Shown: positions 1 through 64,000 of the stretch, piece after piece
Layout of the letters: each line of letters starts with the position of its first letter
How positions within the stretch are numbered: position 1 is the stretch's first letter
DNA from: Tessaracoccus caeni
Lineage (GTDB): Bacteria; Actinomycetota; Actinomycetes; Propionibacteriales; Propionibacteriaceae
Length of the DNA stretch: 64,000 nt
Reading direction: 5' to 3'
Assembly: GCF_029211185.1 (NCBI RefSeq)
Contig: NZ_JARGDO010000012.1
Coordinates: 62,001 to 126,000, forward strand
Program-made: the position numbers and the translations under genes
The notes under the pieces: model-generated
Databases searched by the model: none
Seen by the model: only the letters and a program-made list of their open reading frames with translations
Told to the model about the DNA's origin: nothing

Positions 1-1489
1 CCCAGGGGCGACGGTCGATGGAGCCCATGCAGAAGATCGCCGACTCGTTGCCGTTGATGATCGGGGTGCCAGAGTCGATGCCGAAGACGCCGACGTTGGT
101 GATCGTGAACGTGCCGCCGCTGTAGTCACCGGGCTGGAGCTTGCCGTCGCGCGCCACCTGCACCAGCTGGTTCAGCGCCTGGGCCAGCTGGATCAGGCTG
201 AGCCGCTGGGCGCCCTTGATGTTGGGCACCATCAAGCCACGGGGCGTGGCGGCCGCGATACCGAGGTTCACGTCGGCGTGGTAGACGATCTCCTGGGTCT
301 CGTCGTCCCACGACGTGTTCAGCTCGGGGTTGCGACCCAGCGCCAGGCACACGGCCTTGGCGTAGACCAGCAGCGGCGAGATCCGCAGGCCGGCGAACTC
401 GCGCCGCTCCTTCAGCGTCTCGACGAACTCCATGGTTCCGGTGACGTCGACGGTGGTCCACTCGGTGACGTGCACATGGTTGTCGCGCGAGCGCACCATG
501 TTCTCTGCGGTCACCTTGCGCACGCCCTTGATGGGCACGCGGCGCTCGGACTTGCCCTGAAACGGATCGAAGCCGCCGGGCATTCCCCCGGGAACCCCAC
601 CACCGAAACCGGCGCCGAAGCCCCCCGCGAAGGCGCTGCCGCCAGGCGTGCCCCCGCCGAAGCCGCCTCCGCCGGAGAACCCGCCGCCACCGAAACCGCC
701 GCCGGGCGCCGCGGTGCCGAAGCCCCCGCTCGGGGAGTAGGTGGGCGGAGCCTCGTGGTGCTGCTGGAAGCTGGCCGCGTCGTTGATGATCCGGCCCTGC
801 TTGGGCTCGGCGTCCATCCGCATGAAGGCGGCGGCCGCCTCCACGTCGCGACGGGTGATGGTGCCATCGGGACCGGTGCCGACGACGCCGGCCAGGTCGA
901 CGCCCAGGTCGCGGGCGTACTTGCGCACGGGCGGCTTGGCGCGGGCATCGTCGGCGTCGTGCGCCAGCACCAGGGCCGACTCCGTGGGCGCCTTGCCGGG
1001 CGTCGGGAGCGGGTCGCCGACGGGCTGCGCATGCACCGGGCTGGCCGGCTGCATCTCGTCGGGGCGTCGCCCGGGCTCGTGCTGAGAGTAGGCCTCGTTC
1101 ATCATGTCGGCATTCGAGCGGTCAGACCCGCGCGCAGCCCGGCCGCGGCGCCGGCGCGACCCGCGCTGCTCCCGCTCGCCGTAGCCGACGAGCGTGGCCG
1201 GCGCCTCGTCCGCCACCTCACCGACGATGGTCTCGACCGGCTCGTCGTCCAGCCCGTCGTCGATCTCGACGATCGGCGTGCCCACCTCGACGGTGCTGCC
1301 CTCCGCGACGATCAGCCGCGTGACGGTGCCCGCGAACGGGGATGGCAGTTCGACGATCGACTTGGCCGTCTCGATCTCGAGCAGCACGTCGTTGACCTTG
1401 ATCACGTCGCCGGCGGCCACCCGCCAGGCGACGATCTCGGCCTCTTGCAGGCCCTCTCCCGGATCCGGCAGCAAGTATTGATGCAGCAT
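1..1489 (-). CDS. 2-oxoacid dehydrogenase E2 (dihydrolipoamide acyltransferase), 3' end outside window
   Basis: This is the acyltransferase core of a pyruvate or branched-chain 2-oxoacid dehydrogenase complex. The visible ~496 residues start at ATG 1489, 10 nt after the E1beta stop. They hold a lipoyl domain (residues ~1-80, lipoyl lysine K43 in EIETAKS), a long linker, a peripheral subunit-binding domain near residues 185-222 (VRKYARDLGVDL), a very glycine-rich linker at about 254-297 (repeats of GGGFGGG type), and the first half of the acyltransferase domain. The catalytic HxxxD motif lies beyond the left edge. The glycine/phenylalanine linker replaces the usual Ala-Pro linker of this family. 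Order E1alpha-E1beta-E2 with overlapping or close ends indicates one operon. Substrate (pyruvate versus branched-chain) is not decided by sequence alone. Confidence 0.93.
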   Translation of the reverse strand, partial: MLHQYLLPDPGEGLQEAEIVAWRVAAGDVIKVNDVLLEIETAKSIVELPSPFAGTVTRLIVAEGSTVEVGTPIVEIDDGLDDEPVETIVGEVADEAPATLVGYGEREQRGSRRRRGRAARGSDRSNADMMNEAYSQHEPGRRPDEMQPASPVHAQPVGDPLPTPGKAPTESALVLAHDADDARAKPPVRKYARDLGVDLAGVVGTGPDGTITRRDVEAAAAFMRMDAEPKQGRIINDAASFQQHHEAPPTYSPSGGFGTAAPGGGFGGGGFSGGGGFGGGTPGGSAFAGGFGAGFGGGVPGGMPGGFDPFQGKSERRVPIKGVRKVTAENMVRSRDNHVHVTEWTTVDVTGTMEFVETLKERREFAGLRISPLLVYAKAVCLALGRNPELNTSWDDETQEIVYHADVNLGIAAATPRGLMVPNIKGAQRLSLIQLAQALNQLVQVARDGKLQPGDYSGGTFTITNVGVFGIDSGTPIINGNESAIFCMGSIDRRPW

Positions 1490-1499
1490 CTCAATCTCC

Positions 1500-2477
1500 C
1501 TAGAAGGCCATGGACTTGTCGACGGCGTCGAGGATCCGGTCGACGGAGGGGAGGTACTCCTCCTCCACCTGCGCCGGCGGATAGGGCATGTCGAATCCGG
1601 CGACGCGCTGCACCGGCGACTCCATCACGTAGAAAAGGTTCTCATGCAGCCGGGCCGCGATCTCGGCGCCCAGGCCGAGTGTCAGCGGCGCCTCGTGCAC
1701 GACGATGGCCCGCTTGGTGCGCCGCACCGACGAGATCAGGGTGACCCAGTCGACGGGGCTGAGCGTGCGCAGGTCGACCACCTCCAGCGAGGTGCCCTCC
1801 TCGGCCGCGACGGCGGCGGCCTCCTCGCAGGTGGCCACCGTCGGGCCATAGGCGATCAGGGTGGCGTCGGAGCCGTAGCGGGTGATCCGCGCCTGGTGCA
1901 TGGGGTCGGGCCGCGACTCGAAGTTGACCAGACCCTTGCTCTGGTAGCGCCGCTTGGGCTCGAAGAACACCACCGGGTCGTCGGACTGGATGGCCTGCTG
2001 AATCATCCAGAACGCGTCGTTGGGGTTGGCGCAGGCCACCACCTTGAGCCCCGCCGTGTGGATGAAATAGCCTTCGGGCGATTCGGAGTGATGCTCAATC
2101 GCGCCGATGCCGCCGCCGAACGGAATCCGGATCACCATCGGCATGGGCGTGCGACCGCCGGTGCGGGCGTGCATCTTGGCCACCTGGGTGACGATCTGGG
2201 AGAACGCCGGGTAGACGAAGCCGTCGAACTGGATCTCCAGCACCGGCCGGTAGCCGCGCATGCACAGGCCGACGGCGGTGCCGACGATGCCCGACTCGGC
2301 CAGCGGCGAGTCGATCACGCGGTTCTCGCCGAACTCGGCCTGGAGGTGCTCGGTGATGCGGAACACACCGCCCAGCTTGCCGATGTCCTCGCCCATCAGC
2401 AGCACCTTGGGATCGGCCTGCAGCGCCCGGCGCAGCCCCCGGTTGAGGGCCTTCGCGATGGTCAGCGTCTCGCTCAC
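1500..2477 (-). CDS. 2-oxoacid dehydrogenase E1 component, beta subunit
   Basis: 325-residue transketolase-like beta subunit of a thiamine-diphosphate E1 (pyruvate or branched-chain 2-oxoacid dehydrogenase). It begins SETLTIAKALNRGL after a GTG at 2477 that overlaps the E1alpha TGA (GTGA). A longer reading frame upstream is only E1alpha shadow. Family marks include MGEDIGKLGGVFRIT near the N-terminus, the EIQFDGFVYPAF segment and the C-terminal VVDLRTLSPVDW and VHEAP stretches. Length matches the usual ~325 residues. It pairs with the alpha subunit encoded just upstream and feeds the E2 encoded 10 nt downstream. Confidence 0.95.
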   Translation of the reverse strand: MSETLTIAKALNRGLRRALQADPKVLLMGEDIGKLGGVFRITEHLQAEFGENRVIDSPLAESGIVGTAVGLCMRGYRPVLEIQFDGFVYPAFSQIVTQVAKMHARTGGRTPMPMVIRIPFGGGIGAIEHHSESPEGYFIHTAGLKVVACANPNDAFWMIQQAIQSDDPVVFFEPKRRYQSKGLVNFESRPDPMHQARITRYGSDATLIAYGPTVATCEEAAAVAAEEGTSLEVVDLRTLSPVDWVTLISSVRRTKRAIVVHEAPLTLGLGAEIAARLHENLFYVMESPVQRVAGFDMPYPPAQVEEEYLPSVDRILDAVDKSMAF

Positions 2478-3574
2478 TGCTCGTCCTCCCCGAAGCTCGC
2501 CACGTACTCGGCATACTCGCGACGCTGGGCCTCCAGCTCGACGGTGGGTTCGGCATAGACGGAGGCGAACAGCTCGTCCATGGTCTTGTCCTTCAGCTCC
2601 TTGATCGCGGCCCGGGTCTCGGCGCCGAGCTCGTCGGCCTCCTCTTCCAGGCGGGCCAGATGGGCATCGTCGATGGCCCCAGCGGAGCGCAGGTGTTTCT
2701 CCAGCCGGTTGATCGGGTCGCGGCCGCGCCACATCTCTTCCTCGGACGAGCCGCGGTACTTCGTGGGGTCGTCGGAGGTGGTGTGGGCGCCCATCCGGTA
2801 GGTGAAGGCCTCGATGAAGGTCGGGCCCTCGCCGTTTCGGGCGCGGTCCATGGCCCAGTCGGTGACGGCCTTGACCGCCAGCACGTCGTTGCCGTCCACC
2901 TGCAGGCCGTGGAAGCCGAAGCCCCAGGCGCGTTGGTACAGCGGGATCCGGGATTGCAGCGCGATGGGTTCAGAGATCGCCCACTGGTTGTTCTGGCAGA
3001 AGAACACCACGGGGGCGTTGTAGGAGGCGGCGAAGACGTAGGCCTCGTTCACGTCGCCCTGCGACGACGCCCCGTCGCCGTGGAAGACGAGGGTGGCGGC
3101 GTTCTTGGCGGCGTCGTCGTTGCCCACCATGCCGTCGAACTGCAGGGCCATGGCGTAGCCGACGGCGTTCAGCGTCTGGCAGCCGATCACGATCTGGTAG
3201 TTGCGGAACTTGTCCAGCATCTCCCAGTCGCCGGCGTCGGAACCGCGGAACAGCGCGAGGATCTGCTTCATCGGGAAGCCCAGGATCATCGCCAGCGTGT
3301 GCTCGCGGTAGCTGGGGAAGACCATGTCGTTGTCGCGCACCGCGTAGCCGGCGCCCACCTGCGCGGCCTCCTGGCCGATCTGCGGCGGCCACAGGCCCAG
3401 TTCGCCATGCCGCTGCAACGCGGTGGCTTCGACGTCGAAGCGCCGTCCCAGCACCATGTCGCGGTGGTAGGCCACCAGATCGTCGACCGTTCCGGTGAAC
3501 GCGAACTGCTCGTGTTCTACTCGCTCACCCTCTGGGGTGAGGAGCTGCACCATGTCGTGGCTCTGACCGCGCAC
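2474..3574 (-). CDS. 2-oxoacid dehydrogenase E1 component, alpha subunit
   Basis: 366-residue alpha subunit of the thiamine-diphosphate-dependent E1 that decarboxylates a 2-oxoacid. The ThDP motif GDGASSQGDVNEA...CQNN is present, as are the family stretches FPSYREHTLAMILGF and YRMGAHTTSDDPTKYR. I chose GTG 3574 because an AAGGGGG-type ribosome site lies about 5 nt before it; ATG 3553 (MVQLLTPEG) is a possible alternative. First gene of the E1alpha-E1beta-E2 operon. Similarity to actinobacterial BkdA/PdhA is clear, but the substrate cannot be told from sequence. Confidence 0.95.
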   Translation of the reverse strand: MRGQSHDMVQLLTPEGERVEHEQFAFTGTVDDLVAYHRDMVLGRRFDVEATALQRHGELGLWPPQIGQEAAQVGAGYAVRDNDMVFPSYREHTLAMILGFPMKQILALFRGSDAGDWEMLDKFRNYQIVIGCQTLNAVGYAMALQFDGMVGNDDAAKNAATLVFHGDGASSQGDVNEAYVFAASYNAPVVFFCQNNQWAISEPIALQSRIPLYQRAWGFGFHGLQVDGNDVLAVKAVTDWAMDRARNGEGPTFIEAFTYRMGAHTTSDDPTKYRGSSEEEMWRGRDPINRLEKHLRSAGAIDDAHLARLEEEADELGAETRAAIKELKDKTMDELFASVYAEPTVELEAQRREYAEYVASFGEDEQ

Positions 3575-3594
3575 GCGGCCCCCTTTCACCAACC

Positions 3595-3621
3595 TACGTA
3601 ACCGTAACTTACGCCAGCGTA
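3595..3621. promoter_or_regulatory. Palindromes upstream of the E1 operon (possible operator)
   Basis: Just upstream of the E1alpha start are TACGTA (3595-3600) and TACGCCAGCGTA (3610-3621), with the spaced half-site GTAACTTACG between. The spacing suggests a binding site for a regulator of the 2-oxoacid dehydrogenase operon. No regulator gene adjoins it, and the site is inferred from symmetry only. Confidence 0.3.
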
Positions 3622-3750
3622 GCTTATCGCCGCCACCCATCCCGATGAGGACATGCCAAACCCTCCGCGCGACGGTTTGTGGAATGCCGACAAACGGACC
3701 GGTGCGTGCGCCACACTGTGTGCTTTGAGTCGGACAGCAAGGAGGCCCCG

Positions 3751-4470
3751 ATGAGTGTGGGCGTAACCCTCGATCAGGTGACGAAGGCCTACCGGCTGGG
3801 AGATGGGTCGCTGCTGCGCGCCGCCGACGACGTCAGCGTGAGTCTCGCCGCCGGGCGTCGCACGGCACTGATCGGCGCCTCGGGGTCGGGCAAGTCGACG
3901 CTGCTGCACCTGATGGGGGCCATCGACGTGCCGGATTCGGGCACCATCACCGTCGGCGACGAGGTGATCACCGGACGCCCACCCCGCTGGCTGGCCGACT
4001 ACCGCAGCCGCATCGGATTCGTGTTCCAGCAGTTCCATCTGCTGCCCGCCCTCACCCTGCTCGACAACGTCTGCGCCCCGCTGGTCGGGCGCCCCTTCGA
4101 CGGCAACAAACGCGAGCGCGGCCGCGAGGTGCTCGACGCCGTCGGCCTGGCGGGCCGCGAGAGCGCGCTGCCCTCCCAGCTCTCGGGTGGCCAGCAGCAG
4201 CGCGTGGCGATCGCCCGGGCACTGGTCGCCCATCCGATGCTGCTGCTCGCCGACGAGCCCACCGGCAACCTCGACGCCGAGACCTCCGCCGGCATCCTCG
4301 ACCTCATCGGCGACCTCCACCAGCGCTACGGCACCACCGTCGTGATCGCCACCCACGACACCGAGGTCGCTGCCATCTGCGACGACGTGCTGCGAATCGA
4401 GCGCGGGCACGCGACCCCGCTCGAACCGGAGACCGCATCCACGCCTCGGCACGCAGCGGCGGACCTGTGA
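3751..4470 (+). CDS. ABC transporter ATP-binding protein (LolD/MacB type)
   Basis: 239-residue ATPase of the MacB/LolD/FtsE class that powers FtsX-type permeases. Walker [11 protein letters not shown]-loop [11 protein letters not shown], signature LSGGQQQR, Walker B LLLADEPT and the H-loop ATHD are all intact. ATG 3751 has AAGGAGG 7 nt upstream, so longer in-frame starts are not needed. The stop overlaps the following permease (TGATG), so the two form one transporter. The cargo is unknown; family members extrude peptides or lipoproteins or act on envelope processes. Confidence 0.94.
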
Positions 4471-7307
4471 TGGAACTGGTTCGCTACGCAGCGGCGGCCG
4501 CACGGGGCGGCTGGCGACGCACGCTGGGCGCGATGGTGGCGGTGTTCATGGCCGTCACGTCGTTCGTGCTGCTCACCGGAACCGCGGAGACGCAGCGCCT
4601 CGAGGTGACCGGCACCATCGAGGACAACATCCGGGGCGCCTACGACATCCTGGTGCGCCCCGTCGGCACCGCCACCGGGCTGGAGAAGGAGAAGGGGCAG
4701 GTACGGGCGAACTTCCTGACCGGCGCCTTCGGCGGCATCACGCTGGACCAGGTCGAACAGGTCAAGGCCATCGGGGGCGTCGACGTGGCCGCCCCCATCG
4801 CGATGCTGGGCTCGATCCTCTACTACCTCCCGTTCCGCATCGACATCAGCGACGCCGTGCCCGAGGGCAAGGAGCGCTACCTCGTCCGCTACCGGACCAG
4901 CGTGCAGTCGCGCGGCGGCAACGTCGACCTTCCCGCCGGCAACGGCTTCATGTACGTCACGTCGCAGCCGTTCACGTCCCTGAGCTCCGGCATGGCCTCC
5001 ATCAGCGAAGAGGTCGACGGCACGACCGCGTTCCCATGCTCGGGATACGGCGGCGCATCGGATGTCGTGGAGAAGATGAAGTCCGACGAGCCCTTCGCCG
5101 TCACCTGCCACTCGCTGGTGACGCCGGAGGATCCGGCGACCACGCACTCGATCATCGCCCCCGTCGGTACGGTGCAGCTGCCAATGTGGACGTCGATCCC
5201 GTTGCAGATGGCCGCCATCGACCCGGTCGAGGAGGCCAAGCTCGTCGGGCTCGACGAGACGGTGGTCGCCGGGCGGTTCCTCACCGCAGACGACTCCTGG
5301 ACGCCGTCGGAGGCGACTCCGGAGAACCCGTTCGGCATCCCACCGCAGGCGCCCGCCCTCCTCGTGTCCTCCGCAGAGGCCGACTATCAGGTGACCGCGA
5401 CGATCGACCTGCTCCCCGACGAGTCGACCTCCGCCTACTTGGAGATCAACCCCATGGACAGGAAGGCCATCGAGACGGCCACGATGAAGCAGCCGGTGAC
5501 GGTGCCGCTCGGGGAGCGCGCGGCGCTGACCAGCGATCTCTACGACGCCTTCCTCGCCGCGCACCTGCCGGGCAAGGACCACCTGGAAACCCTCGATGAG
5601 GCGTTCGGCGAGAATACGCTTCGGGTGGACTGGCTGCTCCAGACCGGCGAGGTCTCGTTCGCCCCCGGCCTGCCGCTGCGCCCGCAGCCCACGGTGCTGA
5701 GCGAGGATGCGACGAAGATCCTGGAGATCGCCGGCCCCGAGACCTCCACCGACACGGCGCTGCGCCCGCTGACACTCGTCGGCGGCGAGGAGTACCTGCG
5801 CTCCAACGGCGGGGGGTCCGGCGAAATGGGCTGCGAGGACCAGAGCGAGTGCTGGTCCCTGATCACCCTTCCCGTCGTCGGCCACTTCGACCCGAAGCAG
5901 GTCGAGCAGGGCGCCGCGCTGGGCCGGGTGCCGCTGCAGGAGTACGAGGTGCCCCAGCTGAATCTGGTCGACGACGTGGCCAAGGAGGCGCTGGACACCG
6001 ACCGCCTGCTGCCCGACCTCAACCCGGCCGGGTACGCGCAGTCGCCGCCGTCGGTGCTCATCTCCATCGCGTCGCTGCCCGTGATGCGGGCCTCGCAGCT
6101 GAAAGCGATCGAGGACGACCCGATCAGCGCGATCCGCGTCCGGGTGTCGGACGTGACGGGGGTCGACGAGGTGAGCCGCGAGCGCATCCGGCTCGTCGCG
6201 CAGCAGATCGTCGACGCGACTGGCCTCGAGGTCGACATCGTTCTCGGCTCCTCACAGGTCACCCAGCGGGTGGAGCTCCCGGAGACGAAGCTCGGCTCCC
6301 CCGCCCTCGCCATCGACGAGCTGTGGAGCCAGAAGGGCGTCGCGGTGAAGATCGCCCAAGCGCTTGACCTGAAGTCGCTGGCGCTGTTCGGGCTGATCCT
6401 CGCGTCGTCGGCGCTCACGGTCGCGGTGGTGGCGCGCGCGTCGATGGCGGCGCGACGCCACGAGCTGGCCGTGCTCATGGTCTCGGGGTGGCCCGCCCGG
6501 CGCATCACGGCCATGCTGCTCATCGAGGCTGTGCTGATCGGGCTGGCGGCCGGCATCGTCGGCGCGGTGGTGTCCTGGCCCTTGGCCGGGGTGCTCGGGG
6601 TGGCGTTCGACGCGACGCGCGCGGCCTGGGCCATCCCGATCGCCGTCGGCCTCACCGTACTGGCCAGCCTGGCGGCGGCCTTCTCCGCCGGAAGGCGCCC
6701 GCCGATCGAGACGCTCGGGCCCGCCGTCTCCTCGGGACGCGGCGCCATCCTTCCGCTGACGGGCCCGATCAGCCTCGGCCTGGTGGGGCTGCTGCGCCGC
6801 CCCGGACGCCTCGTGGCAGGGGCCGCCGCGGGCGGGCTCGGCGTGGGAGCGTTGGTCTTCCTGGGCGCGGTGACCAGCGCGTTCCAGGGGGCGGTGGTCG
6901 GCTCCCTGATGGGCGACGTCGTCGCCATCCAGGTGCGGGCACCCGACGTGGTGGCCGCCGTGATGCTGGCGGTGCTGGCCACCATCTCGATCGGCGTGAT
7001 CCTGCTGCTCGGCATCACCGAGGACGCGCGCGGCTACGCGGCGCTCGCCGCCGCCGGCTGGCAGACCAACACGCTGGTGGTCGCGATGTGCGCCCAGGCG
7101 GTGGCCATCGCGCTGGTCGGCGCGGTGCTCGGCGTGGGTATCGCCTCGGTCGCGATGGCCGTGGTGCTCGGCACGCTGCCGGCACACGCTTGGCTCTGGG
7201 CGGGAGCGGTCACCCTGGGCGCGGTCGCCGTGTCGCTGCTCGTGGCCGTGGCGACGGGCAGCGTCCTCCGCCGGCTCGACCTCGCGCGGCTGCTGGCCGG
7301 CGACTAG
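4470..7307 (+). CDS. Large FtsX-type ABC permease
   Basis: 945-residue membrane protein. One N-terminal membrane segment (about residues 15-35) is followed by a ~600-residue extracytoplasmic region and then two clusters of membrane segments (about 640-760 and 775-945), as in tandem FtsX/MacB permeases. The start ATG overlaps the ATPase TGA; a GTG one codon earlier is also possible. The size is well above the ~400 residues of simple MacB permeases because of the large outer domain. Its stop codon overlaps the end of the convergent remnant at 7304. It pairs with the ATPase just upstream. Confidence 0.9.
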   Translation: MELVRYAAAAARGGWRRTLGAMVAVFMAVTSFVLLTGTAETQRLEVTGTIEDNIRGAYDILVRPVGTATGLEKEKGQVRANFLTGAFGGITLDQVEQVKAIGGVDVAAPIAMLGSILYYLPFRIDISDAVPEGKERYLVRYRTSVQSRGGNVDLPAGNGFMYVTSQPFTSLSSGMASISEEVDGTTAFPCSGYGGASDVVEKMKSDEPFAVTCHSLVTPEDPATTHSIIAPVGTVQLPMWTSIPLQMAAIDPVEEAKLVGLDETVVAGRFLTADDSWTPSEATPENPFGIPPQAPALLVSSAEADYQVTATIDLLPDESTSAYLEINPMDRKAIETATMKQPVTVPLGERAALTSDLYDAFLAAHLPGKDHLETLDEAFGENTLRVDWLLQTGEVSFAPGLPLRPQPTVLSEDATKILEIAGPETSTDTALRPLTLVGGEEYLRSNGGGSGEMGCEDQSECWSLITLPVVGHFDPKQVEQGAALGRVPLQEYEVPQLNLVDDVAKEALDTDRLLPDLNPAGYAQSPPSVLISIASLPVMRASQLKAIEDDPISAIRVRVSDVTGVDEVSRERIRLVAQQIVDATGLEVDIVLGSSQVTQRVELPETKLGSPALAIDELWSQKGVAVKIAQALDLKSLALFGLILASSALTVAVVARASMAARRHELAVLMVSGWPARRITAMLLIEAVLIGLAAGIVGAVVSWPLAGVLGVAFDATRAAWAIPIAVGLTVLASLAAAFSAGRRPPIETLGPAVSSGRGAILPLTGPISLGLVGLLRRPGRLVAGAAAGGLGVGALVFLGAVTSAFQGAVVGSLMGDVVAIQVRAPDVVAAVMLAVLATISIGVILLLGITEDARGYAALAAAGWQTNTLVVAMCAQAVAIALVGAVLGVGIASVAMAVVLGTLPAHAWLWAGAVTLGAVAVSLLVAVATGSVLRRLDLARLLAGD

Positions 7308-7507
7308 GCAAGACGGACGACGCGAGCCTCCCAGGGGAGCAGGGCATCCGTGGCGCCGCGACCCGGATGGTTGGCCAGCAGCACCTCGTCGCTCAGCTCC
7401 GACAGCGCGTCGCCCGGCCATTCGCGCTCGGCGCCGACGTGGCCCGGCTTGGGGTCGTGCCAGACGTACCAGTCGGCCTTCGGGTTGTCGCGCGAGGTGC
7501 GGGACAT
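7304..7507 (-). pseudogene. Internally deleted GH13 alpha-glucosidase remnant
   Basis: A 67-residue open frame with its own GGAG ribosome site. The first part, SRTSRDNPKADWYVWHDPKPG, matches the internal SRDNPKxDWYxWRDP signature of GH13 oligo-1,6-/alpha-glucosidases. The last part, VLLANHPG...LLPWEARVVRL, resembles the C-terminal strand of the same enzymes. The catalytic barrel between and before these pieces is missing, so two ends of one gene appear joined in frame. It cannot be an active glycosidase. It sits beside the GH36 gene, which suggests an earlier, larger oligosaccharide locus. Family assignment is from recognised motifs, not an alignment. Confidence 0.6.
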
Positions 7508-7631
7508 TGCTTCTCCTTCGACGCCGGTCGGCCCACATCCTACGGCCCCTTTCCTCCGCACAGACCGATAGGGCGCCCTGGGACGCACCGGGCTACGCTA
7601 TTCCGAGCCCGATTCCAAGGAGTGCCCTTTC

Positions 7632-9812
7632 ATGACCACCGCACCGAGCGCCGCGACGACGCCACACAACGTGCTGATGCGCGCTGGCGGCACCGCCGTC
7701 TTCCTCCGTGTCGAAGCCGACTCCCTGCCGGAGGTGCTCTACTGGGGCCGCGACCTCGGCGCCCTCTCCGACGCCGGCCTCGAGGCCTGGGGCTCCGCGC
7801 GCGTCGGATCGGTGTCCGGCTGCGCCGATGTGTCCCCGAGGATCTCCCTGGTGCCCAGCCAGGCGGAGGGCTGGCTGGGGACGCCCGGGCTCGCCGGATC
7901 GCGTTCGGGACTGGATCAGTTCTCGGCCTTCCGGCCCGTGTCCGTCGAGGTGCGGGCCTGCGACGGCACCGACGGCGCCCCATCTCAGGTGATGATCGCC
8001 GCGCACGACGACGAGGCCGATCTCGACCTCACTCTCGACGTCGAACTCACGCCGTCGGGCCTGCTGCGCACCCGCGCCACGCTCACCAACCGGGGTACGG
8101 ACGGGTACGGCGTCGATTCGCTGCTGCTGGCGCTGCCGACCCCCGCGTCGGAGACCCAGGTGATCGATCAGTCCGGGCACCACCTGCGCGAGAGCGCCAC
8201 CGCCACCCACGAGTTCACCATCGGCACCCACGAACGCACCATCCGCATCGCGCGCGGCCACACCGCCTCCACCATCCACGGCACCTGCGAGCCCGGCGCC
8301 GGCTGGGGCAAGGGGCAGGTGCACTACGTGCACGTCGCGTGGTCGGGCAACACTCGTTCGGTGGCCGAGCGTACGGTGCTCGGCCAGCAGGTGCTGCTCG
8401 GCGGCGAGCTGCTGATGCCCGGAGAGGTGGTGCTGAACCGGGACGAGTCGTATTCGTCACCGTGGCTGGTCGCCACCTGGGGCGAGGGCCTCGACCAGGC
8501 CGCCGCCCGCATCCACGACTTCCTCCGGGCACGCCCCGGGCACCCGCGCTCGACGCGACCCGTCACCTTCAACGCGTGGGAGGCGGTCTACTTCGACCAT
8601 TCCCTGCCCCGCCTGCTCGATCTGGTCGAGGTGGCCGCCGAGGCCGGAGCCGAGCGCTTCGTGCTCGACGACGGCTGGTTCGGCTCCCGCCGCGACGACA
8701 ACTCCGGCCTGGGCGACTGGGTGGTCTCCCCCGACGCCTGGCCGAACGGCCTGAACCCGCTGGCCGACGCGGTGCACGCCAAGGGCATGGAGTTCGGGCT
8801 CTGGTTCGAGCCCGAGGCCATCAACCCCGATTCCGACGCAGCCCGCGCGCACCCCGAATGGATCCTGTCCCCGCGCACCCACCGCCCGCAGGAGGCCCGC
8901 GGCCAGCAGGTGATCGACCTCACCAACCCCGAGGCCTTCGACCACGTGCTGGGCCAGATGCGCACCGTCCTGGCCGACACCAAGGTCGACTTCATCAAGT
9001 GGGACTACAACCGCGACCTCTACGAGTCGATCTCGCCGCGCACCGGTCGCCCCGCCTACCACGCTCAGATCCTGGCCACCTACCGGTTGATGGACATCCT
9101 GCTCGCCGAGCACCCCGGGCTGGAGATCGAGTCCTGCGCCGGCGGCGGCGGCCGCATCGACCTGGGCATCATGGAGCGCGCCGTGCGGGTGTGGGGCTCC
9201 GACTGCATCGACCCGCTCGAGCGCCAGCAGATCGAGGCCGGCACGTCACTGCTCCTGCCGCCGGAACTGGTGGGCTCGCACGTCGCCTCCACCACGTCGC
9301 ACACCACCAGCCGCACCCTGAACCTCAGCGTGCGCGCCTCCACCGCGATGTTCAACCACATGGGCGTCGAATGGAACCTGCTGGACGCCTCCGACCAGGA
9401 GCGCCGCGACCTCGCCGGCTGGATCGCCCTGCACAAGCGCTTCCGTCCGCTGTTCCACACCGGACGGGTGGTGCACGTCGACTATCCCGATGACGGCTGG
9501 AGCATCCACGGCGTCGTCTCGCAGGATCGCGACGAGGCCGTCTTCAGCCTGATGCGGATCGCCACCTCGGCCGCCCGTCCAGGCCCCGCGATCACGCTGC
9601 CCGGGCTGAATCCCGACGCCGACTACCGGCTCGCCGATCTGCGTCCCGAAGGCGTCGCCTCACCCGTGCGCTTCGACGCGCATTCGCCGGAGTCCTGGGC
9701 CTGGTGGCGGGAGGGTCTCACCCTCCCCGGCAGCGTGCTCAGCACCGCCGGCCTCCGCTTCCCCGACCTGGATCCCGCGCAGGTGATCCTGGTACACCTC
9801 ACACGGGCCTGA
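7632..9812 (+). CDS. Alpha-galactosidase, GH36 family
   Basis: 726-residue retaining alpha-galactosidase, the usual length for bacterial GH36. It has an N-terminal beta-sandwich, a central (beta/alpha)8 barrel (about 330-640) and a C-terminal beta domain. Catalytic nucleophile D458 lies in FIKWDYNRD and acid/base D524 in GSDCIDPLERQQIE; the WEAVYFD and DDGWFGSR barrel strands are also present. AAGGAG precedes ATG 7632. No signal peptide, so it acts in the cytoplasm on imported alpha-galactosides such as melibiose or raffinose. Its stop abuts the convergent LacI gene, and the sugar ABC genes follow, so it probably processes their cargo. Confidence 0.95.
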   Translation: MTTAPSAATTPHNVLMRAGGTAVFLRVEADSLPEVLYWGRDLGALSDAGLEAWGSARVGSVSGCADVSPRISLVPSQAEGWLGTPGLAGSRSGLDQFSAFRPVSVEVRACDGTDGAPSQVMIAAHDDEADLDLTLDVELTPSGLLRTRATLTNRGTDGYGVDSLLLALPTPASETQVIDQSGHHLRESATATHEFTIGTHERTIRIARGHTASTIHGTCEPGAGWGKGQVHYVHVAWSGNTRSVAERTVLGQQVLLGGELLMPGEVVLNRDESYSSPWLVATWGEGLDQAAARIHDFLRARPGHPRSTRPVTFNAWEAVYFDHSLPRLLDLVEVAAEAGAERFVLDDGWFGSRRDDNSGLGDWVVSPDAWPNGLNPLADAVHAKGMEFGLWFEPEAINPDSDAARAHPEWILSPRTHRPQEARGQQVIDLTNPEAFDHVLGQMRTVLADTKVDFIKWDYNRDLYESISPRTGRPAYHAQILATYRLMDILLAEHPGLEIESCAGGGGRIDLGIMERAVRVWGSDCIDPLERQQIEAGTSLLLPPELVGSHVASTTSHTTSRTLNLSVRASTAMFNHMGVEWNLLDASDQERRDLAGWIALHKRFRPLFHTGRVVHVDYPDDGWSIHGVVSQDRDEAVFSLMRIATSAARPGPAITLPGLNPDADYRLADLRPEGVASPVRFDAHSPESWAWWREGLTLPGSVLSTAGLRFPDLDPAQVILVHLTRA

Positions 9813-10874
9813 TCAGGAGGGCGCGGGCCCCGTCGATCCACGAACGACGAGACGACAGGGCAACAGGGCCGGGCCGGGCGTCAGCCGCACGGCTCCCGCA
9901 CTCTCGGGATTGATGGCGGCCAGCACGGCCAGCATCGCGCACCGCCCCATCTCCGCGAGGGGAAGCGCCATGGTGCTCAGCAACGGCACCATGTCGTCGG
10001 CCAGCCGGCGCTCGTCGTCGTAGCCCATGATCGACAGGTCGCCAGGCACCTCCAGGCCCAGCCGCGCGGCCGCCAGCAGCGCTCCGCTGGCGGCGCGATC
10101 GTTCGGCATCAGGATCGCCGTGGGCCGGTCCGCCACGGGAACGTCCAGCATCCGCAGCGCCGCGTGGTAGCCGGGGATGAGCTTGTAGTCGGCGATCGTC
10201 ACCCAGTCCTCCCGCACGGGCAGCGTCGCCGCAGCCATGGCCAGCCGGAACCCCTCCTGGCGCTGCCACGTGGCCGGAGCCGTGTCCTCGCCCCCGATGA
10301 AGGCGATACGACGATGGCCCAACTCGATCAGGTGCTCCGCCGCCGTCCGACCGCCGGCCACCTCGTCGGGCAGGAAGACGGGCAGCCGCAGCGCGCCCTC
10401 CGACGAGTCCGGCCTCGGATAGCAGTTCGCCAACGCCCCGGGCACCGAGAGAAAGGAGTCGAGGACGGTGGTCTCGCGCATGCCAACCCTCAACAGGATC
10501 AGGCCATCGACGTTGCGCCCGAGCAGGCCCGCGATCGCCGCCGCACCGTCGTCGGCGCGTCGCTCGCTGTCGGCCGAGACGATCACGAACCCGTGCTCGC
10601 CGGCCGCGCGGTCGGCGCCCGCGATGATCTCACCGTCGAAAGGGCCGGTCACCGCGACGTCGGAGATCACGCCGATGATGCCGGAGCGCTGGTTGCGCAG
10701 GCTGCGGGCCACCTGATTGGGGGTGTAGCCCAGCTGCGCGGCCGCCTCGCGGATCCGCTGCTGGGTCTCCTTGGCCAAGAACCCGTCCGCGCGCTGGTTG
10801 AACACCATCGACACGGAACTGCGCGCCACCCCAGCCAGATCGGCCACGTCCTGCGCCGTCGCTCGTCGTGCCAC
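9813..10874 (-). CDS. LacI-family transcriptional regulator
   Basis: 353 residues from GTG 10874, with GAGGAGGA upstream. The N-terminal helix-turn-helix (TAQDVADLAGVARSSVSMVFN, residues 6-26, then the hinge helix PNQVARSLRNQ) is followed by a periplasmic-binding-protein-like effector domain (about 60-340). Family members sense a sugar and repress nearby uptake or hydrolase genes. Located downstream of the ABC genes on the same strand, beyond a terminator hairpin, and convergent with GH36. The effector is probably an alpha-galactoside or a breakdown product (inference). Confidence 0.93.
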   Translation of the reverse strand: MARRATAQDVADLAGVARSSVSMVFNQRADGFLAKETQQRIREAAAQLGYTPNQVARSLRNQRSGIIGVISDVAVTGPFDGEIIAGADRAAGEHGFVIVSADSERRADDGAAAIAGLLGRNVDGLILLRVGMRETTVLDSFLSVPGALANCYPRPDSSEGALRLPVFLPDEVAGGRTAAEHLIELGHRRIAFIGGEDTAPATWQRQEGFRLAMAAATLPVREDWVTIADYKLIPGYHAALRMLDVPVADRPTAILMPNDRAASGALLAAARLGLEVPGDLSIMGYDDERRLADDMVPLLSTMALPLAEMGRCAMLAVLAAINPESAGAVRLTPGPALLPCRLVVRGSTGPAPS

Positions 10875-10892
10875 GTCGTCCTCCTCTCTCCT

Positions 10893-10938
10893 GAGAAAAC
10901 ACCTCGCGGCCAGCGACGACGAGTCGCTGACCGCGAGG
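10893..10938 (-). terminator. Intrinsic terminator after the sugar ABC operon
   Basis: Read on the minus strand, CCTCGCGG and AGCGAC pair with GTCGCT and CCGCGAGG (arms 10902-10917 and 10923-10938, with a 2-nt internal bulge). TTTT follows in a U-rich tail (10893-10899). It lies between the last permease gene and lacI, so it should separate or attenuate lacI transcription from the transporter operon. Confidence 0.75.
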
Positions 10939-10956
10939 AGGTAGGGAATAGGCCGA

Positions 10957-11862
10957 TCAGCCCTTGACCGCGCCGGAGGTCATGCCTCGGACGAAGTAGC
11001 GCTGCAGGGCGAAGAACACGGCGAGCGGCAGGACCATCGACAGGAACGCGCCTGCCGTGACCAGGTGCCAGTTCTCGCCACGGCTGCCGAGCAGGCCGGC
11101 CAAGGTGACGGTCATCACGCTGTTCTGGCCCTGGCCCAGGAAGATCAAGGCCACCAGCATGTCGTTCCACACCCAGAGGAACTGGAAGATCGCGAACGAC
11201 GCCAGAGCCGGGGTGGACATGGGGATGATCAGCTTCCAGAAGGTCTGCCAGTGCGTGGCACCGTCGATCTTCGCCGACTCCACCACCGACTTGGGCAGCG
11301 TCGCCATGTAGTTGCGCAGGATGTAGACCGCCAGCGGCATGCCGAAGCCCGCGTGAGCCAACCACACCGTCGCGAACTGACCCTGAATGCCCAGCTGCTG
11401 GAAGATGATCGACAGCGGCACGAAGGCCACCTGGTTCGGGATCACCAGCAGGCCGACGATCAGGATGAACAGGAAGTCGCGTCCCTTGAACTCCATGAAC
11501 GTGAACACGTACGCGGCGAACGCGGCGATCAGGATCGGGATGATCGTGGCCGGAACCGCGACCGTCAGCGAGTTGATGAACGACAGGCCCATCGGGGTCG
11601 AGCCCGAGGTGAGCACCTCGGAGTAGTTCTCGATGGTGATCTGCGCCGGATTGGCGAAGACATTCCACCAGCCGTTGGCGTTGGCCTCGGTGCGGGGACG
11701 AAGCGACGTCACCAGCAGACCGAAGGTCGGCACCAGCCAGATCAGGCACATGATCACGACGATGGATTCGATGATCCACAGACCCTTGTTCGACCCGACG
11801 GAATGCGACTTGTCCTCGCCGCGAGCCACCTTCGGCTTCTTCTTGACTGCTGCGGTGCTCAT
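10957..11862 (-). CDS. Carbohydrate ABC transporter permease (MalG type)
   Basis: 301-residue inner-membrane permease of the CUT1 sugar uptake class with six predicted membrane segments. The EAA loop is visible as ESAKIDGATHWQTFWKLIIP, which contacts the ATPase. The start ATG overlaps the stop of the MalF-type gene (ATGA). No ATPase gene is in the operon; as in many actinobacteria, a shared MsiK-like ATPase elsewhere would be needed. Ligand likely an alpha-galactoside or related oligosaccharide from context. Confidence 0.93.
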   Translation of the reverse strand: MSTAAVKKKPKVARGEDKSHSVGSNKGLWIIESIVVIMCLIWLVPTFGLLVTSLRPRTEANANGWWNVFANPAQITIENYSEVLTSGSTPMGLSFINSLTVAVPATIIPILIAAFAAYVFTFMEFKGRDFLFILIVGLLVIPNQVAFVPLSIIFQQLGIQGQFATVWLAHAGFGMPLAVYILRNYMATLPKSVVESAKIDGATHWQTFWKLIIPMSTPALASFAIFQFLWVWNDMLVALIFLGQGQNSVMTVTLAGLLGSRGENWHLVTAGAFLSMVLPLAVFFALQRYFVRGMTSGAVKG

Positions 11863-12851
11863 GCGTTCTCCTCCTGAAGCCGGAACTGGCGCACCTGGTA
11901 GACCAACACCGGAATGATGGCCACGACCAGGATCACGACGATGGCCGATGCCTTACCGGGGTCGTACTGCCGGAACAGCGCGTTGTAGAAGGCGTTGCCG
12001 AGGACGTTGGTGTTGTAGTTGCCGTTGGTCATGGCGTAGACGATGTCGAAGACCTTCATCACGCCGATGAGAACGGTGATGAACACCGTGATCACCGTCG
12101 GCCATGCCTGCGGAAGGATGATCCTCCAGAAGATCTGGCCTTCCTTGGCGCCGTCGATGCGGCCGGCCTCGATGGTGTCCTCCGGCACGCCCTTGAGCGC
12201 GGCGGAGAGCAGCACCATGGCGTAGCCCACCTGGGTCCAGATGTAGACGACCATCAGCATGAAGGTGTTGAACCGCAGCGTGTCGACCTGAAGCCAGGTC
12301 TGCGGCTCGCCACCCAGCGCCACCAGGATGGCGTTGAACAGACCGGTCTGCGGGGAGCCCGGGGGCTTCCAGGCGTAGACAAGGTTCCAGATGGTCGAGG
12401 CGCCGACCATCGAGATCGCCATGGGCAGGAAGATGATCGACTTCGCGACCTTCTCCGCCGTGGGCTTCAGCTTGTCGACGAGCACCGCCACCAACAGGCC
12501 GAAGCCGACGATGCCCACCGGGGCCACCAGGATCCACAGCACGTTGTTGATCAGCGTGTTGATGAAGGTGGGATCGGTGAACAGCTTGACGTAGTTGTTG
12601 AAGCCGACGAATTTGCCGAGCGTGCCGCTGTTGCCCGCCCGGAAGCTGCCCACGATGGTTTCCACCGCGGGATACAGCAGGAAGACGGTGATCACGCCGA
12701 AGGCGGGAATCAGGAGGGCATAAGGCTTCAGCCGCTCCTCCCACTTCTTCGGCAGCAGTTCACACGCCTTGTTCAGGAGCCAGAAGAGGACGATCGCCCC
12801 CAACACTCCGACCACGACCGCGCCGAGCGCGAGACCTAGTTTCTCAATCAT
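11859..12851 (-). CDS. Carbohydrate ABC transporter permease (MalF type)
   Basis: 330-residue CUT1-class permease with an extra N-terminal membrane helix, several further membrane segments and the EAA loop EAGRIDGAKEGQIFWRIILPQ. It forms the heterodimeric channel with the MalG-type protein encoded 4 nt overlapping downstream. Preceded by the binding-protein gene with a 66-nt gap, so all three are one operon. Confidence 0.93.
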   Translation of the reverse strand: MIEKLGLALGAVVVGVLGAIVLFWLLNKACELLPKKWEERLKPYALLIPAFGVITVFLLYPAVETIVGSFRAGNSGTLGKFVGFNNYVKLFTDPTFINTLINNVLWILVAPVGIVGFGLLVAVLVDKLKPTAEKVAKSIIFLPMAISMVGASTIWNLVYAWKPPGSPQTGLFNAILVALGGEPQTWLQVDTLRFNTFMLMVVYIWTQVGYAMVLLSAALKGVPEDTIEAGRIDGAKEGQIFWRIILPQAWPTVITVFITVLIGVMKVFDIVYAMTNGNYNTNVLGNAFYNALFRQYDPGKASAIVVILVVAIIPVLVYQVRQFRLQEENA

Positions 12852-12917
12852 TGAGTCACCTCCCAGAAGGGACGGCGGCGGACGATGCCGCCCGCCGCCG
12901 ACCTCACTGGTTGTCGG

Positions 12918-14246
12918 TTACTGCTCGTCCGTCGGCCACGCCGAGTCGATGAACTTCAGCGTGGTGTCGAGATCGGTACGGCCGGAGGTGTAGTCGACCA
13001 TGCCGGTCCAGAACGAACCCGCACCCACGGCGCCGGGCATCTGGTCGGAACCGTCGAAGCGGAACAGCGTCGCGTCGGACACCGAAGCGGCAACGGCGCG
13101 CAGGGTCTCATTGGGGTACTTCGAGGTGTCGAAGGACTTCAGCGGGGACAGCCATGCACCGGTGTCGGACTGCTTCTCACCGAAGGTGGGATCGGTGGTC
13201 ATGAAGGCCATGACCTTCTTGACGTTGTCGTCGTTCGCGGTGAACGCGGCAGCCATGTCGCCGCCGCCGAGGAAGGCGCTCTCGCCCTTCACCGACGGGG
13301 TCAGGAACATGCCGACGATGTCGTCGAGCTGATCGAAGATCTCATCCGGGAAGAAGCCGCGCTGGGTGATGAAGTTGCCCTGCTTGCCGAGGTAGCACTT
13401 GGGATCCTCGTCGAACATCGGGTTCAGCGACTGCGCCATGGCGTTGGCGGAGGCGTTCTCGACGCCGCCGTAGACGTTGCCCGGGGTCATGATGATCTGA
13501 TCGAAGATGGCGACGGCCTCGCGGATCTCGGGGCTGTCGAACTTGATCTCACCCGCGACCCACTTGTCGTAGACCTCGGCGCCGCCGGTCTGCAGGACGT
13601 AGTCCTCGATCCAGTCGGTGGCGGGCCAGCCGGTGGCCGGGCCCGACTCCATGCCGAAGCAGAGCGGGGTGTTGCCGTCGGCCTTGATCTTGTCGATCAG
13701 AGCCAGCAGCTCCTCGTGGTTGTTGGGCACGGTGTACCCGGCGGCCGTGAAGGCCGGCTTGTTGTACCAGTAGAACGACTTGCCGTTCATCGCCATCGGC
13801 GCGCCGTAGATGGTGCCGTCGACGGTGGCGGCATCGAGGAAGCCGGGAACGATGTCGGCCTGCAGCTTGGGCAGGTCGACCTGGCTCTCGAGCGACTGCA
13901 GCTTGCCGTCCTTGGCCATCTTCTGCAGGATGCCCGGCTGCGGGAAGATCGCGATGTCAGGCGCGTCGCCCGACTGCACCTTGGCGACGATCTGGATCTC
14001 GAACTCGTTGGACTGGATGAAGTCGAACGTCACGCCGTTGGCGTCACCCCAGGTCTTCATGTCCTCCTGGAACGCCTCCGACTGGTCGCCGGAGAAGGCG
14101 TACATGACCTGGATGGTCTCCTTGGCAGTGGCCTCGCCGGAGTTCCCGGACCCGGGATCGGGCTCGGTGCCACCTCCACCCAGACATGCAGTGAGGGCCA
14201 GGCTGGCCACGGCCAGACCAGCGACGAGGGATTGCTTGATGCGCAT
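12918..14246 (-). CDS. Extracellular solute-binding lipoprotein (sugar)
   Basis: 442-residue family-1 binding protein. ATG 14246 is chosen because AAAGGAG lies 9 nt upstream; it gives a lipoprotein signal peptide with lipobox LTAC and acylated C21, followed by a glycine-rich tether. Binding-protein folds are seen throughout (for example YWYNKPAFTAAGYTVP and AFLGGGDMAAAF). It captures the sugar outside the membrane and delivers it to the MalF/MalG-type permeases encoded next. First gene of the operon; upstream lie an inverted repeat and repeated ACACGTGT boxes. Confidence 0.93.
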   Translation of the reverse strand: MRIKQSLVAGLAVASLALTACLGGGGTEPDPGSGNSGEATAKETIQVMYAFSGDQSEAFQEDMKTWGDANGVTFDFIQSNEFEIQIVAKVQSGDAPDIAIFPQPGILQKMAKDGKLQSLESQVDLPKLQADIVPGFLDAATVDGTIYGAPMAMNGKSFYWYNKPAFTAAGYTVPNNHEELLALIDKIKADGNTPLCFGMESGPATGWPATDWIEDYVLQTGGAEVYDKWVAGEIKFDSPEIREAVAIFDQIIMTPGNVYGGVENASANAMAQSLNPMFDEDPKCYLGKQGNFITQRGFFPDEIFDQLDDIVGMFLTPSVKGESAFLGGGDMAAAFTANDDNVKKVMAFMTTDPTFGEKQSDTGAWLSPLKSFDTSKYPNETLRAVAASVSDATLFRFDGSDQMPGAVGAGSFWTGMVDYTSGRTDLDTTLKFIDSAWPTDEQ

Positions 14247-14282
14247 TTGCCTTGCTCCTTTGCAGCGGTTCTCCGGCGCGGT

Positions 14283-14303
14283 CGCGCGGAGTATCACCGC
14301 GCG
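14283..14303. promoter_or_regulatory. Inverted repeat upstream of the binding-protein gene
   Basis: CGCGCGG and CCGCGCG (7-bp arms, 7-nt spacer) lie 37-57 nt upstream of the sugar-binding lipoprotein start. A LacI-family gene belongs to the same locus, so this is a candidate operator or mRNA leader hairpin. It does not match the classical LacI-family consensus. Confidence 0.35.
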
Positions 14304-14382
14304 AATGTAACATGACGCCCCTCTTGGCCGTCCAGCCTTCCGGGCAAACCTTTACCGAACTGTTATGCCTTGTGCCGCCGCG

Positions 14383-14433
14383 CTGACACGTGTAGCGGAG
14401 AACCCCACGAGGACTGACCTGACACGTGTAGCG
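14383..14433 (+). repeat. Direct repeat CTGACACGTGTAGCG, two copies 36 bp apart
   Basis: Identical 15-mers at 14383-14397 and 14419-14433, each with a palindromic ACACGTGT core. They lie 137-187 bp upstream of the sugar ABC operon start. Two copies at a spacing near 3.4 helical turns could be regulator sites. The ACACGTGT core recurs in a perfect palindrome upstream of the ABC exporter at 28048. Confidence 0.45.
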
Positions 14434-14445
14434 CCCCTCGCGCTC

Positions 14446-14697
14446 CTCGAGGAGAGCGACTGGCAGCCAGAAGACAGTCCCAGCCCCTTCTTCACGCTCT
14501 TCGAGGCGCGAGGCCGCCCGCGGCCGAGCCTCGAGGAGAGCAACGGGCAGCCAGACGACAGTCCCAGTCCCTTCTTCACGCTCTTCGAGGTGCGAGGCCG
14601 CCCGCGGCCGAGCCTCGAGGAGAGCGACAGGCAGCCGGAAGACAGTCCCCGCCCCGGATCACGCTCTGTTCGAGGCTCCGGCTTCGGTGCTCGTTCC
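14446..14697. repeat. 84-bp tandem repeat, three units
   Basis: Units begin with CTCGAGGAGAG at 14446, 14530 and 14614, an exact 84-bp period. The first two differ at few positions; the third decays after about 40 bp. Each unit carries TTCGAGG and CCTCGAGG elements resembling the repeats at 57924. An open frame runs through the block, but its composition is repeat-driven and it has no ribosome site, so I do not call it a gene. The block fills most of the 14247-14717 gap. Confidence 0.8.
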
Positions 14698-14717
14698 TCG
14701 CCCTGAGCCTCCGCACC

Positions 14718-17306
14718 TCAAAGAGCGTACTCACCGTCCGGGCCGGTGGCTCGGATCTGGAAGGTGCTCGTCGCGAGGTCGGCTGTCAGCACGGCGGTGT
14801 GGCCGTCCTTGGTCCACGTCATCTCCAGCTGATGCGCGGGCGTCTCCCCGATGGTGCACGTCGCGTCGAAGCCGAAGGCCGGGCAGTGGTTGCGGAAGCG
14901 GAGCAGCTCCAGCTGCTGCGCGACGATCGGCCGCTGCAGCCCCTCCGCCACCGTCTCCGGCGACAGGTTGGTGCGGTTGATCTCCTTGTGACCGCCGGCG
15001 CCAGCACGCTCGACGGCGGCGTGGTCGTTGCGGCCGGCGAACAGATCCAGGTACCAGATCTGCGGCTTGCCCGGCGTGAACAGCTGAATGGCTCGGGCCA
15101 GCAGCATCTTGGCCTCGTCCTCGCCCAGCGCGCTGAAGTACGTCGCGTTGACCTGGTAGTAGACGTTTTTCGCGCCGTGCAGATCCTTGACGTAGCCGCC
15201 CCTGCTGACGATGACGTCGATCAGCTCCTGGATGCGATCGTCGTCCAGCAGGCCTTGCAGGTCGAGCACCGGGATGCCGTCGTGGCAGCCGAGCATAGTG
15301 ACGGTGTTGATCTTCCGCTCGATCACCTCGCCGATCCAGCGCCGGAGCACCGTGGTGTCCTGACGCTCGAAGGCGTCCAGCACCAGGCCGGGCAGGAAGA
15401 AGTCATAGGTGAGGAAGCCCTTGTCGGCGATGGTCTGGTGGATGCCCTCGGCGTAGCGCGAGTGGATCTCGGGCAGCAGCTGGACGCCGCGCGTGTCGGC
15501 GAGCTGCTTGACCTCCGCCAGCAGATCCCAGGTGCCGGGGTCGTTGAGGAAGTTGCGCTCCCCCGGCGCCTTGGGGGCGTAGGCGAAGGCGTCGAGGCGG
15601 ACGATCCGCGCGCCGTAGCCGGCGAGCCGGTCGAGGGTCTCGGCGTAGAACTCCCACACCAGGGGCGACTGGATGTTGAGGTCCATCTGGCCCAGGTAGC
15701 GGCGCTTCGATTCGAGCAGCTCCACCACCGCGTCGCGCGCGGCCTCGTAGCCGGCGAAGTCGACATCGGCCGGGCGGCCGCCGTCGGCGAGCGTGGCGGC
15801 GATCCGGCCCACCAGCTCCTCGGCGCTGCCGTACTGCAGGCCCGTGGCCTCCATCAGATCCTGCGGATCAGGGGTGGTGTAGCGCACCTCTTGGTAGAAG
15901 GTGTTCCAGTAGGGCTTCTCGGTGCCGTCGGGCATCCGCACCATCAGGATCGGCAGGCCGGCCTTGCGGAAGAACATGTCCTTGATCAGCTCGGGATCGG
16001 GCTGGATCCAGCCGCCCTCGGTGAGTTCGCCGTGCCCGGCCCAGAAGGCGTTCCAGTCGATGAAGAAGTCGGCGTAGCGGGAGCGCTCGCCGTTTCGCAG
16101 GATGTCCTGGAACTGGGGCGAGAGCACCGAGGCGTGGTTGAGGATGAAGTCGAACTTCAGGTCCACGCCCGCGTCGACCAGCGCCGGCAGATCCTCGGGC
16201 GAGGTGAGCCGCTCGCTCAGGTCGTAGGAGATCACGGAGAAGCCGCGGTCGAGGTCGGTGTTGAAGACGCTCGGCAGCAGGTAGGCCGACTCGAACGCGC
16301 CGGCCACTGCGGGATCGGTGAGCAGGTCGACGGTGCCCGAGAGGCGCTCGCCGATGCTGTCGGGGTAGACGTTGAGCATGGGGCCGCTGCCCGGCAGGTG
16401 GCGTCCCATCGTGCGCAGGTAGGCGTCGTAGTCGAGCAGCTCACCGTTCTTCGCGACGATGATCGCCGCGCGGTGCGCCTGCGAGTGCAGCAGCTCCTGC
16501 TCGAGTTCGAGCACCATCGTGGTGAACGGGCTGTCGGTGCCGCCGTCGCGGTTGCGGGCGCGACGGTGCGCCAGCGTCTCGGCGGGGGTGCTGTTGAGCA
16601 GGATCGGGATGTCGACGCCGCGAAGGTTGTCGTTGTTTCCGTGGGTCCACTCGACGACCAGCACGGGGACGTCGCTCACGTCGACGGCGTCGTACCAGAG
16701 CTGGTCGGGGGTACGACCCATGCGCTTGAGGGTGAGCGCGTCGGCACCGTCGTGGAAGGCCGCGAGGATGGCGTTGACTTCGTCGAAGTCGATCTCGTTG
16801 GACGTTCCCAGGTAACCGGTGAGGCCGCGTCGGCCCGCCTTCTGATAGGTGGCCAGCCAGGGGTGTTCGGCGCGCTGGGCAGGATCGGCGTCCTGGTCTG
16901 CGGCCTGGAGCTGGGCGAGCTGCTCGCGCACCGCGTCGTCGTAGAGACCCTCGGCCACCAGGCCCTGAACGCCGGAGACGCGGAAGGTGCGCAGGCGCTC
17001 GGCGTCGTTGGCGCTGGGCACGCGACGCGGGTAGTTGTCGCCCGACATCACGTAGGCGCCGATGCCCGCCGCCTTGAGCGCGTGCGCCAGCAGCGACCCG
17101 ATCTCGGACTTGCCGACGCCCGACCCGCCGTGCACGGAGATCACCGCGCGGCCGCCGTCGGCCAGCAGGGGCTCCAGCCGGCGCTGCAGCTCGGGCCAGA
17201 TGATGTCGGCCTTGTCCAGGTGCGACTCCGAGATCTGGATCTTGTCACCGGGCATGTCCCCCGCGACGAGCGCGTCGAGGTCCATCGATCGGAAGGTGCT
17301 CTCCAT
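14718..17306 (-). CDS. P-loop kinase fused to GH13 sucrose-phosphorylase-like enzyme
   Basis: 862 residues. Residues 1 to about 305 form a P-loop kinase resembling uridine/phosphoribulokinase types: Walker A GGSGVGKS (60-67), then SGDNYPRR. From M310 (MLNVYPDSIGERL) the protein is a GH13 subfamily-18-like phosphorylase, with nucleophile D572 (RLDAFAY), acid/base E613 (LLPEIHSRY) and transition-state stabiliser D676 (GCHDGIPVLD). Such enzymes split sucrose or glucosyl-glycerate/glycerol with phosphate, giving glucose 1-phosphate. The fused kinase may phosphorylate the released acceptor; that is inference. Start 28 nt after the ornithine carbamoyltransferase stop suggests cotranscription. No signal peptide. 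Confidence 0.9.
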   Translation of the reverse strand: MESTFRSMDLDALVAGDMPGDKIQISESHLDKADIIWPELQRRLEPLLADGGRAVISVHGGSGVGKSEIGSLLAHALKAAGIGAYVMSGDNYPRRVPSANDAERLRTFRVSGVQGLVAEGLYDDAVREQLAQLQAADQDADPAQRAEHPWLATYQKAGRRGLTGYLGTSNEIDFDEVNAILAAFHDGADALTLKRMGRTPDQLWYDAVDVSDVPVLVVEWTHGNNDNLRGVDIPILLNSTPAETLAHRRARNRDGGTDSPFTTMVLELEQELLHSQAHRAAIIVAKNGELLDYDAYLRTMGRHLPGSGPMLNVYPDSIGERLSGTVDLLTDPAVAGAFESAYLLPSVFNTDLDRGFSVISYDLSERLTSPEDLPALVDAGVDLKFDFILNHASVLSPQFQDILRNGERSRYADFFIDWNAFWAGHGELTEGGWIQPDPELIKDMFFRKAGLPILMVRMPDGTEKPYWNTFYQEVRYTTPDPQDLMEATGLQYGSAEELVGRIAATLADGGRPADVDFAGYEAARDAVVELLESKRRYLGQMDLNIQSPLVWEFYAETLDRLAGYGARIVRLDAFAYAPKAPGERNFLNDPGTWDLLAEVKQLADTRGVQLLPEIHSRYAEGIHQTIADKGFLTYDFFLPGLVLDAFERQDTTVLRRWIGEVIERKINTVTMLGCHDGIPVLDLQGLLDDDRIQELIDVIVSRGGYVKDLHGAKNVYYQVNATYFSALGEDEAKMLLARAIQLFTPGKPQIWYLDLFAGRNDHAAVERAGAGGHKEINRTNLSPETVAEGLQRPIVAQQLELLRFRNHCPAFGFDATCTIGETPAHQLEMTWTKDGHTAVLTADLATSTFQIRATGPDGEYAL

Positions 17307-17334
17307 GTGTTGTCTCTCCAGCTTCTTCGGGGGG

Positions 17335-18336
17335 TCAGGGGGTTTCAGCCAAGGTCGCCACGAGGACGGCCTTGATGGTGTGCATGCGGTTCTCGGCCTG
17401 GTCGAAGACGATGCTGGCCGGCGACTCGAACACCTCGTCGGTCACCTCGACGCCGTTCAGACCGAACTCGTCGAACAACGCCTTGCCGACGCTGGTCTCC
17501 AGGTCGTGGAAGGCCGGCAGGCAGTGCATGAACTTCACGTCGGGGTTGCCGGTGGCGGCGAGCAGTTCGGCGTTGACCTGATAGTCGCGCAGCAGCGCGA
17601 TCCGCTCGGCCCACACCTCCTTGGGCTCGCCCAGCGACACCCACACGTCGGTGTAGACGAAGTCGACGCCGGCGACGCCCGTGGCCACGTCGTCGGTGAT
17701 GGTGATCCGGGCCCCGGTCTGCTCGGCCAGGCGACGAGCCTCGGCGACGATCTCGGGCGCGTTCTGCTGAGCCACCGGAGCCACCATGCGCACGTCCATG
17801 CCCATCAGCGCGCCCGAGATGAGCAGCGAGTTGCCGACGTTGTTGCGGGCGTCGCCCAGGAAGGCGAAGGCGATCTGCTCGATCGGCTTGCCGCTGTGCT
17901 CCAGCATGGTGAGCTGGTCGGCGAGCATCTGGGTGGGATGCCAGTCGTCGGTGAGGCCGTTGTAGACGGGCACCCCGGCGTGCGCGGCTAGCGTGTCGAC
18001 GGCGGCCTGGGCAGAGCCGCGGAACTCGATGCCGTGGTACCAGCGACCCAGCACCCGCGCGGTGTCGGCGGCCGACTCCTTGTGCCCGATCTGCGAGCCC
18101 GACGGGTCGAGATAGGTGGTGTTGCCGCCCTGCTCGAGCATCGCGACCTCGAAGGCGCAGCGGGTGCGCGTCGACGTCTTCTCGAACAGCAGGGCGACAT
18201 TCTTGCCCACCAGGCGCTGACGCTCACGACCCTCGGCGCGCTCCCGCTTCAACTCCGCCGACAGCTCCAGCAGCGAGCGCCACTCGTCGGGGGTGAAGTC
18301 GAGTTCTTTGAGGAAGCTACGGCCGTGCAGACTCAT
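17335..18336 (-). CDS. arcB: Ornithine carbamoyltransferase (catabolic ArcB type)
   Basis: 333 residues. It transfers a carbamoyl group between carbamoyl phosphate/ornithine and citrulline. The carbamoyl-phosphate loop STRTR is at 55-59, the ornithine loop HCLP at 271-274, and the segments [24 protein letters not shown] and [10 protein letters not shown] match the longer catabolic subgroup. No arcA or arcC is adjacent; instead the kinase-GH13 gene follows 28 nt downstream, an unusual pairing. An anabolic (argF) role cannot be excluded from sequence alone. Confidence 0.93.
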
Positions 18337-18457
18337 CGTCGATCGCCTTTCGCGGGTGCGGGAGTCCTCAGAATATCCGCCGGAGCGACGGGGTGGGGCC
18401 GGGTATCCCGCTGAACGGCAGGTGCCGGCTGCCCGCGGGCCGGGTTAGGCTCCCCTC

Positions 18458-18826
18458 ATGAGCGTTCCCACACCGCAGCCGTACCCGCCCCGGATGCCCC
18501 AGCCCCAGAGCAACGGCCTGGGCAAGACGGCCTTCATCATCTCCGTGGTGGTTGTCTTCCTTGGCCACGTATCGAGTTGGGGCAGCCAGTACCTCTTGTT
18601 CAGCGATCCCGGCAACTACGCCGCGAACTCCGTGATCTACGCGGTGAGCGCCGCGATTCTCGGCGTCATGTCGATCATCGCGCTGATCCTGGGGCTTCTC
18701 GCCCTCTCTCGGACGGGGCTCTCCAAGACGCTGGCGGCGGTCGCCATCGCACTGAGTGCGACGAACCTGCTGGGGCTGGCGAGCGGCTTCGTCATGCCCA
18801 TCGTCATGAACGCCCTCATCCAATAA
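18458..18826 (+). CDS. Small membrane protein, unknown function (DUF4190-like)
   Basis: 122 residues. A proline/glutamine-rich cytoplasmic N-terminus (MSVPTPQPYPPRMPQPQ) precedes three hydrophobic segments (about 24-45, 58-82, 90-115). The layout resembles DUF4190-type actinobacterial membrane proteins, but no specific function can be given. Divergent from the ornithine carbamoyltransferase gene; its 3' end overlaps the convergent phosphatase gene by 11 bp. Confidence 0.75.
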   Translation: MSVPTPQPYPPRMPQPQSNGLGKTAFIISVVVVFLGHVSSWGSQYLLFSDPGNYAANSVIYAVSAAILGVMSIIALILGLLALSRTGLSKTLAAVAIALSATNLLGLASGFVMPIVMNALIQ

Positions 18827-19271
18827 CAGCGTCCAGGATCGCGTCCATCGCCGCCTCGATGTCGGCGAGCGTCTCTTTGAAGCCGACCTCCGGCCCGTAC
18901 CAGGGATCGTCGAGCGGGGTGCCCTTCGGCATCGCCGGGTTGAAGTCGTTGAGCAGGGCGAGGTTCTCGGCATCCGGGGCAAGTCGGAGCATCCGGGAGA
19001 TGTGATGGGGCTCGGCCGCGACCACCAGGTCGGCGGCCTCGATGTCCTCACGAGAGATGCGCCGCGCGCGGTGTCCCGTCGCGTCGTAGCCGGCGGCCTG
19101 GAGAACGCGGGCGGCCCGACGGTCGATGGGGTTGCCGGATTCCTCGCTGGACACGCCGAAACTCACGATGTTCAGGTCCAGTTCGCGCTGGGCTGCGCGT
19201 CGTCGCGCGACGCGTTCCGCCATCGGGGAGCGGCAGATGTTGCCGTGACACACGAAGATCAGGGTGCTCAT
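18816..19271 (-). CDS. Low-molecular-weight protein tyrosine phosphatase
   Basis: 151 residues. The CX5R phosphate loop is CHGNICRS (C8 to R14) near the N-terminus, and the general-acid loop DDPWYGPE is near residue 120, as in the family. It removes phosphate from protein tyrosine in the cytosol; related arsenate reductases lack the same acid loop. The start codon faces the palindromic repeat at 19305 and the divergent response-regulator gene. Confidence 0.92.
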   Translation of the reverse strand: MSTLIFVCHGNICRSPMAERVARRRAAQRELDLNIVSFGVSSEESGNPIDRRAARVLQAAGYDATGHRARRISREDIEAADLVVAAEPHHISRMLRLAPDAENLALLNDFNPAMPKGTPLDDPWYGPEVGFKETLADIEAAMDAILDAVIG

Positions 19272-19304
19272 CCCGCTACCTTAGGCCCCTTCACCGCCGC
19301 GTCC

Positions 19305-19379
19305 CGTGCACAAATCTGCGTATCCGCGAAGGCCTCGCTATATACGGGAGGCCTTCGCGTGCAGGCAGATTTGTGCACG
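19305..19379. repeat. Long palindromic repeat, GCACAAATCTGC family (copy 1)
   Basis: Outer arms of 15 bp (19305-19319 and 19365-19379, CGTGCACAAATCTGC) and inner arms of 12 bp (CGCGAAGGCCTC, 19325-19336 and 19348-19359) enclose a short loop. The arms match the perfect copy at 45174-45240. Here it sits between divergent genes, so it is not a terminator. Confidence 0.85.
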
Positions 19380-19437
19380 ATGTCCGGACGCGGAGCGGCG
19401 GAAACGGACTGTCTGCGGAGCCGGGTACGATGAGCGC

Positions 19438-20130
19438 ATGCAAATCTTGGTGGTCGACGATGATCAGGCCGTGCGTGATTCTCTCGCTCGGTCGCTCAAG
19501 TACTCCGGCGACGATGTCATCACAGCCAACGACGGGATCGAGGCCCTGGCGAAGCTCGCCGGCCACACCCCCGACGCGGTGATCATGGACGTCATGATGC
19601 CTCGTCTGGACGGCCTGGAGACCACCCGGATGCTGCGCGAGAGCGGCAACGACGTGCCCATCCTCATCCTGACAGCGCGCGACGCCGTCGGCGACCGCGT
19701 CGACGGTCTGGACGCCGGCGCCGACGACTACATGGTCAAGCCTTTCGCGCTCGACGAGCTGTTAGCCCGGTTGCGCGCACTCACCCGGCGCGCGAAGCCG
19801 ACCACGGAGTCCGAGTCGGAGTCTCGGGTGCTGTCCTTCCAGGACATGACGCTCGACACGCAACACCGCGAAGTCACGCGCAGCGGCCAGCACATCTCGC
19901 TCACTCGCACCGAGTTCGCGCTGCTGCAGGTGTTCATGGAGAACCCGCGCAGGGTGCTGGAGCGCAACACGTTGCTCAACGAGGTGTGGGGCGTCGAGTT
20001 CCCCACCACCGCCAACTCGCTCGAGGTCTACATCGGCTACTTGCGCCGCAAGACCGAGATCGGCAATCGTCCCCGGCTGATTCACACCGTCCGAGGCGTC
20101 GGCTACGTCCTGCGTGAAACGCCCCCGTGA
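19438..20130 (+). CDS. OmpR-family response regulator (MprA-like)
   Basis: 230 residues. The receiver domain has DDD near the N-terminus, phospho-acceptor D51 (AVIMDVMMP) and K of VKPF; a winged-helix DNA-binding domain follows (about 130-228, [24 protein letters not shown]). ATG 19438 is the first codon matching the family start. Its GTGA overlap with the kinase gene places it first in an operon with that kinase, azlC and azlD. Confidence 0.94.
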
Positions 20131-21551
20131 TCGGTAGCCAATGGATCCGGATCCGGCGAGCGGTTGGCCGGCTGGTCTCTGGGCAGTCGCTGCAATGGCG
20201 GATGGCCCTCTTGTCGGCCCTCAGCGTCGCGCTCTCGGTGCTGTTCGTCGGCGCATCCGGCTATTGGATCACCCGTTGGTCTTTGCTCGATCAGCTCGAC
20301 CAGGATCTGGTGCGCACCGCCCGTCAGGCGGCGTCGACGATCTCCAGCGATCTCAGCAACCTGGGCGGGCTCACGCCTGAGGCGCTCGGGTCCGGCAGCG
20401 CAGTGCTGTCGCTGGTCGGCGCGGACGGCACCGACAAGCCTGCGCCTGGGCAGTCGATCAAGCTCGCGATCGGGTCCGACGAGATCGCCATCGCGCGCCT
20501 TCAGTCGGGCACCTCGGTACGCACGGAGCTGGCCAGCAACGGCGATCCGTATCGCGTCGTGTCGGTGCCCATGGAGGTCGGCGGCATCTATTACTCGGTG
20601 ATGTACGGGCGCCCCATGGAGTCCACCTACCGCACCCTCGACTCGCTGCGCTGGGCCATGGTGCTCGCCGGTTCGCTCGGCGTGCTGGCCGCCACCGTCG
20701 CCGCGTTGGCGGTTGCTCGCACCGCGCTGACCCCGCTGCGTCGCCTCTCGACCGCGGTCAAGGAAGTCACCACCACCGATCAGCTCAACCCCATCCGCAT
20801 CTACGGACGCGACGAGCTGGGCGAACTGACGCAGTCGTTCAACACCATGCTGCGTTCGCTGCAGCACTCGCGCGAGCAGCAACGTCAGCTGATCGCCGAC
20901 GCGGGCCATGAGCTGCGCACGCCGCTCACGTCGATGCGCACCAACGTCGAGCTGCTCGTCGCCGACGACACCTCCGGCATGCTCCCCGAAGGGGCACGGG
21001 GAGAGATCCTGGCCGACGTGGCTGCGCAGCTGGGCGAGTTCACAGCGCTGGTGGGAGACCTCGTGGCCTTGACCCGAGACGATCACCTGCAGCGTCCGCA
21101 CGAACTGCTCGACCTCGCCGAGGTGCTGGAGGCGGCCATCGCGCGGGCTCAGCGTCGCGGACCGGGAATCACCTTCAACCTCAACATCGCGCCGTCGCCT
21201 GTGATGGGCGACGCCTCCACGCTGGAGCGCGCGCTCACCAACCTGCTGGACAACGCAGTGAAATTCTCGCCGCCCGACGGCGCGATCGAGGTGAGCCTCG
21301 AAGACGGCACGGTCACCATCGTCGATCATGGTCCGGGCATCGCCGAGGAAGACCTACCGCACATCTTCGATCGTTTCTACCGCTCCGACCGGGCACGAAA
21401 CACGCCTGGCACCGGCCTTGGTCTCGCGATCGTCGCGCACACCGCCGAGGCCCACGGCGGCTCGGCGCGAGCCGGCAACCATCCGGAGGGCGGCGCTCGT
21501 TTCGTCTTCAAGGTGCCCCTGCTCGACCCCGAGGAGGAGTTCGAGTCGTGA
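20127..21551 (+). CDS. Sensor histidine kinase (MprB-like)
   Basis: 474 residues from GTG 20127. Membrane segment at about 30-50, extracellular domain to about 175, second membrane segment at about 178-200, HAMP region, then DHp with H261 ([11 protein letters not shown]) and an HATPase domain ([29 protein letters not shown]). It phosphorylates the regulator encoded just upstream. Overlap with azlC suggests that control of amino-acid export is part of its output. Confidence 0.94.
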
Positions 21552-22228
21552 GGCGACACTTCACCCCGGCGATACGCATGGGGGTGTCGATCGGCGTCGC
21601 CACCGGGCTGTACGCCATCTCTTTCGGGGCGTTGGCGGTGACCGCCGGCCTGAGCGTGCTGCAGACCTCCGCGCTCTCTCTGCTGATGTTCACCGGTGGC
21701 TCGCAGTTCGCCTACGTGGGCGTGCTTGCGGGAGGCGGGCCAGGGGCGTCGGCGACGGCGGCCGCGTCGCTGCTCGGCATCCGCAATGCCATCTACGGCG
21801 TGCCGATGAATGCGCTGCTGCGCCCCCTGAGCTGGCGACGACTAGCCCAGGCCCAGCTGACCATCGACGAGTCGGTGGCCACCGCGTCGGCCCAGGACTC
21901 CCAGGACGAGGCTCGGCGTGGTTTCTGGGCGGCGGGGATCGCCGTGTATGTGTTCTGGAACATCTTCACCGTCGTCGGAGCGCTGCTCGGTCAGGCCCTC
22001 GGCGACACCCGGGCATGGGGCTTGGACGGCGCGGCGGTGGCGGCCTTTCTGGGCCTGCTCTGGCCACGTTTGAAGGGCCGCGAACCACTGGCCATCGCTG
22101 CGGTGTCCGCCGTGGCGACGGTGCTCGTCGTCCCCTTCGCGCCAGCCGGCATCCCCATCGTGGTAGCCGCGGTGGTGGCCGCTGTCATTACCTGGCTCCA
22201 ACCCCGCTCCCGGCAGGTCGCCCCATGA
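21548..22228 (+). CDS. azlC: Branched-chain amino acid exporter large subunit, AzlC family
   Basis: 226 residues with about six to seven membrane segments and the family stretch [37 protein letters not shown] 21548 overlaps the kinase stop (GTGA). AzlC works with the small AzlD subunit to export branched-chain amino acids; azlD follows, but after a gap of about 170 bp carrying repeats rather than the usual overlap. Coupling to a two-component operon is unusual for azlCD. Confidence 0.9.
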
Positions 22229-22334
22229 CCACTCTCCCCTGCCCCGCGCGCTGCCGCCGCCCCGGCCTCCGCACTCGCTGCCCACACCCCCAGACCCCTA
22301 TCCGCTGCCCACACCCCGCCCCAGCCAATCCAGG

Positions 22335-22385
22335 AAAATCGGCCAATGGCCGATTTTGCGGTGTCGTGTGCCAAAAATCGGCCAT
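22335..22385. repeat. AAAATCGGCCA palindrome and third half-copy before azlD
   Basis: AAAATCGGCCA (22335-22345) pairs with TGGCCGATTTT (22347-22357) around one base, and a third copy, AAAATCGGCCAT, is at 22374-22385. The set lies 16-66 nt upstream of azlD, inside the azlC-azlD gap. It may be an operator or hairpin; the rest of the gap (22229-22334) is cytosine-rich with no other feature seen. Confidence 0.55.
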
Positions 22386-22400
22386 AAGGTGGGTGATCCG

Positions 22401-22709
22401 ATGAGCACCTGGACCTGGATTCTCATCGCCTGCGGCATCGCGTATGTGACGAAACTCGTCGGCTATCTCCTGCCGCACGCTTGGCTGGAGCAGCCTCGCG
22501 TCCAGCGCACGGCCGCGGGCATGACCGTCGGCCTGCTGGCGTCGCTGGTCGCCGTGAACACCTTCGTCACGGTCACGTCCCTCACCTTCGACGCCCGCCT
22601 AGCGGCCCTCGTCGCGGCAACCATCGCACTCCTCCTGCGCGCCCCGTTCCTGGTCGTCGTGATCGTCGGAGCGGCGACCACGGCGGGCGCCCGCGCACTA
22701 GCCTTCTAG
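22401..22709 (+). CDS. azlD: Branched-chain amino acid exporter small subunit, AzlD family
   Basis: 102 residues with four hydrophobic segments and the AzlD pattern GYLLPHAWL...VQRTAAGMTVGLLASLVAVNTF. ATG 22401 gives the family length; an upstream frame adds only non-family residues. Partner of AzlC encoded upstream. Confidence 0.9.
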   Translation: MSTWTWILIACGIAYVTKLVGYLLPHAWLEQPRVQRTAAGMTVGLLASLVAVNTFVTVTSLTFDARLAALVAATIALLLRAPFLVVVIVGAATTAGARALAF

Positions 22710-22874
22710 CCCAAGACTCGAAACAGGCCCTAGTCAGCTGGACGACATCGACGCCGGGCGGACGAGACATATCCACGTACTTATCCACAGGGTTTTCCAC
22801 CAGTGTGCACAAGTTACACCGATGTGATTGCCGTCCTGCGCGCGCCAGGACTCGGCATGGCTGACGCTCGAGAG

Positions 22875-23075
22875 TCATCGCCGGGGCGCAGGTTCAGCTA
22901 TCCGACGAAGGTGAGAGTCCCGAGCGCACCCACCCTGATTTCTCGCACGGACCGCCAGCAGCGCGCACCCGACGACAACAAAACCACCGACGATGGTGAG
23001 CCAGCCGATGCGCTCATGCAGGAACAGGCCGAGCCCACCGGCTGCTATCTCCGGCTCAACTACTCCGGCGCCAAA
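22875..23075 (-). pseudogene. C-terminal remnant of an EamA/DMT-family transporter
   Basis: Only the last membrane pair of a drug/metabolite transporter is recognisable, GVVEPEIAAGGLGLFLHERI then GWLTIVGGFVVVGCALLAVRA (22938-23075, with a short tail to the stop at 22875). In the family this is the EPVxAxxLGxxxLxE motif. Upstream sequence does not continue it, so the 5' part is lost. The rest of the 22710-23155 gap holds a single DnaA-box-like TTATCCACA (22781-22789) and no other gene I can support. Confidence 0.55.
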
Positions 23076-23155
23076 CCCGGAGCCTTCCCCGAGGCCGCAC
23101 GCATCATCGGCCGACATTGCTAGCCTTCCACTCGGGAGACCTTTAGGAGGCTTGC

Positions 23156-23185
23156 ATGTCGAGGACGGTTCTGGCGGCGCGATGA
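23156..23185 (+). CDS. Nine-codon leader ORF before hexulose-phosphate synthase
   Basis: AGGAGG (23145-23150) is spaced 5 nt from an ATG that encodes only MSRTVLAAR. Its TGA overlaps the ATG of the synthase gene (ATGA). The synthase ATG has no good ribosome site of its own, so it is probably translated by coupling to this leader. The peptide itself need not have a function. Confidence 0.5.
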   Translation: MSRTVLAAR

Positions 23186-23826
23186 AGATCCAGCTCGCGA
23201 TCGATGACATAGCACTGACGGAGGCCGTCGGCTTGTGTTCGGAGGTGGCCGACTACGTCGACATCATCGAGATCGGCACGCCGATGATCATCCAGGAAGG
23301 GATGCGTGCGGTGCGGGCGATCCGGGAAGCACTGCCCGATCACCAGATCCTGGCAGACACCAAGATCATGGATGCTGGCGCATATGAGGCCGAGTTGGCC
23401 TTCGCCGCCGGCGCCGACTATTGCACGGTGCTCGGGGTGACCGACGATCTCACGATCACCGCGTGCCTCAAGGCCGCCTCGGCCAAGACTGGAGGGGTGT
23501 TCGTCGATCTGATCTGTGTACCGGACGTGGCGCAGCGGACCCGTGAGTTGGAGGGTCTCGGGGTGGAGCTGATCGCGGTCCATACCGGGGTCGATCGGCA
23601 GGCCGAAGGGGTGACGCCGTTCGCGGAGTTTCTCCAGGTCAAGGCTGCCAGCACTGCGTCGACGATCTCGGTGGCCGGCGGCATCAACGAGGACACCATC
23701 GGGCAGTACCTGGCTGAGGGCTGCGACATCGTGGTGATCGGGGCCGGCATCACGAAGGCTTCCGATCCCGTGGCGGCCGCGCGCCGGCTGTCGGCGTTGG
23801 CAGGACGGGGTACAGAGAACTCATGA
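23182..23826 (+). CDS. hxlA: 3-hexulose-6-phosphate synthase
   Basis: 214-residue (beta/alpha)8 enzyme of the OMP decarboxylase superfamily that condenses formaldehyde with ribulose 5-phosphate, or runs in reverse to make pentose phosphate. The family signature DTKIMDAG (DxKxxD), the N-terminal QLAIDD strand and the phosphate-binding VAGGIN...VVIGAGIT are all present. Overlaps the isomerase gene by 4 nt. With no methanol or methane oxidation genes in view, formaldehyde detoxification or pentose-phosphate supply are likelier roles than assimilation (inference). Confidence 0.93.
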   Translation: MKIQLAIDDIALTEAVGLCSEVADYVDIIEIGTPMIIQEGMRAVRAIREALPDHQILADTKIMDAGAYEAELAFAAGADYCTVLGVTDDLTITACLKAASAKTGGVFVDLICVPDVAQRTRELEGLGVELIAVHTGVDRQAEGVTPFAEFLQVKAASTASTISVAGGINEDTIGQYLAEGCDIVVIGAGITKASDPVAAARRLSALAGRGTENS

Positions 23827-24383
23827 GCGTCACTAAGAACCTCTCCCTGATCCTGGCCGAACTCACCGCCAACCAGCGCCACATCGAAGAAGAAGGCCTA
23901 CAAGCACTGGTCAACCAGATCCTCCAGGCCAACCATGTTTTCCTCGCCGGCTCAGGTCGCTCCGGCGTCGCCATCCGCGGCTTCGCCAACCGCCTGATGC
24001 ACCTCGGAAAGTCCGTTTCCTTGGTCGGCGACATCAGCAGCCCCCACAGCACCCCCGGCGACCTCCTCATCATCGGATCAGGCTCCGGCGAAACCGAGAG
24101 CCTGGTCGCGCTCGCCCACAAGGCCAAGCGCAGCGACGTCAGGATCGGGCTGATCACCATGGACGCCGCCTCCACCATCGGGCAGCTCGCCGACGCTGTC
24201 GTCGTGCTTCCCGGGGTATCACCCAAACTGCAGGGCGCGGCGCAGGTCACCTCGATCCAGCCGATGGGATCCGCCTTCGAGCAGATCTCGTTCCTCACCT
24301 ACGACGCGATCATCCTCGAACTCATGCAGCGGACGGGCCAGACCACCGACACCATGTTCCCCCGCCACGCCGACCTGGAGTGA
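23823..24383 (+). CDS. hxlB: 6-phospho-3-hexuloisomerase
   Basis: 186-residue SIS-domain isomerase converting 3-hexulose 6-phosphate to fructose 6-phosphate. The sugar-phosphate loop AGSGRSG, the GSGSGETESL loop and the conserved C-terminal QPMGSAFEQISFLTYDAII are present. Length and order after the synthase fit the ribulose monophosphate module. Start ATG overlaps the synthase TGA, so both are made together. Confidence 0.94.
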   Translation: MSVTKNLSLILAELTANQRHIEEEGLQALVNQILQANHVFLAGSGRSGVAIRGFANRLMHLGKSVSLVGDISSPHSTPGDLLIIGSGSGETESLVALAHKAKRSDVRIGLITMDAASTIGQLADAVVVLPGVSPKLQGAAQVTSIQPMGSAFEQISFLTYDAIILELMQRTGQTTDTMFPRHADLE

Positions 24384-24441
24384 CCCGCGGGCCCGATCTA
24401 CCGCATGCTGCTCAGATCGCTCTGGTGAGAAGAGCAGCCAC

Positions 24442-26205
24442 TCAGCCGAGGTAGGCGATCCGCTGGAGCTCGAACATCTCGCGATAGCGTCCGTTCAGGG
24501 CCATCAGTTCCGCGTGGGTGCCTTGTTCGATGATCTGTCCTTCGTCGACGACGAGGATCCGGTCGGCGAGGTACGCGGCGGAGTAGCGGTGGGAGATCAT
24601 CACCGAGATCGTTCCACGGGCAACAGCCGCCTGGCGCGCGGTGACGGCGAAGGACTGGAAGAGCTCGAACTCGGCGTGGGCGTCCAACGCGGAGGTCGGC
24701 TCGTCGAGCACGAGGAGCAGCGGCTCTTGGCGCATCCTGGAGCGCGCCAGCGCGATCAACTGCCATTGCCCGTGCGAGAGGTCGGTGCCCCGGCGCGGGG
24801 CGAGCGAGGTGTCGATTCCGTCTGGAAGGCTCGCGACGAAGTCGCCGGCGTTGCCCACAGCGATCGCCGCCTCGATGGCGTCCCGCTCGTCGATCCTCGC
24901 TGGATCACCGATACCGACGGCCTCACGGACCGTGAATCGCGGCTTCATGAAGTCCTGGAAAGCGCCGGAAGTCCGCTGCCGCCAGGCCACTGGTTCCACC
25001 TCGACGCCGTCGACAAGCAACCGGCCACGGGTGGGCTCGAGCAAGCCGAGAAGCAGGTTGGCCAACGTCGTCTTTCCAGCACCGTTCTCTCCGACGACGG
25101 CGATCAGCGCGCCGCGCGGGAGATCCAGATCGATGGCGGTCAACGTCGGCCGCGAGGACCGGGCATAGGTGAATCCCACGTCCTCCAGACGCAGGCCCTG
25201 ACGCAGGTCGCCATCGCGCGGCATCGGGCGCGACGAACGGCCGGCCCGGTCACGAATGCGAGCCGTCGCCCTCACGGTCGACACGAACGGACCGATCTCG
25301 TTGGCCTGGGCGATAGCGAGGGAAAGCTGGCCGCGCAGGCCGATCGTCAGCACGATGACGAGCACCAGATCGCCGGTGGTGTGCCTGCCGGCCGTGATGC
25401 CGTCCGCGACGATCAACAGTCCCACGACCAGCGCGACCCCCAAGCCAAGCCATCCCGCGGCGGGCCAGCGGAGCGCCCTCATCTTGATCCGCAGGCGACG
25501 GTCGGCGATCTCGGTCCACAGCTCCCCCGCCGCGTCACTGAGCACGGGCCCGCAATCATACGAGCGGATCTCCTCGACGCCTCGCGGTTCGATGCAGACC
25601 TGGTGGAGGTGGCGCTCACTGCGCTCCAGCGGGGTCAGCCGTTCCGTCTCGCGCACCTCGGTGCGCGCCGCCACCAGGGACAGCACCAGCGAGAGCAGTA
25701 CACCTGCGAGGATCACCAGCAGCCGCCAGTCCACCGCCAGCAGCAGCCAGATCGACAGTCCTAGCCCCGCGAGGCCCATCAGGTTCGAGAACAGCAGCCA
25801 CGGAAGGTGGATCGGGCCGGCCGATTCGCGACGCACGCGCTCGAGGTCGTCGAGGAAGTCCGGGTCGCCGATGTCTTCGAAGGACGACCGGCGATCGATC
25901 AGGTCGAGCACCTCGGCGCGCAGCTCGGGCACAACACGATGCACCACCTGATCCCACAGGGGGCCACCGATGCGCGCCAGTGCAAGCCAGATCGTGAAGA
26001 CGGCCCCCGCGCCCAGCGCGATCAACATGATCTGGTGTGGGCTTCCCTGTTCGGCCCCGTCGATCAGAGCGCGCTGGATCGCCGCCGACGCAGCGGTGGA
26101 CGTCGCACCGAGGGCAGCGACGACGACCGCGAGGACCATCGCGATCCTCGTGCGATGCCAGCCGAGCCTCAGCGCCCGGCCCATTTCGCGCAGCACGCCC
26201 CTCAT
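24442..26205 (-). CDS. ABC exporter half-transporter, second gene of pair
   Basis: 587 residues: an N-terminal six-helix transmembrane domain (about 1-320) and a C-terminal nucleotide-binding domain with Walker A GENGAGKTT, signature LSHGQWQ (glycine replaced by histidine), Walker B LLLVLDEPTSALD and ISHR. ATG 26205 overlaps the stop of the partner gene. Together they form a heterodimeric exporter of the multidrug/lantibiotic type; cargo unknown. The variant signature suggests one degenerate ATP site, common in heterodimers. Confidence 0.92.
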   Translation of the reverse strand: MRGVLREMGRALRLGWHRTRIAMVLAVVVAALGATSTAASAAIQRALIDGAEQGSPHQIMLIALGAGAVFTIWLALARIGGPLWDQVVHRVVPELRAEVLDLIDRRSSFEDIGDPDFLDDLERVRRESAGPIHLPWLLFSNLMGLAGLGLSIWLLLAVDWRLLVILAGVLLSLVLSLVAARTEVRETERLTPLERSERHLHQVCIEPRGVEEIRSYDCGPVLSDAAGELWTEIADRRLRIKMRALRWPAAGWLGLGVALVVGLLIVADGITAGRHTTGDLVLVIVLTIGLRGQLSLAIAQANEIGPFVSTVRATARIRDRAGRSSRPMPRDGDLRQGLRLEDVGFTYARSSRPTLTAIDLDLPRGALIAVVGENGAGKTTLANLLLGLLEPTRGRLLVDGVEVEPVAWRQRTSGAFQDFMKPRFTVREAVGIGDPARIDERDAIEAAIAVGNAGDFVASLPDGIDTSLAPRRGTDLSHGQWQLIALARSRMRQEPLLLVLDEPTSALDAHAEFELFQSFAVTARQAAVARGTISVMISHRYSAAYLADRILVVDEGQIIEQGTHAELMALNGRYREMFELQRIAYLG

Positions 26206-28016
26206 CCGATCTCCCGGAATCGGTCGGCCTGCGCGCGGAACATCGCCGCATAGGCGCCACCGGATCGCATGAGTTCGTCGTGCGAACCGATCTCGCCGAT
26301 CCGCCCGTCCTCCAGCAGCGCGATGCGGTCGGCTCGGCGTACCGTCGACAGGCGATGGGTGATCAAGACGACGGTCACCCCGGGAAGCCCGGCCATCACC
26401 GTGTTGTAGAACTCCGTCTCCCCGCGCACGTCGAACTGCGACGTGGGCTCGTCCAGGATGAGGATGCGCTTTCCGCGCCAGGCGGCCAGGATCGCCCGGG
26501 CCAGCGTCAGCCGCTGCCACTGGCCACCCGAGAGATCAGTGGTGGGTCCGGTCGTGTTCCACAGTGCCGTCGAGAGCGTGATGCCCCGCTGCCGGAGTCC
26601 GTCGGCAAGGCCGGCGAGCGTCAACGCCTCCCAGACCTCGTCGTCGGACGCGGTCGCACCAAGGGTGACGTTCATACGCACATCCAGCGGGAGCCGCAGC
26701 GCATCCTGGTTCATGATCGCCACCACCGACGACCCGCCGCTTTCGGGGTCGGTCGCGGAGACTCCGTCGAAGCGGATGTCACCGGCTTGCGGGGCGTAGA
26801 GGCCGCTGATCAGCTTGGTCAGCGTCGATTTTCCGGCGCCGTTTCGGCCGACGATCGCGAGCCGCTCGCCCGGGATCAGTGTGAGGGACACCGACTGGAG
26901 CACCGGCCGGTCGCGATAGCCGAAGGCCACGCGCTCCAGCACCACCTCGGGCGCCGAACGGTGAGCCGCCGGGGCGTCAAATGTGAGCGCCTGCGGTGCG
27001 GGGTGTGAGGCGCTCAACGACTCGATCCGACGGTAGGCGCGCATCGCCGAGAGCCCGTAGTCGATATCCCAGGCCTCCCAGCCCATGGTGGACATGCCCA
27101 TCGCCCCGGTCACCGCGACCATCGCGACCGCAAGTTCGGGCGCGCTCAGACGACCCGCCGCTGCATCCAGCCCCAGGAGGCCGAACGACACCACGGCTAG
27201 GACGAACGCGATGATCCCCGTGAGCCACTGCTCCTGCGCGATCTTGACCAGCGCCCGGTAGCCCGCTTCCTTGGCCGCCACATGCCGCCCGTGCCACTGC
27301 TCAATGAGCCACGGGCCGAATCCGAAGACCGCGAACTCCCGCGCAAATCGGGGCTCGGCGAACGTCGCCGCGATGTCGTCCGCCTCGCGCCCGAGCGGAG
27401 CGTTGTCGTCCACGATGCGGAAGTACGGCACCCACTCCCCGCGCACGATCGCCCTGATCGCGAAGGCACCCGCGAGCGCCACCACCGCCACGACGACGTT
27501 GAAGGTCGCGATCACGACGCCGAGCGCCAGCGCTGCAAGGATTCGGAAGATCAGCCACAGCTGCCCGATCGCCGCCGCGCCGGGAGTGCGGCTGCGCCAG
27601 CTCACCGCGCCGGGGTCGCACACCCGCGACGCATCCGTCTGGAACTCGTCGCTCTCAACGATCGCGAAGGGCAGCACCTCGCTCGCCAGAAAGCGCACCC
27701 GCCGCCGGAGGTGCCCGTCGATCGACGACGTCACCCTCGCGACGAGCGGACCGTGGAACGCCATCGCCTGCTGCAGGACGACGATCGACACAGCCACACC
27801 CACGCCGGCCCAGACCGTCGCACCGACGTCTCCGGACGCGCGAAGCTGCCGCGTCAAGGCACCGGTCAGCAGGGAGGTCGCAACGGGCGCGCCCACGGTC
27901 ACGATGCCCACCAGAACGAACAGGATCAGGGGCCGCCGTTCGGATACCAGAACGAGCCGGAGCAACTCCAGCCGCTCCGACATCATGTTCCGCACCCGGG
28001 ACAACACCACCGACAC
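26202..28016 (-). CDS. ABC exporter half-transporter, first gene of pair
   Basis: 604 residues with a six-helix membrane domain and a C-terminal ATPase: Walker A GRNGAGKST, signature LSGGQWQ, Walker B ILILDEPTSQFD and LITHR. GTG 28016 is used for the start, though ATGs at residues 11-12 are possible; neither has a strong ribosome site. A perfect palindrome, CTAACACGTGTTAG, lies 32 bp upstream, a likely repressor site. No regulator gene adjoins. Confidence 0.92.
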   Translation of the reverse strand: MSVVLSRVRNMMSERLELLRLVLVSERRPLILFVLVGIVTVGAPVATSLLTGALTRQLRASGDVGATVWAGVGVAVSIVVLQQAMAFHGPLVARVTSSIDGHLRRRVRFLASEVLPFAIVESDEFQTDASRVCDPGAVSWRSRTPGAAAIGQLWLIFRILAALALGVVIATFNVVVAVVALAGAFAIRAIVRGEWVPYFRIVDDNAPLGREADDIAATFAEPRFAREFAVFGFGPWLIEQWHGRHVAAKEAGYRALVKIAQEQWLTGIIAFVLAVVSFGLLGLDAAAGRLSAPELAVAMVAVTGAMGMSTMGWEAWDIDYGLSAMRAYRRIESLSASHPAPQALTFDAPAAHRSAPEVVLERVAFGYRDRPVLQSVSLTLIPGERLAIVGRNGAGKSTLTKLISGLYAPQAGDIRFDGVSATDPESGGSSVVAIMNQDALRLPLDVRMNVTLGATASDDEVWEALTLAGLADGLRQRGITLSTALWNTTGPTTDLSGGQWQRLTLARAILAAWRGKRILILDEPTSQFDVRGETEFYNTVMAGLPGVTVVLITHRLSTVRRADRIALLEDGRIGEIGSHDELMRSGGAYAAMFRAQADRFREIG

Positions 28017-28047
28017 CCTTCATTGCGACGCCGACCTTCACCCGAGC

Positions 28048-28061
28048 CTAACACGTGTTAG
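28048..28061. promoter_or_regulatory. Perfect 14-bp palindrome CTAACACGTGTTAG (candidate operator)
   Basis: A perfect dyad 32-45 bp upstream of the ABC exporter operon. Size and symmetry suit a TetR- or MarR-type repressor, a common control for multidrug exporters. The regulator is not in this window. A related ACACGTGT core occurs twice at 14383-14433. Confidence 0.55.
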
Positions 28062-28182
28062 TTAGCTAGGGGCGACCCTTGCCATCCGAGGCGTCCGCAC
28101 ATAGGCTGCGGGCATCACAACCCATGGGCTCTGTCACGCGCGAGCGTGCATCCACGTTTCACCAACGTCCCGGAGAGAGCCC

Positions 28183-29028
28183 ATGATGAGAGATCCCCAT
28201 TCCACGCCGAACAACACCGCCGACGGCGGACAGCGTCACCATTCGGAACACGATGCCTTCGACCTGTTCACCGACGAACTGATCGAGGCCGCCGCAGCCA
28301 AAGACGGAGTGATCGGACTGGTTCTGCTCGGCTCCGCTTCTCAGACGGGTGCGCGTCGCCGCGACGAATGGTCGGATCACGACTTCTTCCTCGTAGCCGA
28401 ACCGGGTCGCGGGATGGAGGCGAGGCGATCCCTCGATTGGCTCCCAGACCCACACCGCATCGTCACGACCGCTCGCGACGGCAGCATCGGCTTCACCGTC
28501 CTCTACGATGACGGCCACGTGCTCGAGTTCGCTCTCGCGGAAGCGACAGAGCTGGAGGGGGTCGTGGCCGGCGATGCCTCCGTCGTGATCGACGACGCGG
28601 CGGCGACAACCAGCACGTTGATAGCGCGCGCCCAGGGCCTCGCAACCAAGGCCGACCGCTTCGATCCGAGCAACGACGTGAGGCTTGCTCTGGTGAAGAT
28701 CTTGATCGGAGTCGGTCGTCTTCGTCGCGGCGAGGCCATCAACGGAGGACAGTTCATCCGGACGTGGGTGGTCAACCACTTCCTGCGCGCGATCCGGGGT
28801 CGGTTCGGGGACGAGGCGACCACCGCACGCGACACCATCGATCCGACGAGACGATTCGAGATGGACTATCCCGTGTGGGCGGCACAGATCTCGGCAGCAC
28901 TCGATCAACCCGCCGAGCGGGCGGCCCGTGACCTCTTCGCCCTCATTCGCGAGATTCTGGAACCCGACTGGGAGGACTTCCCGACAGCCGCCGCCAACAC
29001 CGTCGCTCACCGCCTCGGCTGGAACTGA
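28183..29028 (+). CDS. Nucleotidyltransferase-fold protein (lincosamide/aminoglycoside type)
   Basis: 281 residues. The polymerase-beta fold signature GSASQTGARRRDEWSDHDFF (GS...DxD form, about residues 50-69) binds nucleotide and metal ions, as in LnuB/AadE-type antibiotic adenylyltransferases. The C-terminal half is helical and unassigned. Antibiotic modification is one possibility; substrate cannot be read from sequence. ATG 28183 has GGAGAGAG upstream. The gene ends before a convergent-site hairpin at 29121. Confidence 0.75.
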   Translation: MMRDPHSTPNNTADGGQRHHSEHDAFDLFTDELIEAAAAKDGVIGLVLLGSASQTGARRRDEWSDHDFFLVAEPGRGMEARRSLDWLPDPHRIVTTARDGSIGFTVLYDDGHVLEFALAEATELEGVVAGDASVVIDDAAATTSTLIARAQGLATKADRFDPSNDVRLALVKILIGVGRLRRGEAINGGQFIRTWVVNHFLRAIRGRFGDEATTARDTIDPTRRFEMDYPVWAAQISAALDQPAERAARDLFALIREILEPDWEDFPTAAANTVAHRLGWN

Positions 29029-29120
29029 ACAGAGATTCCCTCTAGCCGGAGGCTCCCGGAGGACGGCGACCACCCGATCGTCGAGGGGGCGCCCCGGCTT
29101 CTCCATGACCTCTTGAGAAT

Positions 29121-29183
29121 AAAAGTGCCTGAGCGGGGGCTATCTGTACCTCTTGCACAGATCACCCCCGCTCAGGCACTTTT
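29121..29183. terminator. Long hairpin with conserved TGTAC...GCACA loop (copy 1)
   Basis: Arms AAAAGTGCCTGAGCGGGGG (29121-29139) and its complement (29165-29183) pair perfectly over 19 bp; ATCTGT/ACAGAT continues the stem inside. The loop core is TGTACCTCTTGCACA (29145-29159). It lies between convergent genes with TTTT on one side and AAAA on the other, so it can end transcription from both directions. The loop sequence is shared with hairpins at 46424, 53033 and 55206. Confidence 0.8.
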
Positions 29184-29207
29184 CCGCGCGGCACACGCCC
29201 AGCAGCG

Positions 29208-29621
29208 TCAGCCCCAGTCCAACTGAGATTCCGGGGTTCCCCGCGCACGGCCCCAAGCCTTAGCGGTCCTGCTGGCGTTCTCGTCGTCGATGCGAAAGCG
29301 AAACACCTTGTCAGCGAAGACGACGACCTTCTCGGCATCATCGACGGTGAAGTCTGCCCACCACCCGAGTTGGGGTTCGAGTGCCTGGGCAAAGGCATGG
29401 GCCAGATCATCGGCGAGTTCGTTGGGCGCCTCGAAGTCGATGAAAGTCCAGATGGTGGGCTGCTCGGCGACAGCGCCTGGCGTCACGGGGGCATCGCGCT
29501 CATCCGGCGGAGTCGTCGACCCGGTGACGTCGTGGCGTCCGAATCGTACCAGACGTAGGCCCGGCACCTCGATATCGACCCCGGGTTTGCAGCTCTCGGC
29601 AATGAGTCGTCCCTTGATCAT
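29208..29621 (-). CDS. Conserved actinobacterial protein of unknown function
   Basis: 137 residues from ATG 29621, beginning IKGRLIAES. I recognise the general pattern of a conserved actinobacterial hypothetical (RHDVTGST, WTFIDFEAPNELADDLAHAFAQAL, GWWADFTVDDAEKVVVFADKVFRF, ending PESQLDW), but no domain with known activity. Mixed alpha/beta, no signal peptide or membrane segment, probably cytosolic. Confidence 0.7.
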   Translation of the reverse strand: MIKGRLIAESCKPGVDIEVPGLRLVRFGRHDVTGSTTPPDERDAPVTPGAVAEQPTIWTFIDFEAPNELADDLAHAFAQALEPQLGWWADFTVDDAEKVVVFADKVFRFRIDDENASRTAKAWGRARGTPESQLDWG

Positions 29622-29838
29622 GCGCCAATGATCACACGAGCCACACCCCACCGCAGGCCCGTCGCGCCTGTGCCCCTCGCCGGGAGGCCAACAGACTCGC
29701 AGGATGTCCTCATGAAGTCGCAGAACCGATAGCCTCCGTGGATGCGGATCGCTGGCATCGCGATCGTCGGCTCCAACGGCGTGGTCGGGAAGTGGCCGGG
29801 GGTATCGAGGTTGATTCCGTCAGCGGTCGGGCTTGTCT

Positions 29839-29910
29839 GGCGATCTGGGGTTAGCCAGGTCAGATCCGTCAGCATGCTGACGTCTGTGACCTGGCTATCC
29901 CCAGATCGCC
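29839..29910. repeat. Long imperfect palindrome with CGTCAGCATGCTGACG centre
   Basis: Arms GGCGATCTGGGG (29839-29850) and CCCCAGATCGCC (29899-29910), then AGCCAGGTCA (29853-29862) and TGACCTGGCT (29887-29896), enclose a self-complementary 16-mer at 29867-29882. It belongs to neither loop family seen elsewhere. It occupies the middle of the 29622-29946 gap; the remaining parts of that gap (29622-29838) show no gene I can support. Confidence 0.75.
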
Positions 29911-29946
29911 GGGCAACCGAACGAAAATAACCTCGCGGATCCAGGC

Positions 29947-30334
29947 TTAGGCGGGAAGGGTGTAGAACTCAAGCGCGATGTTATCCGGGCCGCGGAACGA
30001 AAGCACGCGGCCGCTGATGCCGTCGACGATCTCGGAACGCGTCACACCCAACTCGTCGAGACGTTGGCCCCATGCCTCGATGGCGGCAGCGTCGACAGCG
30101 AAACTCAGGTGATCCAGCCCGACGCGGTGCTCGTCGAAACGGTCCCCGGCGCGCGCGTCGCCGTGATCGATGAATGGAACCCAGCCGGCAGAGCGCCTTA
30201 TCGAGCCCGTTGTGGGTGACGCGGGTGAGGAGGCCGAAGCCGAGCACCTCGCCGAACCAGTCGATGGTGGCATCCAGGTCGGTCACGGACAGCGTGACGT
30301 GATGGATGCCGCGAATCCCTGGGGTCTCGTTCAT
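29947..30334 (-). pseudogene. Frameshifted VOC (glyoxalase/dioxygenase) protein
   Basis: The N-terminal half, GIRGIHHVTLSVTDLDATIDWFGEVLGFG, runs from ATG 30334 in one frame. The C-terminal half, AGDRFDEHRVGLDHLSFAV...ISGRVLSFRGPDNIALEFY, runs in another to the stop at 29947. Together they would make a ~125-residue single-module VOC protein with its metal-binding H and E positions. The break is near 30190, where roughly ten expected residues are also missing, so a deletion plus frameshift is likelier than a sequencing slip. No function predicted. Confidence 0.75.
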
Positions 30335-30461
30335 GACCTCACTCTAGACGGGCGAGCACCCACCCACGTCGGTCGGCAACACCGCGGCCGCGCCCGTCGG
30401 AATAGCGACGTTGGCAGCCGCCCTGATGCCCGAGGCGCTGGGTCTATGCGCGTAAGAGAGC

Positions 30462-31565
30462 TCAGTCCGTGCTCAATGGTGCTTCGCCTGCGGTGACCTC
30501 CACCTCGGTCGCGCCAAGCACCCGCCCATTGACCTGGATCTCGATGCGGTGCGCGCCCGGGTGGATCGTCCGGATCGAGACGTGGGCAAACCGGTGGCGG
30601 CGCGAGAAATCGACCGCCCGACCACCGGGGAGATCCCGGACGGTCAGTTTGAACACCTTGCCGGCCTTGGGCCCGCGAGCCCCCTGGTAGTGAACCAGGT
30701 AGTCGATCGCCGCCTTCGTCGGCGCGGCCGCACGCAACGCGAAGGAGATGGTGGTCGCGTCTCCGATGGAGATGGTCGACGGCGAACAGGTGAGATTCTC
30801 CATATCGATCCGAGCGTCGTGATCGAATCCGAGCACCGCGAGCGTCGCCGGATCTCCTCGTTTGATCAGCGTGCGGAGACCGTGCCGCACGACGAAGTCA
30901 CCACGCGTGAGGCTCCGAGACCAACGACGGGCAACGTCGAGGGCGAGATCTGGATGATCCTTGCTGATGTCGTTGAGGTGGTTGGCGACGGAGCGGCGCA
31001 CATAGTCGGACTCGTCGTCGGCGAGCACCTCCAGCAACGCGATGGTGGGAGCCGGATCGGCGACGAATCGAGCGAGTTTCCGACCCCACGGCAGCCGCGG
31101 CCGCGTGCCCTCGGTGACCAGCCGCCGGACATGCTCGTTGGAGTCGGTGGTCCACGACCGAAGGTGCTCCATCGTCGTCTCGTAGTGCGTCTCGATGAAG
31201 GGACGGATCGCGAACTCCGCGGTGTAGCGGGGCGTGAGCGCGGCCAGCAGCGGGAGCGCGACGTCGGGCCGGTCGAGCAGCGTCGAAGAGACATACGCGT
31301 TAACCGGCATGGACGCCCAGCCGTGGAGCCCCCCGTTGTCGAGGGCCGCTCGGATCAGCCGGTCGGCCCGCTCGGCGGACGGCGGCATCGTCGTCGCGAG
31401 CGCGCGAGCGATCCAGTCGACGCGAGCCATCAACTCGAGCTCGCCAAGACCGGCGCAGGCGAGCCGTTCGAAGGCCGCTCGGTCGAACGCGGAGGACGCC
31501 GCTGCAAGGTCGCCCCCGATGCGCGCGACGAGTTCTGGCGACAGTTCGTCCTTGAAGTCGGCCAT
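30462..31565 (-). CDS. DNA alkylation repair protein, AlkC-like
   Basis: 367 residues. HEAT-like helical repeats fill about 10-260 (for example RPFIETHYETTMEHLRSWTTDSNEHVRRLVTEG and NHLNDISKDHPDLAL), and the last ~110 residues form a beta-rich Ig-like domain (from about MENLTCSPSTISIGDATTISF). This architecture is that described for AlkC glycosylases, which excise positively charged alkylated bases such as 3-methyladenine. ATG 31565 follows GAAGGGG; earlier starts add nothing conserved. Monocistronic. Confidence 0.85.
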   Translation of the reverse strand: MADFKDELSPELVARIGGDLAAASSAFDRAAFERLACAGLGELELMARVDWIARALATTMPPSAERADRLIRAALDNGGLHGWASMPVNAYVSSTLLDRPDVALPLLAALTPRYTAEFAIRPFIETHYETTMEHLRSWTTDSNEHVRRLVTEGTRPRLPWGRKLARFVADPAPTIALLEVLADDESDYVRRSVANHLNDISKDHPDLALDVARRWSRSLTRGDFVVRHGLRTLIKRGDPATLAVLGFDHDARIDMENLTCSPSTISIGDATTISFALRAAAPTKAAIDYLVHYQGARGPKAGKVFKLTVRDLPGGRAVDFSRRHRFAHVSIRTIHPGAHRIEIQVNGRVLGATEVEVTAGEAPLSTD

Positions 31566-31800
31566 CTCAGCACCCCTTCCCGGGCCCATGGCCTTCGTTC
31601 GACGCCCGGACGATGCCGCCGCCTTCCCAGCGCTGGATCGCGAACGGTTTGCGTCGCAGCCTCGTCACCATGTGCCCAAGTCTGCCGGTGAGTCGCACCC
31701 CGCGCACGTGACCCCGTCAGATGCGGATGGGCCGCCGTGCACGACATCGGAGGAAGCGGGACACCAACGGCGACTCAGGATACGGTGAGCAGGATGAGCA

Positions 31801-31964
31801 AGAGGTTCCGCAGGTAGGTGGCGCCGTAGCGAGGACGTACTGGATGGATGACATGGCAAGGCGAGAGAGTCGAAACTCGCATTGGGCATGCTTGTGAGTT
31901 CGACAACGAAGCCAGGTCGCCATCCAGTGCGCCGCAGTAGGCGCCACCTACCTGCGGAATCTCT
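31801..31964. mobile_element. 164-bp inverted-repeat element (MITE-like)
   Basis: Terminal arms of 25 bp, AGAGGTTCCGCAGGTAGG... at 31801-31825 and its complement at 31940-31964, match with one mismatch. Inside are nested arms ACTGGATGG/CCATCCAGT (31839-31847, 31920-31928) and TCGAAACTC/GAGTTCGA (31870-31878, 31896-31903). It encodes nothing and ends directly at the next start codon. It could be a small non-autonomous transposon or a structured RNA. The other part of the 31566-31964 gap (31566-31800) shows no supportable gene. Confidence 0.6.
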
Positions 31965-32870
31965 ATGATGGTGGAGCAGACGTACGCGCCGGCGGGACCG
32001 GATGAGGCGGCGATCCTGGCGCAATTCGGTCTCGACGAGACGGCGTTCTTGGGCAGCGGCGGCGAAGCACGCGTCTTCGCTCTCGATGACGAATGCGTGC
32101 TGCGGATTCAGGCTCCGGGCGACTCCCCACCCGACCGGGAACTGGCCGACCTGCTGGACTCGTGGGCGGGTTGTGACATCGGCGTCGAACTGCCAAAAGT
32201 ACTGAGCCAAGCCAGGCGGGGCTCGCAGAACTACAACATCGAACGTCGCCTGCCGGGCGTCCCCCTCTCACGGTGGCTCGCCGAAACGCCCGATCCAAGG
32301 AGGCGGCAGGTGGCGCTGCTCAGCCTGCTCGACGTCGCCGCTCGACTCCGAGAGCTTCCCCTCCCCCGTGAAGGTTTTGGCCGCGTGCTCCACAACCCGC
32401 ATCGGTTCACCTCACTTCCGGAACTGTTGGCGGCGCAGATCGCCATCGGGATCCACTACAGCGATGGACTCCTCGCGCAGGCCGTACCCAACCTCGACCA
32501 CCAGGTGAGCACACTCCTCGACAAGCTGAGCCACCGCGTCGTGACCCCTGCGTTCTGCCACGTCGACCTGGTTCCGGCCAACGTCCTGGTCGACGATGAC
32601 GGCCACCTCACCGCGGTGCTCGACGTCAGCGTGCACGCCCTCGCCGCCGATCCCGTCATGGACGAGGTGCTCACACTCGCCATCCTGGAGGCGTCCCCTT
32701 ACGACGGCAGCACGGCGGACGCCGCATGGTTGGAGGACGAGCTACGTCGACGCCTCGGCGCGGACGCCTGGCTGATCGACGCCTACCGTCGCTTCTACGC
32801 GTTGTACTACGCCATGGATCCCGTGCTGATCCCGTGGTCGGCATCGCTGCTGACAAGGCCGTTCAACTAA
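31965..32870 (+). CDS. Aminoglycoside phosphotransferase-family kinase (APH fold)
   Basis: 301 residues. The protein-kinase-like APH fold shows the small-lobe GSGGEARVFALDDECVLRI and the catalytic loop HVDLVPANVLVD (H199, D201, N206). The usual DFG-equivalent is DVSVHALAADPVMDE. Substrate unknown; the family includes antibiotic, sugar and choline kinases. The ATG (a second ATG follows at 31968) starts at the very end of the 164-bp palindromic element and has no ribosome site, so translation may begin leaderless or at a changed start. Confidence 0.85.
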   Translation: MMVEQTYAPAGPDEAAILAQFGLDETAFLGSGGEARVFALDDECVLRIQAPGDSPPDRELADLLDSWAGCDIGVELPKVLSQARRGSQNYNIERRLPGVPLSRWLAETPDPRRRQVALLSLLDVAARLRELPLPREGFGRVLHNPHRFTSLPELLAAQIAIGIHYSDGLLAQAVPNLDHQVSTLLDKLSHRVVTPAFCHVDLVPANVLVDDDGHLTAVLDVSVHALAADPVMDEVLTLAILEASPYDGSTADAAWLEDELRRRLGADAWLIDAYRRFYALYYAMDPVLIPWSASLLTRPFN

Positions 32871-32902
32871 CCAGTACATCGCAACCCAACTCAGGAGGCT
32901 TC

Positions 32903-33925
32903 ATGAGAATCGTGGTCATCGGCGGCAGCGGCCACATCGGCACCTTCCTTGTTCCACGACTCGTGCGCGCCGGGCATCAGGTGTTCAACATCACCCGCTC
33001 CGGCGGCACCGGCTACGCCGATGCGCCCGCGTGGGAGGCCGTCACTCAAGTCGTGGCGGATCGTCAGCAACAGGATGCCGACGGCACCTTCGGTGCCACG
33101 GTCCTCTCGCTGGAGCCCGATGTGGTCATCGATCTGGTGTGCTTCACCCTCGAGTCCGCGACGGCCCTGGTCAACGCACTGCGTGGGAACGTCGGGCACC
33201 TGATCCACTGCGGGTCCATCTGGCGCTATGGCCCCAGCCGGAAGCTCCCCATCGCCGAAGACAGCGACTCCGCGGGACCACCGTTCGACGAGTACGGCCT
33301 CCAGAAAGCCGCGATCGCCCGGATGTTGAAGGAGGAGACCGCCTCCGGCGGGCTGGTCACCACCTCCATCCATCCCGGGCACATCGTCGGGCGCGGCTGG
33401 CATCCCACCGGTCCGCTGGGCAACATCGACCCCAACGTGTGGCACACCCTATCTGCGGGCGACACCATCCGGGTGCCGGGCAGCGGCACCGAGACGCTGC
33501 ACCACGTCCACGCCGACGACCTGGCCCAAGCCTTCGAACTCGCCGTCGAGCATCGCGACGCGGCCGCAGGCGAGGACTTCAACATCGTCGCGCCGACGGC
33601 GCTCACCGTACGCGGCTACATCGAGATCGCCTCCGGCTGGTTCGGACGATCCGCCATGCTGGAGCCCATCACCTGGGATGACTACCGTGCCTCAACCACG
33701 GAGGAGTACGCCCGCGAGAGCTGGGGTCACCTTCACCGCAGCCAGGTGTTCACCATCGAGAAGGCCAAGTCGCTGCTCGGCTACGCACCACGCTACGAAC
33801 CCGAACAAGCAATCCTCGAAGCGATCGCCTGGCTCATCGCGCACGACCAACTCGACGTCGACGCTCCACTTCAGGCCGGAATCGAGCACCTCACGTCGAT
33901 CACACCGTCCTCAGGAACGCACTGA
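32903..33925 (+). CDS. NAD(P)-dependent epimerase/reductase (extended SDR)
   Basis: 340 residues. The Rossmann glycine motif GGSGHIG is at the N-terminus, and the C-terminal part HHVHADDLAQAFELAVEHRDAAAG is typical of extended SDR epimerases. The YxxxK catalytic pair is probably YGLQK (about residue 132). AGGAGG lies 4 nt before ATG 32903, supporting this start. Substrate unknown, perhaps a nucleotide sugar or hydroxy compound. Precedes a PhzF-family gene on the same strand. Confidence 0.9.
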   Translation: MRIVVIGGSGHIGTFLVPRLVRAGHQVFNITRSGGTGYADAPAWEAVTQVVADRQQQDADGTFGATVLSLEPDVVIDLVCFTLESATALVNALRGNVGHLIHCGSIWRYGPSRKLPIAEDSDSAGPPFDEYGLQKAAIARMLKEETASGGLVTTSIHPGHIVGRGWHPTGPLGNIDPNVWHTLSAGDTIRVPGSGTETLHHVHADDLAQAFELAVEHRDAAAGEDFNIVAPTALTVRGYIEIASGWFGRSAMLEPITWDDYRASTTEEYARESWGHLHRSQVFTIEKAKSLLGYAPRYEPEQAILEAIAWLIAHDQLDVDAPLQAGIEHLTSITPSSGTH

Positions 33926-34004
33926 CCCCGAGGGCCATCGCTCCACCGAACGGCATCCTCGCCAAGGCCGGCTGCTTCGCTTTCCTCGTGAGAGGATCGG
34001 CTCC

Positions 34005-34844
34005 ATGAGCCTTTCCCGTCGTTATGCCCAAGTCGACGTGTTCTCGCCGACCCCGTACCTGGGCAATCCCGTCGCCGTCATCCTCGACGCCGAAGGCCTG
34101 GATACCGAGTACATGCAGCGGATCGCGCGCTGGACCAACCTCTCCGAGACGACGTTCGTGCTGCCACCCACCACATCCGAGGCCGACTACCGGCTGCGCA
34201 TCTTCACGCCTAAAGGCGAGCTTCCGTTCGCCGGCCATCCGACGCTGGGCTCAGCCCGCGCTTGGCTGCATCACGGAGGCCTGCCCCACACCGAAGGCCG
34301 GATCGTTCAGGAATGCGCCGCCGGGTTGATCACGCTTCGACACGACGACGACCTGTTGTCCTTCGCCGCCCCTCCCCTGCTGCGCACCGGTCCTCTCGAC
34401 GACGCGCACCTCGCCCGGATCGTGGCCGCCTACGGCACAAACGCCGATCAGGTCATCGGTCATCAGTGGGTGGACAACGGACCGGGCTGGGCCGTGATCC
34501 AGCTCGCCACCGCCGACGAGGTGCTGGCGCTGCAGCCCGACCTCTCCCAGATCCCCGACGCGATGGTCGGCGCGATCGGCGCCTACCCCGAGGGTTCTCG
34601 GCACGCCTTCGAGCTGCGCTCCTTCGCCCCCGGCGTCGACGTGCCCGAGGATCCGGTCTGCGGCAGCATGAACGCGTCGGTCGCGCAATGGCTCACCAGC
34701 ACCGGCCAAGCCCCTGCCCACTACACGGTCTCGCAAGGAACGTGCCTCGGTCGAGCCGGAGAGATCACCATCACCGTCGACGGCGACGCCGTCTGGGTGG
34801 GCGGCGCCACCACCGTCTGCTTCAGCGGAACCACCACGACGTAG
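34005..34844 (+). CDS. PhzF-family epimerase/isomerase
   Basis: 279 residues with the duplicated diaminopimelate-epimerase-like fold of PhzF: N-terminal GNPVAVILDAEGL, catalytic glutamate E48 in NLSETTFV, substrate loops GHPTLGSA and EDPVCGSMNASVA. Members catalyse isomerisations in phenazine and other pathways, but most, like this one outside any biosynthetic cluster, have no known substrate. GAGAGGA precedes ATG 34005. Confidence 0.93.
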   Translation: MSLSRRYAQVDVFSPTPYLGNPVAVILDAEGLDTEYMQRIARWTNLSETTFVLPPTTSEADYRLRIFTPKGELPFAGHPTLGSARAWLHHGGLPHTEGRIVQECAAGLITLRHDDDLLSFAAPPLLRTGPLDDAHLARIVAAYGTNADQVIGHQWVDNGPGWAVIQLATADEVLALQPDLSQIPDAMVGAIGAYPEGSRHAFELRSFAPGVDVPEDPVCGSMNASVAQWLTSTGQAPAHYTVSQGTCLGRAGEITITVDGDAVWVGGATTVCFSGTTTT

Positions 34845-34862
34845 AGATCCTGGGAGACGATC

Positions 34863-36074
34863 TCAGGCGACGCGGAGCCTCAGGTCGGCGTCGCGCCACG
34901 GGTCGCGGTGCTCGGCGATGGTGGCCTCGTAGACGTCGAGGATTCGCCCGGTGATCGAACTCTGCCGGAACTGGGCCTGCGGAGATCCGGGATCGGCCAG
35001 GCGTCCCGTCGCGAGCATGTCCGGCAGTTCCTTCAGCGCGTGGGACAGGGCCTCGACGGACGCGTCCATCACCGTATGACGCCACGCCGCGGGCAGGTCG
35101 TAGGCGATGGCGGGATCGCGCACGAGCACAGGGGTGCCGACGGAGATCGCCTCGTAGACGGTCAGCCCCTGAGTCTCGTAGCCGAGGGAACTCTGGATCA
35201 CCGCGTCGGCCTGCCTCATTGCGCGCAGGATGGCGTCGTGCGAGACCGTGCCGTGGAATCGCACGAGATGCGCGATCCCGAGCAGGTTGGTCAGCGACTC
35301 GCAGTGCCGCAGCCCAGGCCCCGATCCGTAGACGTGAAGCTCGGCGTCGATCTGCGAGTAGGCGAACGCCCGGAGCACGTCGTCGAGACGTTTCTCCTCG
35401 CTGATCCGGCCGGGCCACATCAGGACCGGCCGTTCCCGCCTGGCACGCATCTCAGTCCATGCCACGTCGATCTGACGGTCGTCCACGCCGGTGGGGATGA
35501 CGTGGAGTTCACGGTCGATGCCGTAGTCACGGAGCCTCCGGGCGAAGTGCGAACTGGGGACGATGACGGCATCGGCCGTCTCAGAGAAGGCGCGCATGTA
35601 GCCGGCCATGTCCGGCACCGGGGTGCGCAGATGTCGTTGCTGTGCGGCGCACATCAGCCGGAACGCCGCCTGCGGAAACGGGACCACGCCGGGTACGCCG
35701 AGCTCGATGTTGGTGTGCATGGTGTGCACCACCGGTAGCCCATGGCGCCGCGCGAACCGGTAGCCGTTCCAGGCGCCCCACGCGTCCGCCTGCACGTGGA
35801 CGACGTCCACCGGCGGTCGGTCGTCGAACCCCGCATCGGTCGCCCTGTCCGCGGACGGCCCGGTGAATCGGAAGGAGTGCTCGCCCACCTGCATCGCGCG
35901 CAGCAGCACATCGCCGTCGCGGGAGTATTGCGGCGAGGGCCGGCGCTTGGAGTCGGGGGAACAGACCGTCACCGTGTGGCCGGCCGCCTCCAAATACTCA
36001 CGCTGAAGCCCGAGGGACACCTGCAGCCCACCCAGGGTTGCTGGGTGCTGATCACTGAAGAACGCGACATGCAT
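34863..36074 (-). CDS. Glycosyltransferase family 4
   Basis: 403 residues, GT-B fold. The N-terminal domain (FFSDQHPATLGGLQVSLG, HTMHTNIELG) is followed by a C-terminal nucleotide-sugar-binding domain (MWPGRISEEKRLDDVLRAF, VYGSGPGLRHCESL, SSLGYETQGLTVYEAISVGTPVLV with the EX7E glutamates). It resembles enzymes that mannosylate or glucosylate lipid acceptors, such as diacylglycerol or PIM glycosyltransferases. ATG 36074 gives MHVAFFSDQ. Its gene follows a membrane protein by 17 nt, so the two are probably coexpressed. Confidence 0.93.
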   Translation of the reverse strand: MHVAFFSDQHPATLGGLQVSLGLQREYLEAAGHTVTVCSPDSKRRPSPQYSRDGDVLLRAMQVGEHSFRFTGPSADRATDAGFDDRPPVDVVHVQADAWGAWNGYRFARRHGLPVVHTMHTNIELGVPGVVPFPQAAFRLMCAAQQRHLRTPVPDMAGYMRAFSETADAVIVPSSHFARRLRDYGIDRELHVIPTGVDDRQIDVAWTEMRARRERPVLMWPGRISEEKRLDDVLRAFAYSQIDAELHVYGSGPGLRHCESLTNLLGIAHLVRFHGTVSHDAILRAMRQADAVIQSSLGYETQGLTVYEAISVGTPVLVRDPAIAYDLPAAWRHTVMDASVEALSHALKELPDMLATGRLADPGSPQAQFRQSSITGRILDVYEATIAEHRDPWRDADLRLRVA

Positions 36075-36091
36075 CGGTTGCGTTTCCTTAT

Positions 36092-36997
36092 CTATCCGGT
36101 GTGGGAGACGGCCAGCTCGGGCTCTGGGCAAGCGGATAAGTCCGTCGTGCGCTGGAGGTTCCGCATCCCGACGACGCCGCCGATCGCGACCCCGCCGAAC
36201 AGCAGAACCAGGAGCCCCGCCTCGGGCGTCAGAGCGCTCTCCTGCAGCAGCAGGGTGCCGATCGCGGCGGCCGTCAGCGTCTCGGTGATGGTCAGAGCGG
36301 CGACGACGGTGGGCGCGGGAAGCACCCGGTGCGCGAGCTGGAACTGCGCCCCGGCGATGGTGCCGCCGATGGCGACGAAGAGCAGCGCCAGGATCGTGAC
36401 GGGCTGGGTGAGAACCTCGACGAGGCCGTGCGCCAGAACCAGCCCGACCAGTACCTTGAAGGTCGCCGTGATGGTGCCGAACTCCACCGCGGCCATGATG
36501 AGGCCCGCCATGTGCGTCGTCTTGTCCGTCGTTCGCCTACTGACGCAGGCGATGACCACGCCAGCCGCAGCGACGATGATCTGGATCGCCATCACGATGG
36601 GAAGCAGCCGCTCGAGATCGTGGTGGGCCACATCGGTTCGGTGGCTTGCGATGACGACGATGAACCCGAGAATGCCCACCAGGCATGCGACCACGGACAG
36701 CTTCACCTGAGGGGTAACCCTGATCCGACCCGTGATCGCCCCGTATGTCGTCGACGCCGCAAGGCCGACGATGCTCATCGACTGCACCGCACTGATGGGG
36801 GCCAGCGCCAACGCGATGAAATTCGTGGATACGGCGACGCCCAGCAGGAGGAGGCCGAGCAGCCAGAACGGATTCCGGATGAATCTGGACCACCGGCCGT
36901 CCGCGACGTAGACCGCCCTCGATTGGAGTTCCGATCCCCCGGCCAGCAGGAGCGCGCCGCCGAGGGCGACGGCCAGTCCGACGAAGAACCCCAGCAT
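36092..36997 (-). CDS. DMT/NIPA-like membrane transporter
   Basis: 301 residues with about nine to ten membrane segments. The pattern (ALGGALLLAGGSELQSRAV, then NPFWLLGLLLLGVAVSTNFIALALAPISAVQSMSIVGLAAST) matches the NIPA/DMT type found beside actinobacterial glycosyltransferases. ATG 36997 has CGGAG upstream; ATG 37018 is an alternative. A 40-codon ORF with a strong ribosome site ends one base before this start. It might move a lipid or sugar precursor for the following glycosyltransferase; that is context inference. Confidence 0.85.
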   Translation of the reverse strand: MLGFFVGLAVALGGALLLAGGSELQSRAVYVADGRWSRFIRNPFWLLGLLLLGVAVSTNFIALALAPISAVQSMSIVGLAASTTYGAITGRIRVTPQVKLSVVACLVGILGFIVVIASHRTDVAHHDLERLLPIVMAIQIIVAAAGVVIACVSRRTTDKTTHMAGLIMAAVEFGTITATFKVLVGLVLAHGLVEVLTQPVTILALLFVAIGGTIAGAQFQLAHRVLPAPTVVAALTITETLTAAAIGTLLLQESALTPEAGLLVLLFGGVAIGGVVGMRNLQRTTDLSACPEPELAVSHTG

Positions 36998-36998
36998 G

Positions 36999-37121
36999 TC
37001 AGGCTCCGATCGGGTCATGAGAAGAAGCAGGATGCGGCCCGCCAGGCGACGCGCAACGACCGTTGCGCGAGATCCGTCGAGCACTCGTCGCGCCGCGTCC
37101 CGGTGCCTGTGTGATCGCCAT
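36999..37121 (-). CDS. Forty-codon upstream ORF ending at the transporter start
   Basis: GAGGAGAGGA sits 4-5 nt before ATG 37121. The frame (MAITQAPGRGATSARRISRN...) is arginine- and serine-rich and stops with TGA, one base before the transporter ATG. No homologue is recognised. It may couple translation or be a decayed start. The strong ribosome site is the only solid evidence. Confidence 0.35.
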   Translation of the reverse strand: MAITQAPGRGATSARRISRNGRCASPGGPHPASSHDPIGA

Positions 37122-37393
37122 GCGTCCTCTCCTCTGAGCTTCCCACGAGGCTATGGACGATCGCCCCCGGCGCACATCACCCCAGAGGGCCAAGCCAACC
37201 CCCATTTGGAGTGCGGGCGGGCTCAGGGTTCGATCATCCGCACACCGCAGAGTCGCCGCCGGGATGGCGGCAAGCGGGATCCAGCCCATACGGAAAAAGA
37301 GTCGCGCAAGGGCACCTCGGCCCAACACGGCGCCAACTCGACGCGAACTTCCGGTTGTCCTCCAAGGTCTATCGATCGGCGGCGGCGGAAGCT
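37122..37393. other. Intergenic stretch, no gene seen
   Basis: Between the HAD hydrolase end and the leader ORF. Open frames exist on both strands, but none has a ribosome site together with a recognisable protein pattern. It presumably contains the promoter of the transporter-glycosyltransferase pair. Confidence 0.5.
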
Positions 37394-38023
37394 CTAGGTC
37401 GAAAGCAGCGAGATCAACTCGTCGAGCGAGTCGATGCGCGCCACGTCGGCGCCGTCGAGGCTTTGATGGCCGCCGGTGAAGTGCACGAACTGGGTGCCCA
37501 GCGCCTCGGCGATCTCGAGGTCGTGGTTGGTGTCGCCGACCATCACCACCCGCGTCGGAGGAATGTTCGTCGCCGTGAGCCACGCGGCAATCACGTCGTA
37601 CTTGGACGCGTCGTAGGCGTCATCGATGCTGAGGATGTCGCTGAACGCTCCGTGGACGCCGTGCGGGCGCATCTGCGCATGAAGCGTTGCTCCGACGGTT
37701 GCCGAGGCGAGGATCTGCCGCAGCCCGAGCCCGGCCAGTCGCTGCAGGGTGTCCTCAGCGCCCGAGTGCAGCGCAGCGTCGGCAATGGACTCGTGAAGCA
37801 GCGCGATGTAGCGATCAGCGGCGCGGAGATAGGCGGCGTCGTCGATACCGAGGTCGGCGTAGAAGGCTCGGATCGGAAATCGGAAGACTCGCCGATAGGC
37901 GGCGAGGTCGATGATCTCCGGATGACCGTGCTCGGCGAGCACCCGATTCATCGTCAGCCGGCAGACCTCGACGTCGTCGAACAGAGTTCCGTTCCAGTCC
38001 CAGCACACCGCCTCGACGCGCAT
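37394..38023 (-). CDS. HAD-family hydrolase (phosphoglycolate phosphatase-like)
   Basis: 209 residues. Motif I is CWDWNGTLFDD with nucleophile D9 and Asn in place of the usual second Asp; motif II is the A/S-T of ILASATVG; motif III/IV is SKYDVIAAW then VVMVGDTNHDLEIAEALG. A helical cap follows motif I. It probably removes phosphate from a small metabolite. ATG 38023 is preceded by GGAGGTGAGG. Confidence 0.88.
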   Translation of the reverse strand: MRVEAVCWDWNGTLFDDVEVCRLTMNRVLAEHGHPEIIDLAAYRRVFRFPIRAFYADLGIDDAAYLRAADRYIALLHESIADAALHSGAEDTLQRLAGLGLRQILASATVGATLHAQMRPHGVHGAFSDILSIDDAYDASKYDVIAAWLTATNIPPTRVVMVGDTNHDLEIAEALGTQFVHFTGGHQSLDGADVARIDSLDELISLLST

Positions 38024-38069
38024 CCGCCTCACCTCCACTTTCTCCGTGACGGTGATCGTAACGGAGGAG

Positions 38070-38129
38070 TCAGACAACCCGGTTGATCGGATGACCCTCG
38101 GCGAACGCGCGGATGTTGTCGCCGATCAT
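38070..38129 (-). pseudogene. 3'-end fragment of a D-2-hydroxyacid dehydrogenase gene
   Basis: Encodes MIGDNIRAFAEGHPINRVV then TGA, nearly the same as the C-terminus of the intact dehydrogenase at 39764 (MIGDNIRAFTDGHPINRVN). About five mismatches over ~55 bp show the copies are old or derive from paralogues. The two lie on the same strand and flank the DUF4143 gene, as if a segment had been inserted or recombined there. Confidence 0.75.
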
Positions 38130-38133
38130 GCTC

Positions 38134-38280
38134 CTAGCCGGCCACGTCCTCGGCCAAGATCACCACTGACCGGAAAACTGTTGATGTCAACACGGGAGCT
38201 CGAGTAAAGGGCCGCAGATCAAACCGGTGCTTCTCGCGAAAGCTTTTCACATTCTCGACTGTGACACTTCTGATGTACAC
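38134..38280 (-). pseudogene. N-terminal remnant of an AAA/SMC-like ATPase
   Basis: From GTG 38280 the frame reads VYIRSVTVENVKSFREKHRF, which resembles the opening strand-loop-strand of AAA-type ATPases of the OLD/RecF sort just before Walker A. It then stops at 38134 without any P-loop. It directly adjoins the dehydrogenase fragment at 38129. Assignment rests on one motif and is tentative. Confidence 0.4.
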
Positions 38281-38417
38281 GACCACCGCCCTGTTCCCGC
38301 TCCCCTTCATCAGGGGCAAGCGCTGCAAGCGCAGGTACCACCCACCGACAACCCTGTTAGGTGCCGTCAAGACCGGACCGTGTGTTGCGATCGGCGGACT
38401 GGACACCCCACCACATT

Positions 38418-38479
38418 TGGACCAGAACAGCATCGACCAGTGGGCCAAATCAGCATCAGCTAGTGGACCAGAGTAGCAT
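38418..38479 (+). repeat. Three 16-bp direct repeats at exact 23-bp period (iterons)
   Basis: TGGACCAGAACAGCAT (38418-38433), TGGGCCAAATCAGCAT (38441-38456) and TGGACCAGAGTAGCAT (38464-38479) share a fixed 23-bp spacing and end 6 bp before the ATG of the DUF4143 gene. Such regular boxes beside a start codon suggest autoregulation or a binding array. The remaining 38024-38417 gap holds two gene fragments (38070-38280) and no whole gene. Confidence 0.7.
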
Positions 38480-38485
38480 TAAGCC

Positions 38486-39751
38486 ATGGATGAGCCCGAT
38501 CCCACACCTCCGTCGTCGTACCGGAAGCGCCTCGTCGACAACCTGCTCGATGTCGCGGTCAGCCAGCTTCCTGCGGTCTCTCTGGTTGGCCCTCGCGCGT
38601 GCGGCAAGACCACGACCGCCGCCCGGCATGCCGCAACAGTGGTGCGCCTGAACCGCGACGCCGAGGCTGCCGCGTTCAGGGCAGACCCAGATGCTGCGCT
38701 TCGAAGATTGACCGAGCCCGTCCTTCTCGACGAATGGCAGGAGGTACCCGGCGTACTTGCCGCTGTGAAACGAGCTGTCGACGAAAACTCGCGGCCCCAT
38801 CGGTTCATACTTACGGGATCGGTATCGTCGGAAGTAGCCGCCAACACGTGGCCCGGGACTGGCCGGATCACCCGTATCCCCATGTCAACCATGGCTGTTC
38901 GCGAAACAGACCACAGCACGAACAGCCCGCTCACCGTTGACCGTCTCGCCACCGGCGACCTGTCAACGCTCGTCCCGGCCGCCGGGGACAGCCTCAACCT
39001 CGGCGACTACGTCGACCTCGCCGTCCGCGGTGGTTTCCCTGATCCCGTTCTCCACCGAAACGAGGCTGGCCGGCGGCTGTGGCTCACGAGCTACCTGGAC
39101 GAGCTGATCCATCACGATGCGGCACTTCTGCGTGAGGGGATCGACGCAGGCCGCCTCGCGAGCTACGTGGAAGCAATCGCCATCAACAACGCCGGCGTGG
39201 TTGACGACAGCACCATCCTCGATCACGTCCGCATCGACCGCCGAACAGCTCAGGCGTATTGGCGGCTGCTCGAGAACCTGTTCATCGCCGAGGCCGTTCC
39301 CGCATGGTGGTCGAGCCGACTCACCCGACTGGTCGCGCTAAAGAAGCGATACCTCACCGACACGTCCCTCATGGTCGCAGCGCTCCGGCTCAGCACCGCC
39401 GACATCATGCGCGACGGAAACCTGCTCGGCCGCATCATCGATGCCTTCGTCGCCATGCAGATCCGCCCAGAGTTGGCCGTCTCCGAACGGCGTCCAAGGC
39501 TGTATCACCTGCGCGACAAGGGCGGTCGCCACGAGATCGACCTCGTCCTGGAGTACGGAGGCGGCAAGATCGCAGCCATCGAGATCAAGGCGACGGCTGC
39601 TCCGAGCCGACACGATGCCCGACACCTGGCCTGGCTCCGAGAGGAACTCGGCGACCGCTTCGTCGCCGGCCTCGTCTTGCACACCGGTCCACAGGCATTC
39701 GAGCTGGGCGATCGAATCGTCGCGGCACCGATCTCGACGTTGTGGGCCTAG
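38486..39751 (+). CDS. AAA_14/DUF4143 ATPase
   Basis: 421 residues. The N-terminal AAA_14 domain has Walker A GPRACGKTT (about 35-43) and Walker B VLLDEWQEV; the C-terminal DUF4143 region has the nuclease-like strands GGRHEIDLVLEYGGGKIAAIEIKAT. The conserved D...E-x-K pattern matches a PD-(D/E)XK-like core. The family is widespread and probably mobile, and its role is unsettled. The iterons before its start and the flanking dehydrogenase fragments mark it as an accessory insert. Confidence 0.9.
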   Translation: MDEPDPTPPSSYRKRLVDNLLDVAVSQLPAVSLVGPRACGKTTTAARHAATVVRLNRDAEAAAFRADPDAALRRLTEPVLLDEWQEVPGVLAAVKRAVDENSRPHRFILTGSVSSEVAANTWPGTGRITRIPMSTMAVRETDHSTNSPLTVDRLATGDLSTLVPAAGDSLNLGDYVDLAVRGGFPDPVLHRNEAGRRLWLTSYLDELIHHDAALLREGIDAGRLASYVEAIAINNAGVVDDSTILDHVRIDRRTAQAYWRLLENLFIAEAVPAWWSSRLTRLVALKKRYLTDTSLMVAALRLSTADIMRDGNLLGRIIDAFVAMQIRPELAVSERRPRLYHLRDKGGRHEIDLVLEYGGGKIAAIEIKATAAPSRHDARHLAWLREELGDRFVAGLVLHTGPQAFELGDRIVAAPISTLWA

Positions 39752-39763
39752 AAGCGCACTTGT

Positions 39764-40714
39764 TCAGTTCACCCGGTTGATCGGATGCCCATCGGTGAAC
39801 GCGCGGATGTTGTCCCCGATCATCGACACCAGGCGGCGCCGCGTTTCCAGACCCCGCCACCCCATGTGGGGCGTGATGATGACGTTGTCCATGATGTAGA
39901 GCGGGCTGGCGTCATCGAGCGGCTCGACCTCCTGCACATCCAGGCCGGCGCCTGCGATGACGCCGGTCTGCAGCGCCTCGATCAGCGCCGGCTCGTCGAT
40001 CAACGCACCCCGGGCGGTGTTGATCACGCAGGCGCTCGGCTTCATCATCGCCAGCGTCTCGCGGTTGATCAGGTGCCTCGTCGAGTCGTTCAGCGGGCAG
40101 TTGAGGGAGAGGAAGTCGCTCTGCGCGAGCACCTCGTCGAGCGTGACGAAACGCACCCCGTCCTCATCCGGCCTGGGAGTTCGCGTGGACACCAGGATCT
40201 TCATCCCCAGCGCCTTCGCCACCGTGATGATCTCCTTGGCGATGGCGCCGTACCCGACAACGCCCAGCGTCTTCCCGTTCACCTCCACGTGGTCGACCAT
40301 CAGGTGCGTGTGGAAGTTGTCGTGGTTGCCCTCGACGAGCATGCGGATCTGTTTCTGCAGCGAGCTCGCGAGGCTCAGGATCAGCAGGATGGCGGTGTGC
40401 GCCACGCGCTGGCTGCTGTAGGCCGGGATGTTGCAGACGACGATGCCCTTCTCCCGCGCCGCGTCCAGGTCGAGGTTGTTGTAGCCGGTGCCGGCCTCGC
40501 AGATCATCCGCACGCTGTCGGGGAACCGTCGGATGACGTCGCCGCCGACCCTCATCTCCTTGGTGACGACCACCGCAAATCCCTCGACCCGTTCCAGGAT
40601 CTTGTCCTCGGGGGTCTCGTCGTAGATCACGACGTCGGACGCGATCTGCGTGTAATCGACCTTCCCGTCGTAGTTCACCAATCCCGCGTTCAGCACCACG
40701 GTCCTGTCGTTCAC
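39764..40714 (-). CDS. D-isomer-specific 2-hydroxyacid dehydrogenase
   Basis: 316 residues. An NAD-binding Rossmann domain (GVVGYGAIAKEIITVAKALG, with A-K in place of the usual last glycine region) is inserted in the catalytic domain. Catalytic Arg is in NTARGALID, Glu in QEVEPLDDAS and His in ITPHMGW. It reduces a 2-oxoacid to a D-2-hydroxyacid; hydroxypyruvate/glycerate or lactate are possible. GTG 40714. Its 3' end has a diverged copy at 38070. Confidence 0.92.
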   Translation of the reverse strand: MNDRTVVLNAGLVNYDGKVDYTQIASDVVIYDETPEDKILERVEGFAVVVTKEMRVGGDVIRRFPDSVRMICEAGTGYNNLDLDAAREKGIVVCNIPAYSSQRVAHTAILLILSLASSLQKQIRMLVEGNHDNFHTHLMVDHVEVNGKTLGVVGYGAIAKEIITVAKALGMKILVSTRTPRPDEDGVRFVTLDEVLAQSDFLSLNCPLNDSTRHLINRETLAMMKPSACVINTARGALIDEPALIEALQTGVIAGAGLDVQEVEPLDDASPLYIMDNVIITPHMGWRGLETRRRLVSMIGDNIRAFTDGHPINRVN

Positions 40715-40766
40715 GATCCTTCTCCCTCGTCTTTGCTCTCCCTCATCCCCTCCTCCTCTCGCGGCG

Positions 40767-41456
40767 TTACTCGTCGGCTGCAGCCAGGGCTGCCGCGACG
40801 TGGAGAGCGGTGGTGGGGAACACGGGGACGGGCGAGTCGGGCTGTGTGATGAGCAGCTCGATCTCGGTGCAGCCCAGGATGACCCCTTCGGCGCCGGCCG
40901 CGACGAGGCGGCCGATGACCTCGCGATAGGCCTGCCGCGACTCCTCGCTGACGACGCCCTTCACCAGCTCGTCGTAGATCACCCGGTGCACGGTGGAACG
41001 GTCTTCGTCGTCCGGAATCACCGTGGTGATGCCGTGCGACGCGAGCCGGTCGCGATAGAACGGCTGTTCCATGGTGAACGCCGTGCCCAGCAGACCCACC
41101 GTCGACAGCCCTGCGGCTGTGATCGCGTCCGCCGTCACGTCGACGATGTGGACGAACGGCACGCTGATCGCGTCAACGATCTGGTCGGCCACCAGGTGCA
41201 TGGTGTTGGTGCAGAGCACCACCAATCCTGCGCCGGCTGCCTCGAGCCCCTGGGCGTGCGAGGCGAGGAGCCGCCCGGCGGCGTCCCAGTCGCCGGATGC
41301 TTGCAGAGCCTCGATCTCGGCGAAGTCGAGCGAGTCCAGCAGGATCGGCGCGGAGTGATATCCGCCGAGCCGCTCACGAACCAGCTCGTTCGCCATCCGG
41401 TACCACCCCAGCGAGGATTCCCAGCTCATCCCACCCAACACACCGATCGTCTTCAT
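40767..41456 (-). CDS. Aspartate/glutamate racemase family protein
   Basis: 229 residues. The two catalytic cysteine loops are CTNTMH and GCTEIELL, as in aspartate racemase, and the N-terminus IGVLGGMSWESSLGWYRMAN matches the aspartate racemase/hydantoin racemase group. Cytosolic. It lies 52 bp upstream of the dehydrogenase on the same strand, so the two may be cotranscribed, though no shared pathway is evident. Confidence 0.93.
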   Translation of the reverse strand: MKTIGVLGGMSWESSLGWYRMANELVRERLGGYHSAPILLDSLDFAEIEALQASGDWDAAGRLLASHAQGLEAAGAGLVVLCTNTMHLVADQIVDAISVPFVHIVDVTADAITAAGLSTVGLLGTAFTMEQPFYRDRLASHGITTVIPDDEDRSTVHRVIYDELVKGVVSEESRQAYREVIGRLVAAGAEGVILGCTEIELLITQPDSPVPVFPTTALHVAAALAAADE

Positions 41457-41589
41457 GCGCCGACTCTACGACGCGCACCGTGAGCCCGCCTGTGTCCTTG
41501 CTCGCCAAGGTCGACAGAGCATCGGGCACGCTTCCTCTGAGCCAGCTCCGTGGCAATGTAGACAGTGTCCACTTCGGATGAGAGGTTCC

Positions 41590-42276
41590 ATGAGCACGCG
41601 CATCCTGATCGTCGTCACCAACGTCGACCACTATGAAACCGACCCGTCGCACCCCACCGGGCTCTGGCTCTCCGAACTCACCCACGCGTACGACCTCTTC
41701 GAGAAGCGCGGCTTCGAGCAGACGCTCATCAGCCCGGCGGGCGGGCGATCGCCGCTGGAGCCGCGGTCGTTGACGTTTCCCAACTACGACGCCTCCGCCA
41801 AGGCCTGGCGCGAGAACCCCGCGCGCATGGCCCTGCTCGACGACACCGCCAGCCCCGGGCAGATCGACTCCGCCGACTACGACGCGATCTACTTCACCGG
41901 CGGCCACGCCGTGATGTTCGACTTCCCCGGCAGCACCGGCCTGCAGCAGATCACCCGCGAGATCTTCGAGCGCGGGGGCATCGTCGGCGCGGTCTGCCAC
42001 GGCTACTGCGGGCTGCTGGAGACCACCCTCTCCGACGGCAGCCACCTCGTCGCCGGACGCAACATCACCGGCTTCTCCTGGCGCGAGGAGGTGCTCGCCC
42101 GCGTCGACAAGCTCGTCCCCTACAACGTCGAACAATGGATGAAGGACCGCGGCGCCCGCTACTCCAAGGCGCTGCTGCCATTCGTCTCCCACACCGTCGT
42201 CGACGGCCGGCTGGTCACCGGGCAGAACCCGGGATCGGCGAAGGAGACCGCGGCCAAGGTCGCCGCGCTGCTCTGA
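41590..42276 (+). CDS. DJ-1/PfpI-family (Hsp31-like) protein
   Basis: 228 residues. The nucleophile elbow is GAVCHGYCG with C136, the nearby loop is YFTGGHAVMFDF, and the C-terminal NPGSAKETA is typical of the Hsp31-like branch. Members act as chaperones, glyoxalases or deglycases; the activity here is unproven. GAGAGG lies just before ATG 41590, ruling out the longer upstream frame. Confidence 0.92.
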   Translation: MSTRILIVVTNVDHYETDPSHPTGLWLSELTHAYDLFEKRGFEQTLISPAGGRSPLEPRSLTFPNYDASAKAWRENPARMALLDDTASPGQIDSADYDAIYFTGGHAVMFDFPGSTGLQQITREIFERGGIVGAVCHGYCGLLETTLSDGSHLVAGRNITGFSWREEVLARVDKLVPYNVEQWMKDRGARYSKALLPFVSHTVVDGRLVTGQNPGSAKETAAKVAALL

Positions 42277-42377
42277 CCATCCGGCCCGACATCCCGGACT
42301 GCTAGAGTTCCTGCAGCGTCGCGTGTCGGTGGCAGTCTGTGTCAGGCATGGAGGCGTGGAACCCGAAGGAGAACCCG

Positions 42378-42413
42378 ATGCGCGCATCGATTCCTTCGTT
42401 CTCGCGTGACTGA
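42378..42413 (+). CDS. Eleven-codon leader ORF overlapping the hemerythrin start
   Basis: AAGGAG (42366-42371) precedes an ATG encoding MRASIPSFSRD, whose TGA lies 3 nt inside the hemerythrin frame that begins at GTG 42406. That GTG has no ribosome site of its own, so coupling through this leader is plausible, as at 23156. Confidence 0.4.
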   Translation: MRASIPSFSRD

Positions 42414-42876
42414 GCGCGAGACGACCAGGCTGATCGCCTGGAGCACCGAACTACGAACCGTTCACCAGCGGATCCGCAGAGCCCTCGAGGTGACGCGGGA
42501 GGCCGTGCGAAACGGTGCGGCCGCCGATCAACCGGGCCGCGACCTGCTGCTCTACTGCCACGGCTTCTGCGCGGCCCTCGACGGCCACCACCGAAGCGAG
42601 GATCGCACCCTGTTCCCCGCGATCGAGGTCGCCTACCCGGAGCTGGCCCCCGTCTTGCGATCCCTCCAGCAGGATCACTCCATGATCTCCTACCTCCTCA
42701 GTGGCTTGAGCTCGGCGCTCGACCAGTCGGCCCCCGCCGCGGAGCTGGAACGCCACCTCGACGGCCTGGGCGCGATCATGGAAAACCACTTCCGCTACGA
42801 GGAACGCCAGCTGCTCGCCGTCCTCGAAGGACTCGAGTTGGACGCTGCGGTGCACGACGCCCTCGGCCCGCTGTGA
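42406..42876 (+). CDS. Hemerythrin HHE-domain protein
   Basis: 156-residue four-helix bundle with the iron-ligand pattern of HHE domains: H in TVHQRI, HGF...DGHHRSEDRTLFP, QDHSMI and ENHFRYEERQLL. It should bind a di-iron centre and sense or buffer oxygen or nitric oxide. GTG 42406 is the first start after an overlapping leader ORF. Stand-alone gene, not in an obvious operon. Confidence 0.88.
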   Translation: MTERETTRLIAWSTELRTVHQRIRRALEVTREAVRNGAAADQPGRDLLLYCHGFCAALDGHHRSEDRTLFPAIEVAYPELAPVLRSLQQDHSMISYLLSGLSSALDQSAPAAELERHLDGLGAIMENHFRYEERQLLAVLEGLELDAAVHDALGPL

Positions 42877-42898
42877 TGTCGCACCCAACCACCCCGGA

Positions 42899-42916
42899 GC
42901 ACAAGTCTGCCTATGC
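42899..42916 (+). repeat. Decayed half of the GCACAAATCTGC palindrome family
   Basis: GCACAAGTCTGCCTATGC matches 16 of 18 positions of the arm at 45174. The second arm is not recognisable downstream, so this looks like a relict copy. Confidence 0.5.
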
Positions 42917-43012
42917 ACGGGGCTAGCGGAGGAAGCCGGTTTTCCCGGTGGGCTGCGAGAGACGCTGAGGAGCAAGTACCGCCTACCAACTGGATCTTCT
43001 AGGGTGGGCGTC

Positions 43013-43594
43013 ATGCTGCTCATGCTCTTTGGCCCGCCCGCCGTCGGCAAGATGACGGTGGGGCGCGCGGTGTGCGCACGGACGAGCTTCCGCCTCTTCC
43101 ACAACCACATGACGATTGAGCCGCTCGCGGAGACCTTCGGTCACGGCTCTCCGCAGTTCAACCGGCTCAACGACGCCTTTCGTCGCCAGGTACTGGAAGA
43201 GGCGGCCTCAAGCGGGATCGACCTGATCTTCACCTGCGTCTGGGGCTTGGACCTCGAAGAAGACCTCGCTCTGACAAGGGCCTACGTCGACATCTTCGAC
43301 GGCGACGTGGCGTTCGTCGAACTGCGGGCAGGGCTGGACACACGGCTGGATCGCAATCACACGCCGGCTCGGTTGGCTGACAAGCGCTCCAAACGCGATC
43401 TGGACTGGTCGGACGGCAACGTGCGCTCCATGGAGCAGTACCGCATGACGACGGAGCAGCCCAGCATCGCCGACGAGGTACTCGCCGCGCACCCGCATCT
43501 CGTCCTCGACAACACCCACCTGGCCCCCGACGAGACGGCAACCCGCATCGTCGACTGGCTGAACACCGTACGCCCAGACGGAGGAGCCGCGTGA
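43013..43594 (+). CDS. P-loop kinase-like protein
   Basis: 193 residues. Walker A is GPPAVGKMTVG at the N-terminus, followed by a small NMP-kinase-like domain (HNHMTIEPLAETFG, then a lid-like region with RSKRDLDWSDGNVRSMEQYR). It resembles uncharacterised AAA-type shikimate/adenylylsulfate-kinase-like proteins. Substrate unknown. ATG 43013 or GTG 43004 could start it. Confidence 0.82.
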   Translation: MLLMLFGPPAVGKMTVGRAVCARTSFRLFHNHMTIEPLAETFGHGSPQFNRLNDAFRRQVLEEAASSGIDLIFTCVWGLDLEEDLALTRAYVDIFDGDVAFVELRAGLDTRLDRNHTPARLADKRSKRDLDWSDGNVRSMEQYRMTTEQPSIADEVLAAHPHLVLDNTHLAPDETATRIVDWLNTVRPDGGAA

Positions 43595-43654
43595 GTCCAG
43601 CACAGCGACGCCGGCGCAGCGATACCCTCCGTGCCAGAGCGACGACGGGGTCGC

Positions 43655-44269
43655 ATGGCAACATTTGAGTCAGTCCGCAGCGCCTATGCGGCGAGGGTCG
43701 AGGAGTACGTGGCGGTGGTCGGCGGGATCAGCCACGTCACAGACGCCGACCTGGCTCTGGTGACGCGGTGGGCGCTCGGCATCGAAGGACCGGTGCTCGA
43801 CGTGGGGTGCGGCCCCGGCCAATGGACGCACCACCTCGCGGGTCTGGGCATCGACGTCGAGGGCGTCGACCCGGTGCCCGAATTCATCGCGCACGCGACG
43901 GCGACCTACCCCGACGAGCGGTACCGAGTCGGCCGAGCCGAGAACCTGGGCGCGGCCGACGGCGCGCTGGGTGGGGTGCTCGCCTGGTACTCCCTCATCC
44001 ACATCGCGCCAGAGCGGATGGGCGACGCGCTCGCAGAGTTCGCCCGCTGCATCCGCCCCGGCGGCGGCCTGGCACTCGGGTTCTTCACCGGCGACGAGCG
44101 AAGCCCCTTCGACCACGCCGTGACCACCGCCTACTACTGGCCCATCGACCTCCTTGCCGCCGAGGTGACAGCCGCAGGCTTCGCCATCACGCATACCGAG
44201 TCGCGCACCGTCCGTCCCGACCGCACCCACGGCGCGCTCCTCGCCGTCCGCAGACCCGGCGACGAGTAG
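43655..44269 (+). CDS. Class I SAM-dependent methyltransferase
   Basis: 204 residues. SAM-binding motif I is VLDVGCGPGQW; the acidic loop after strand 2 is EGVDPVPEFI, and GGVLAWYSLIHI then IRPGGGLALGFF complete the Rossmann-like fold. No substrate-specific domain is visible. Located 60 bp after the P-loop kinase gene on the same strand. Confidence 0.9.
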   Translation: MATFESVRSAYAARVEEYVAVVGGISHVTDADLALVTRWALGIEGPVLDVGCGPGQWTHHLAGLGIDVEGVDPVPEFIAHATATYPDERYRVGRAENLGAADGALGGVLAWYSLIHIAPERMGDALAEFARCIRPGGGLALGFFTGDERSPFDHAVTTAYYWPIDLLAAEVTAAGFAITHTESRTVRPDRTHGALLAVRRPGDE

Positions 44270-44392
44270 CGTTGCGACCACACGAACACAACGGATCGCA
44301 CAGATCGACGGCGACACGGTGCTGCAGCCCGTCATTCCCACGACAGCGACGGCGTATTCGCTCCTCGACACGTTGGAAGTGAGGACCACCCC

Positions 44393-45145
44393 ATGACCGA
44401 TCAACAACTCCTCTGGGACGACGAGGTCGCACAGACCTACGACACCCCGGGCGTGGGGTGGTTCGCCGACGACGTGCTGGAGCCCTGCGTGCAGACGCTT
44501 TCCGAATTGGCCGACGGCGGCCGTGCCGTGGAGTTCGCCATCGGGACCGGCCGCGTCGCGATTCCGCTGTCCGACGCAGGGGTGGCGGTCGCCGGGATCG
44601 AGTTGTCGCACGCGATGATCAGCCGGCTTCGCGAGAAGGCGAGCGAAGAACGGATCCCCGTCGTGCAAGGCGACATGGCGACGGCGAGCGCCGGCACCGG
44701 ATTCAGCCTGACGTTCCTGGTGTGCAACACCATCGCCAACCTCCTCTCCCAGGAGGAGCAGGTGGAATGCTTCCGCAACGCCGCGCGCCACCTCGCGCCC
44801 GGAGGCTGCTTCGTGATCGAGCTCTGGGTGCCGCAGCTTCGCGCCCTGGCTCCGGGCCACGGCGGCACGGTCGAGGTGAGCGAGCCCGGCTACCTGCTCG
44901 TCGACACCTACGACACGCTGCGCCAGCAGGTGATCTCGCATCACGTGCGATTCGGCGCGGGCCTGGACGACGGTCGCGAGGCGCGGGTCTCCCGCACGCC
45001 CCATCGCTACATCTGGCCCAGCGAACTTGATCTGATGGCCCGGCTCGCTGGCTTCGAGCTGGAGTCACGCTGGGCCGACTGGCGTCGAAGCGACTTCACC
45101 GCAGACTCCCCCAGCCACGTGTCGGTGTATCGGCTGACCTCATGA
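44393..45145 (+). CDS. Class I SAM-dependent methyltransferase
   Basis: 250 residues. Motif I is AVEFAIGTGRVAIPL, motif II VAGIELSHAMI, and FLVCNTIANLLSQEEQ with LAPGGCFVIE follow. A C-terminal extension (about 160-250) probably gives specificity. GAAGTGAGG precedes ATG 44393. It is not a close copy of the preceding methyltransferase. A palindromic repeat lies downstream. Confidence 0.9.
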   Translation: MTDQQLLWDDEVAQTYDTPGVGWFADDVLEPCVQTLSELADGGRAVEFAIGTGRVAIPLSDAGVAVAGIELSHAMISRLREKASEERIPVVQGDMATASAGTGFSLTFLVCNTIANLLSQEEQVECFRNAARHLAPGGCFVIELWVPQLRALAPGHGGTVEVSEPGYLLVDTYDTLRQQVISHHVRFGAGLDDGREARVSRTPHRYIWPSELDLMARLAGFELESRWADWRRSDFTADSPSHVSVYRLTS

Positions 45146-45173
45146 AACGCACGGCGGCTGACCTCGTTGGCGA

Positions 45174-45240
45174 GCACAAATCTGCCTATCCGCGAAGGCC
45201 TCCCTATACGGGAGGCCTTCGCGGATAGGCAGATTTGTGC
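45174..45240. repeat. Perfect 31-bp-arm palindrome, GCACAAATCTGC family (copy 2)
   Basis: Arms 45174-45204 and 45210-45240 (beginning GCACAAATCTGCCTATCC) are perfect inverted copies over 31 bp around a 5-nt loop, TATAC. The arms match the diverged copy at 19305 and a half-copy at 42899. It lies between two same-strand genes. A strong stem without a T-run, so termination is only one possibility. Confidence 0.9.
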
Positions 45241-45313
45241 CCGGGTTTAGCCCTGGGGCGGATGCCGGCGATGCGCCGCACCGGGGATGCTCCGTGGAGA
45301 CGAAAGGATCTCC

Positions 45314-46345
45314 ATGTTCAGCTCCCCGGACCGTCGGTGTTCTAAGCTCCTCCTCGCCGGGCTCGGCGCCGCGCTCGCCGCGACCAGCCTGACCGGATGC
45401 GCGAACTCGACCACCCAGGATCCTGTCGACGACAAGGTGCCGCATACCGCGACTGACCCGCTTCCCCTCGACCCCTATCGCGTGATCGCCGATCAGACGC
45501 AGGGATACGACGCGGAGAAGGCCTACGCTGACCATCAGAGGTTCCAGGAGTTCATCCGGGGCTGCATGAAGGAGCAAGGTTTCGAATACTTCCCCGCCCC
45601 CACGACACTGGAGGACTTCCAGACCCCCGGACGACACGTTCCAGATGAGCCGGCATCGTGGGCAGGCGGTTTGGTCCCGGGCACGCTGGAGTATGCGGAG
45701 CGCTACGGCTTCGGGATCGTGGAGTCGCTCTCCCAACCGTTGGGGCCAGACCCGGAGAAGGGCGAAGTTCCACCTGATGAGGCCGCATATTGGGATTCGC
45801 TCAGCGAGTCGGACATCGAAGCGCACTACATCGCTCTTCACGGGCGCGACAACGGCATGACCCCGGACGCCGACGGGATCTTCACCTGGGACTGGACCAA
45901 AGCCGGATGCGAGGGCAAGGCAGTCCACGAGGTCTATGGCGAGGTGACCTACCCCGAGGATGACCCCGACTTCGCCGACCTCGTGTCCGCGCTCTGGGAC
46001 AACGAACCGAACATGGACAACGACGATGCCTACGCCGCCCTGCAACGGGACTGGTCCGACTGCATGGAGAAGGCCGGCTACCAGTTCCCGGACCGGCCGG
46101 GCGCCGCGCTCGCCCTCTGGGACGAGAAGCCGGGCAGCCTCGACGGCGACGGTCCGCCGGAACCGTCACCCGAGATCGACGCGTTCCACCAACGTGAGAT
46201 CGCCGCCGCGGTCACTGACGCAACCTGCGCGCAGCAGATCGACTACGACCAGCGCCTTCTCGACCTCACCCACGCCTTCGAGCAGCGCTTCGTCGAGGAA
46301 CACCGCAAGGAACTCGACGCGCTGACCCTGAAATACGGCAGCTGA
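45314..46345 (+). CDS. Lipoprotein of unknown function
   Basis: 343 residues. A lipoprotein signal peptide ends in lipobox LTGC (C about 28). The exported part contains two stretches of a similar pattern, FQEFIRGCMKEQGFEY and LQRDWSDCMEKAGYQFP, each with one cysteine, a layout common in actinobacterial secreted lipoproteins. No enzyme motif is seen. GAAAGGA lies before ATG 45314; an earlier ATG at 45287 is possible but would weaken the signal peptide. Confidence 0.82.
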   Translation: MFSSPDRRCSKLLLAGLGAALAATSLTGCANSTTQDPVDDKVPHTATDPLPLDPYRVIADQTQGYDAEKAYADHQRFQEFIRGCMKEQGFEYFPAPTTLEDFQTPGRHVPDEPASWAGGLVPGTLEYAERYGFGIVESLSQPLGPDPEKGEVPPDEAAYWDSLSESDIEAHYIALHGRDNGMTPDADGIFTWDWTKAGCEGKAVHEVYGEVTYPEDDPDFADLVSALWDNEPNMDNDDAYAALQRDWSDCMEKAGYQFPDRPGAALALWDEKPGSLDGDGPPEPSPEIDAFHQREIAAAVTDATCAQQIDYDQRLLDLTHAFEQRFVEEHRKELDALTLKYGS

Positions 46346-46423
46346 TTCACCATCCGGGTGCACACAGGTTCGTGGTGAGCGGCACCCAGGCCGTGCGGCG
46401 GGCCTTCTGCGGACATCCGCTCG

Positions 46424-46494
46424 GATTTATAGCTGGCTGGGTTGGTCGCACTGTACGTATGGCACACTGCGACCAACCCAGCCAGCTATAAATC
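46424..46494. terminator. Long hairpin with conserved TGTAC...GCACA loop (copy 2)
   Basis: Perfect 27-bp arms (46424-46450 and 46468-46494, outer end GATTTATAGCTGGCTGGG) surround a 17-nt loop with TGTACGTATGGCACA (46452-46466). It lies between convergent genes, so it may end both transcripts. The inner arm TGGCTGGGTTGGTCGC is shared with the hairpin at 53033. Confidence 0.8.
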
Positions 46495-46545
46495 TGCTCC
46501 CTCCCGATGAGCATCTGCAGGACGCTCAAGAAACCCGGTCCACGT

Positions 46546-47166
46546 TCAGCGGAGGACGCCCGAGTCCCGGGCTGCGGCGACCGCCGCGGTGCGCGAGGAG
46601 ACGCCGAGTTTGGAATAGATGTGCACCAGATGCGACTTCACGGTCGCGTCGCTGATGTGCAGCCGACGGGCGATCGCACCGTTCGACGCCCCCTCCGCGA
46701 CGAGCTGCAGCACCTCGGTCTCGCGCGCACTGAGGCTGAGCTGCGGCGAGCGCATCCGCGCGAACAGGCGCCCGGCGATCGCCGGGGCCAGCGCGCTCTC
46801 GCCGGCAGCGGCGGCCCGAATCGCCACCGTGAGCTCGGAAGGCGGGGCATCCTTCAACAGGTACCCGCTGGCGCCTGCCTCCACGGCCCCGAGGATGTCG
46901 CCGTCGGTGTCGTAGTTGGTGAGCACCAGCACGGCCGGCGGGTCGGCGAGGGCACGGATGCGACGGGTGGCGTCGGCGCCAGTCTGATCGGCACCGAACT
47001 GGAGGTCCATCAGCACCACATCAGGCCGCAGCTCGGAGGCGAGCGCGACGGCCTCGTCGGGGGTTGCGGCCTGGCCGACAACCTCGAGATCCTCGTCACC
47101 GGCCAGCATGGCGCACAACCCGGCGCGCACCACGGGATGGTCGTCGGCGAGCACGATTCGGATCAT
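46546..47166 (-). CDS. NarL/LuxR-family response regulator
   Basis: 206 residues: receiver domain with D54 (VLMDLQF) and K of LLKDAPP, then a LuxR helix-turn-helix ([36 protein letters not shown]). Its ATG overlaps the kinase stop, so the pair is one operon, divergent from the FtsX/LolD-type transporter genes at 48503. It probably activates that transporter. Confidence 0.94.
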
Positions 47167-48353
47167 GATGCCCTCCCTGCGGAAGACGCGATAGGCAGAG
47201 TCGCCGAAACCGTCGTGCCGCAGCCAGGGGCCGACTCGATCTGAAGACTGCCGCCCAGTTGACCGACACGTTCGCGCATCGCCTGCAGCCCGATCGAGCC
47301 CTTCTCATGGGCCTTCGCCTCCGCGCGCGGGGCATCGAAGCCGAGGCCGTCGTCGCGCACCGTCAGCCGGACGCCGTCGCTCCCGTCCGGGGCGAGGTCG
47401 ATCGAGATCTGCGTGGCATCCGCGTGCCGCACCGCGTTGGACAGCGCCCCTTGCGCGATGCGCAGCAGGGCGGTCTGGACTTCCATCGGCAACTCCATCC
47501 CCGCAGCTGTCACCTCGACGGGCACTCCCGCTCGCCGCGACTGATCCTCGCCCAGCCGGCGAAGCGCCGCGGCCAGCCCGTCGTCCAGACGGCTCGGGGT
47601 GAGCTCCCGGATGATCTGACGGGTCTCGGCGAGGCTGTCGGCAGCGGTTTCGCGGGCCAGCCGGAGATACCCGGCGCCGGGCTCAGGGGTGTCGCGCTCA
47701 GCTGCGTGCAGCAGCATCTGGATGCTGGAGAGCCCTTGCGCCACGGTGTCGTGGATCTCGCGGGCGAGCCGGGCCCTTTCCTCCAGCGCGCCCTGCTCGC
47801 GCTCCGTCGATGCGAGCTGCTGACGCGTGCGGACCAGTTCGACGAGCAGCCGCTCGCGCTCCGCGGCCTCCTGGGTGAGCGCGCGATAGGCCAGGCCGAT
47901 CAGCAGCGAGACGCCGGCCCCGACGAGCGGGCCGACGACGCCGCCCGTGCTGAAGCCCTGATGCAGGCCGAGCGCGAGGATCGCGACGCCCGTCGAGACC
48001 ACGACTGCCGTCACACCTCCGGCGCCCGGCAGCAGGTGCAGGTAGAGGAAGAAGAGCGGGAAGACGAGGTAGGCCGCCTCGGGGCTCAACCACACGAGCA
48101 GGGCCCACAGCACGGTGAGCGCACCCACCCAAGCCACCCCGAAGCCACGCCGCGCCCCGCCGTCCCGACGCGCTTTCCACGTGCCGACCAGGTACACCCC
48201 GACGAACATCACGGCCACCGTCGCCACCCAGCCGGCGACCGGCGAGGACACGCTGAAGGCCCGCACCACCGCGAAGGTGGCGAGGCCGATGAGCAGCGTG
48301 TGCAGCCCGAGGCGAAGCCCGGTGAAGACGGGGGCAAGGGTCGAATGCGGCAT
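47163..48353 (-). CDS. NarL-type sensor histidine kinase
   Basis: 396 residues. Several N-terminal membrane segments (about 15-165, no large outside loop) lead to a HisKA_3 domain with H201 ([14 protein letters not shown]) and an HATPase domain ([34 protein letters not shown]). It donates phosphate to the regulator encoded just downstream. Kinases of this type with a membrane-only sensor often respond to envelope stress, which would suit the divergent exporter genes. Confidence 0.93.
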
Positions 48354-48502
48354 GACCGCTCCAGCCTATGTGCGTGGGGACCGACCCGCATCAACCGAAA
48401 GTTTGACGGGGATTGCGTCGGATCGGGCGATGTCCCCGGTGGCGCTGGCGGCGAGGCTAGAAAGGCAGCTCGCGCAGAAGGCGTGAGCGGGAAAGGTTCA
48501 TC

Positions 48503-49594
48503 GTGTTCGTCGCTTGGAGAGAGCTGCGGTTCGCCCGCGGGCGCTTCCTGCTCATCGGGGCAGTCGTCGCCCTCATCACCCTGCTCGTCGGGTTCTTGTC
48601 GGGACTGACCGGAGGGCTCGCCGCACAGAACATCTCGGCGGTGCTGCACCTGCCCGGCGACCGCTTGGTGCTGCAGCAACCGGAGAACGGATCGCCGAGC
48701 TTCGCCACCTCGACTCTCGACGACGACGCCGTTCTCGCGTGGCAGCAGGCCGACGGCGTCGCGTCGGTGACCCCCATCGGGATCGTGCAGTCGCGGGCGT
48801 CGGTCAGCGGCACCGAGGACCGCGCCGGCGTGGCGCTCTTCGGCCTAGCGCCCGATGCGGCCCAGGCCAGCGACACTCCGCTCCTCGCACTGGCGCCTAT
48901 GTCCGACGGCGAGATCGGGCTGTCCGCCGGCGCCGCCGAAGACCTGAGCGCGCAGCTGGGCGACACCGTCTCGATCACGGGCAACGAGTTCACCGTCACC
49001 GGCATCGGCGACGACCTCTGGTACAGCCACACCCCCGCAGTGGTCATGACGCCGGCCGATTGGGCGGAGGCCAGCCGTCGCGTCGGTGGCAGTGGCGAGG
49101 CCACCGTGCTGGCGGTAACCGGCGACGCCGACTGGGACGCGGGGGCAGCCGCGAGCGGCACGGTCGCAAAGACGCCGCTCACCGCCCTCATGGCGCTGGA
49201 GACCTTCAAGTCGGAGATCGGCTCGCTCGCACTGATGATCGCGATGCTCTTCGGCATCTCCGCCCTGGTGGTGGGCGCGTTCTTCACTGTGTGGATCATG
49301 CAACGTGCCGGCGACATCGCCGTGCTCAAGGCGCTCGGCGCCACGACGGGCTCCCTCCTGCGCGACTCCCTCGGGCAGGCCCTCGTCGTGCTGACCGCCG
49401 GCATCGGCGTCGGCATCCTCGCCGTCGTCGGCCTGGGCACCCTCGCCGGGCGCGCCCTGCCCTTTGTGATCAGCCCGCTCACCACCGTCGCCCCCGCGGT
49501 CATCATGGCCGCGCTGGGCCTGGCCGGCGCGGCCTTCGCGCTGCGCTCCGTCACCAAAGCCGACCCCCTCACCGCACTCGGGAGCAACCGATGA
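48503..49594 (+). CDS. FtsX-type ABC permease
   Basis: 363 residues: one N-terminal membrane segment, a ~200-residue external domain, then three C-terminal membrane segments (about 245-355, with GDIAVLKALGATTGSLLRDSLGQA). This is the standard MacB/DevC layout. GTG 48503 follows GAAAGG. It overlaps the ATPase gene (ATGA) and is divergent from the two-component pair at 47163. Confidence 0.92.
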   Translation: MFVAWRELRFARGRFLLIGAVVALITLLVGFLSGLTGGLAAQNISAVLHLPGDRLVLQQPENGSPSFATSTLDDDAVLAWQQADGVASVTPIGIVQSRASVSGTEDRAGVALFGLAPDAAQASDTPLLALAPMSDGEIGLSAGAAEDLSAQLGDTVSITGNEFTVTGIGDDLWYSHTPAVVMTPADWAEASRRVGGSGEATVLAVTGDADWDAGAAASGTVAKTPLTALMALETFKSEIGSLALMIAMLFGISALVVGAFFTVWIMQRAGDIAVLKALGATTGSLLRDSLGQALVVLTAGIGVGILAVVGLGTLAGRALPFVISPLTTVAPAVIMAALGLAGAAFALRSVTKADPLTALGSNR

Positions 49595-50292
49595 TCGAAC
49601 TGCACAACATCACCCTCACCTTCCCCGATGGCGACCGTCGCATCACCGCTGTCGACGACGTCACCCTGCGCGGCCGCCCCGGCGTCGTCACCGGCATCAC
49701 CGGGCCGTCCGGGTCGGGCAAGTCGAGCATCCTCGCGGTCGCCGCGACGCTGATCCGCCCCGACTCCGGCGGCGTCCTGATCGGCGACGGCATCACCACC
49801 ATCGACGCGGCACAGCTCTCGAAGGGCGAGGCCACAGCGCTGCGTCGCGAACGCATCGGCATCGTGTTCCAGCAGTCCAACCTGCTGCCGGCGCTCACTG
49901 CCCGCGAACAACTGCTGATGATGGGCCGGCTCGGTGACGGCGCGCGAGGGGCGAGACGCACGAGGATCGATGGACGCGTCGACGATCTGCTCGACGCCGT
50001 CGGCCTCACCGAACACGCCGACAAGCGCCCGCATCAGCTCTCGGGCGGGCAGCGCCAGCGCACGGCCATCGCGCGGGCTTTGGTCCACGAGCCCGACGTG
50101 CTGCTCGTCGACGAACCCACCAGCGCCCTCGATCAAGAACGCGGCGCGGAGATCATGCGACTCATCGCCAGGCTCACCCACGAGCGGGGCACCGCCACGT
50201 TGCTCGTGACCCACGACCTGGTGCACCGCGACACACTCGATGAGCTGGTCACCATCGTCGACGGAAAGATCTCGACGACGCTCGCCGCGTAG
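49591..50292 (+). CDS. ABC transporter ATP-binding protein (LolD/MacB type)
   Basis: 233 residues. Walker A GPSGSGKSS, Q-loop VFQQSNLLPAL, signature LSGGQRQR, Walker B LLVDEPTSALD and VTHD are intact. Partner of the FtsX-type permease encoded just upstream, with which it overlaps by 4 nt. Cargo unknown; export or envelope remodelling fits the family. Confidence 0.94.
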   Translation: MIELHNITLTFPDGDRRITAVDDVTLRGRPGVVTGITGPSGSGKSSILAVAATLIRPDSGGVLIGDGITTIDAAQLSKGEATALRRERIGIVFQQSNLLPALTAREQLLMMGRLGDGARGARRTRIDGRVDDLLDAVGLTEHADKRPHQLSGGQRQRTAIARALVHEPDVLLVDEPTSALDQERGAEIMRLIARLTHERGTATLLVTHDLVHRDTLDELVTIVDGKISTTLAA

Positions 50293-50379
50293 CCGCCACG
50301 ATTCCTCGCCAATCGGGCGCACCTCGGCCCGATCAGGGAAGATGGACGCATCCATGGTGATCGAGCGAAGGAGCACACC

Positions 50380-50835
50380 ATGTCGAACTTGCGCAGCGCG
50401 TCGAGGACAATCGCACTCCTGGCGACGGCGTGCCTGGGGCTGGCCACGCTGGGGGCATGTTCGCCGTCAGATGCTCCGTCGAAGAGCCAGGCCACCGTCG
50501 AGGTGGACGTTTATTCGGGGCAGGAGAACCCCGTCGCGACCCTCGGCACCGAAGCCCTCGAGCAACTCGACGCCTTCATCGTCGAGCATCAGGATGGTGC
50601 CCCAGAAGTCGAGGCACTCGACGATCCGCTCGGGTTCCGCGGCCTCGTCGTCACGCCGGACGGCCCAGGCATGCAGTGGACCGGCGCGCGCGTCTTGAAG
50701 GACGCGGTGAGGGTGACCACCGACGACTCCACCGTCCAGATCGAGGACGACGACTCCACGGCCTTCGACATCGTCTGGAACGCCATTCGCGGCGACCTCG
50801 ACGAGACCGTCGTGAAGGCGGTCGACGAGTCCTGA
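50380..50835 (+). CDS. Small lipoprotein, unknown function
   Basis: 151 residues. The signal peptide ends in lipobox LGAC (about residue 27), followed by a serine-rich tether. The exported domain is acidic (many Asp and Glu, IEDDDSTAFDIVW) and not recognised. It follows the transporter genes by 87 bp on the same strand but need not share their operon. Confidence 0.75.
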   Translation: MSNLRSASRTIALLATACLGLATLGACSPSDAPSKSQATVEVDVYSGQENPVATLGTEALEQLDAFIVEHQDGAPEVEALDDPLGFRGLVVTPDGPGMQWTGARVLKDAVRVTTDDSTVQIEDDDSTAFDIVWNAIRGDLDETVVKAVDES

Positions 50836-50849
50836 CTCGATTGCAGCCG

Positions 50850-51698
50850 CTAGCCGATTGCAGCCTCGAGCAGACCCAAGTGCGCGAAAGCGTTGTAGAG
50901 GCCGTCGGCCTCTACGTCGGTCGTGATGTGGTCGGCGATCGCGAGCACGTCGTCGGAGGAATTGCCCATCGCCACTCCCACCGCGCAGTACTCGAGCATC
51001 GGGATGTCGACGGCGGCATCGCCCATCGCGACGGTGTCGGCCCGGTCGGCACCCAGGTACTCCAGCAGCACCTCGATGGCATGGGCCTTGTCGATGTTCG
51101 CGACGCCGAGGTCACCGAAGAGCGCATGCGAACCCCGCCCACCCCAGGTGCCTGCCTTCATCTGCGGGAAGGCTTCCTTGGAGTCGAGATGGTCCTGAAA
51201 GCCGCCGAGGACGAAGCTGATCTTGTTGACGTCGTCGCGGTAGAGCTCGGCGCCGTAGATCATCTCGGGGAACACGTCGTCGACGACGACCGTCTCACTG
51301 TTGGTCGCCCCCTTGCCCGCGACATAAGCCCGGAGGACCGGCAGCGCCGCAGCCCGGAAGTCGGCGCTGCCGTACAGGCCGGAGTTGGCCTCGAGGTAGA
51401 AAGCCAGCCCTCTCGCGTCGAGCCAGTCGACGATCGCGCGGCACTCGTCCAAGGTGAGGCTCTGGTGCATCACCACCTCGCCGCGATGCTCCACATACGA
51501 CCCATTACCGCCGATCATGCCGTCGATGCCGATGTCCCACAGCTCCTCGTACATCTCGGCCCTGCTGCGCCCGGTGGTCAGGTAGACTAGGTGCCCGACC
51601 GCGCGGGCGCGCCGGATCGCGTCGACGGCCGAAGCCGGCAGACGGTTGGCGTAGTCGACGAGGGTGCCGTCGACGTCGAGAAAGACGAGCTTGGGCAT
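50850..51698 (-). CDS. HAD-family phosphatase (Cof type)
   Basis: 282 residues. Motif I is FLDVDGTLVDY, motif II TTGRSRAEM, motif III K of INIDKAHAIEVL and motif IV MGDAAVDIPMLEYCAVGVAMGNSSDDV, in the Cof/YbjI order with a large cap domain between. It should dephosphorylate a small sugar phosphate or similar. Followed 15 bp upstream by an acetyltransferase gene on the same strand, so the two may form an operon. Confidence 0.93.
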   Translation of the reverse strand: MPKLVFLDVDGTLVDYANRLPASAVDAIRRARAVGHLVYLTTGRSRAEMYEELWDIGIDGMIGGNGSYVEHRGEVVMHQSLTLDECRAIVDWLDARGLAFYLEANSGLYGSADFRAAALPVLRAYVAGKGATNSETVVVDDVFPEMIYGAELYRDDVNKISFVLGGFQDHLDSKEAFPQMKAGTWGGRGSHALFGDLGVANIDKAHAIEVLLEYLGADRADTVAMGDAAVDIPMLEYCAVGVAMGNSSDDVLAIADHITTDVEADGLYNAFAHLGLLEAAIG

Positions 51699-51713
51699 GG
51701 CGGGTCTCCTGTC

Positions 51714-52292
51714 TCAGATCTCGCGGATGACGCGGGCAGGATTGCCCACCGCGACGACGTTGGCCGGGATGTCCTTGGTCACCACGGAGCCGGCTCCGAT
51801 CACGCTGTTGTCGCCGATCGTGACGCCGGGACACACGATCACGCCGCCTCCGAGCCAGACGTTCTCGCCCAGGGTGATCGGCTGCGCGGCCTCAAGCTTG
51901 TCGCGGCGGGGCTGGGGATCGATGGGGTGCGTCGGCGTCAGCAGCTGCACGTTGGGGCCGATCTGGCAGTCCTCGCCGATCGTGATCTTCGCCACGTCGA
52001 GGGCGGTCAGGTTGTAGTTGATGAAGGTGCGTGCGCCGATCGTGATGTTCTCGCCGTAATCGACGAACAGCGGCGGCTTCACATAGGCCTCGTCGCCGAG
52101 CTCGCCGATCAGGTCGGCCAGGAACTCGCGCGCGTGGGGGTCCGCGGCCACCTCGGCACGGTAGTAGGCGTCGGCCAGTTCCATCGCGCGGCGCGCCAGG
52201 CGTCCGCTCTCGGGATCGTCGGCGATATAGAGGTCTCCGGCGAGCATGCGCTCTCGATTGGTACGCGGGTCTCCCGCGAAGTAGTCCGTCAC
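51714..52292 (-). CDS. Maltose/galactoside O-acetyltransferase-like hexapeptide protein
   Basis: 192 residues. The N-terminal helical part (RERMLAGDLYIADDPESGR) is the maltose-acetyltransferase cap; the left-handed parallel beta-helix follows (GENVWLGGGVIVCPGVTIGDNSVIGAGSVVTKDIP). Catalytic His is in LLTPTHPIDP. It transfers acetyl from acetyl-CoA to a sugar hydroxyl. GTG 52292. A paralogue is divergently encoded at 52380. Confidence 0.92.
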   Translation of the reverse strand: MTDYFAGDPRTNRERMLAGDLYIADDPESGRLARRAMELADAYYRAEVAADPHAREFLADLIGELGDEAYVKPPLFVDYGENITIGARTFINYNLTALDVAKITIGEDCQIGPNVQLLTPTHPIDPQPRRDKLEAAQPITLGENVWLGGGVIVCPGVTIGDNSVIGAGSVVTKDIPANVVAVGNPARVIREI

Positions 52293-52379
52293 GTCTCGAT
52301 CCTAACAAACTGCGTATGCTCGTACATATTTTTGGCAGGGCCGAGCCCGCGACAATCCGGGGCGAGGGTGCGTGCGAGG

Positions 52380-53006
52380 ATGGATGCCGTGGACAACGAA
52401 CAACGCATGCAGGCCGGCCTGATCTACAACCCGACGGTGTCGTCGCTCGCCGATCGCCAGACCGAGGCCCTCGAGCTGCTCTACGACTTCAACGCGACGC
52501 GCCCCTCCGAGGGCGCGCGCCGCTCCGAGTTGCTCACCCAGATGTTCGGCAGCATCGGGGAAGACTGCTACATCGAGCCGCCGCTGCGCGCCAACTGGGG
52601 CGGCCGCAACGTCTACTTCGGTGACGGGGTGTACGCCAACTTCAACCTGACGCTCGTCGACGACGGTGAAATCCACGTGGGCGACAAGGTGATGTTCGGG
52701 CCCAACGTCACGATCAGCACCGCAGGGCACCCGATCCTGCCGGAGCTGCGGGAGCGCGCGGCGCAGTTCAATCTTCCCGTGCGGATCGGCAACAACGTGT
52801 GGATCGGTGCCGGCGCCCTGATCATGCCGGGCGTCACCATCGGCGACAACACGGTGATCGGCGCCGGCAGCGTCGTCACCAGGGATGTCCCGGCCGACGT
52901 CGTCGCCTTCGGCGCGCCGTGTCGCGTGGTGCGCGAGATCGGCGAGCACGACCGGAAGTTCTACTGGCGCGACCGCGAGATCGACATCACCGTCGACGAG
53001 TTCTGA
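52380..53006 (+). CDS. Galactoside/maltose O-acetyltransferase-like hexapeptide protein
   Basis: 208 residues with the same order as its divergent neighbour: short helical cap, then the beta-helix (GNNVWIGAGALIMPGVTIGDNTVIGAGSVVTRDVP) with catalytic His in ISTAGHPILPE. A C-terminal tail (HDRKFYWRDREIDITVDEF) matches the LacA group. ATG 52380 (or 52407). Two similar acetyltransferases facing each other suggest an old duplication with split promoters. Confidence 0.92.
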   Translation: MDAVDNEQRMQAGLIYNPTVSSLADRQTEALELLYDFNATRPSEGARRSELLTQMFGSIGEDCYIEPPLRANWGGRNVYFGDGVYANFNLTLVDDGEIHVGDKVMFGPNVTISTAGHPILPELRERAAQFNLPVRIGNNVWIGAGALIMPGVTIGDNTVIGAGSVVTRDVPADVVAFGAPCRVVREIGEHDRKFYWRDREIDITVDEF

Positions 53007-53032
53007 GACCGCGCCGGCTCAGTGGCCGCACG

Positions 53033-53093
53033 ATAACTGGCTGGGTTGGTCGCTCTGTACGTATTGCACAGTGCGACCAACCCAGCCAGCTAT
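53033..53093. repeat. Long hairpin with conserved TGTAC...GCACA loop (copy 3)
   Basis: A 17-bp core stem (53037-53053 and 53073-53089) extended by 3 bp after one mismatch surrounds TGTACGTATTGCACA (53056-53070), with CTGT/ACAG pairing inside. It lies between two same-strand genes, 30 bp before the MFS start, so it cannot be only a convergent terminator. The stem shares TGGCTGGGTTGGTCGC with copy 2 at 46424. Confidence 0.8.
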
Positions 53094-53109
53094 ATTTACG
53101 CGACGCTCG

Positions 53110-53115
53110 TAAAGT
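53110..53115 (+). promoter_or_regulatory. -10 box TAAAGT placed for a leaderless MFS transcript
   Basis: TAAAGT ends 7 nt before GTG 53123, the spacing at which transcription would start at or next to the start codon. No ribosome site is present upstream. Leaderless mRNAs are common in actinobacteria, so this is a plausible promoter for the MFS gene. Confidence 0.4.
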
Positions 53116-53122
53116 AGGGCCA

Positions 53123-54355
53123 GTGACAACGAGCATGGGCGGCCTCCTCCGGCGATACGGACCGATGGTCTACCTGCCGTCGCTGGTGTTCTCGGTCGGC
53201 GAGGGCGCGATGGTCCCCCTCATCCCCGTCATCGCCACCCAGCGCGGCGCCGACATTCCCATGGCGGCCCTCATCGCGTCGGCGCTCATCGTCGGCTCCC
53301 TGTGCGGAAACGTCCCGGCGGGCTGGCTGGTCAGCAGAATCGGCGAGCGCTACACGATGGTCATCGCCGGCGTGATCGCTCTGCTCGGTGCGGTGGTCTG
53401 CGCGGTGCTGCCCGGACTGGTCTGGCTCACCGCCGCCGTCTTCGTGATCGGCATGGCCGCCGCAGCCTTCGCCCTGGCCCGGCACGCCTTCATGGCGATC
53501 CGAGTGCCCCTCGCGTTCCGTGCCCGGGCGCTGTCGCTGCTGGGCGGCTCGACGAGGTTCGGCCTGTTCACCGGACCCTTCGTCGCCGCAGGTCTGCTGG
53601 CGCTGTTTCACACCGTCAACTCGTCGCTGTGGTTCTTCGCCGCATTGATGGTCGCGCTGGTGGCGCTGGTGTGGATCGGTCCCGACCCGGAGGAGCAGGC
53701 TCGCGCCGCGGAGGGGGTTCCGGCGAAGCCGGCCGGCCGGCAACCCCAGATGGGCGTCTTCGCGTCGCTGTGGCAGTCGCGTCACGTGCTGTCGCGGCTG
53801 GGCGTCGCCTGCATGCTGCTCGCCGCGGTGCGTGCCGCCCGCCAGGTGGTGCTGCCGCTCTGGGGCGTCTCGATCGGGATGGACGCCTCGACGATCGCAC
53901 TGGTCGTCGGGCTCTCAGGCGCGCTCGATTTCGCCCTGTTCTATGCCAGCGGCCAGGTAATGGACCGCTACGGCCGGCTCTGGGCAGCCCTGCCCGCCAT
54001 GGTGCTGATGGGAACGGGTTTCCTGATCCTCTCGCTCACACACGACTGGTCCACCGCGGACACCTGGTTCATCGCGCTCGCCGGCCTGCTCGGGCTGGCG
54101 AACGGGCTCTCCAGCGGCATCCTCATGACGGTGGGCGCCGACCTCGCGCCACCCGGCGGGCAGGCCGCGTTCCTGGGTGCATGGCGGCTGTTCACCGACG
54201 CCGGTTCGGCGCTCGCCCCGGTGATGGTCAGCATCGTCGCGGCGGCCGGGTCGCTCCCTCTGGCCACCGGTCTGGTGGGCGCTCTTGGATTGCTCGGCGC
54301 GGCCGGCCTGTTGCGCTGGGGTCCGCGCTATCTCCCCCACCATGGAAGACGTTAG
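53123..54355 (+). CDS. MFS transporter
   Basis: 410 residues with twelve predicted membrane segments and the loop-2 motif NVPAGWLVSRIGERYTMV. A central cytoplasmic loop (about 190-215, EEQARAAEGVPAKPAGRQ) separates two six-helix halves. The fold is that of drug or sugar efflux MFS proteins; substrate unknown. GTG 53123 (or ATG 53135), probably translated from a leaderless message. Confidence 0.92.
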   Translation: MTTSMGGLLRRYGPMVYLPSLVFSVGEGAMVPLIPVIATQRGADIPMAALIASALIVGSLCGNVPAGWLVSRIGERYTMVIAGVIALLGAVVCAVLPGLVWLTAAVFVIGMAAAAFALARHAFMAIRVPLAFRARALSLLGGSTRFGLFTGPFVAAGLLALFHTVNSSLWFFAALMVALVALVWIGPDPEEQARAAEGVPAKPAGRQPQMGVFASLWQSRHVLSRLGVACMLLAAVRAARQVVLPLWGVSIGMDASTIALVVGLSGALDFALFYASGQVMDRYGRLWAALPAMVLMGTGFLILSLTHDWSTADTWFIALAGLLGLANGLSSGILMTVGADLAPPGGQAAFLGAWRLFTDAGSALAPVMVSIVAAAGSLPLATGLVGALGLLGAAGLLRWGPRYLPHHGRR

Positions 54356-54399
54356 CCGCCCTTAACTCGGTCTTAACAGCACGGTGCGACCATGGGGCG

Positions 54400-55194
54400 A
54401 TGAAGCGTGAGGTCTCGTCCTATATCGCCGCCACCGTCGCGGCGCGGTCCGAACTGGTGCTGAGCATCGCCGTCTCCGATGGCACCCCGCTGGCCGAGGA
54501 ACAGCTCGCCGTCACGCTCGACGGCGCCTCCATCCCTGCAAGGGAGATCGTCGACGCTCACGGCACACGGCTCCACCTCGTTGACGCCACTGCCGGCGAG
54601 TTGGAGGTGACCTACCGCGCCGTCGTGGATCAACTCGCCCCTCCTCGAATCGTCGAGGACGCCGAGCGCATCCGATACCTGCGTCCCAGCCGCTACTGCG
54701 AGTCGGACACGTTGGCTCCCACCGCCGCTGCTGAGTTCAACGGCATCGAGGGCGCGAAGCTTCTCGACGCCGTGAGTTCGTGGGTGGGAACGCACCTGTC
54801 CTACGTCAGCGGATCGAGCCAGCCCACCGACGGCGCGATCCAGACGCTGCTCAGCCGCCAGGGTGTCTGCCGCGACTTCGCTCACCTGGTGGTCGCCTTG
54901 TTGCGCGCGTGCGAGGTGCCGGCCCGGGTGGTGTCGGTCTACGCACCGGGACTCGAACCGATGGACTTCCACGCCGTGGCGGAGGCCGCCATCGGCGACC
55001 GGTGGTGCGTGGTGGACGCTACCGCGCTCGCGCCCCGCAGCAGCATGCTGCGCATCGCCACGGGTCGTGACGCCAGCGACACCGCCTTCCTCACCAACCA
55101 GACCGGTGCGTTGACGCTGAACAGTCTCGAGGTGACCGCCACCGTCGATCAGTTGCCGGAGGACGATGTGACCCAGCTGACCCAGCTGCGCTGA
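54400..55194 (+). CDS. Transglutaminase-like cysteine protein
   Basis: 264 residues. The C-terminal transglutaminase-like core has catalytic C157 (RQGVCRDFAHL), H191 (MDFHAVAEA) and D206 (WCVVDATALAP). An N-terminal beta-rich region of about 110 residues precedes it, as in the bacterial transglutaminase-like group often annotated as cysteine proteases. No signal peptide. Substrate unknown. Ends 12 bp before a large hairpin. Confidence 0.92.
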   Translation: MKREVSSYIAATVAARSELVLSIAVSDGTPLAEEQLAVTLDGASIPAREIVDAHGTRLHLVDATAGELEVTYRAVVDQLAPPRIVEDAERIRYLRPSRYCESDTLAPTAAAEFNGIEGAKLLDAVSSWVGTHLSYVSGSSQPTDGAIQTLLSRQGVCRDFAHLVVALLRACEVPARVVSVYAPGLEPMDFHAVAEAAIGDRWCVVDATALAPRSSMLRIATGRDASDTAFLTNQTGALTLNSLEVTATVDQLPEDDVTQLTQLR

Positions 55195-55205
55195 CGATGC
55201 CGAGA

Positions 55206-55270
55206 ATAACGCTGCGAATATGGCGCGGCCTGTACCTATTGCACACGCCGCGCCATATTCGCAGCGTTAT
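55206..55270. terminator. Long hairpin with conserved TGTAC...GCACA loop (copy 4)
   Basis: Perfect 24-bp arms (55206-55229 and 55247-55270, outer end ATAACGCTGCGAATATGG) hold a 17-nt loop containing TGTACCTATTGCACA (55231-55245). It lies between the convergent transglutaminase-like and ABC-2 ATPase genes and can serve both as a terminator. The stem is unrelated to those of copies 1-3; only the loop is shared. Confidence 0.82.
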
Positions 55271-55306
55271 CCTTCGCACCTCCCTCACGAGGCTCGTGCA
55301 CAAGCG

Positions 55307-56269
55307 TCAGCGGCCTTCGTAGATCCGCCTGACCAGGTCTTCGATGGCCGGTTCCGCGAGCGCCAGCTCGATCACCTCGGCCTGGGACTGGACGGCGGCC
55401 AGCACGTGTGCGGCGGAGAGCCGTCGCGGGGCGAAGGCGATCGAGAGCCTCGAACCGTCGCCTTCCGATGCCACCACGCGGGCGTCGGCAGGTAGATGCA
55501 GCGCATCGGGGGCGACGGGCTTGGCTAGGTCGACGATGAGGATGCGCTCGGCGTCGGTGGCCGCCGCCAGCTCGGCCTCGGTGCCGTCGAAGGCCAGGTG
55601 CCCGTCATCGATCACCACCATGCGGTCGCACAGCCGTTGGACATCGCCCATGTCGTGGGTGGTGAGCAGCAGCGTCGTGCCGCGCTCGGCGCGCTCGCGG
55701 GTGAGGAAGCGGCGCAGGTTCTCTTTGCTGATCATGTCGAGGCCGATGGTGGGCTCGTCGAGCACGGCCAGGTCCGGCGAGTGCAGCAGCGCCGCGGCCA
55801 CCTCGCCGCGCATCCGCTGACCGAGCGATAGCGTGCGCACCGGCCGCGCCAGGAACGACGCCAGCTCCAGCTCGTCGACCAGCACGTCGAAGCGCCGCCG
55901 CCACGCCGCCGCCGGGATCCGATGCATAGCAGCCAGGATCGGGAACGACTCCTCCAGCGGCAGATCCCACCACAGCGCCGAGCGCTGACCGAACACCACC
56001 CCGATCCGACGCGCCAGCGTCCTGCGCTCCGGCACCGGCTTCAGCCCGCAGGTGCGGATGCGCCCGGAGCTCGGCGTGAGGATGCCGGAGATCATCTTGA
56101 TCGTGGTCGACTTCCCCGAGCCGTTGGCGCCGATATATCCGACGGCCTCTCCCGCCTCGACGCGCAGCGTCAGTCCGTCGACGGCGCGCACAAGTCTCTT
56201 GGTTCGACGCAGTCCGCCGCCGTCGTAGACGGTGAACTCCCTGACCAGATCCTCGGTCTCAATGATCAC
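55307..56269 (-). CDS. ABC-2 transporter ATP-binding protein
   Basis: 320 residues. Walker A GANGSGKST, signature LSLGQRMR, Walker B LAVLDEPTIGLD and TTHD, followed by a C-terminal regulatory domain of about 80 residues as in DrrA/CcmA-like ATPases. It energises the two ABC-2 permeases encoded just upstream of it on the same strand. The cargo is unknown. Confidence 0.93.
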   Translation of the reverse strand: MIIETEDLVREFTVYDGGGLRRTKRLVRAVDGLTLRVEAGEAVGYIGANGSGKSTTIKMISGILTPSSGRIRTCGLKPVPERRTLARRIGVVFGQRSALWWDLPLEESFPILAAMHRIPAAAWRRRFDVLVDELELASFLARPVRTLSLGQRMRGEVAAALLHSPDLAVLDEPTIGLDMISKENLRRFLTRERAERGTTLLLTTHDMGDVQRLCDRMVVIDDGHLAFDGTEAELAAATDAERILIVDLAKPVAPDALHLPADARVVASEGDGSRLSIAFAPRRLSAAHVLAAVQSQAEVIELALAEPAIEDLVRRIYEGR

Positions 56270-56272
56270 CGT

Positions 56273-57124
56273 CTAGCCTCCTGCTCCCGAGTAACGACGA
56301 ACTCCCGCGCGCCAGATCAACAGCACCACCGCCCACAACAGCACCCCGACCGGGATGCCGAGCCACGCCATCTCCGGCCACAGGAACGCGGGCAGCGGAG
56401 CCCCGACCAGCACCGCCGCCGGCACGTAGGCCACCAACGTCGCCGGCACGACGAAGGTGAAGAAGACGCGCAGCGGAGTCATCAGCGCGCTCGCCGGCAC
56501 CGAGCTGACGTAGCGGCCACCGTAGACGAACGCGTTGCCCGCCTGCTGCCCGTCGAGGACCCAGAAGTGCAACGAGCCCGATGCCAGAAACAGCGCTCCA
56601 AAGATGAGCACGCCGCCCAGCGGCGCCAGCACGGCCAGCACGACGGCGACCGGCGTCCATTCGACCCCGCAGACCGCGAGCGCGATCAGATAGGCGGCCA
56701 GACCGAAGCCGGCCCGTCCCAATCGACGCAGCTGCACGTCGGCGGTGACCAGCTGCAGCAGCAGCGAGGTAGGGCGCACGAGCAGCGTCTCCAGGCGACC
56801 CTCGCGGATGAAGGTGTGCATGTTGTCGAGCTGGCCGAACAGCATGTCGGCGATGCCGAAGGCCACGCAGGCCAGCCCGTAGACGACGGTCGCCTGCGCC
56901 AGGTTCATGCCGCCGAAGACCGGCGCGTTGTGCAGCAGCACGTAAATCTCGACGAACTCGGTGGCCGCGAGGAACAGCTGGCTGGCGAGGTCGGCGGCGA
57001 AGCTCGACCGATAGCCGGTCTGCGCGCGGATCCGGGCGCCGATCATGGTGCGCACCATGAACCACCAGGTCACAGGGCGGAGGTCGGCGGCTGCCTGACC
57101 CGGGACGGCCCGACGCTCACCCAC
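56273..57124 (-). CDS. ABC-2 type permease (DUF990-like)
   Basis: 283 residues with about six membrane segments and the pattern RAQTGYRSSFAADLASQLFLAATEFVEIYVLL and DNMHTFIREGRLETLLVRPTSLLLQL seen in ABC-2 permeases next to this ATPase type. GTG 57124 overlaps the previous permease stop by 8 nt. It ends 3 bp before the ATPase gene. Confidence 0.9.
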   Translation of the reverse strand: MGERRAVPGQAAADLRPVTWWFMVRTMIGARIRAQTGYRSSFAADLASQLFLAATEFVEIYVLLHNAPVFGGMNLAQATVVYGLACVAFGIADMLFGQLDNMHTFIREGRLETLLVRPTSLLLQLVTADVQLRRLGRAGFGLAAYLIALAVCGVEWTPVAVVLAVLAPLGGVLIFGALFLASGSLHFWVLDGQQAGNAFVYGGRYVSSVPASALMTPLRVFFTFVVPATLVAYVPAAVLVGAPLPAFLWPEMAWLGIPVGVLLWAVVLLIWRAGVRRYSGAGG

Positions 57125-57899
57125 CGTGGATCACCAGCTTCTGCGTACCGCGGTGCAGCATCACCTGGGCGACGCCCACCAGCACCACCAGCCACAAGGC
57201 CTGAACGCCCATCGCATGGATGCCCGCGACACCCATGATCACGTCGATCGGGGTCTGGAACATCGACGGGAACGGGGTGGCGTCGGCGAGCGTCCGCAGC
57301 CAGCCGGGGAACCACGAGACCGGCACGAGCAGGCCGGTCAGCAGGTTCATGATGATCATGAACAGCGCCTGGTAACCGCGCACCTCCACCACCCACATCG
57401 CAAGCAGGTTCACCAGCGTCCAGGCGAGAAACCCGAGGCTGACGGCGAGCACCAGCGAGACGGCGAACAGCAGATAAGGCAGCGGGTGCGCAGGCAGGGC
57501 CAGTCCCGTCATCAGGGCGCCGACGGCCAGCATCGGCACCAGCCGAGGCAGCAACTGCGACGCCGCGCGCCCCAGATCCATCGCCCACCATTGACCGAGA
57601 GCGGTGACGGGACGCAGGAAGTCCATGGCGATCTCGCCCGACTTCACCCGAGCCGCGATCTCCGTCATCCCCCACAGCGGGATCGCCCCGAGCAGACCTT
57701 GCCCGAGCCAGACGTAGGTGGAGGCCTGCTTCAGGTCGTAGCCGCCGACGGCCGTGCCCGCGGTGGTGATCGTCGTCATGAGGAGCGAGGCGCGGATGAA
57801 CCCGAACGCCCCGTTAGCGATCAGAGCCGCGGCTATCGCCGCACGGTAGCGCGCGTACCGGCGATAGCCACCCTTAGCCAGTTCCCAGTACGCACGCAC
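57117..57899 (-). CDS. ABC-2 type permease
   Basis: 260 residues with six membrane segments and the pattern VKSGEIAMDFLRPVTALGQWWAMDLGRAA typical of the paired ABC-2 permeases. GTG 57899 is chosen because GGAAAGGTAAG lies about 8 nt upstream; longer frames run into tandem repeats and are not real. First gene of the permease-permease-ATPase operon. Confidence 0.88.
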   Translation of the reverse strand: MRAYWELAKGGYRRYARYRAAIAAALIANGAFGFIRASLLMTTITTAGTAVGGYDLKQASTYVWLGQGLLGAIPLWGMTEIAARVKSGEIAMDFLRPVTALGQWWAMDLGRAASQLLPRLVPMLAVGALMTGLALPAHPLPYLLFAVSLVLAVSLGFLAWTLVNLLAMWVVEVRGYQALFMIIMNLLTGLLVPVSWFPGWLRTLADATPFPSMFQTPIDVIMGVAGIHAMGVQALWLVVLVGVAQVMLHRGTQKLVIHGG

Positions 57900-57923
57900 T
57901 GGCGAGAGCTTACCTTTCCACCA

Positions 57924-58266
57924 CGGTCGTTGAGGCGCGAGCGTCAGCGAGCCTCGAAGCGACCCAGCCCGCGGCCAAACAACAGACCCAACCCCACGGC
58001 GCGCCCCTTTCGAGGCTCGGCCGCGAACGGCCTCACACCTCAAGGAGCGTGACCCCCACGGTCGTTGAGGAGCGAGCGCCAGCGAGCCTCGAAGCGACCC
58101 AGCCCGTGGCCGAACAACAGACCCAACCCCACGGCGCGCCCCTTTCGAGGCTCGGCCGCGAACGGCCTCACACCTCAAGGAGCGTGACCCCCGCGGTCGT
58201 TGAGGTGCGACGAAGTCGCCTCGAAGCGACCCAGCCCTGGCCGAACAACGGACCCAGCCCCACGTC
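57924..58266. repeat. 135-bp tandem repeat, two and a half units
   Basis: Units begin CGGTCGTTGAGG at 57924, 58059 and 58194, an exact 135-bp period. Each contains TCGTTGAGG..CCTCGAAGCGA palindrome pieces and a second TTTCGAGGCTCGGCCGCG...CCTCA palindrome. The third unit runs into the PheRS-like gene end at 58270. Copies 1 and 2 differ at only a few positions, so the array is recent. The block fills the 57900-58269 gap; an open frame inside it is repeat-driven. Confidence 0.9.
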
Positions 58267-58269
58267 GCG

Positions 58270-59388
58270 TCAGATCAACTCCATCACCGGGCCTTCGTGG
58301 ACCGCACGGTAGATCGTGTTGCGGATGGCGTTGGCCTCTGCCGAGGTGAGCGTCCGGTCGATCGGACGCAGCACGATTCGCAGCAGCAGGTTCACCTGGC
58401 CCGCGCGGGTGCCGAGGCGCGATCGCGCGGCCTCGGGCAGCGCTTCGTGCGACGTGCGACTCCGCAGCTCGACCGACTCGACGACCTCGGCGTCGCTGCC
58501 CAAAGCGGTGCGGATGCGGTCGCCCAGCGTCTCCTCATCCTCGTCTTCAGCGACCACGACGGAGATGTCGCGCCGCGCCGACGGCAGCGGGGAGACGTGC
58601 TGCCAAGGGTCCAGAGTCAGCATCTGTTCGGCGATACGGGGATCCCGTGCCCGCAGGTAGCGGATGTCGGGGATCGCCTTGCGCAGCATGAGCGCGCGCT
58701 CCAGGCCCATGCCCAGCGCCAGTCCCGACCAGCGCTGCGGATCGAGCCCCGAGCCGCGCAGCACTTCCGGGTGGATCCGCCCGCATTCGGCGAGTTCCAG
58801 CCACTGGCCGTCGTGGCGCACGTCGATCTGGCGCCCCCCGACGGTATAGGGGTGCTCGACATCGGTGACCTTCCATTCGGCACCCGGAAGGACGGCGTCG
58901 ACGAGCAGCGCGATCATGGCGAGCATGTCGTCGTCCGTCGTGTCCGGGTGGCTGCGAAGCCGCCAGAGATCCACCTGGTGGGGCTCCCCCACGTGGCTGC
59001 GATCGACGACGTCGCGCCGGTAGACGAGCCCGGGCGCGACGATCAGTTCATCCACGTCCGCGCAACCGGTGTAGTGCTCGAGCGCCGTCGGGATCTCCGC
59101 GCTCATGTGGCTGCGCAGCATCGTCGTCGGGCTGAGATAGCGGGTGTAGCGACGGTCGCGGGTCACGTCGCCGGGGTCGTAGCCGAGGCGGTCGTAGTTG
59201 TCGCGGACCGCCACGATGGGCGAGTGGCGCACATATCGGACAGTGCTGCTCCAGGTGCCCTGCAGCGTCGAGACGACGCCGTCGAGAAGAAGCTGGACCG
59301 CGTGGCGGCCTTGGGCAGGGTCGGTGAGGTCGCGCAGGGAGAGCGCGTGAGAAAGCTGGTCTGCGGTGAGGTAGTCGGTGTGAGCCAT
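58270..59388 (-). CDS. Stand-alone phenylalanyl-tRNA-synthetase-like ligase (SrmL-type)
   Basis: 372 residues. The core is a class II aminoacyl-tRNA synthetase fold like PheRS alpha: motif 2 PGLVYRRDVVDRSHVGEPHQVD, motif 3 GLALGMGLERALMLRKAIPDIRYLRARD. The last ~95 residues form a ferredoxin-fold anticodon-binding domain as at the PheRS beta C-terminus (ARRDISVVV, DRTLTSAEANAI). The layout equals the single-chain mitochondrial PheRS and the SEED family PheS-related mystery ligase. The normal PheRS subunits are expected elsewhere. It has its own leader region (59389-59536). Confidence 0.85.
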   Translation of the reverse strand: MAHTDYLTADQLSHALSLRDLTDPAQGRHAVQLLLDGVVSTLQGTWSSTVRYVRHSPIVAVRDNYDRLGYDPGDVTRDRRYTRYLSPTTMLRSHMSAEIPTALEHYTGCADVDELIVAPGLVYRRDVVDRSHVGEPHQVDLWRLRSHPDTTDDDMLAMIALLVDAVLPGAEWKVTDVEHPYTVGGRQIDVRHDGQWLELAECGRIHPEVLRGSGLDPQRWSGLALGMGLERALMLRKAIPDIRYLRARDPRIAEQMLTLDPWQHVSPLPSARRDISVVVAEDEDEETLGDRIRTALGSDAEVVESVELRSRTSHEALPEAARSRLGTRAGQVNLLLRIVLRPIDRTLTSAEANAIRNTIYRAVHEGPVMELI

Positions 59389-59391
59389 GAT

Positions 59392-59458
59392 GAGTCTCCA
59401 TGAAGTGGTGGGCTGGCGAGGAAGGTGGAAATTCCCCCGGCCGTGCCTACGGAGACTC
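59392..59458 (-). promoter_or_regulatory. Sequestered Shine-Dalgarno in the ligase leader
   Basis: On the minus strand, GAGTCTCC (59451-59458) is complementary to GGAGACTC (59392-59399), extended by a G-U and a further pair. The latter holds the ribosome site GGAG 7 nt before ATG 59388. Pairing would hide the site unless a ribosome on the leader peptide (stop at 59465) or a ligand changes the fold. It is not a canonical T-box. Confidence 0.55.
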
Positions 59459-59464
59459 TGCGGG

Positions 59465-59536
59465 CTATGGGCGCACGTCGAAGACCCCGTGGCCGTCAAC
59501 CGGCCGGGGGTCGCTAAATCGCTGCTGCCACCGCAT
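59465..59536 (-). CDS. Leader peptide upstream of the PheRS-like ligase
   Basis: 23 codons from ATG 59536, beginning MRWQQRF and ending GVFDVRP, with two Phe and four Pro. TACCCT lies 7 nt upstream at 59544-59549 (a -10 type box), so the message would start at the ATG, leaderless. The stop lies 7 nt before the GAGTCTCC that can hide the ligase ribosome site, the geometry of an attenuator. The amino acid sensed is uncertain. Confidence 0.5.
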   Translation of the reverse strand: MRWQQRFSDPRPVDGHGVFDVRP

Positions 59537-59582
59537 GTCGCAAAGGGTAACAGGCCGCGAGCCTGGCTCCGCCACTCCCCAC

Positions 59583-60476
59583 TCAGGCGAGGGTGAGAGC
59601 GAGGAGGTCCTCGAGGCCTGCGCGCACCCGATCCGGGGTGACGTCGGGGCGGAGGTGGGCCAGCCCGGGAATGATGTGGGCGGGGTCGGGCAGGAAGCCG
59701 AGGATGTCGCTCACCGCCCAGTAGCGGGCTGCGTCGGGATCGGGGTCGAGCACACCACCCGCGTCGAGATATGCCTGCCTGAATGCCTGTGCGTCGTCGA
59801 GGCTGTGCAGCATCGCGAAATCAGAGCACATGTGGGCGACGTCTAGGTCGCTCGGACCCCAGGACGTCTCGGCCCAGTCCACCACTGCCGCGATCTCGTC
59901 GCCCTGCCACAGCAGGTTGCCTAGGTGGAAGTCGCGATGGATCAGGCCATGCGGCGTGGCCGGTTCCCCTGCATTACGGATCTCGATCGCACGCCGCCAC
60001 AGTTCGGGACGACGCGACCAGGCCGGCACCTCCAGCTGCGACGGCCCTCGGTAGGTGAACCGGGGTAGCTGCTCGCCAGCAGGCAACCTCTGACTGTGGA
60101 TGGCCAGGGCGGTGCGGGCCAGGTCGGACACGGCGGCCGGGCTCAGCGGGTCGAGCCGAGTGGCGCCCGCCCGCCACTCCATCAGGCAGGCCAGACCGTC
60201 GGCCGCCTCCCCCGTCAGGTCTGCGGCGACGAGACGCGGCACCTGCGCGACGGCGTCCGCGAGCAACCCGCAGGCCGACGCCTCGCGTCGAACGTGCTCA
60301 CGACCCACCTCGCCCCAGCGCTCCGGATCGGCCCATCGCAGTGCCAGCTGCTTGCCGTCGTGCAGCCGCACCCGCCACTTGGTGTTGGTGATCCCACCAC
60401 CGACGGCGGACACATCAACGATCTCAGACGACGCGCGCTTCTCCGCCCACGCCAGCGCCGCCGGCGCGGGCCTCAT
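59583..60476 (-). CDS. Aminoglycoside phosphotransferase-family kinase (APH fold)
   Basis: 297 residues. The kinase-like fold has GGGITNTKWRVRL near the N-terminus, catalytic loop HRDFHLGNLLWQGDE and the DFG-equivalent VVDWAETSWGPSDLDVAHM. Substrate unknown; choline, homoserine and antibiotic kinases share the fold. ATG 60476 starts just after the preceding gene's TGA (TGAGATG). It ends 46 bp before the ligase leader peptide start. Confidence 0.88.
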   Translation of the reverse strand: MRPAPAALAWAEKRASSEIVDVSAVGGGITNTKWRVRLHDGKQLALRWADPERWGEVGREHVRREASACGLLADAVAQVPRLVAADLTGEAADGLACLMEWRAGATRLDPLSPAAVSDLARTALAIHSQRLPAGEQLPRFTYRGPSQLEVPAWSRRPELWRRAIEIRNAGEPATPHGLIHRDFHLGNLLWQGDEIAAVVDWAETSWGPSDLDVAHMCSDFAMLHSLDDAQAFRQAYLDAGGVLDPDPDAARYWAVSDILGFLPDPAHIIPGLAHLRPDVTPDRVRAGLEDLLALTLA

Positions 60477-60477
60477 C

Positions 60478-60852
60478 TCAGCGGATGCCTGCAGGACGAC
60501 CATCGCGGATGAACGACCAGGCGATCAGAGCGGGGACAAGCCACAGCGCGACCGCCGCCGAACCCCAGATGAGCACGGCGACGATGGCCGCGATAGCCTC
60601 CCGAGCCGAAACGGCACCGCCCGGCCCTGTCAGAGGGAGCACCAGGACCAGTCCGATGATCACGGCGCCCACCGCCGCCAGCGTTCCCAGGCGCGAGAAC
60701 AATCCCTCGGTGCGAGGAGTTCGCCGCACGAGCACGTATGCGACGGCGACGTAGGCAGCCACCAGAAGAGCGAAGGGAGAGGCAGAGGCGACCCCGAGCA
60801 CGGCGACCCACGCGGCGCCGGACATCGCAATCAGGGTGGCGAGCAGCTTCAC
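60478..60852 (-). CDS. Small membrane protein, unknown function
   Basis: 124 residues with four hydrophobic segments (about 5-42, 55-75, 85-112) and a basic loop RRTPRTEGL. No family recognised. GTG 60852. Its stop nearly touches the APH-fold gene start, so the two are cotranscribed. Confidence 0.7.
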   Translation of the reverse strand: MKLLATLIAMSGAAWVAVLGVASASPFALLVAAYVAVAYVLVRRTPRTEGLFSRLGTLAAVGAVIIGLVLVLPLTGPGGAVSAREAIAAIVAVLIWGSAAVALWLVPALIAWSFIRDGRPAGIR

Positions 60853-60945
60853 GTGCTTCTCCTTCGCAACGGGCGTGGTTCCAGTCCCTGCGGTCCAGCA
60901 TATCGATGCCGAAAGCGCCGATACACGGTGTCGCGTCGACGATGT

Positions 60946-62451
60946 TCAGGACGGGAGGCCGCGATCTCCGCCCACCCTGACCATCCTCCGGGTGACGCGA
61001 CGACGGCCGATGAGGTCGGTCAGGAGCCAGAGCAGCAGGAGCACCGTCGCGGCGCCGGCGACAAGACCGAAGGCGCCACCGATCGTCGGATAGAGCGTCG
61101 AGACCGCGCCGACGGGCAGCGCCACCCGTTGTTCGCCGGGCGCTCGATCGGAAGCGACGAAGGAGTCGACGCGGCTGAGCTGGCGTCCGAACGTATCGGC
61201 GGCAAGGCTGACCCCGGAGCCGGTCTGGCGGAACACCGCCATGCCGTTCTCAATGGCCCGCACGACGCTCATCTCGGAGTGGATCCGGCGCACCTCGAAC
61301 CAGTCGTTGGCGGGGATCACCATCAGGTCGACGCCCAGTTCACCGGCCTGGCGGATCACGTCGGGGAAGTCGGCGTCCCAGCAGATCACGACGCTCAGTC
61401 GTCCGAACGGCGTCTCGACCACCTGCAGTCGCCCGTCGCCACGCACCGATCCCTCGAACGCGTTGCCGCCGTACTTGATGTGGCTGAGCACCACGTCACC
61501 GCTCGGGTCCAGCACCTCCACCCAGTTCGCCACCGGCTGGGTGTCGAGGCTGAGCAGCGGCAGCACGATCCATACGTCGTGCCCGCGGGCCACGTCGGCC
61601 ATCTCGGCGCGCAGTTCCGCGATATCGGAGGTCGTGCCAAAGCCGGCGCCCTCCGGGAAGACGATCAGTTCGGCGTCGGCGGCGGCCAGTCGTTCGGCCG
61701 CCGCCACCAGCGTGTGGTGCGTCGAGGCGGTCGCTGTCGCAAAGGCGACGGATCCCGGATCCAAGGCGGTGGCCTCGGCGATCGCCCCATTGGCGAGCGA
61801 CACCCCCGCCACATCGACGACACGTTCCGCCCCGGGCGCGGTCAACGGACGCACCACACCTCCCAACAGCAGAAGTCCCACCAGCGCACCCGCACCCCAG
61901 GCCCAGCGGGGGACGTCGTCCCATCGCTCCCACAACAGGGCCAGCAGACTCGCACCCCACCCGACGACGAATACCACCAGCGGGAGGCCACCGAGAGCCG
62001 CCAACTGGATCGCCGACGCCCCCACCTGGGTGTATGCCTGAGCACCGAAGGTTCCGATCTCGGCGCTTCCGGTGGTGAACGTATCGACGGCGGTCCAAGC
62101 CGACGGGAACGCCAGAGAGCCGAGTGTCGTCGCGCCCACTCGACGGTAGACCCACCGGTCGACCACGAACACCAGCATGCCGATCAGCGATGCCCCCACT
62201 GGAATGACGGCCGTCGGCAGCGGGGCGGTCACCACCTCAGGGATGACGCCGCGCCACGCGAACGCGCCCACCGTCCCGACCAGCGCGGAGAGCACAAAGA
62301 AGTCGATCACCGGGCGCGTCGTCGACCGGTAGTACCGCAGAGTGAGCACCGCCCCGACCCACGCCGCGACGGGCACGTTCCACTGGCCGCCGGTGAACAC
62401 CGCCGCGACGACGATCCCGGCCAACAGCAGGGTGCGAGTGATGAACGTCAT
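60946..62451 (-). CDS. Nitrilase-superfamily membrane protein (apolipoprotein N-acyltransferase-like)
   Basis: 501 residues. Six or so N-terminal membrane segments (about 5-215) are followed by a C-N hydrolase domain and a final membrane segment (about 470-490). Catalytic Glu is in IVFPEGAGFG, Lys in LSHIKYGG and C357 in VVICWDADFP, as in Lnt, which N-acylates lipoproteins. Sequence is far from classical Lnt and could act on other substrates. ATG 62451 has GGGAGGA upstream. Divergent from the two-component genes at 62625. Confidence 0.85.
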   Translation of the reverse strand: MTFITRTLLLAGIVVAAVFTGGQWNVPVAAWVGAVLTLRYYRSTTRPVIDFFVLSALVGTVGAFAWRGVIPEVVTAPLPTAVIPVGASLIGMLVFVVDRWVYRRVGATTLGSLAFPSAWTAVDTFTTGSAEIGTFGAQAYTQVGASAIQLAALGGLPLVVFVVGWGASLLALLWERWDDVPRWAWGAGALVGLLLLGGVVRPLTAPGAERVVDVAGVSLANGAIAEATALDPGSVAFATATASTHHTLVAAAERLAAADAELIVFPEGAGFGTTSDIAELRAEMADVARGHDVWIVLPLLSLDTQPVANWVEVLDPSGDVVLSHIKYGGNAFEGSVRGDGRLQVVETPFGRLSVVICWDADFPDVIRQAGELGVDLMVIPANDWFEVRRIHSEMSVVRAIENGMAVFRQTGSGVSLAADTFGRQLSRVDSFVASDRAPGEQRVALPVGAVSTLYPTIGGAFGLVAGAATVLLLLWLLTDLIGRRRVTRRMVRVGGDRGLPS

Positions 62452-62624
62452 GGCTTCCTCCCCTAGATCAAGGACTATGGCGGCGACGCTACGGACCGGG
62501 CACCGTCCCCCACATCGGCCGCCGGGGTGTCCGTTCGGACGCCCGTTCGGCCAATGCCGTGCCACCCCGACCGCCCTACGATCGGAGACATCAGCACGTG
62601 GAGCTGACGGAAAAGGGGGACGTC

Positions 62625-63833
62625 GTGGGTGAGCACACGGTGACGCCGGAGCGCGGATGGGACCGCCTGCGGCATAGCCTGAACGGTCTGACGGGACCGG
62701 GTCTCATCTACGTGTTCGTCACCGCCGTGCTGGTTCTTCTCTCTTGGCAAGCGGTCGCGAGGCTGCTGGCGGAGGGGCATCCGGGGGTCGCTGCGGCTGT
62801 CGTCGTAGCCGTGGTGTGTCTGGTGGTGGCGTTCTGGGCCAATGGGCTCTTGGGGGGACGCCAGCGCTGGTGGCCGGGCTACGTCGCAGTCCAGTCAGCG
62901 TTGGTCGGCGTGCTGGTCGTCACGACGCAGATCAGCACCCACATCGACATCTTCCTGGCTCCGTCGGCCCTGTTGTGCCTGGCCGGCGAGGCGCTCGGAA
63001 CCTGGGGCAACACCAAGCGCGGTTTCGCGTTGGCCGGCTTCTATCTGGCGGCCGCCGCCGGGGTCATCCTGCTCGCGACGCCGCGCTCCTCATGGGTGGT
63101 GCCGCTCAATCAGTTCGGCATCCTCGCGGCGACGGTGATCGTGCTCGTCGTGCTTTCCAACCGGGCGGATGCCGAGCGGCTCCGCGCGCAGACTCTTGCG
63201 GCCGAGCTGCGGGCGTCGTCGGAGCAGGTGGCCGCGCTGACCCGGCAGGCCGAGCGCCAGCGGATGGCCCGCGAACTGCACGACACCCTCGCCCAAGGAC
63301 TCACCGGGATCACGCTGCAGCTCGAGGCCGCCCGGGGGCACCTCGATCGCGGCAACGACGTCCGCGCGCTCGCCATCGTCGATCAGGCGTTGGGGAGCGC
63401 CCGGTCGACGCTGGCCTCATCGCGACAGGCGATCGACGACCTGCGCCGCAACCCCGACGACCTCGCCTCCGAGATCGGTTCCCGCGCGGCACGGTTCACC
63501 CGCGAGACGGGCATCCGCAGCACGGTGGAGATCGGCGGCGAGGCGCCGTTGCCCGTCGAGACCCGGGAGCATCTGCTGCGGGTTCTCGACGAGGCGCTGA
63601 CCAATGCGGAACGGCACGCCGAGGCCGAACATGTTCTCGTTCAGTTCACCGACGGCGCCGGCGGTCTCAGCCTGCAGGTGACCGACGACGGTCACGGCTT
63701 CGATCCCGACGCGGAGCGCTCCGGTCACTACGGCCTGATCGGCATGCGCGAGCGCGCGGCCTTGATCGGAGGCGAGCTGATCGTCGAGTCTCGTCCGGGG
63801 CGCACGGCCGTCAGGTTGGAGGTACGACGATGA
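62625..63833 (+). CDS. NarL-type sensor histidine kinase
   Basis: 402 residues. About six N-terminal membrane segments (to about 190), a coiled linker, HisKA_3 with H219 ([14 protein letters not shown]) and an HATPase domain ([31 protein letters not shown]). GTG 62625 has AAGGGGGA 4 nt upstream. Overlaps the regulator gene by 4 nt. It may sense the membrane or the product of the divergent Lnt-like gene (context only). Confidence 0.92.
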
Positions 63834-64000
63834 TCCGGGTGCTGCTCGTCGACGATCACCAAGTGGTGCGGCAAGGTCTGGGCCTGCTGCTGGAGACCAG
63901 CGACGACATCGAAGTGGTCGGCGAGGCGGCCGACGGCGCGGAGGCGCTGGACGCCGTCGCAAGGCTGGAACCCGACGTCGTGCTGATGGACATCCGGATG
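63830..64000 (+). CDS. NarL-family response regulator, 3' end outside window
   Basis: The first 57 residues of a receiver domain are visible: [14 protein letters not shown] and the phospho-acceptor D of VVLMDIRM. The ATG overlaps the kinase stop (ATGA). The LuxR DNA-binding half is beyond the right edge and is expected by pairing with a HisKA_3 kinase. Confidence 0.92.

Follow-up and report, generated by a model that had tools for sequence, protein, structure and literature searches.

A fused gene of Tessaracoccus caeni that probably encodes a sucrose kinase and a sucrose 6F-phosphate phosphorylase

The minus strand of the window (the whole 64,000-nucleotide stretch of Tessaracoccus caeni DNA analysed here) carries at positions 14718-17306 a single uninterrupted open reading frame of 862 amino acids, with its ATG at 17306 and its stop codon ending at 14718. 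The original prediction, in which a kinase and a complete GH13_18 phosphorylase share one polypeptide chain, was confirmed, the former occupying residues 1-303 and the latter residues 304-862. The P-loop GGSGVGKS is placed at residues 60-67, exactly where it had been described, and the catalytic residues D572, E613 and D676, said to be intact, align with their counterparts in IcSPP, the sucrose 6F-phosphate phosphorylase (SPP) of Ilumatobacter coccineus (PDB 6S9U, EC 2.4.1.329). The gene and its features are as follows.

14718-17306, minus strand: fused gene, sucrose-kinase-like domain then SPP-type GH13_18 domain, 862 aa (open reading frame and fused orthologues)
16398-17306, minus strand: kinase domain, residues 1-303, PRK/uridine kinase/pantothenate kinase fold (AlphaFold2, fold matches, AgaSK homology)
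17106-17129, minus strand: Walker A/P-loop GGSGVGKS, residues 60-67 (sequence; alignment of 33 kinases)
16851-16985, minus strand: kinase insert, residues 108-152, absent from both AgaSK-type kinase domains compared (alignments)
14721-16397, minus strand: GH13_18 phosphorylase domain, SPP type, residues 304-862 (identity and fold match to 6s9u)
15726-15881, minus strand: phosphorylase insert, residues 476-527, not present in IcSPP or in the SPPs of the two AgaSK loci
15591-15593, minus strand: catalytic nucleophile D572, aligned with IcSPP D223
15468-15470, minus strand: acid/base E613, aligned with IcSPP E264
15279-15281, minus strand: transition-state stabiliser D676, aligned with IcSPP D327
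15153-15170, minus strand: loop A KNVYYQ, residues 713-718, the KXXYYQ signature of strict SPPs (alignment; motif from PMC7178133)

The same two-domain chain recurs, with 67-70% identity over 847-851 query residues, in 3 of 95 other genomes and at 20 of 80 loci, which excludes a chance read-through. These 80 loci are the nearest relatives among 516 confirmed candidates of a scan of named genomes and not a random draw, so that rarer arrangements may be missed; one of the 20 (L026) is on the same contig as a locus (L002) from the 95-genome search. On the opposite strand, an 858-aa frame (14799-17375, plus) overlaps the gene and is probably a shadow frame of the kind that high-GC DNA produces. 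Neither half of the protein has a Pfam match above the curated cut-off (best AAA_16, 19.8 bits versus 32.6, and Alpha-amylase, 10.4 versus 22), and PHROGs returned one weak match of unknown function. No description of a kinase-SPP fusion was found in a search of open-licence papers, and the search brought up nothing contrary to the earlier statement that no characterised enzyme has this layout.

The phosphorylase domain shares 57% identity with 6s9u over aligned columns and closely resembles it in structure comparison (VIA Z 50.6, rmsd 1.7 over 502 residues), although the crystallised IcSPP chain has neither the 52-residue insert nor a kinase domain. In common with IcSPP, it shows the GH13_18 fold, the KXXYYQ sequence that is the loop A motif of strict SPPs (PMC7178133), and the acceptor-site set R447, K707, Y717, Q718 and K774, corresponding to R152, K364, Y377, Q378 and K434 of IcSPP in the alignment. 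IcSPP is matched at each of the ten acceptor-site and catalytic positions examined. Nine of these residues are constant across the remaining 64 SPP rows of the tree set, apart from a gap at E613 in one row, and the tenth, K713, is present in 61 of the 64. Two sucrose-phosphorylase outgroup rows differ at five of the ten. Judged by its KXXYYQ loop and its acceptor site, the GH13 half is expected to be of the sucrose 6F-phosphate phosphorylase type, and its expected substrate is a sucrose that is already phosphorylated.

The original prediction had instead supposed cleavage of sucrose, glucosylglycerate or glucosylglycerol by the GH13 half, after which the kinase phosphorylates the fructose, glycerate or glycerol set free, a scheme which, starting from sucrose, yields the same two sugar phosphates as net products. 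However, none of the signatures of the three corresponding phosphorylases was found. Loop A reads KNVYYQ and not N(L/V)D(I/L/V)YQ as in sucrose phosphorylases (EC 2.4.1.7), and the score against TIGR03852 (sucrose_gtfA) is 313.4 bits, below the cut-off of 334.4; the loop A Gln, replaced by Glu in glucosylglycerate phosphorylases, is retained as Q718, and in place of the loop A VGA motif of glucosylglycerol phosphorylases the region reads GAKNVYYQVNAT (both rules from PMC6720575). The two characterised KXXYYQ enzymes, IcSPP and RgSPP, are both described as strict for sucrose 6F-phosphate (PMC6720575, PMC7178133). We therefore regard phosphorylation of a freed acceptor as very unlikely, also in view of the kinase homology and gene pairing described below.

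The AlphaFold2 model of the kinase domain (304 aa, mean pLDDT 92.8) agrees in fold with solved members of the PRK/uridine kinase/pantothenate kinase class, matching pantothenate kinases with Z 16.5-17.8 (5xlw, Z 17.8, rmsd 3.2 over 227) and uridine kinases with Z 12.6-16.4 (1rz3, Z 16.4, rmsd 2.3 over 179). In favour of an acceptor kinase, D-glycerate-3-kinases belong to this fold class and are among the matches, as is 3c8u (Z 15.7, rmsd 3.1 over 192), a putative fructose kinase. A PfkB-type fructokinase was dropped as a candidate, there being no such Pfam match and a P-loop fold instead. Across 33 aligned kinases, the P-loop residues G60, S62, G63, G65 and K66 are invariant, and the invariant columns include K66, D90, E219, R248, R251 and R253; the Walker A motif and the conserved kinase residues, in which a defect would have spoken against the original prediction, are intact. 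With the kinase alone as query, phmmer gave weak matches, mostly to P-loop proteins, with E 0.09 or worse, and the domain was identified through gene context and the literature on AgaSK of Ruminococcus gnavus, with alignment as confirmation. Over 261 aa it is 37.5% identical (E=2e-61) to the SK domain encoded at locus L107, which was compared in place of the SK of strain E1 itself; the GH36 part of L107 is almost the same as that of R. gnavus AgaSK in the crystal structure 2YFN (1102.9 bits, 485 residues), and at L107 the end of the AgaSK frame is overlapped by a frame for an SPP. RgSK alone is reported to phosphorylate sucrose with ATP (PMC7688924). Judged from sequence, the kinase half is probably a sucrose kinase of the AgaSK SK-domain family and, because of this homology, is expected to act on sucrose before cleavage, not on an acceptor released afterwards.

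A kinase is beside or fused to the SPP at 77 of the 80 loci (best 80 of 516): fused at 20, directly upstream on the same strand at 57, lacking at two (L043, with about 1.5 kb upstream covered, and L044) and out of view at one contig edge. L074, whose kinase is truncated where the contig ends, belongs to the 57 adjacent pairs and is left out of the insert count given below; a short kinase gene also lies immediately upstream of three additional SPPs that lack the insert. The 57 unfused loci (best 80 of 516), labelled as Clostridia/Bacillota, Bacteroidota and two Alphaproteobacteria MAGs, have the same domains in the same order as the fused protein, but in two genes, the kinase coming first with computed gaps of -253 to 213 bases. 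Clostridium sp. L2-50 likewise has a separate kinase gene (Tauzin 2019), and the AgaSK gene cluster of R. gnavus also encodes an SPP (PMC6521584, PMC7688924). By contrast, none of 16 control loci with the sucrose-phosphorylase loop (present in 16/16), all drawn from Actinomycetota, carries the kinase, which argues further against phosphorylation of a freed acceptor. Across the 57 unfused pairs, distances between kinases correlate with those between SPPs (r=0.667, a value reached in 0 of 1000 permutations). In a quick tree, 66 SPP rows, including IcSPP and the L107 SPP, are split from two sucrose-phosphorylase rows with SH-aLRT 100, although the long branches of IcSPP and the outgroup meet there; all 22 fused rows group together in a single clade (SH-aLRT 100), so that the fusion arises once in this tree, in Actinomycetota. 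Long branches are flagged for IcSPP, L076, L110 and L073, and the tree omits 22 loci (for the most part redundant Butyrivibrio and relatives, together with the partial L036 and the edge-cut L094) as well as L026, which shares its contig with L002. Given the fusion and the pairing at 77 of these 80 loci, it is most likely that the kinase feeds the phosphorylase; the metabolic coupling of the two halves, with two sugar phosphates as expected products, which had been proposed from the single chain, is thus very probably right.

Both inserts (kinase residues 108-152 and SPP residues 476-527) are present in 74 of 86 pairs, while seven pairs have neither, five have the SPP insert only and none has the kinase insert only. 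That the two inserts form an interface is kept as an idea, since only 12 pairs lack the kinase insert and most of these are grouped together by descent.

Downstream of the fused gene, the window contains the following neighbours.

12918-14297, minus strand: ABC transporter extracellular sugar-binding protein, with a putative functional link (Pfam PF01547)
11859-12851, minus strand: ABC transporter permease (Pfam PF00528)
10957-11862, minus strand: ABC transporter permease (Pfam PF00528)
9813-10874, minus strand: LacI-family regulator (Pfam PF00356, PF13377)
7632-9812, plus strand: GH36 alpha-galactosidase, the class fused to sucrose kinase in AgaSK (Pfam PF02065, PF16875, PF16874)

At the 20 fused loci (best 80 of 516), covered for at most 8 kb a side and several of them ended by the contig, there is no match to the GH36 protein, binding protein or permeases of the window, and a LacI match occurs at one. 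A scan of 20 flanking proteins at six fused loci (17 with a family, 3 without; heuristic gene calls) revealed no sucrose cluster. The actinobacterial fusions seem to lie outside sugar operons; among the 57 unfused loci (best 80 of 516), permease matches occur at 25 and a GH36 match at two. As support for raffinose use by the fusion in general, the alpha-galactosidase/ABC/LacI cluster was therefore rejected, and it is suggestive of raffinose use for the Tessaracoccus caeni genome only. The ornithine carbamoyltransferase gene upstream of the fused gene is matched at none of the 80 loci (best 80 of 516). A pair of CTACACGTGTCAG boxes is by count not above chance, its exactness and closeness alone being notable: with up to 2 mismatches, 2 were found in the window against 1.00 expected, and 30 of 100 shuffles reach 2; with up to 1 mismatch, the genome contains 2, and the reversed control 3. 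The genome has seven GH32 matches, so that other sucrose enzymes are likely. Of the 23 fusion-bearing genomes, 15 contain GH32; the fusion is thus not tied to a lack of invertase-type enzymes. Matches to sucrose-phosphate phosphatase (PF05116), bearing on whether the hosts make sucrose, were obtained in 22 of 23 fusion genomes but also in 11 of 14 control genomes, and so do not set the fusion hosts apart.

Since the sugar-transport genes of the window type were not found around the other fusions, the context there points to no natural substrate, and the identity of the kinase to the AgaSK type is moderate; another fructoside or glucoside, such as a related disaccharide phosphorylated and then cleaved, might be considered. 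We hold this to be extremely unlikely, because sucrose 6F-phosphate is the compound for which IcSPP is reported to be highly specific, and the acceptor site of IcSPP has the same residues as the one here.

It is thus likely, in our judgement, that the protein is a bifunctional sucrose kinase/sucrose 6F-phosphate phosphorylase. In the predicted mechanism, the N-terminal PRK/uridine-kinase-fold domain would phosphorylate sucrose with ATP at the primary C6 hydroxyl of the fructosyl part, and the GH13_18 half would then perform phosphorolysis of the sucrose 6F-phosphate to glucose 1-phosphate and fructose 6-phosphate, the net reaction being sucrose + ATP + Pi to glucose 1-phosphate + fructose 6-phosphate + ADP, with no free fructose released. 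The sequence shows that both domains are complete, with an SPP-type acceptor site, an AgaSK-like kinase, the pairing already described and a single change to the fused state on the tree; we infer both activities, the placing of the phosphate at 6F and any passage of the intermediate from one site to the other. Among the points that speak against this assignment are the position of the actinobacterial fusions, seemingly outside sugar operons, the GH32 matches of the genome and the two loci with an SPP and no kinase. In addition, the kinase is only about 37% identical to the characterised type, and R. gnavus AgaSK has been reported, in the introduction of PMC7688924, to phosphorylate sucrose at the glucose C6, giving a product that an SPP should not use. 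Accordingly, the kinase might make sucrose 6G-phosphate while the fused SPP separately uses sucrose 6F-phosphate from elsewhere, and separate routes for the two isomers have been drawn (Tauzin 2019). If the SPP did not use what the kinase makes, however, the fusion and the near-constant SPP neighbourhood would be difficult to account for; GH13_18 enzymes are described as having a conserved glucose pocket, so that a 6-phosphate should not fit there; and the passages covered on the 2020 product describe identification by mass spectrometry, a method that by itself cannot place the phosphate (PMC7688924). Formation of the 6G isomer by the fused kinase is accordingly considered very unlikely.

The predicted sucrose kinase/SPP is worth comparing with two other systems. 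AgaSK has a homologous sucrose-kinase domain, but in AgaSK the kinase lies at the C-terminus, joined to the preceding enzyme of the pathway (GH36), whereas in the fused protein it is N-terminal, fused to the following enzyme, and carries a 45-residue insert; the AgaSK-type kinase-GH36 fusion was not found in the window, where GH36 is a separate gene. Trehalose synthase with maltokinase likewise ties a GH13 enzyme physically to an ATP-dependent sugar kinase, although the GH13 subfamily and the kinase family are different. Fused trehalose synthase-maltokinase forms exist, and the maltokinase comes into play after the GH13 enzyme, whose product it phosphorylates. The complex 5JY7, representing this pairing, is among the structure matches.

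A 2020 review leaves it at PTS uptake or an unknown source for sucrose 6F-phosphate (PMC7178133), and the SPP next to R. gnavus AgaSK uses the 6-fructose isomer, in conflict with the reported AgaSK product. The fusion matters because the fused pair makes this isomer conflict testable. A wider proposal, which we regard as evenly balanced, is that of a cytosolic, PTS-independent sucrose 6F-kinase tied to SPP, in a family that would make the 6-fructose isomer throughout, with the intermediate passed between the sites, kept apart from the cellular pool, in the actinobacterial fusion and perhaps also in two-gene pairs with both inserts. If true, the kinase would supply the source called unknown in that review, and the 6-glucose product reported for AgaSK would be corrected. 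A single enzyme turning sucrose into glucose 1-phosphate and fructose 6-phosphate could also serve biocatalysis. The AgaSK locus is said, in the discussion of PMC7688924, to be restricted to a few gut species; the kinase-SPP pairing, across records from Bacillota, Bacteroidota, Alphaproteobacteria and Actinomycetota, reaches far beyond them.

The gene under study encodes a real, conserved two-domain enzyme, in which known parts stand in a new arrangement. The frame and two inserts considered further below lie as follows.

14718-17306, minus strand: fused gene, a single open reading frame of 862 codons
16851-16985: insert in the kinase half, residues 108-152
15726-15881: insert in the phosphorylase half, residues 476-527

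Residues 1-303 form a P-loop kinase and residues 304-862 a GH13_18 phosphorylase, across a short junction in which the first barrel strand (E310-313) follows the last kinase helix (293-299) by about 10 residues; the P-loop motif and catalytic residues named in the original prediction are correct by sequence and alignment. The same two-domain chain is present in 3 of 95 other searched genomes (67–70% identity). Its distribution in the genus of the window is patchy, with 1 of 38 other genomes carrying it, and in a phylum-wide draw (396 genomes including the window's own) the full fusion is present in 3 genomes besides that of the window. An antisense open frame of 858 aa (window 14799-17375) is probably a shadow frame that the high GC content of the coding sequence leaves open. 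Among the open-licence papers searched on sucrose 6F-phosphate phosphorylase (SPP), sucrose kinase, GH13_18 and AgaSK, the Ruminococcus gnavus GH36 α-galactosidase–sucrose kinase fusion, none was seen to describe a kinase–SPP fusion.

The phosphorylase half had been taken for a sucrose phosphorylase, an assignment that is not borne out. Its closest solved relative is the SPP of Ilumatobacter coccineus (IcSPP, 6S9U; Z 50.6, rmsd 1.7 over 502 residues). Loop A is described as KXXYYQ in strict SPPs and as N(L/V)D(I/L/V)YQ in sucrose phosphorylases, and fructose 6-phosphate docked in SPP as contacting Arg152, Glu264, Lys364, Gln378, and Lys434 (PMC6720575, PMC7178133). The window protein reads KNVYYQ in loop A (residues 713-718) and carries, by alignment, R447, E613, K707, Y717, Q718, and K774 at the SPP acceptor-site positions. 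R447, K707, Y716, Y717, Q718, and K774 are identical in all 64 other aligned SPP rows, and K713 is kept in 61 of the 64, being replaced by Q in L038 (a Propioniciclava fusion), T in the row L073, and R in the row L110. Two sucrose-phosphorylase outgroup rows differ from the window protein at 5 of 10 checked positions, and its score against the sucrose phosphorylase model TIGR03852 falls below the cut-off. The phosphorylase half is thus of the SPP type and should require a phosphorylated substrate.

Among the curated families searched, none named the kinase half above cut-off, and solved chains gave weak sequence matches. Its AlphaFold2 model (pLDDT 92.8, pTM 0.89) resembles pantothenate kinases (Z 16.5–17.8), a possible uridine kinase (Z 16.4), a putative fructose kinase (Z 15.7), and glycerate-3-kinases (Z 13.5–14.3); as modeled, the kinase half is a member of the PRK/uridine kinase superfamily, which phosphorylates primary hydroxyls. 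The AgaSK locus is described as also encoding an SPP (PMC6521584, PMC7688924), and the R. gnavus sucrose kinase (RgSK) in isolation as phosphorylating sucrose with ATP (PMC7688924). The AgaSK kinase was sought in 250 genomes from the family of a Roseburia MAG, the query being a short kinase found beside SPP in L090; two matches, at the loci L107 and L109, lie within frames 942 and 932 aa long. In L107 the GH36 part is nearly the same as the AgaSK domain solved as crystal structure 2YFN (1102.9 bits over 485 residues), and the AgaSK-like frame of this locus is overlapped at its 3′ end by an SPP frame. Over 261 aa the window kinase shares 37.5% identity with the kinase domain of L107 (E=2e-61); identity is 36% with the L109 domain (E=5e-56) and 50% with a free-standing kinase adjoining SPP in L106 (E=1e-102). 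A second kinase type adjoining SPP, shorter and divergent (~217 aa, starting MKGD), is seen in L075, L089, and L090 (Marinifilaceae; about 7.2–7.9 kb) and also in L153-L155, three genomes of actinobacteria whose SPPs lack the insert; compared for L090, it is 24.5% identical to the window kinase, and is either a replacement or a branch deep within this kinase family.

A scan of named genomes with the SPP alignment gave at least 516 confirmed candidates, the best 80 of which were used for the pairing counts. The kinase is fused in 20 of these 80 and encoded directly upstream on the same strand in 57; one locus (L094) is cut by a contig edge, and no kinase was found in L043 (~1.5 kb upstream covered) or L044. 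By record title, the 20 fusions are Actinomycetota, and the 57 unfused pairs Bacillota, five Bacteroidota, and two Alphaproteobacteria MAGs. Directly upstream of each of three insert-less SPPs from the phylum draw lies a short gene from the same kinase superfamily. The control was a set of 16 loci (7.4–13.5 kb), taken from the genus and phylum draws, whose GH13_18 enzymes are less similar; all 16 have the sucrose-phosphorylase loop and none has this kinase. Clustering of an SPP with a kinase domain was already described for R. gnavus and its relatives (Tauzin 2019; PMC7178133); new here are the breadth of the pairing and the fusion itself. Kinase and SPP pairwise distances correlate over the 57 unfused pairs among the best 80 (r=0.667; 0 of 1000 permutations as high), which shows co-inheritance, not contact, because shared descent of linked genes would yield the same correlation.

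In a quick-search tree of 68 phosphorylase rows (long-branch flags on IcSPP, L073, L076, and L110), all 22 fused rows group in a single clade (SH-aLRT 100) with one change of state, and the fusion therefore most likely arose once. The clade is labeled Propionibacteriaceae, Nitriliruptoraceae, Egibacteraceae, and unplaced actinobacterial, with one record titled Corynebacterium (L039); this fusion is nearly identical to the Propioniciclava one and to that of G019, a genome of the window's genus, and the record may be mislabelled. The two inserts tend to co-occur over 86 kinase–SPP pairs (both 74, neither 7, SPP insert alone 5, kinase insert alone 0); an interface between them is possible, the co-occurrence being confounded by descent. 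The fused member L029 (frame 7179-9677) is without the kinase insert and retains the SPP insert.

Downstream of the fused gene, on the same strand, lie genes for a sugar-binding protein, two permeases, and a LacI regulator, followed on the opposite strand by a GH36 α-galactosidase, neighbors that would allow uptake of raffinose-type sugars and release of sucrose. The DNA separating the fused gene from that of the binding protein contains:

14383-14395 and 14419-14431: two exact copies of the box CTACACGTGTCAG, 36 bp apart
14445-14655: 84-bp tandem repeat, 2.5 copies, 91% matches

At ≤1 mismatch the 4.16 Mb genome has no further copy of the box (reversed control pattern: 3), and the two copies are perhaps operators of the neighboring LacI regulator; because of their position, regulation of the transporter operon may be separate from that of the fused gene. 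In the covered flanks of the 20 fused loci among the best 80, nothing matched the window neighbors except one LacI match; those of the 57 unfused loci gave permease matches in 25 and a GH36 match in 2. Twenty flanking proteins scanned at six fused loci comprise aminopeptidases, nitrate transport and reductase, MFS transporters, a histidine kinase, an IS110 transposase, a peptide synthetase, and others (3 without a family), with no sucrose cluster.

With the domain identities, the residue sets, and the kinase–SPP pairing established in this analysis, the simplest reading is phosphorylation first and phosphorolysis second. The kinase half would phosphorylate sucrose, presumably at the fructosyl C6, and the SPP half would then phosphorolyse the phosphorylated sucrose, so that sucrose would be trapped at the first step and no free fructose would appear; we infer both activities, this position, and any channelling. 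The net stoichiometry, one ATP, is that of sucrose phosphorylase plus fructokinase. The original prediction had the opposite order, cleavage followed by phosphorylation of the freed acceptor, which is at odds with an acceptor site of the fructose-6-phosphate type.

AgaSK is said to phosphorylate the glucose C6, giving sucrose 6-glucose-phosphate, and the SPP of that locus (RgSPP) is described as selective for the 6-fructose isomer (PMC7688924). The kinase product of 2020 is described as identified by mass spectrometry. Tauzin 2019 draws the two isomers on separate routes, and a 2020 review gives the source of sucrose 6F-phosphate as PTS uptake or unknown (PMC7178133). It is less likely that two unconnected reactions share one chain, the kinase product not being the SPP substrate: the kinase is fused to or beside SPP in 77 of the best 80 of at least 516 loci, which argues that it would yield the 6F isomer. 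The AgaSK phosphate position was reportedly first assigned in Bruel 2011. The fusion bears on the conflict between the 6-glucose product of AgaSK and the 6-fructose-selective SPP of the same locus.
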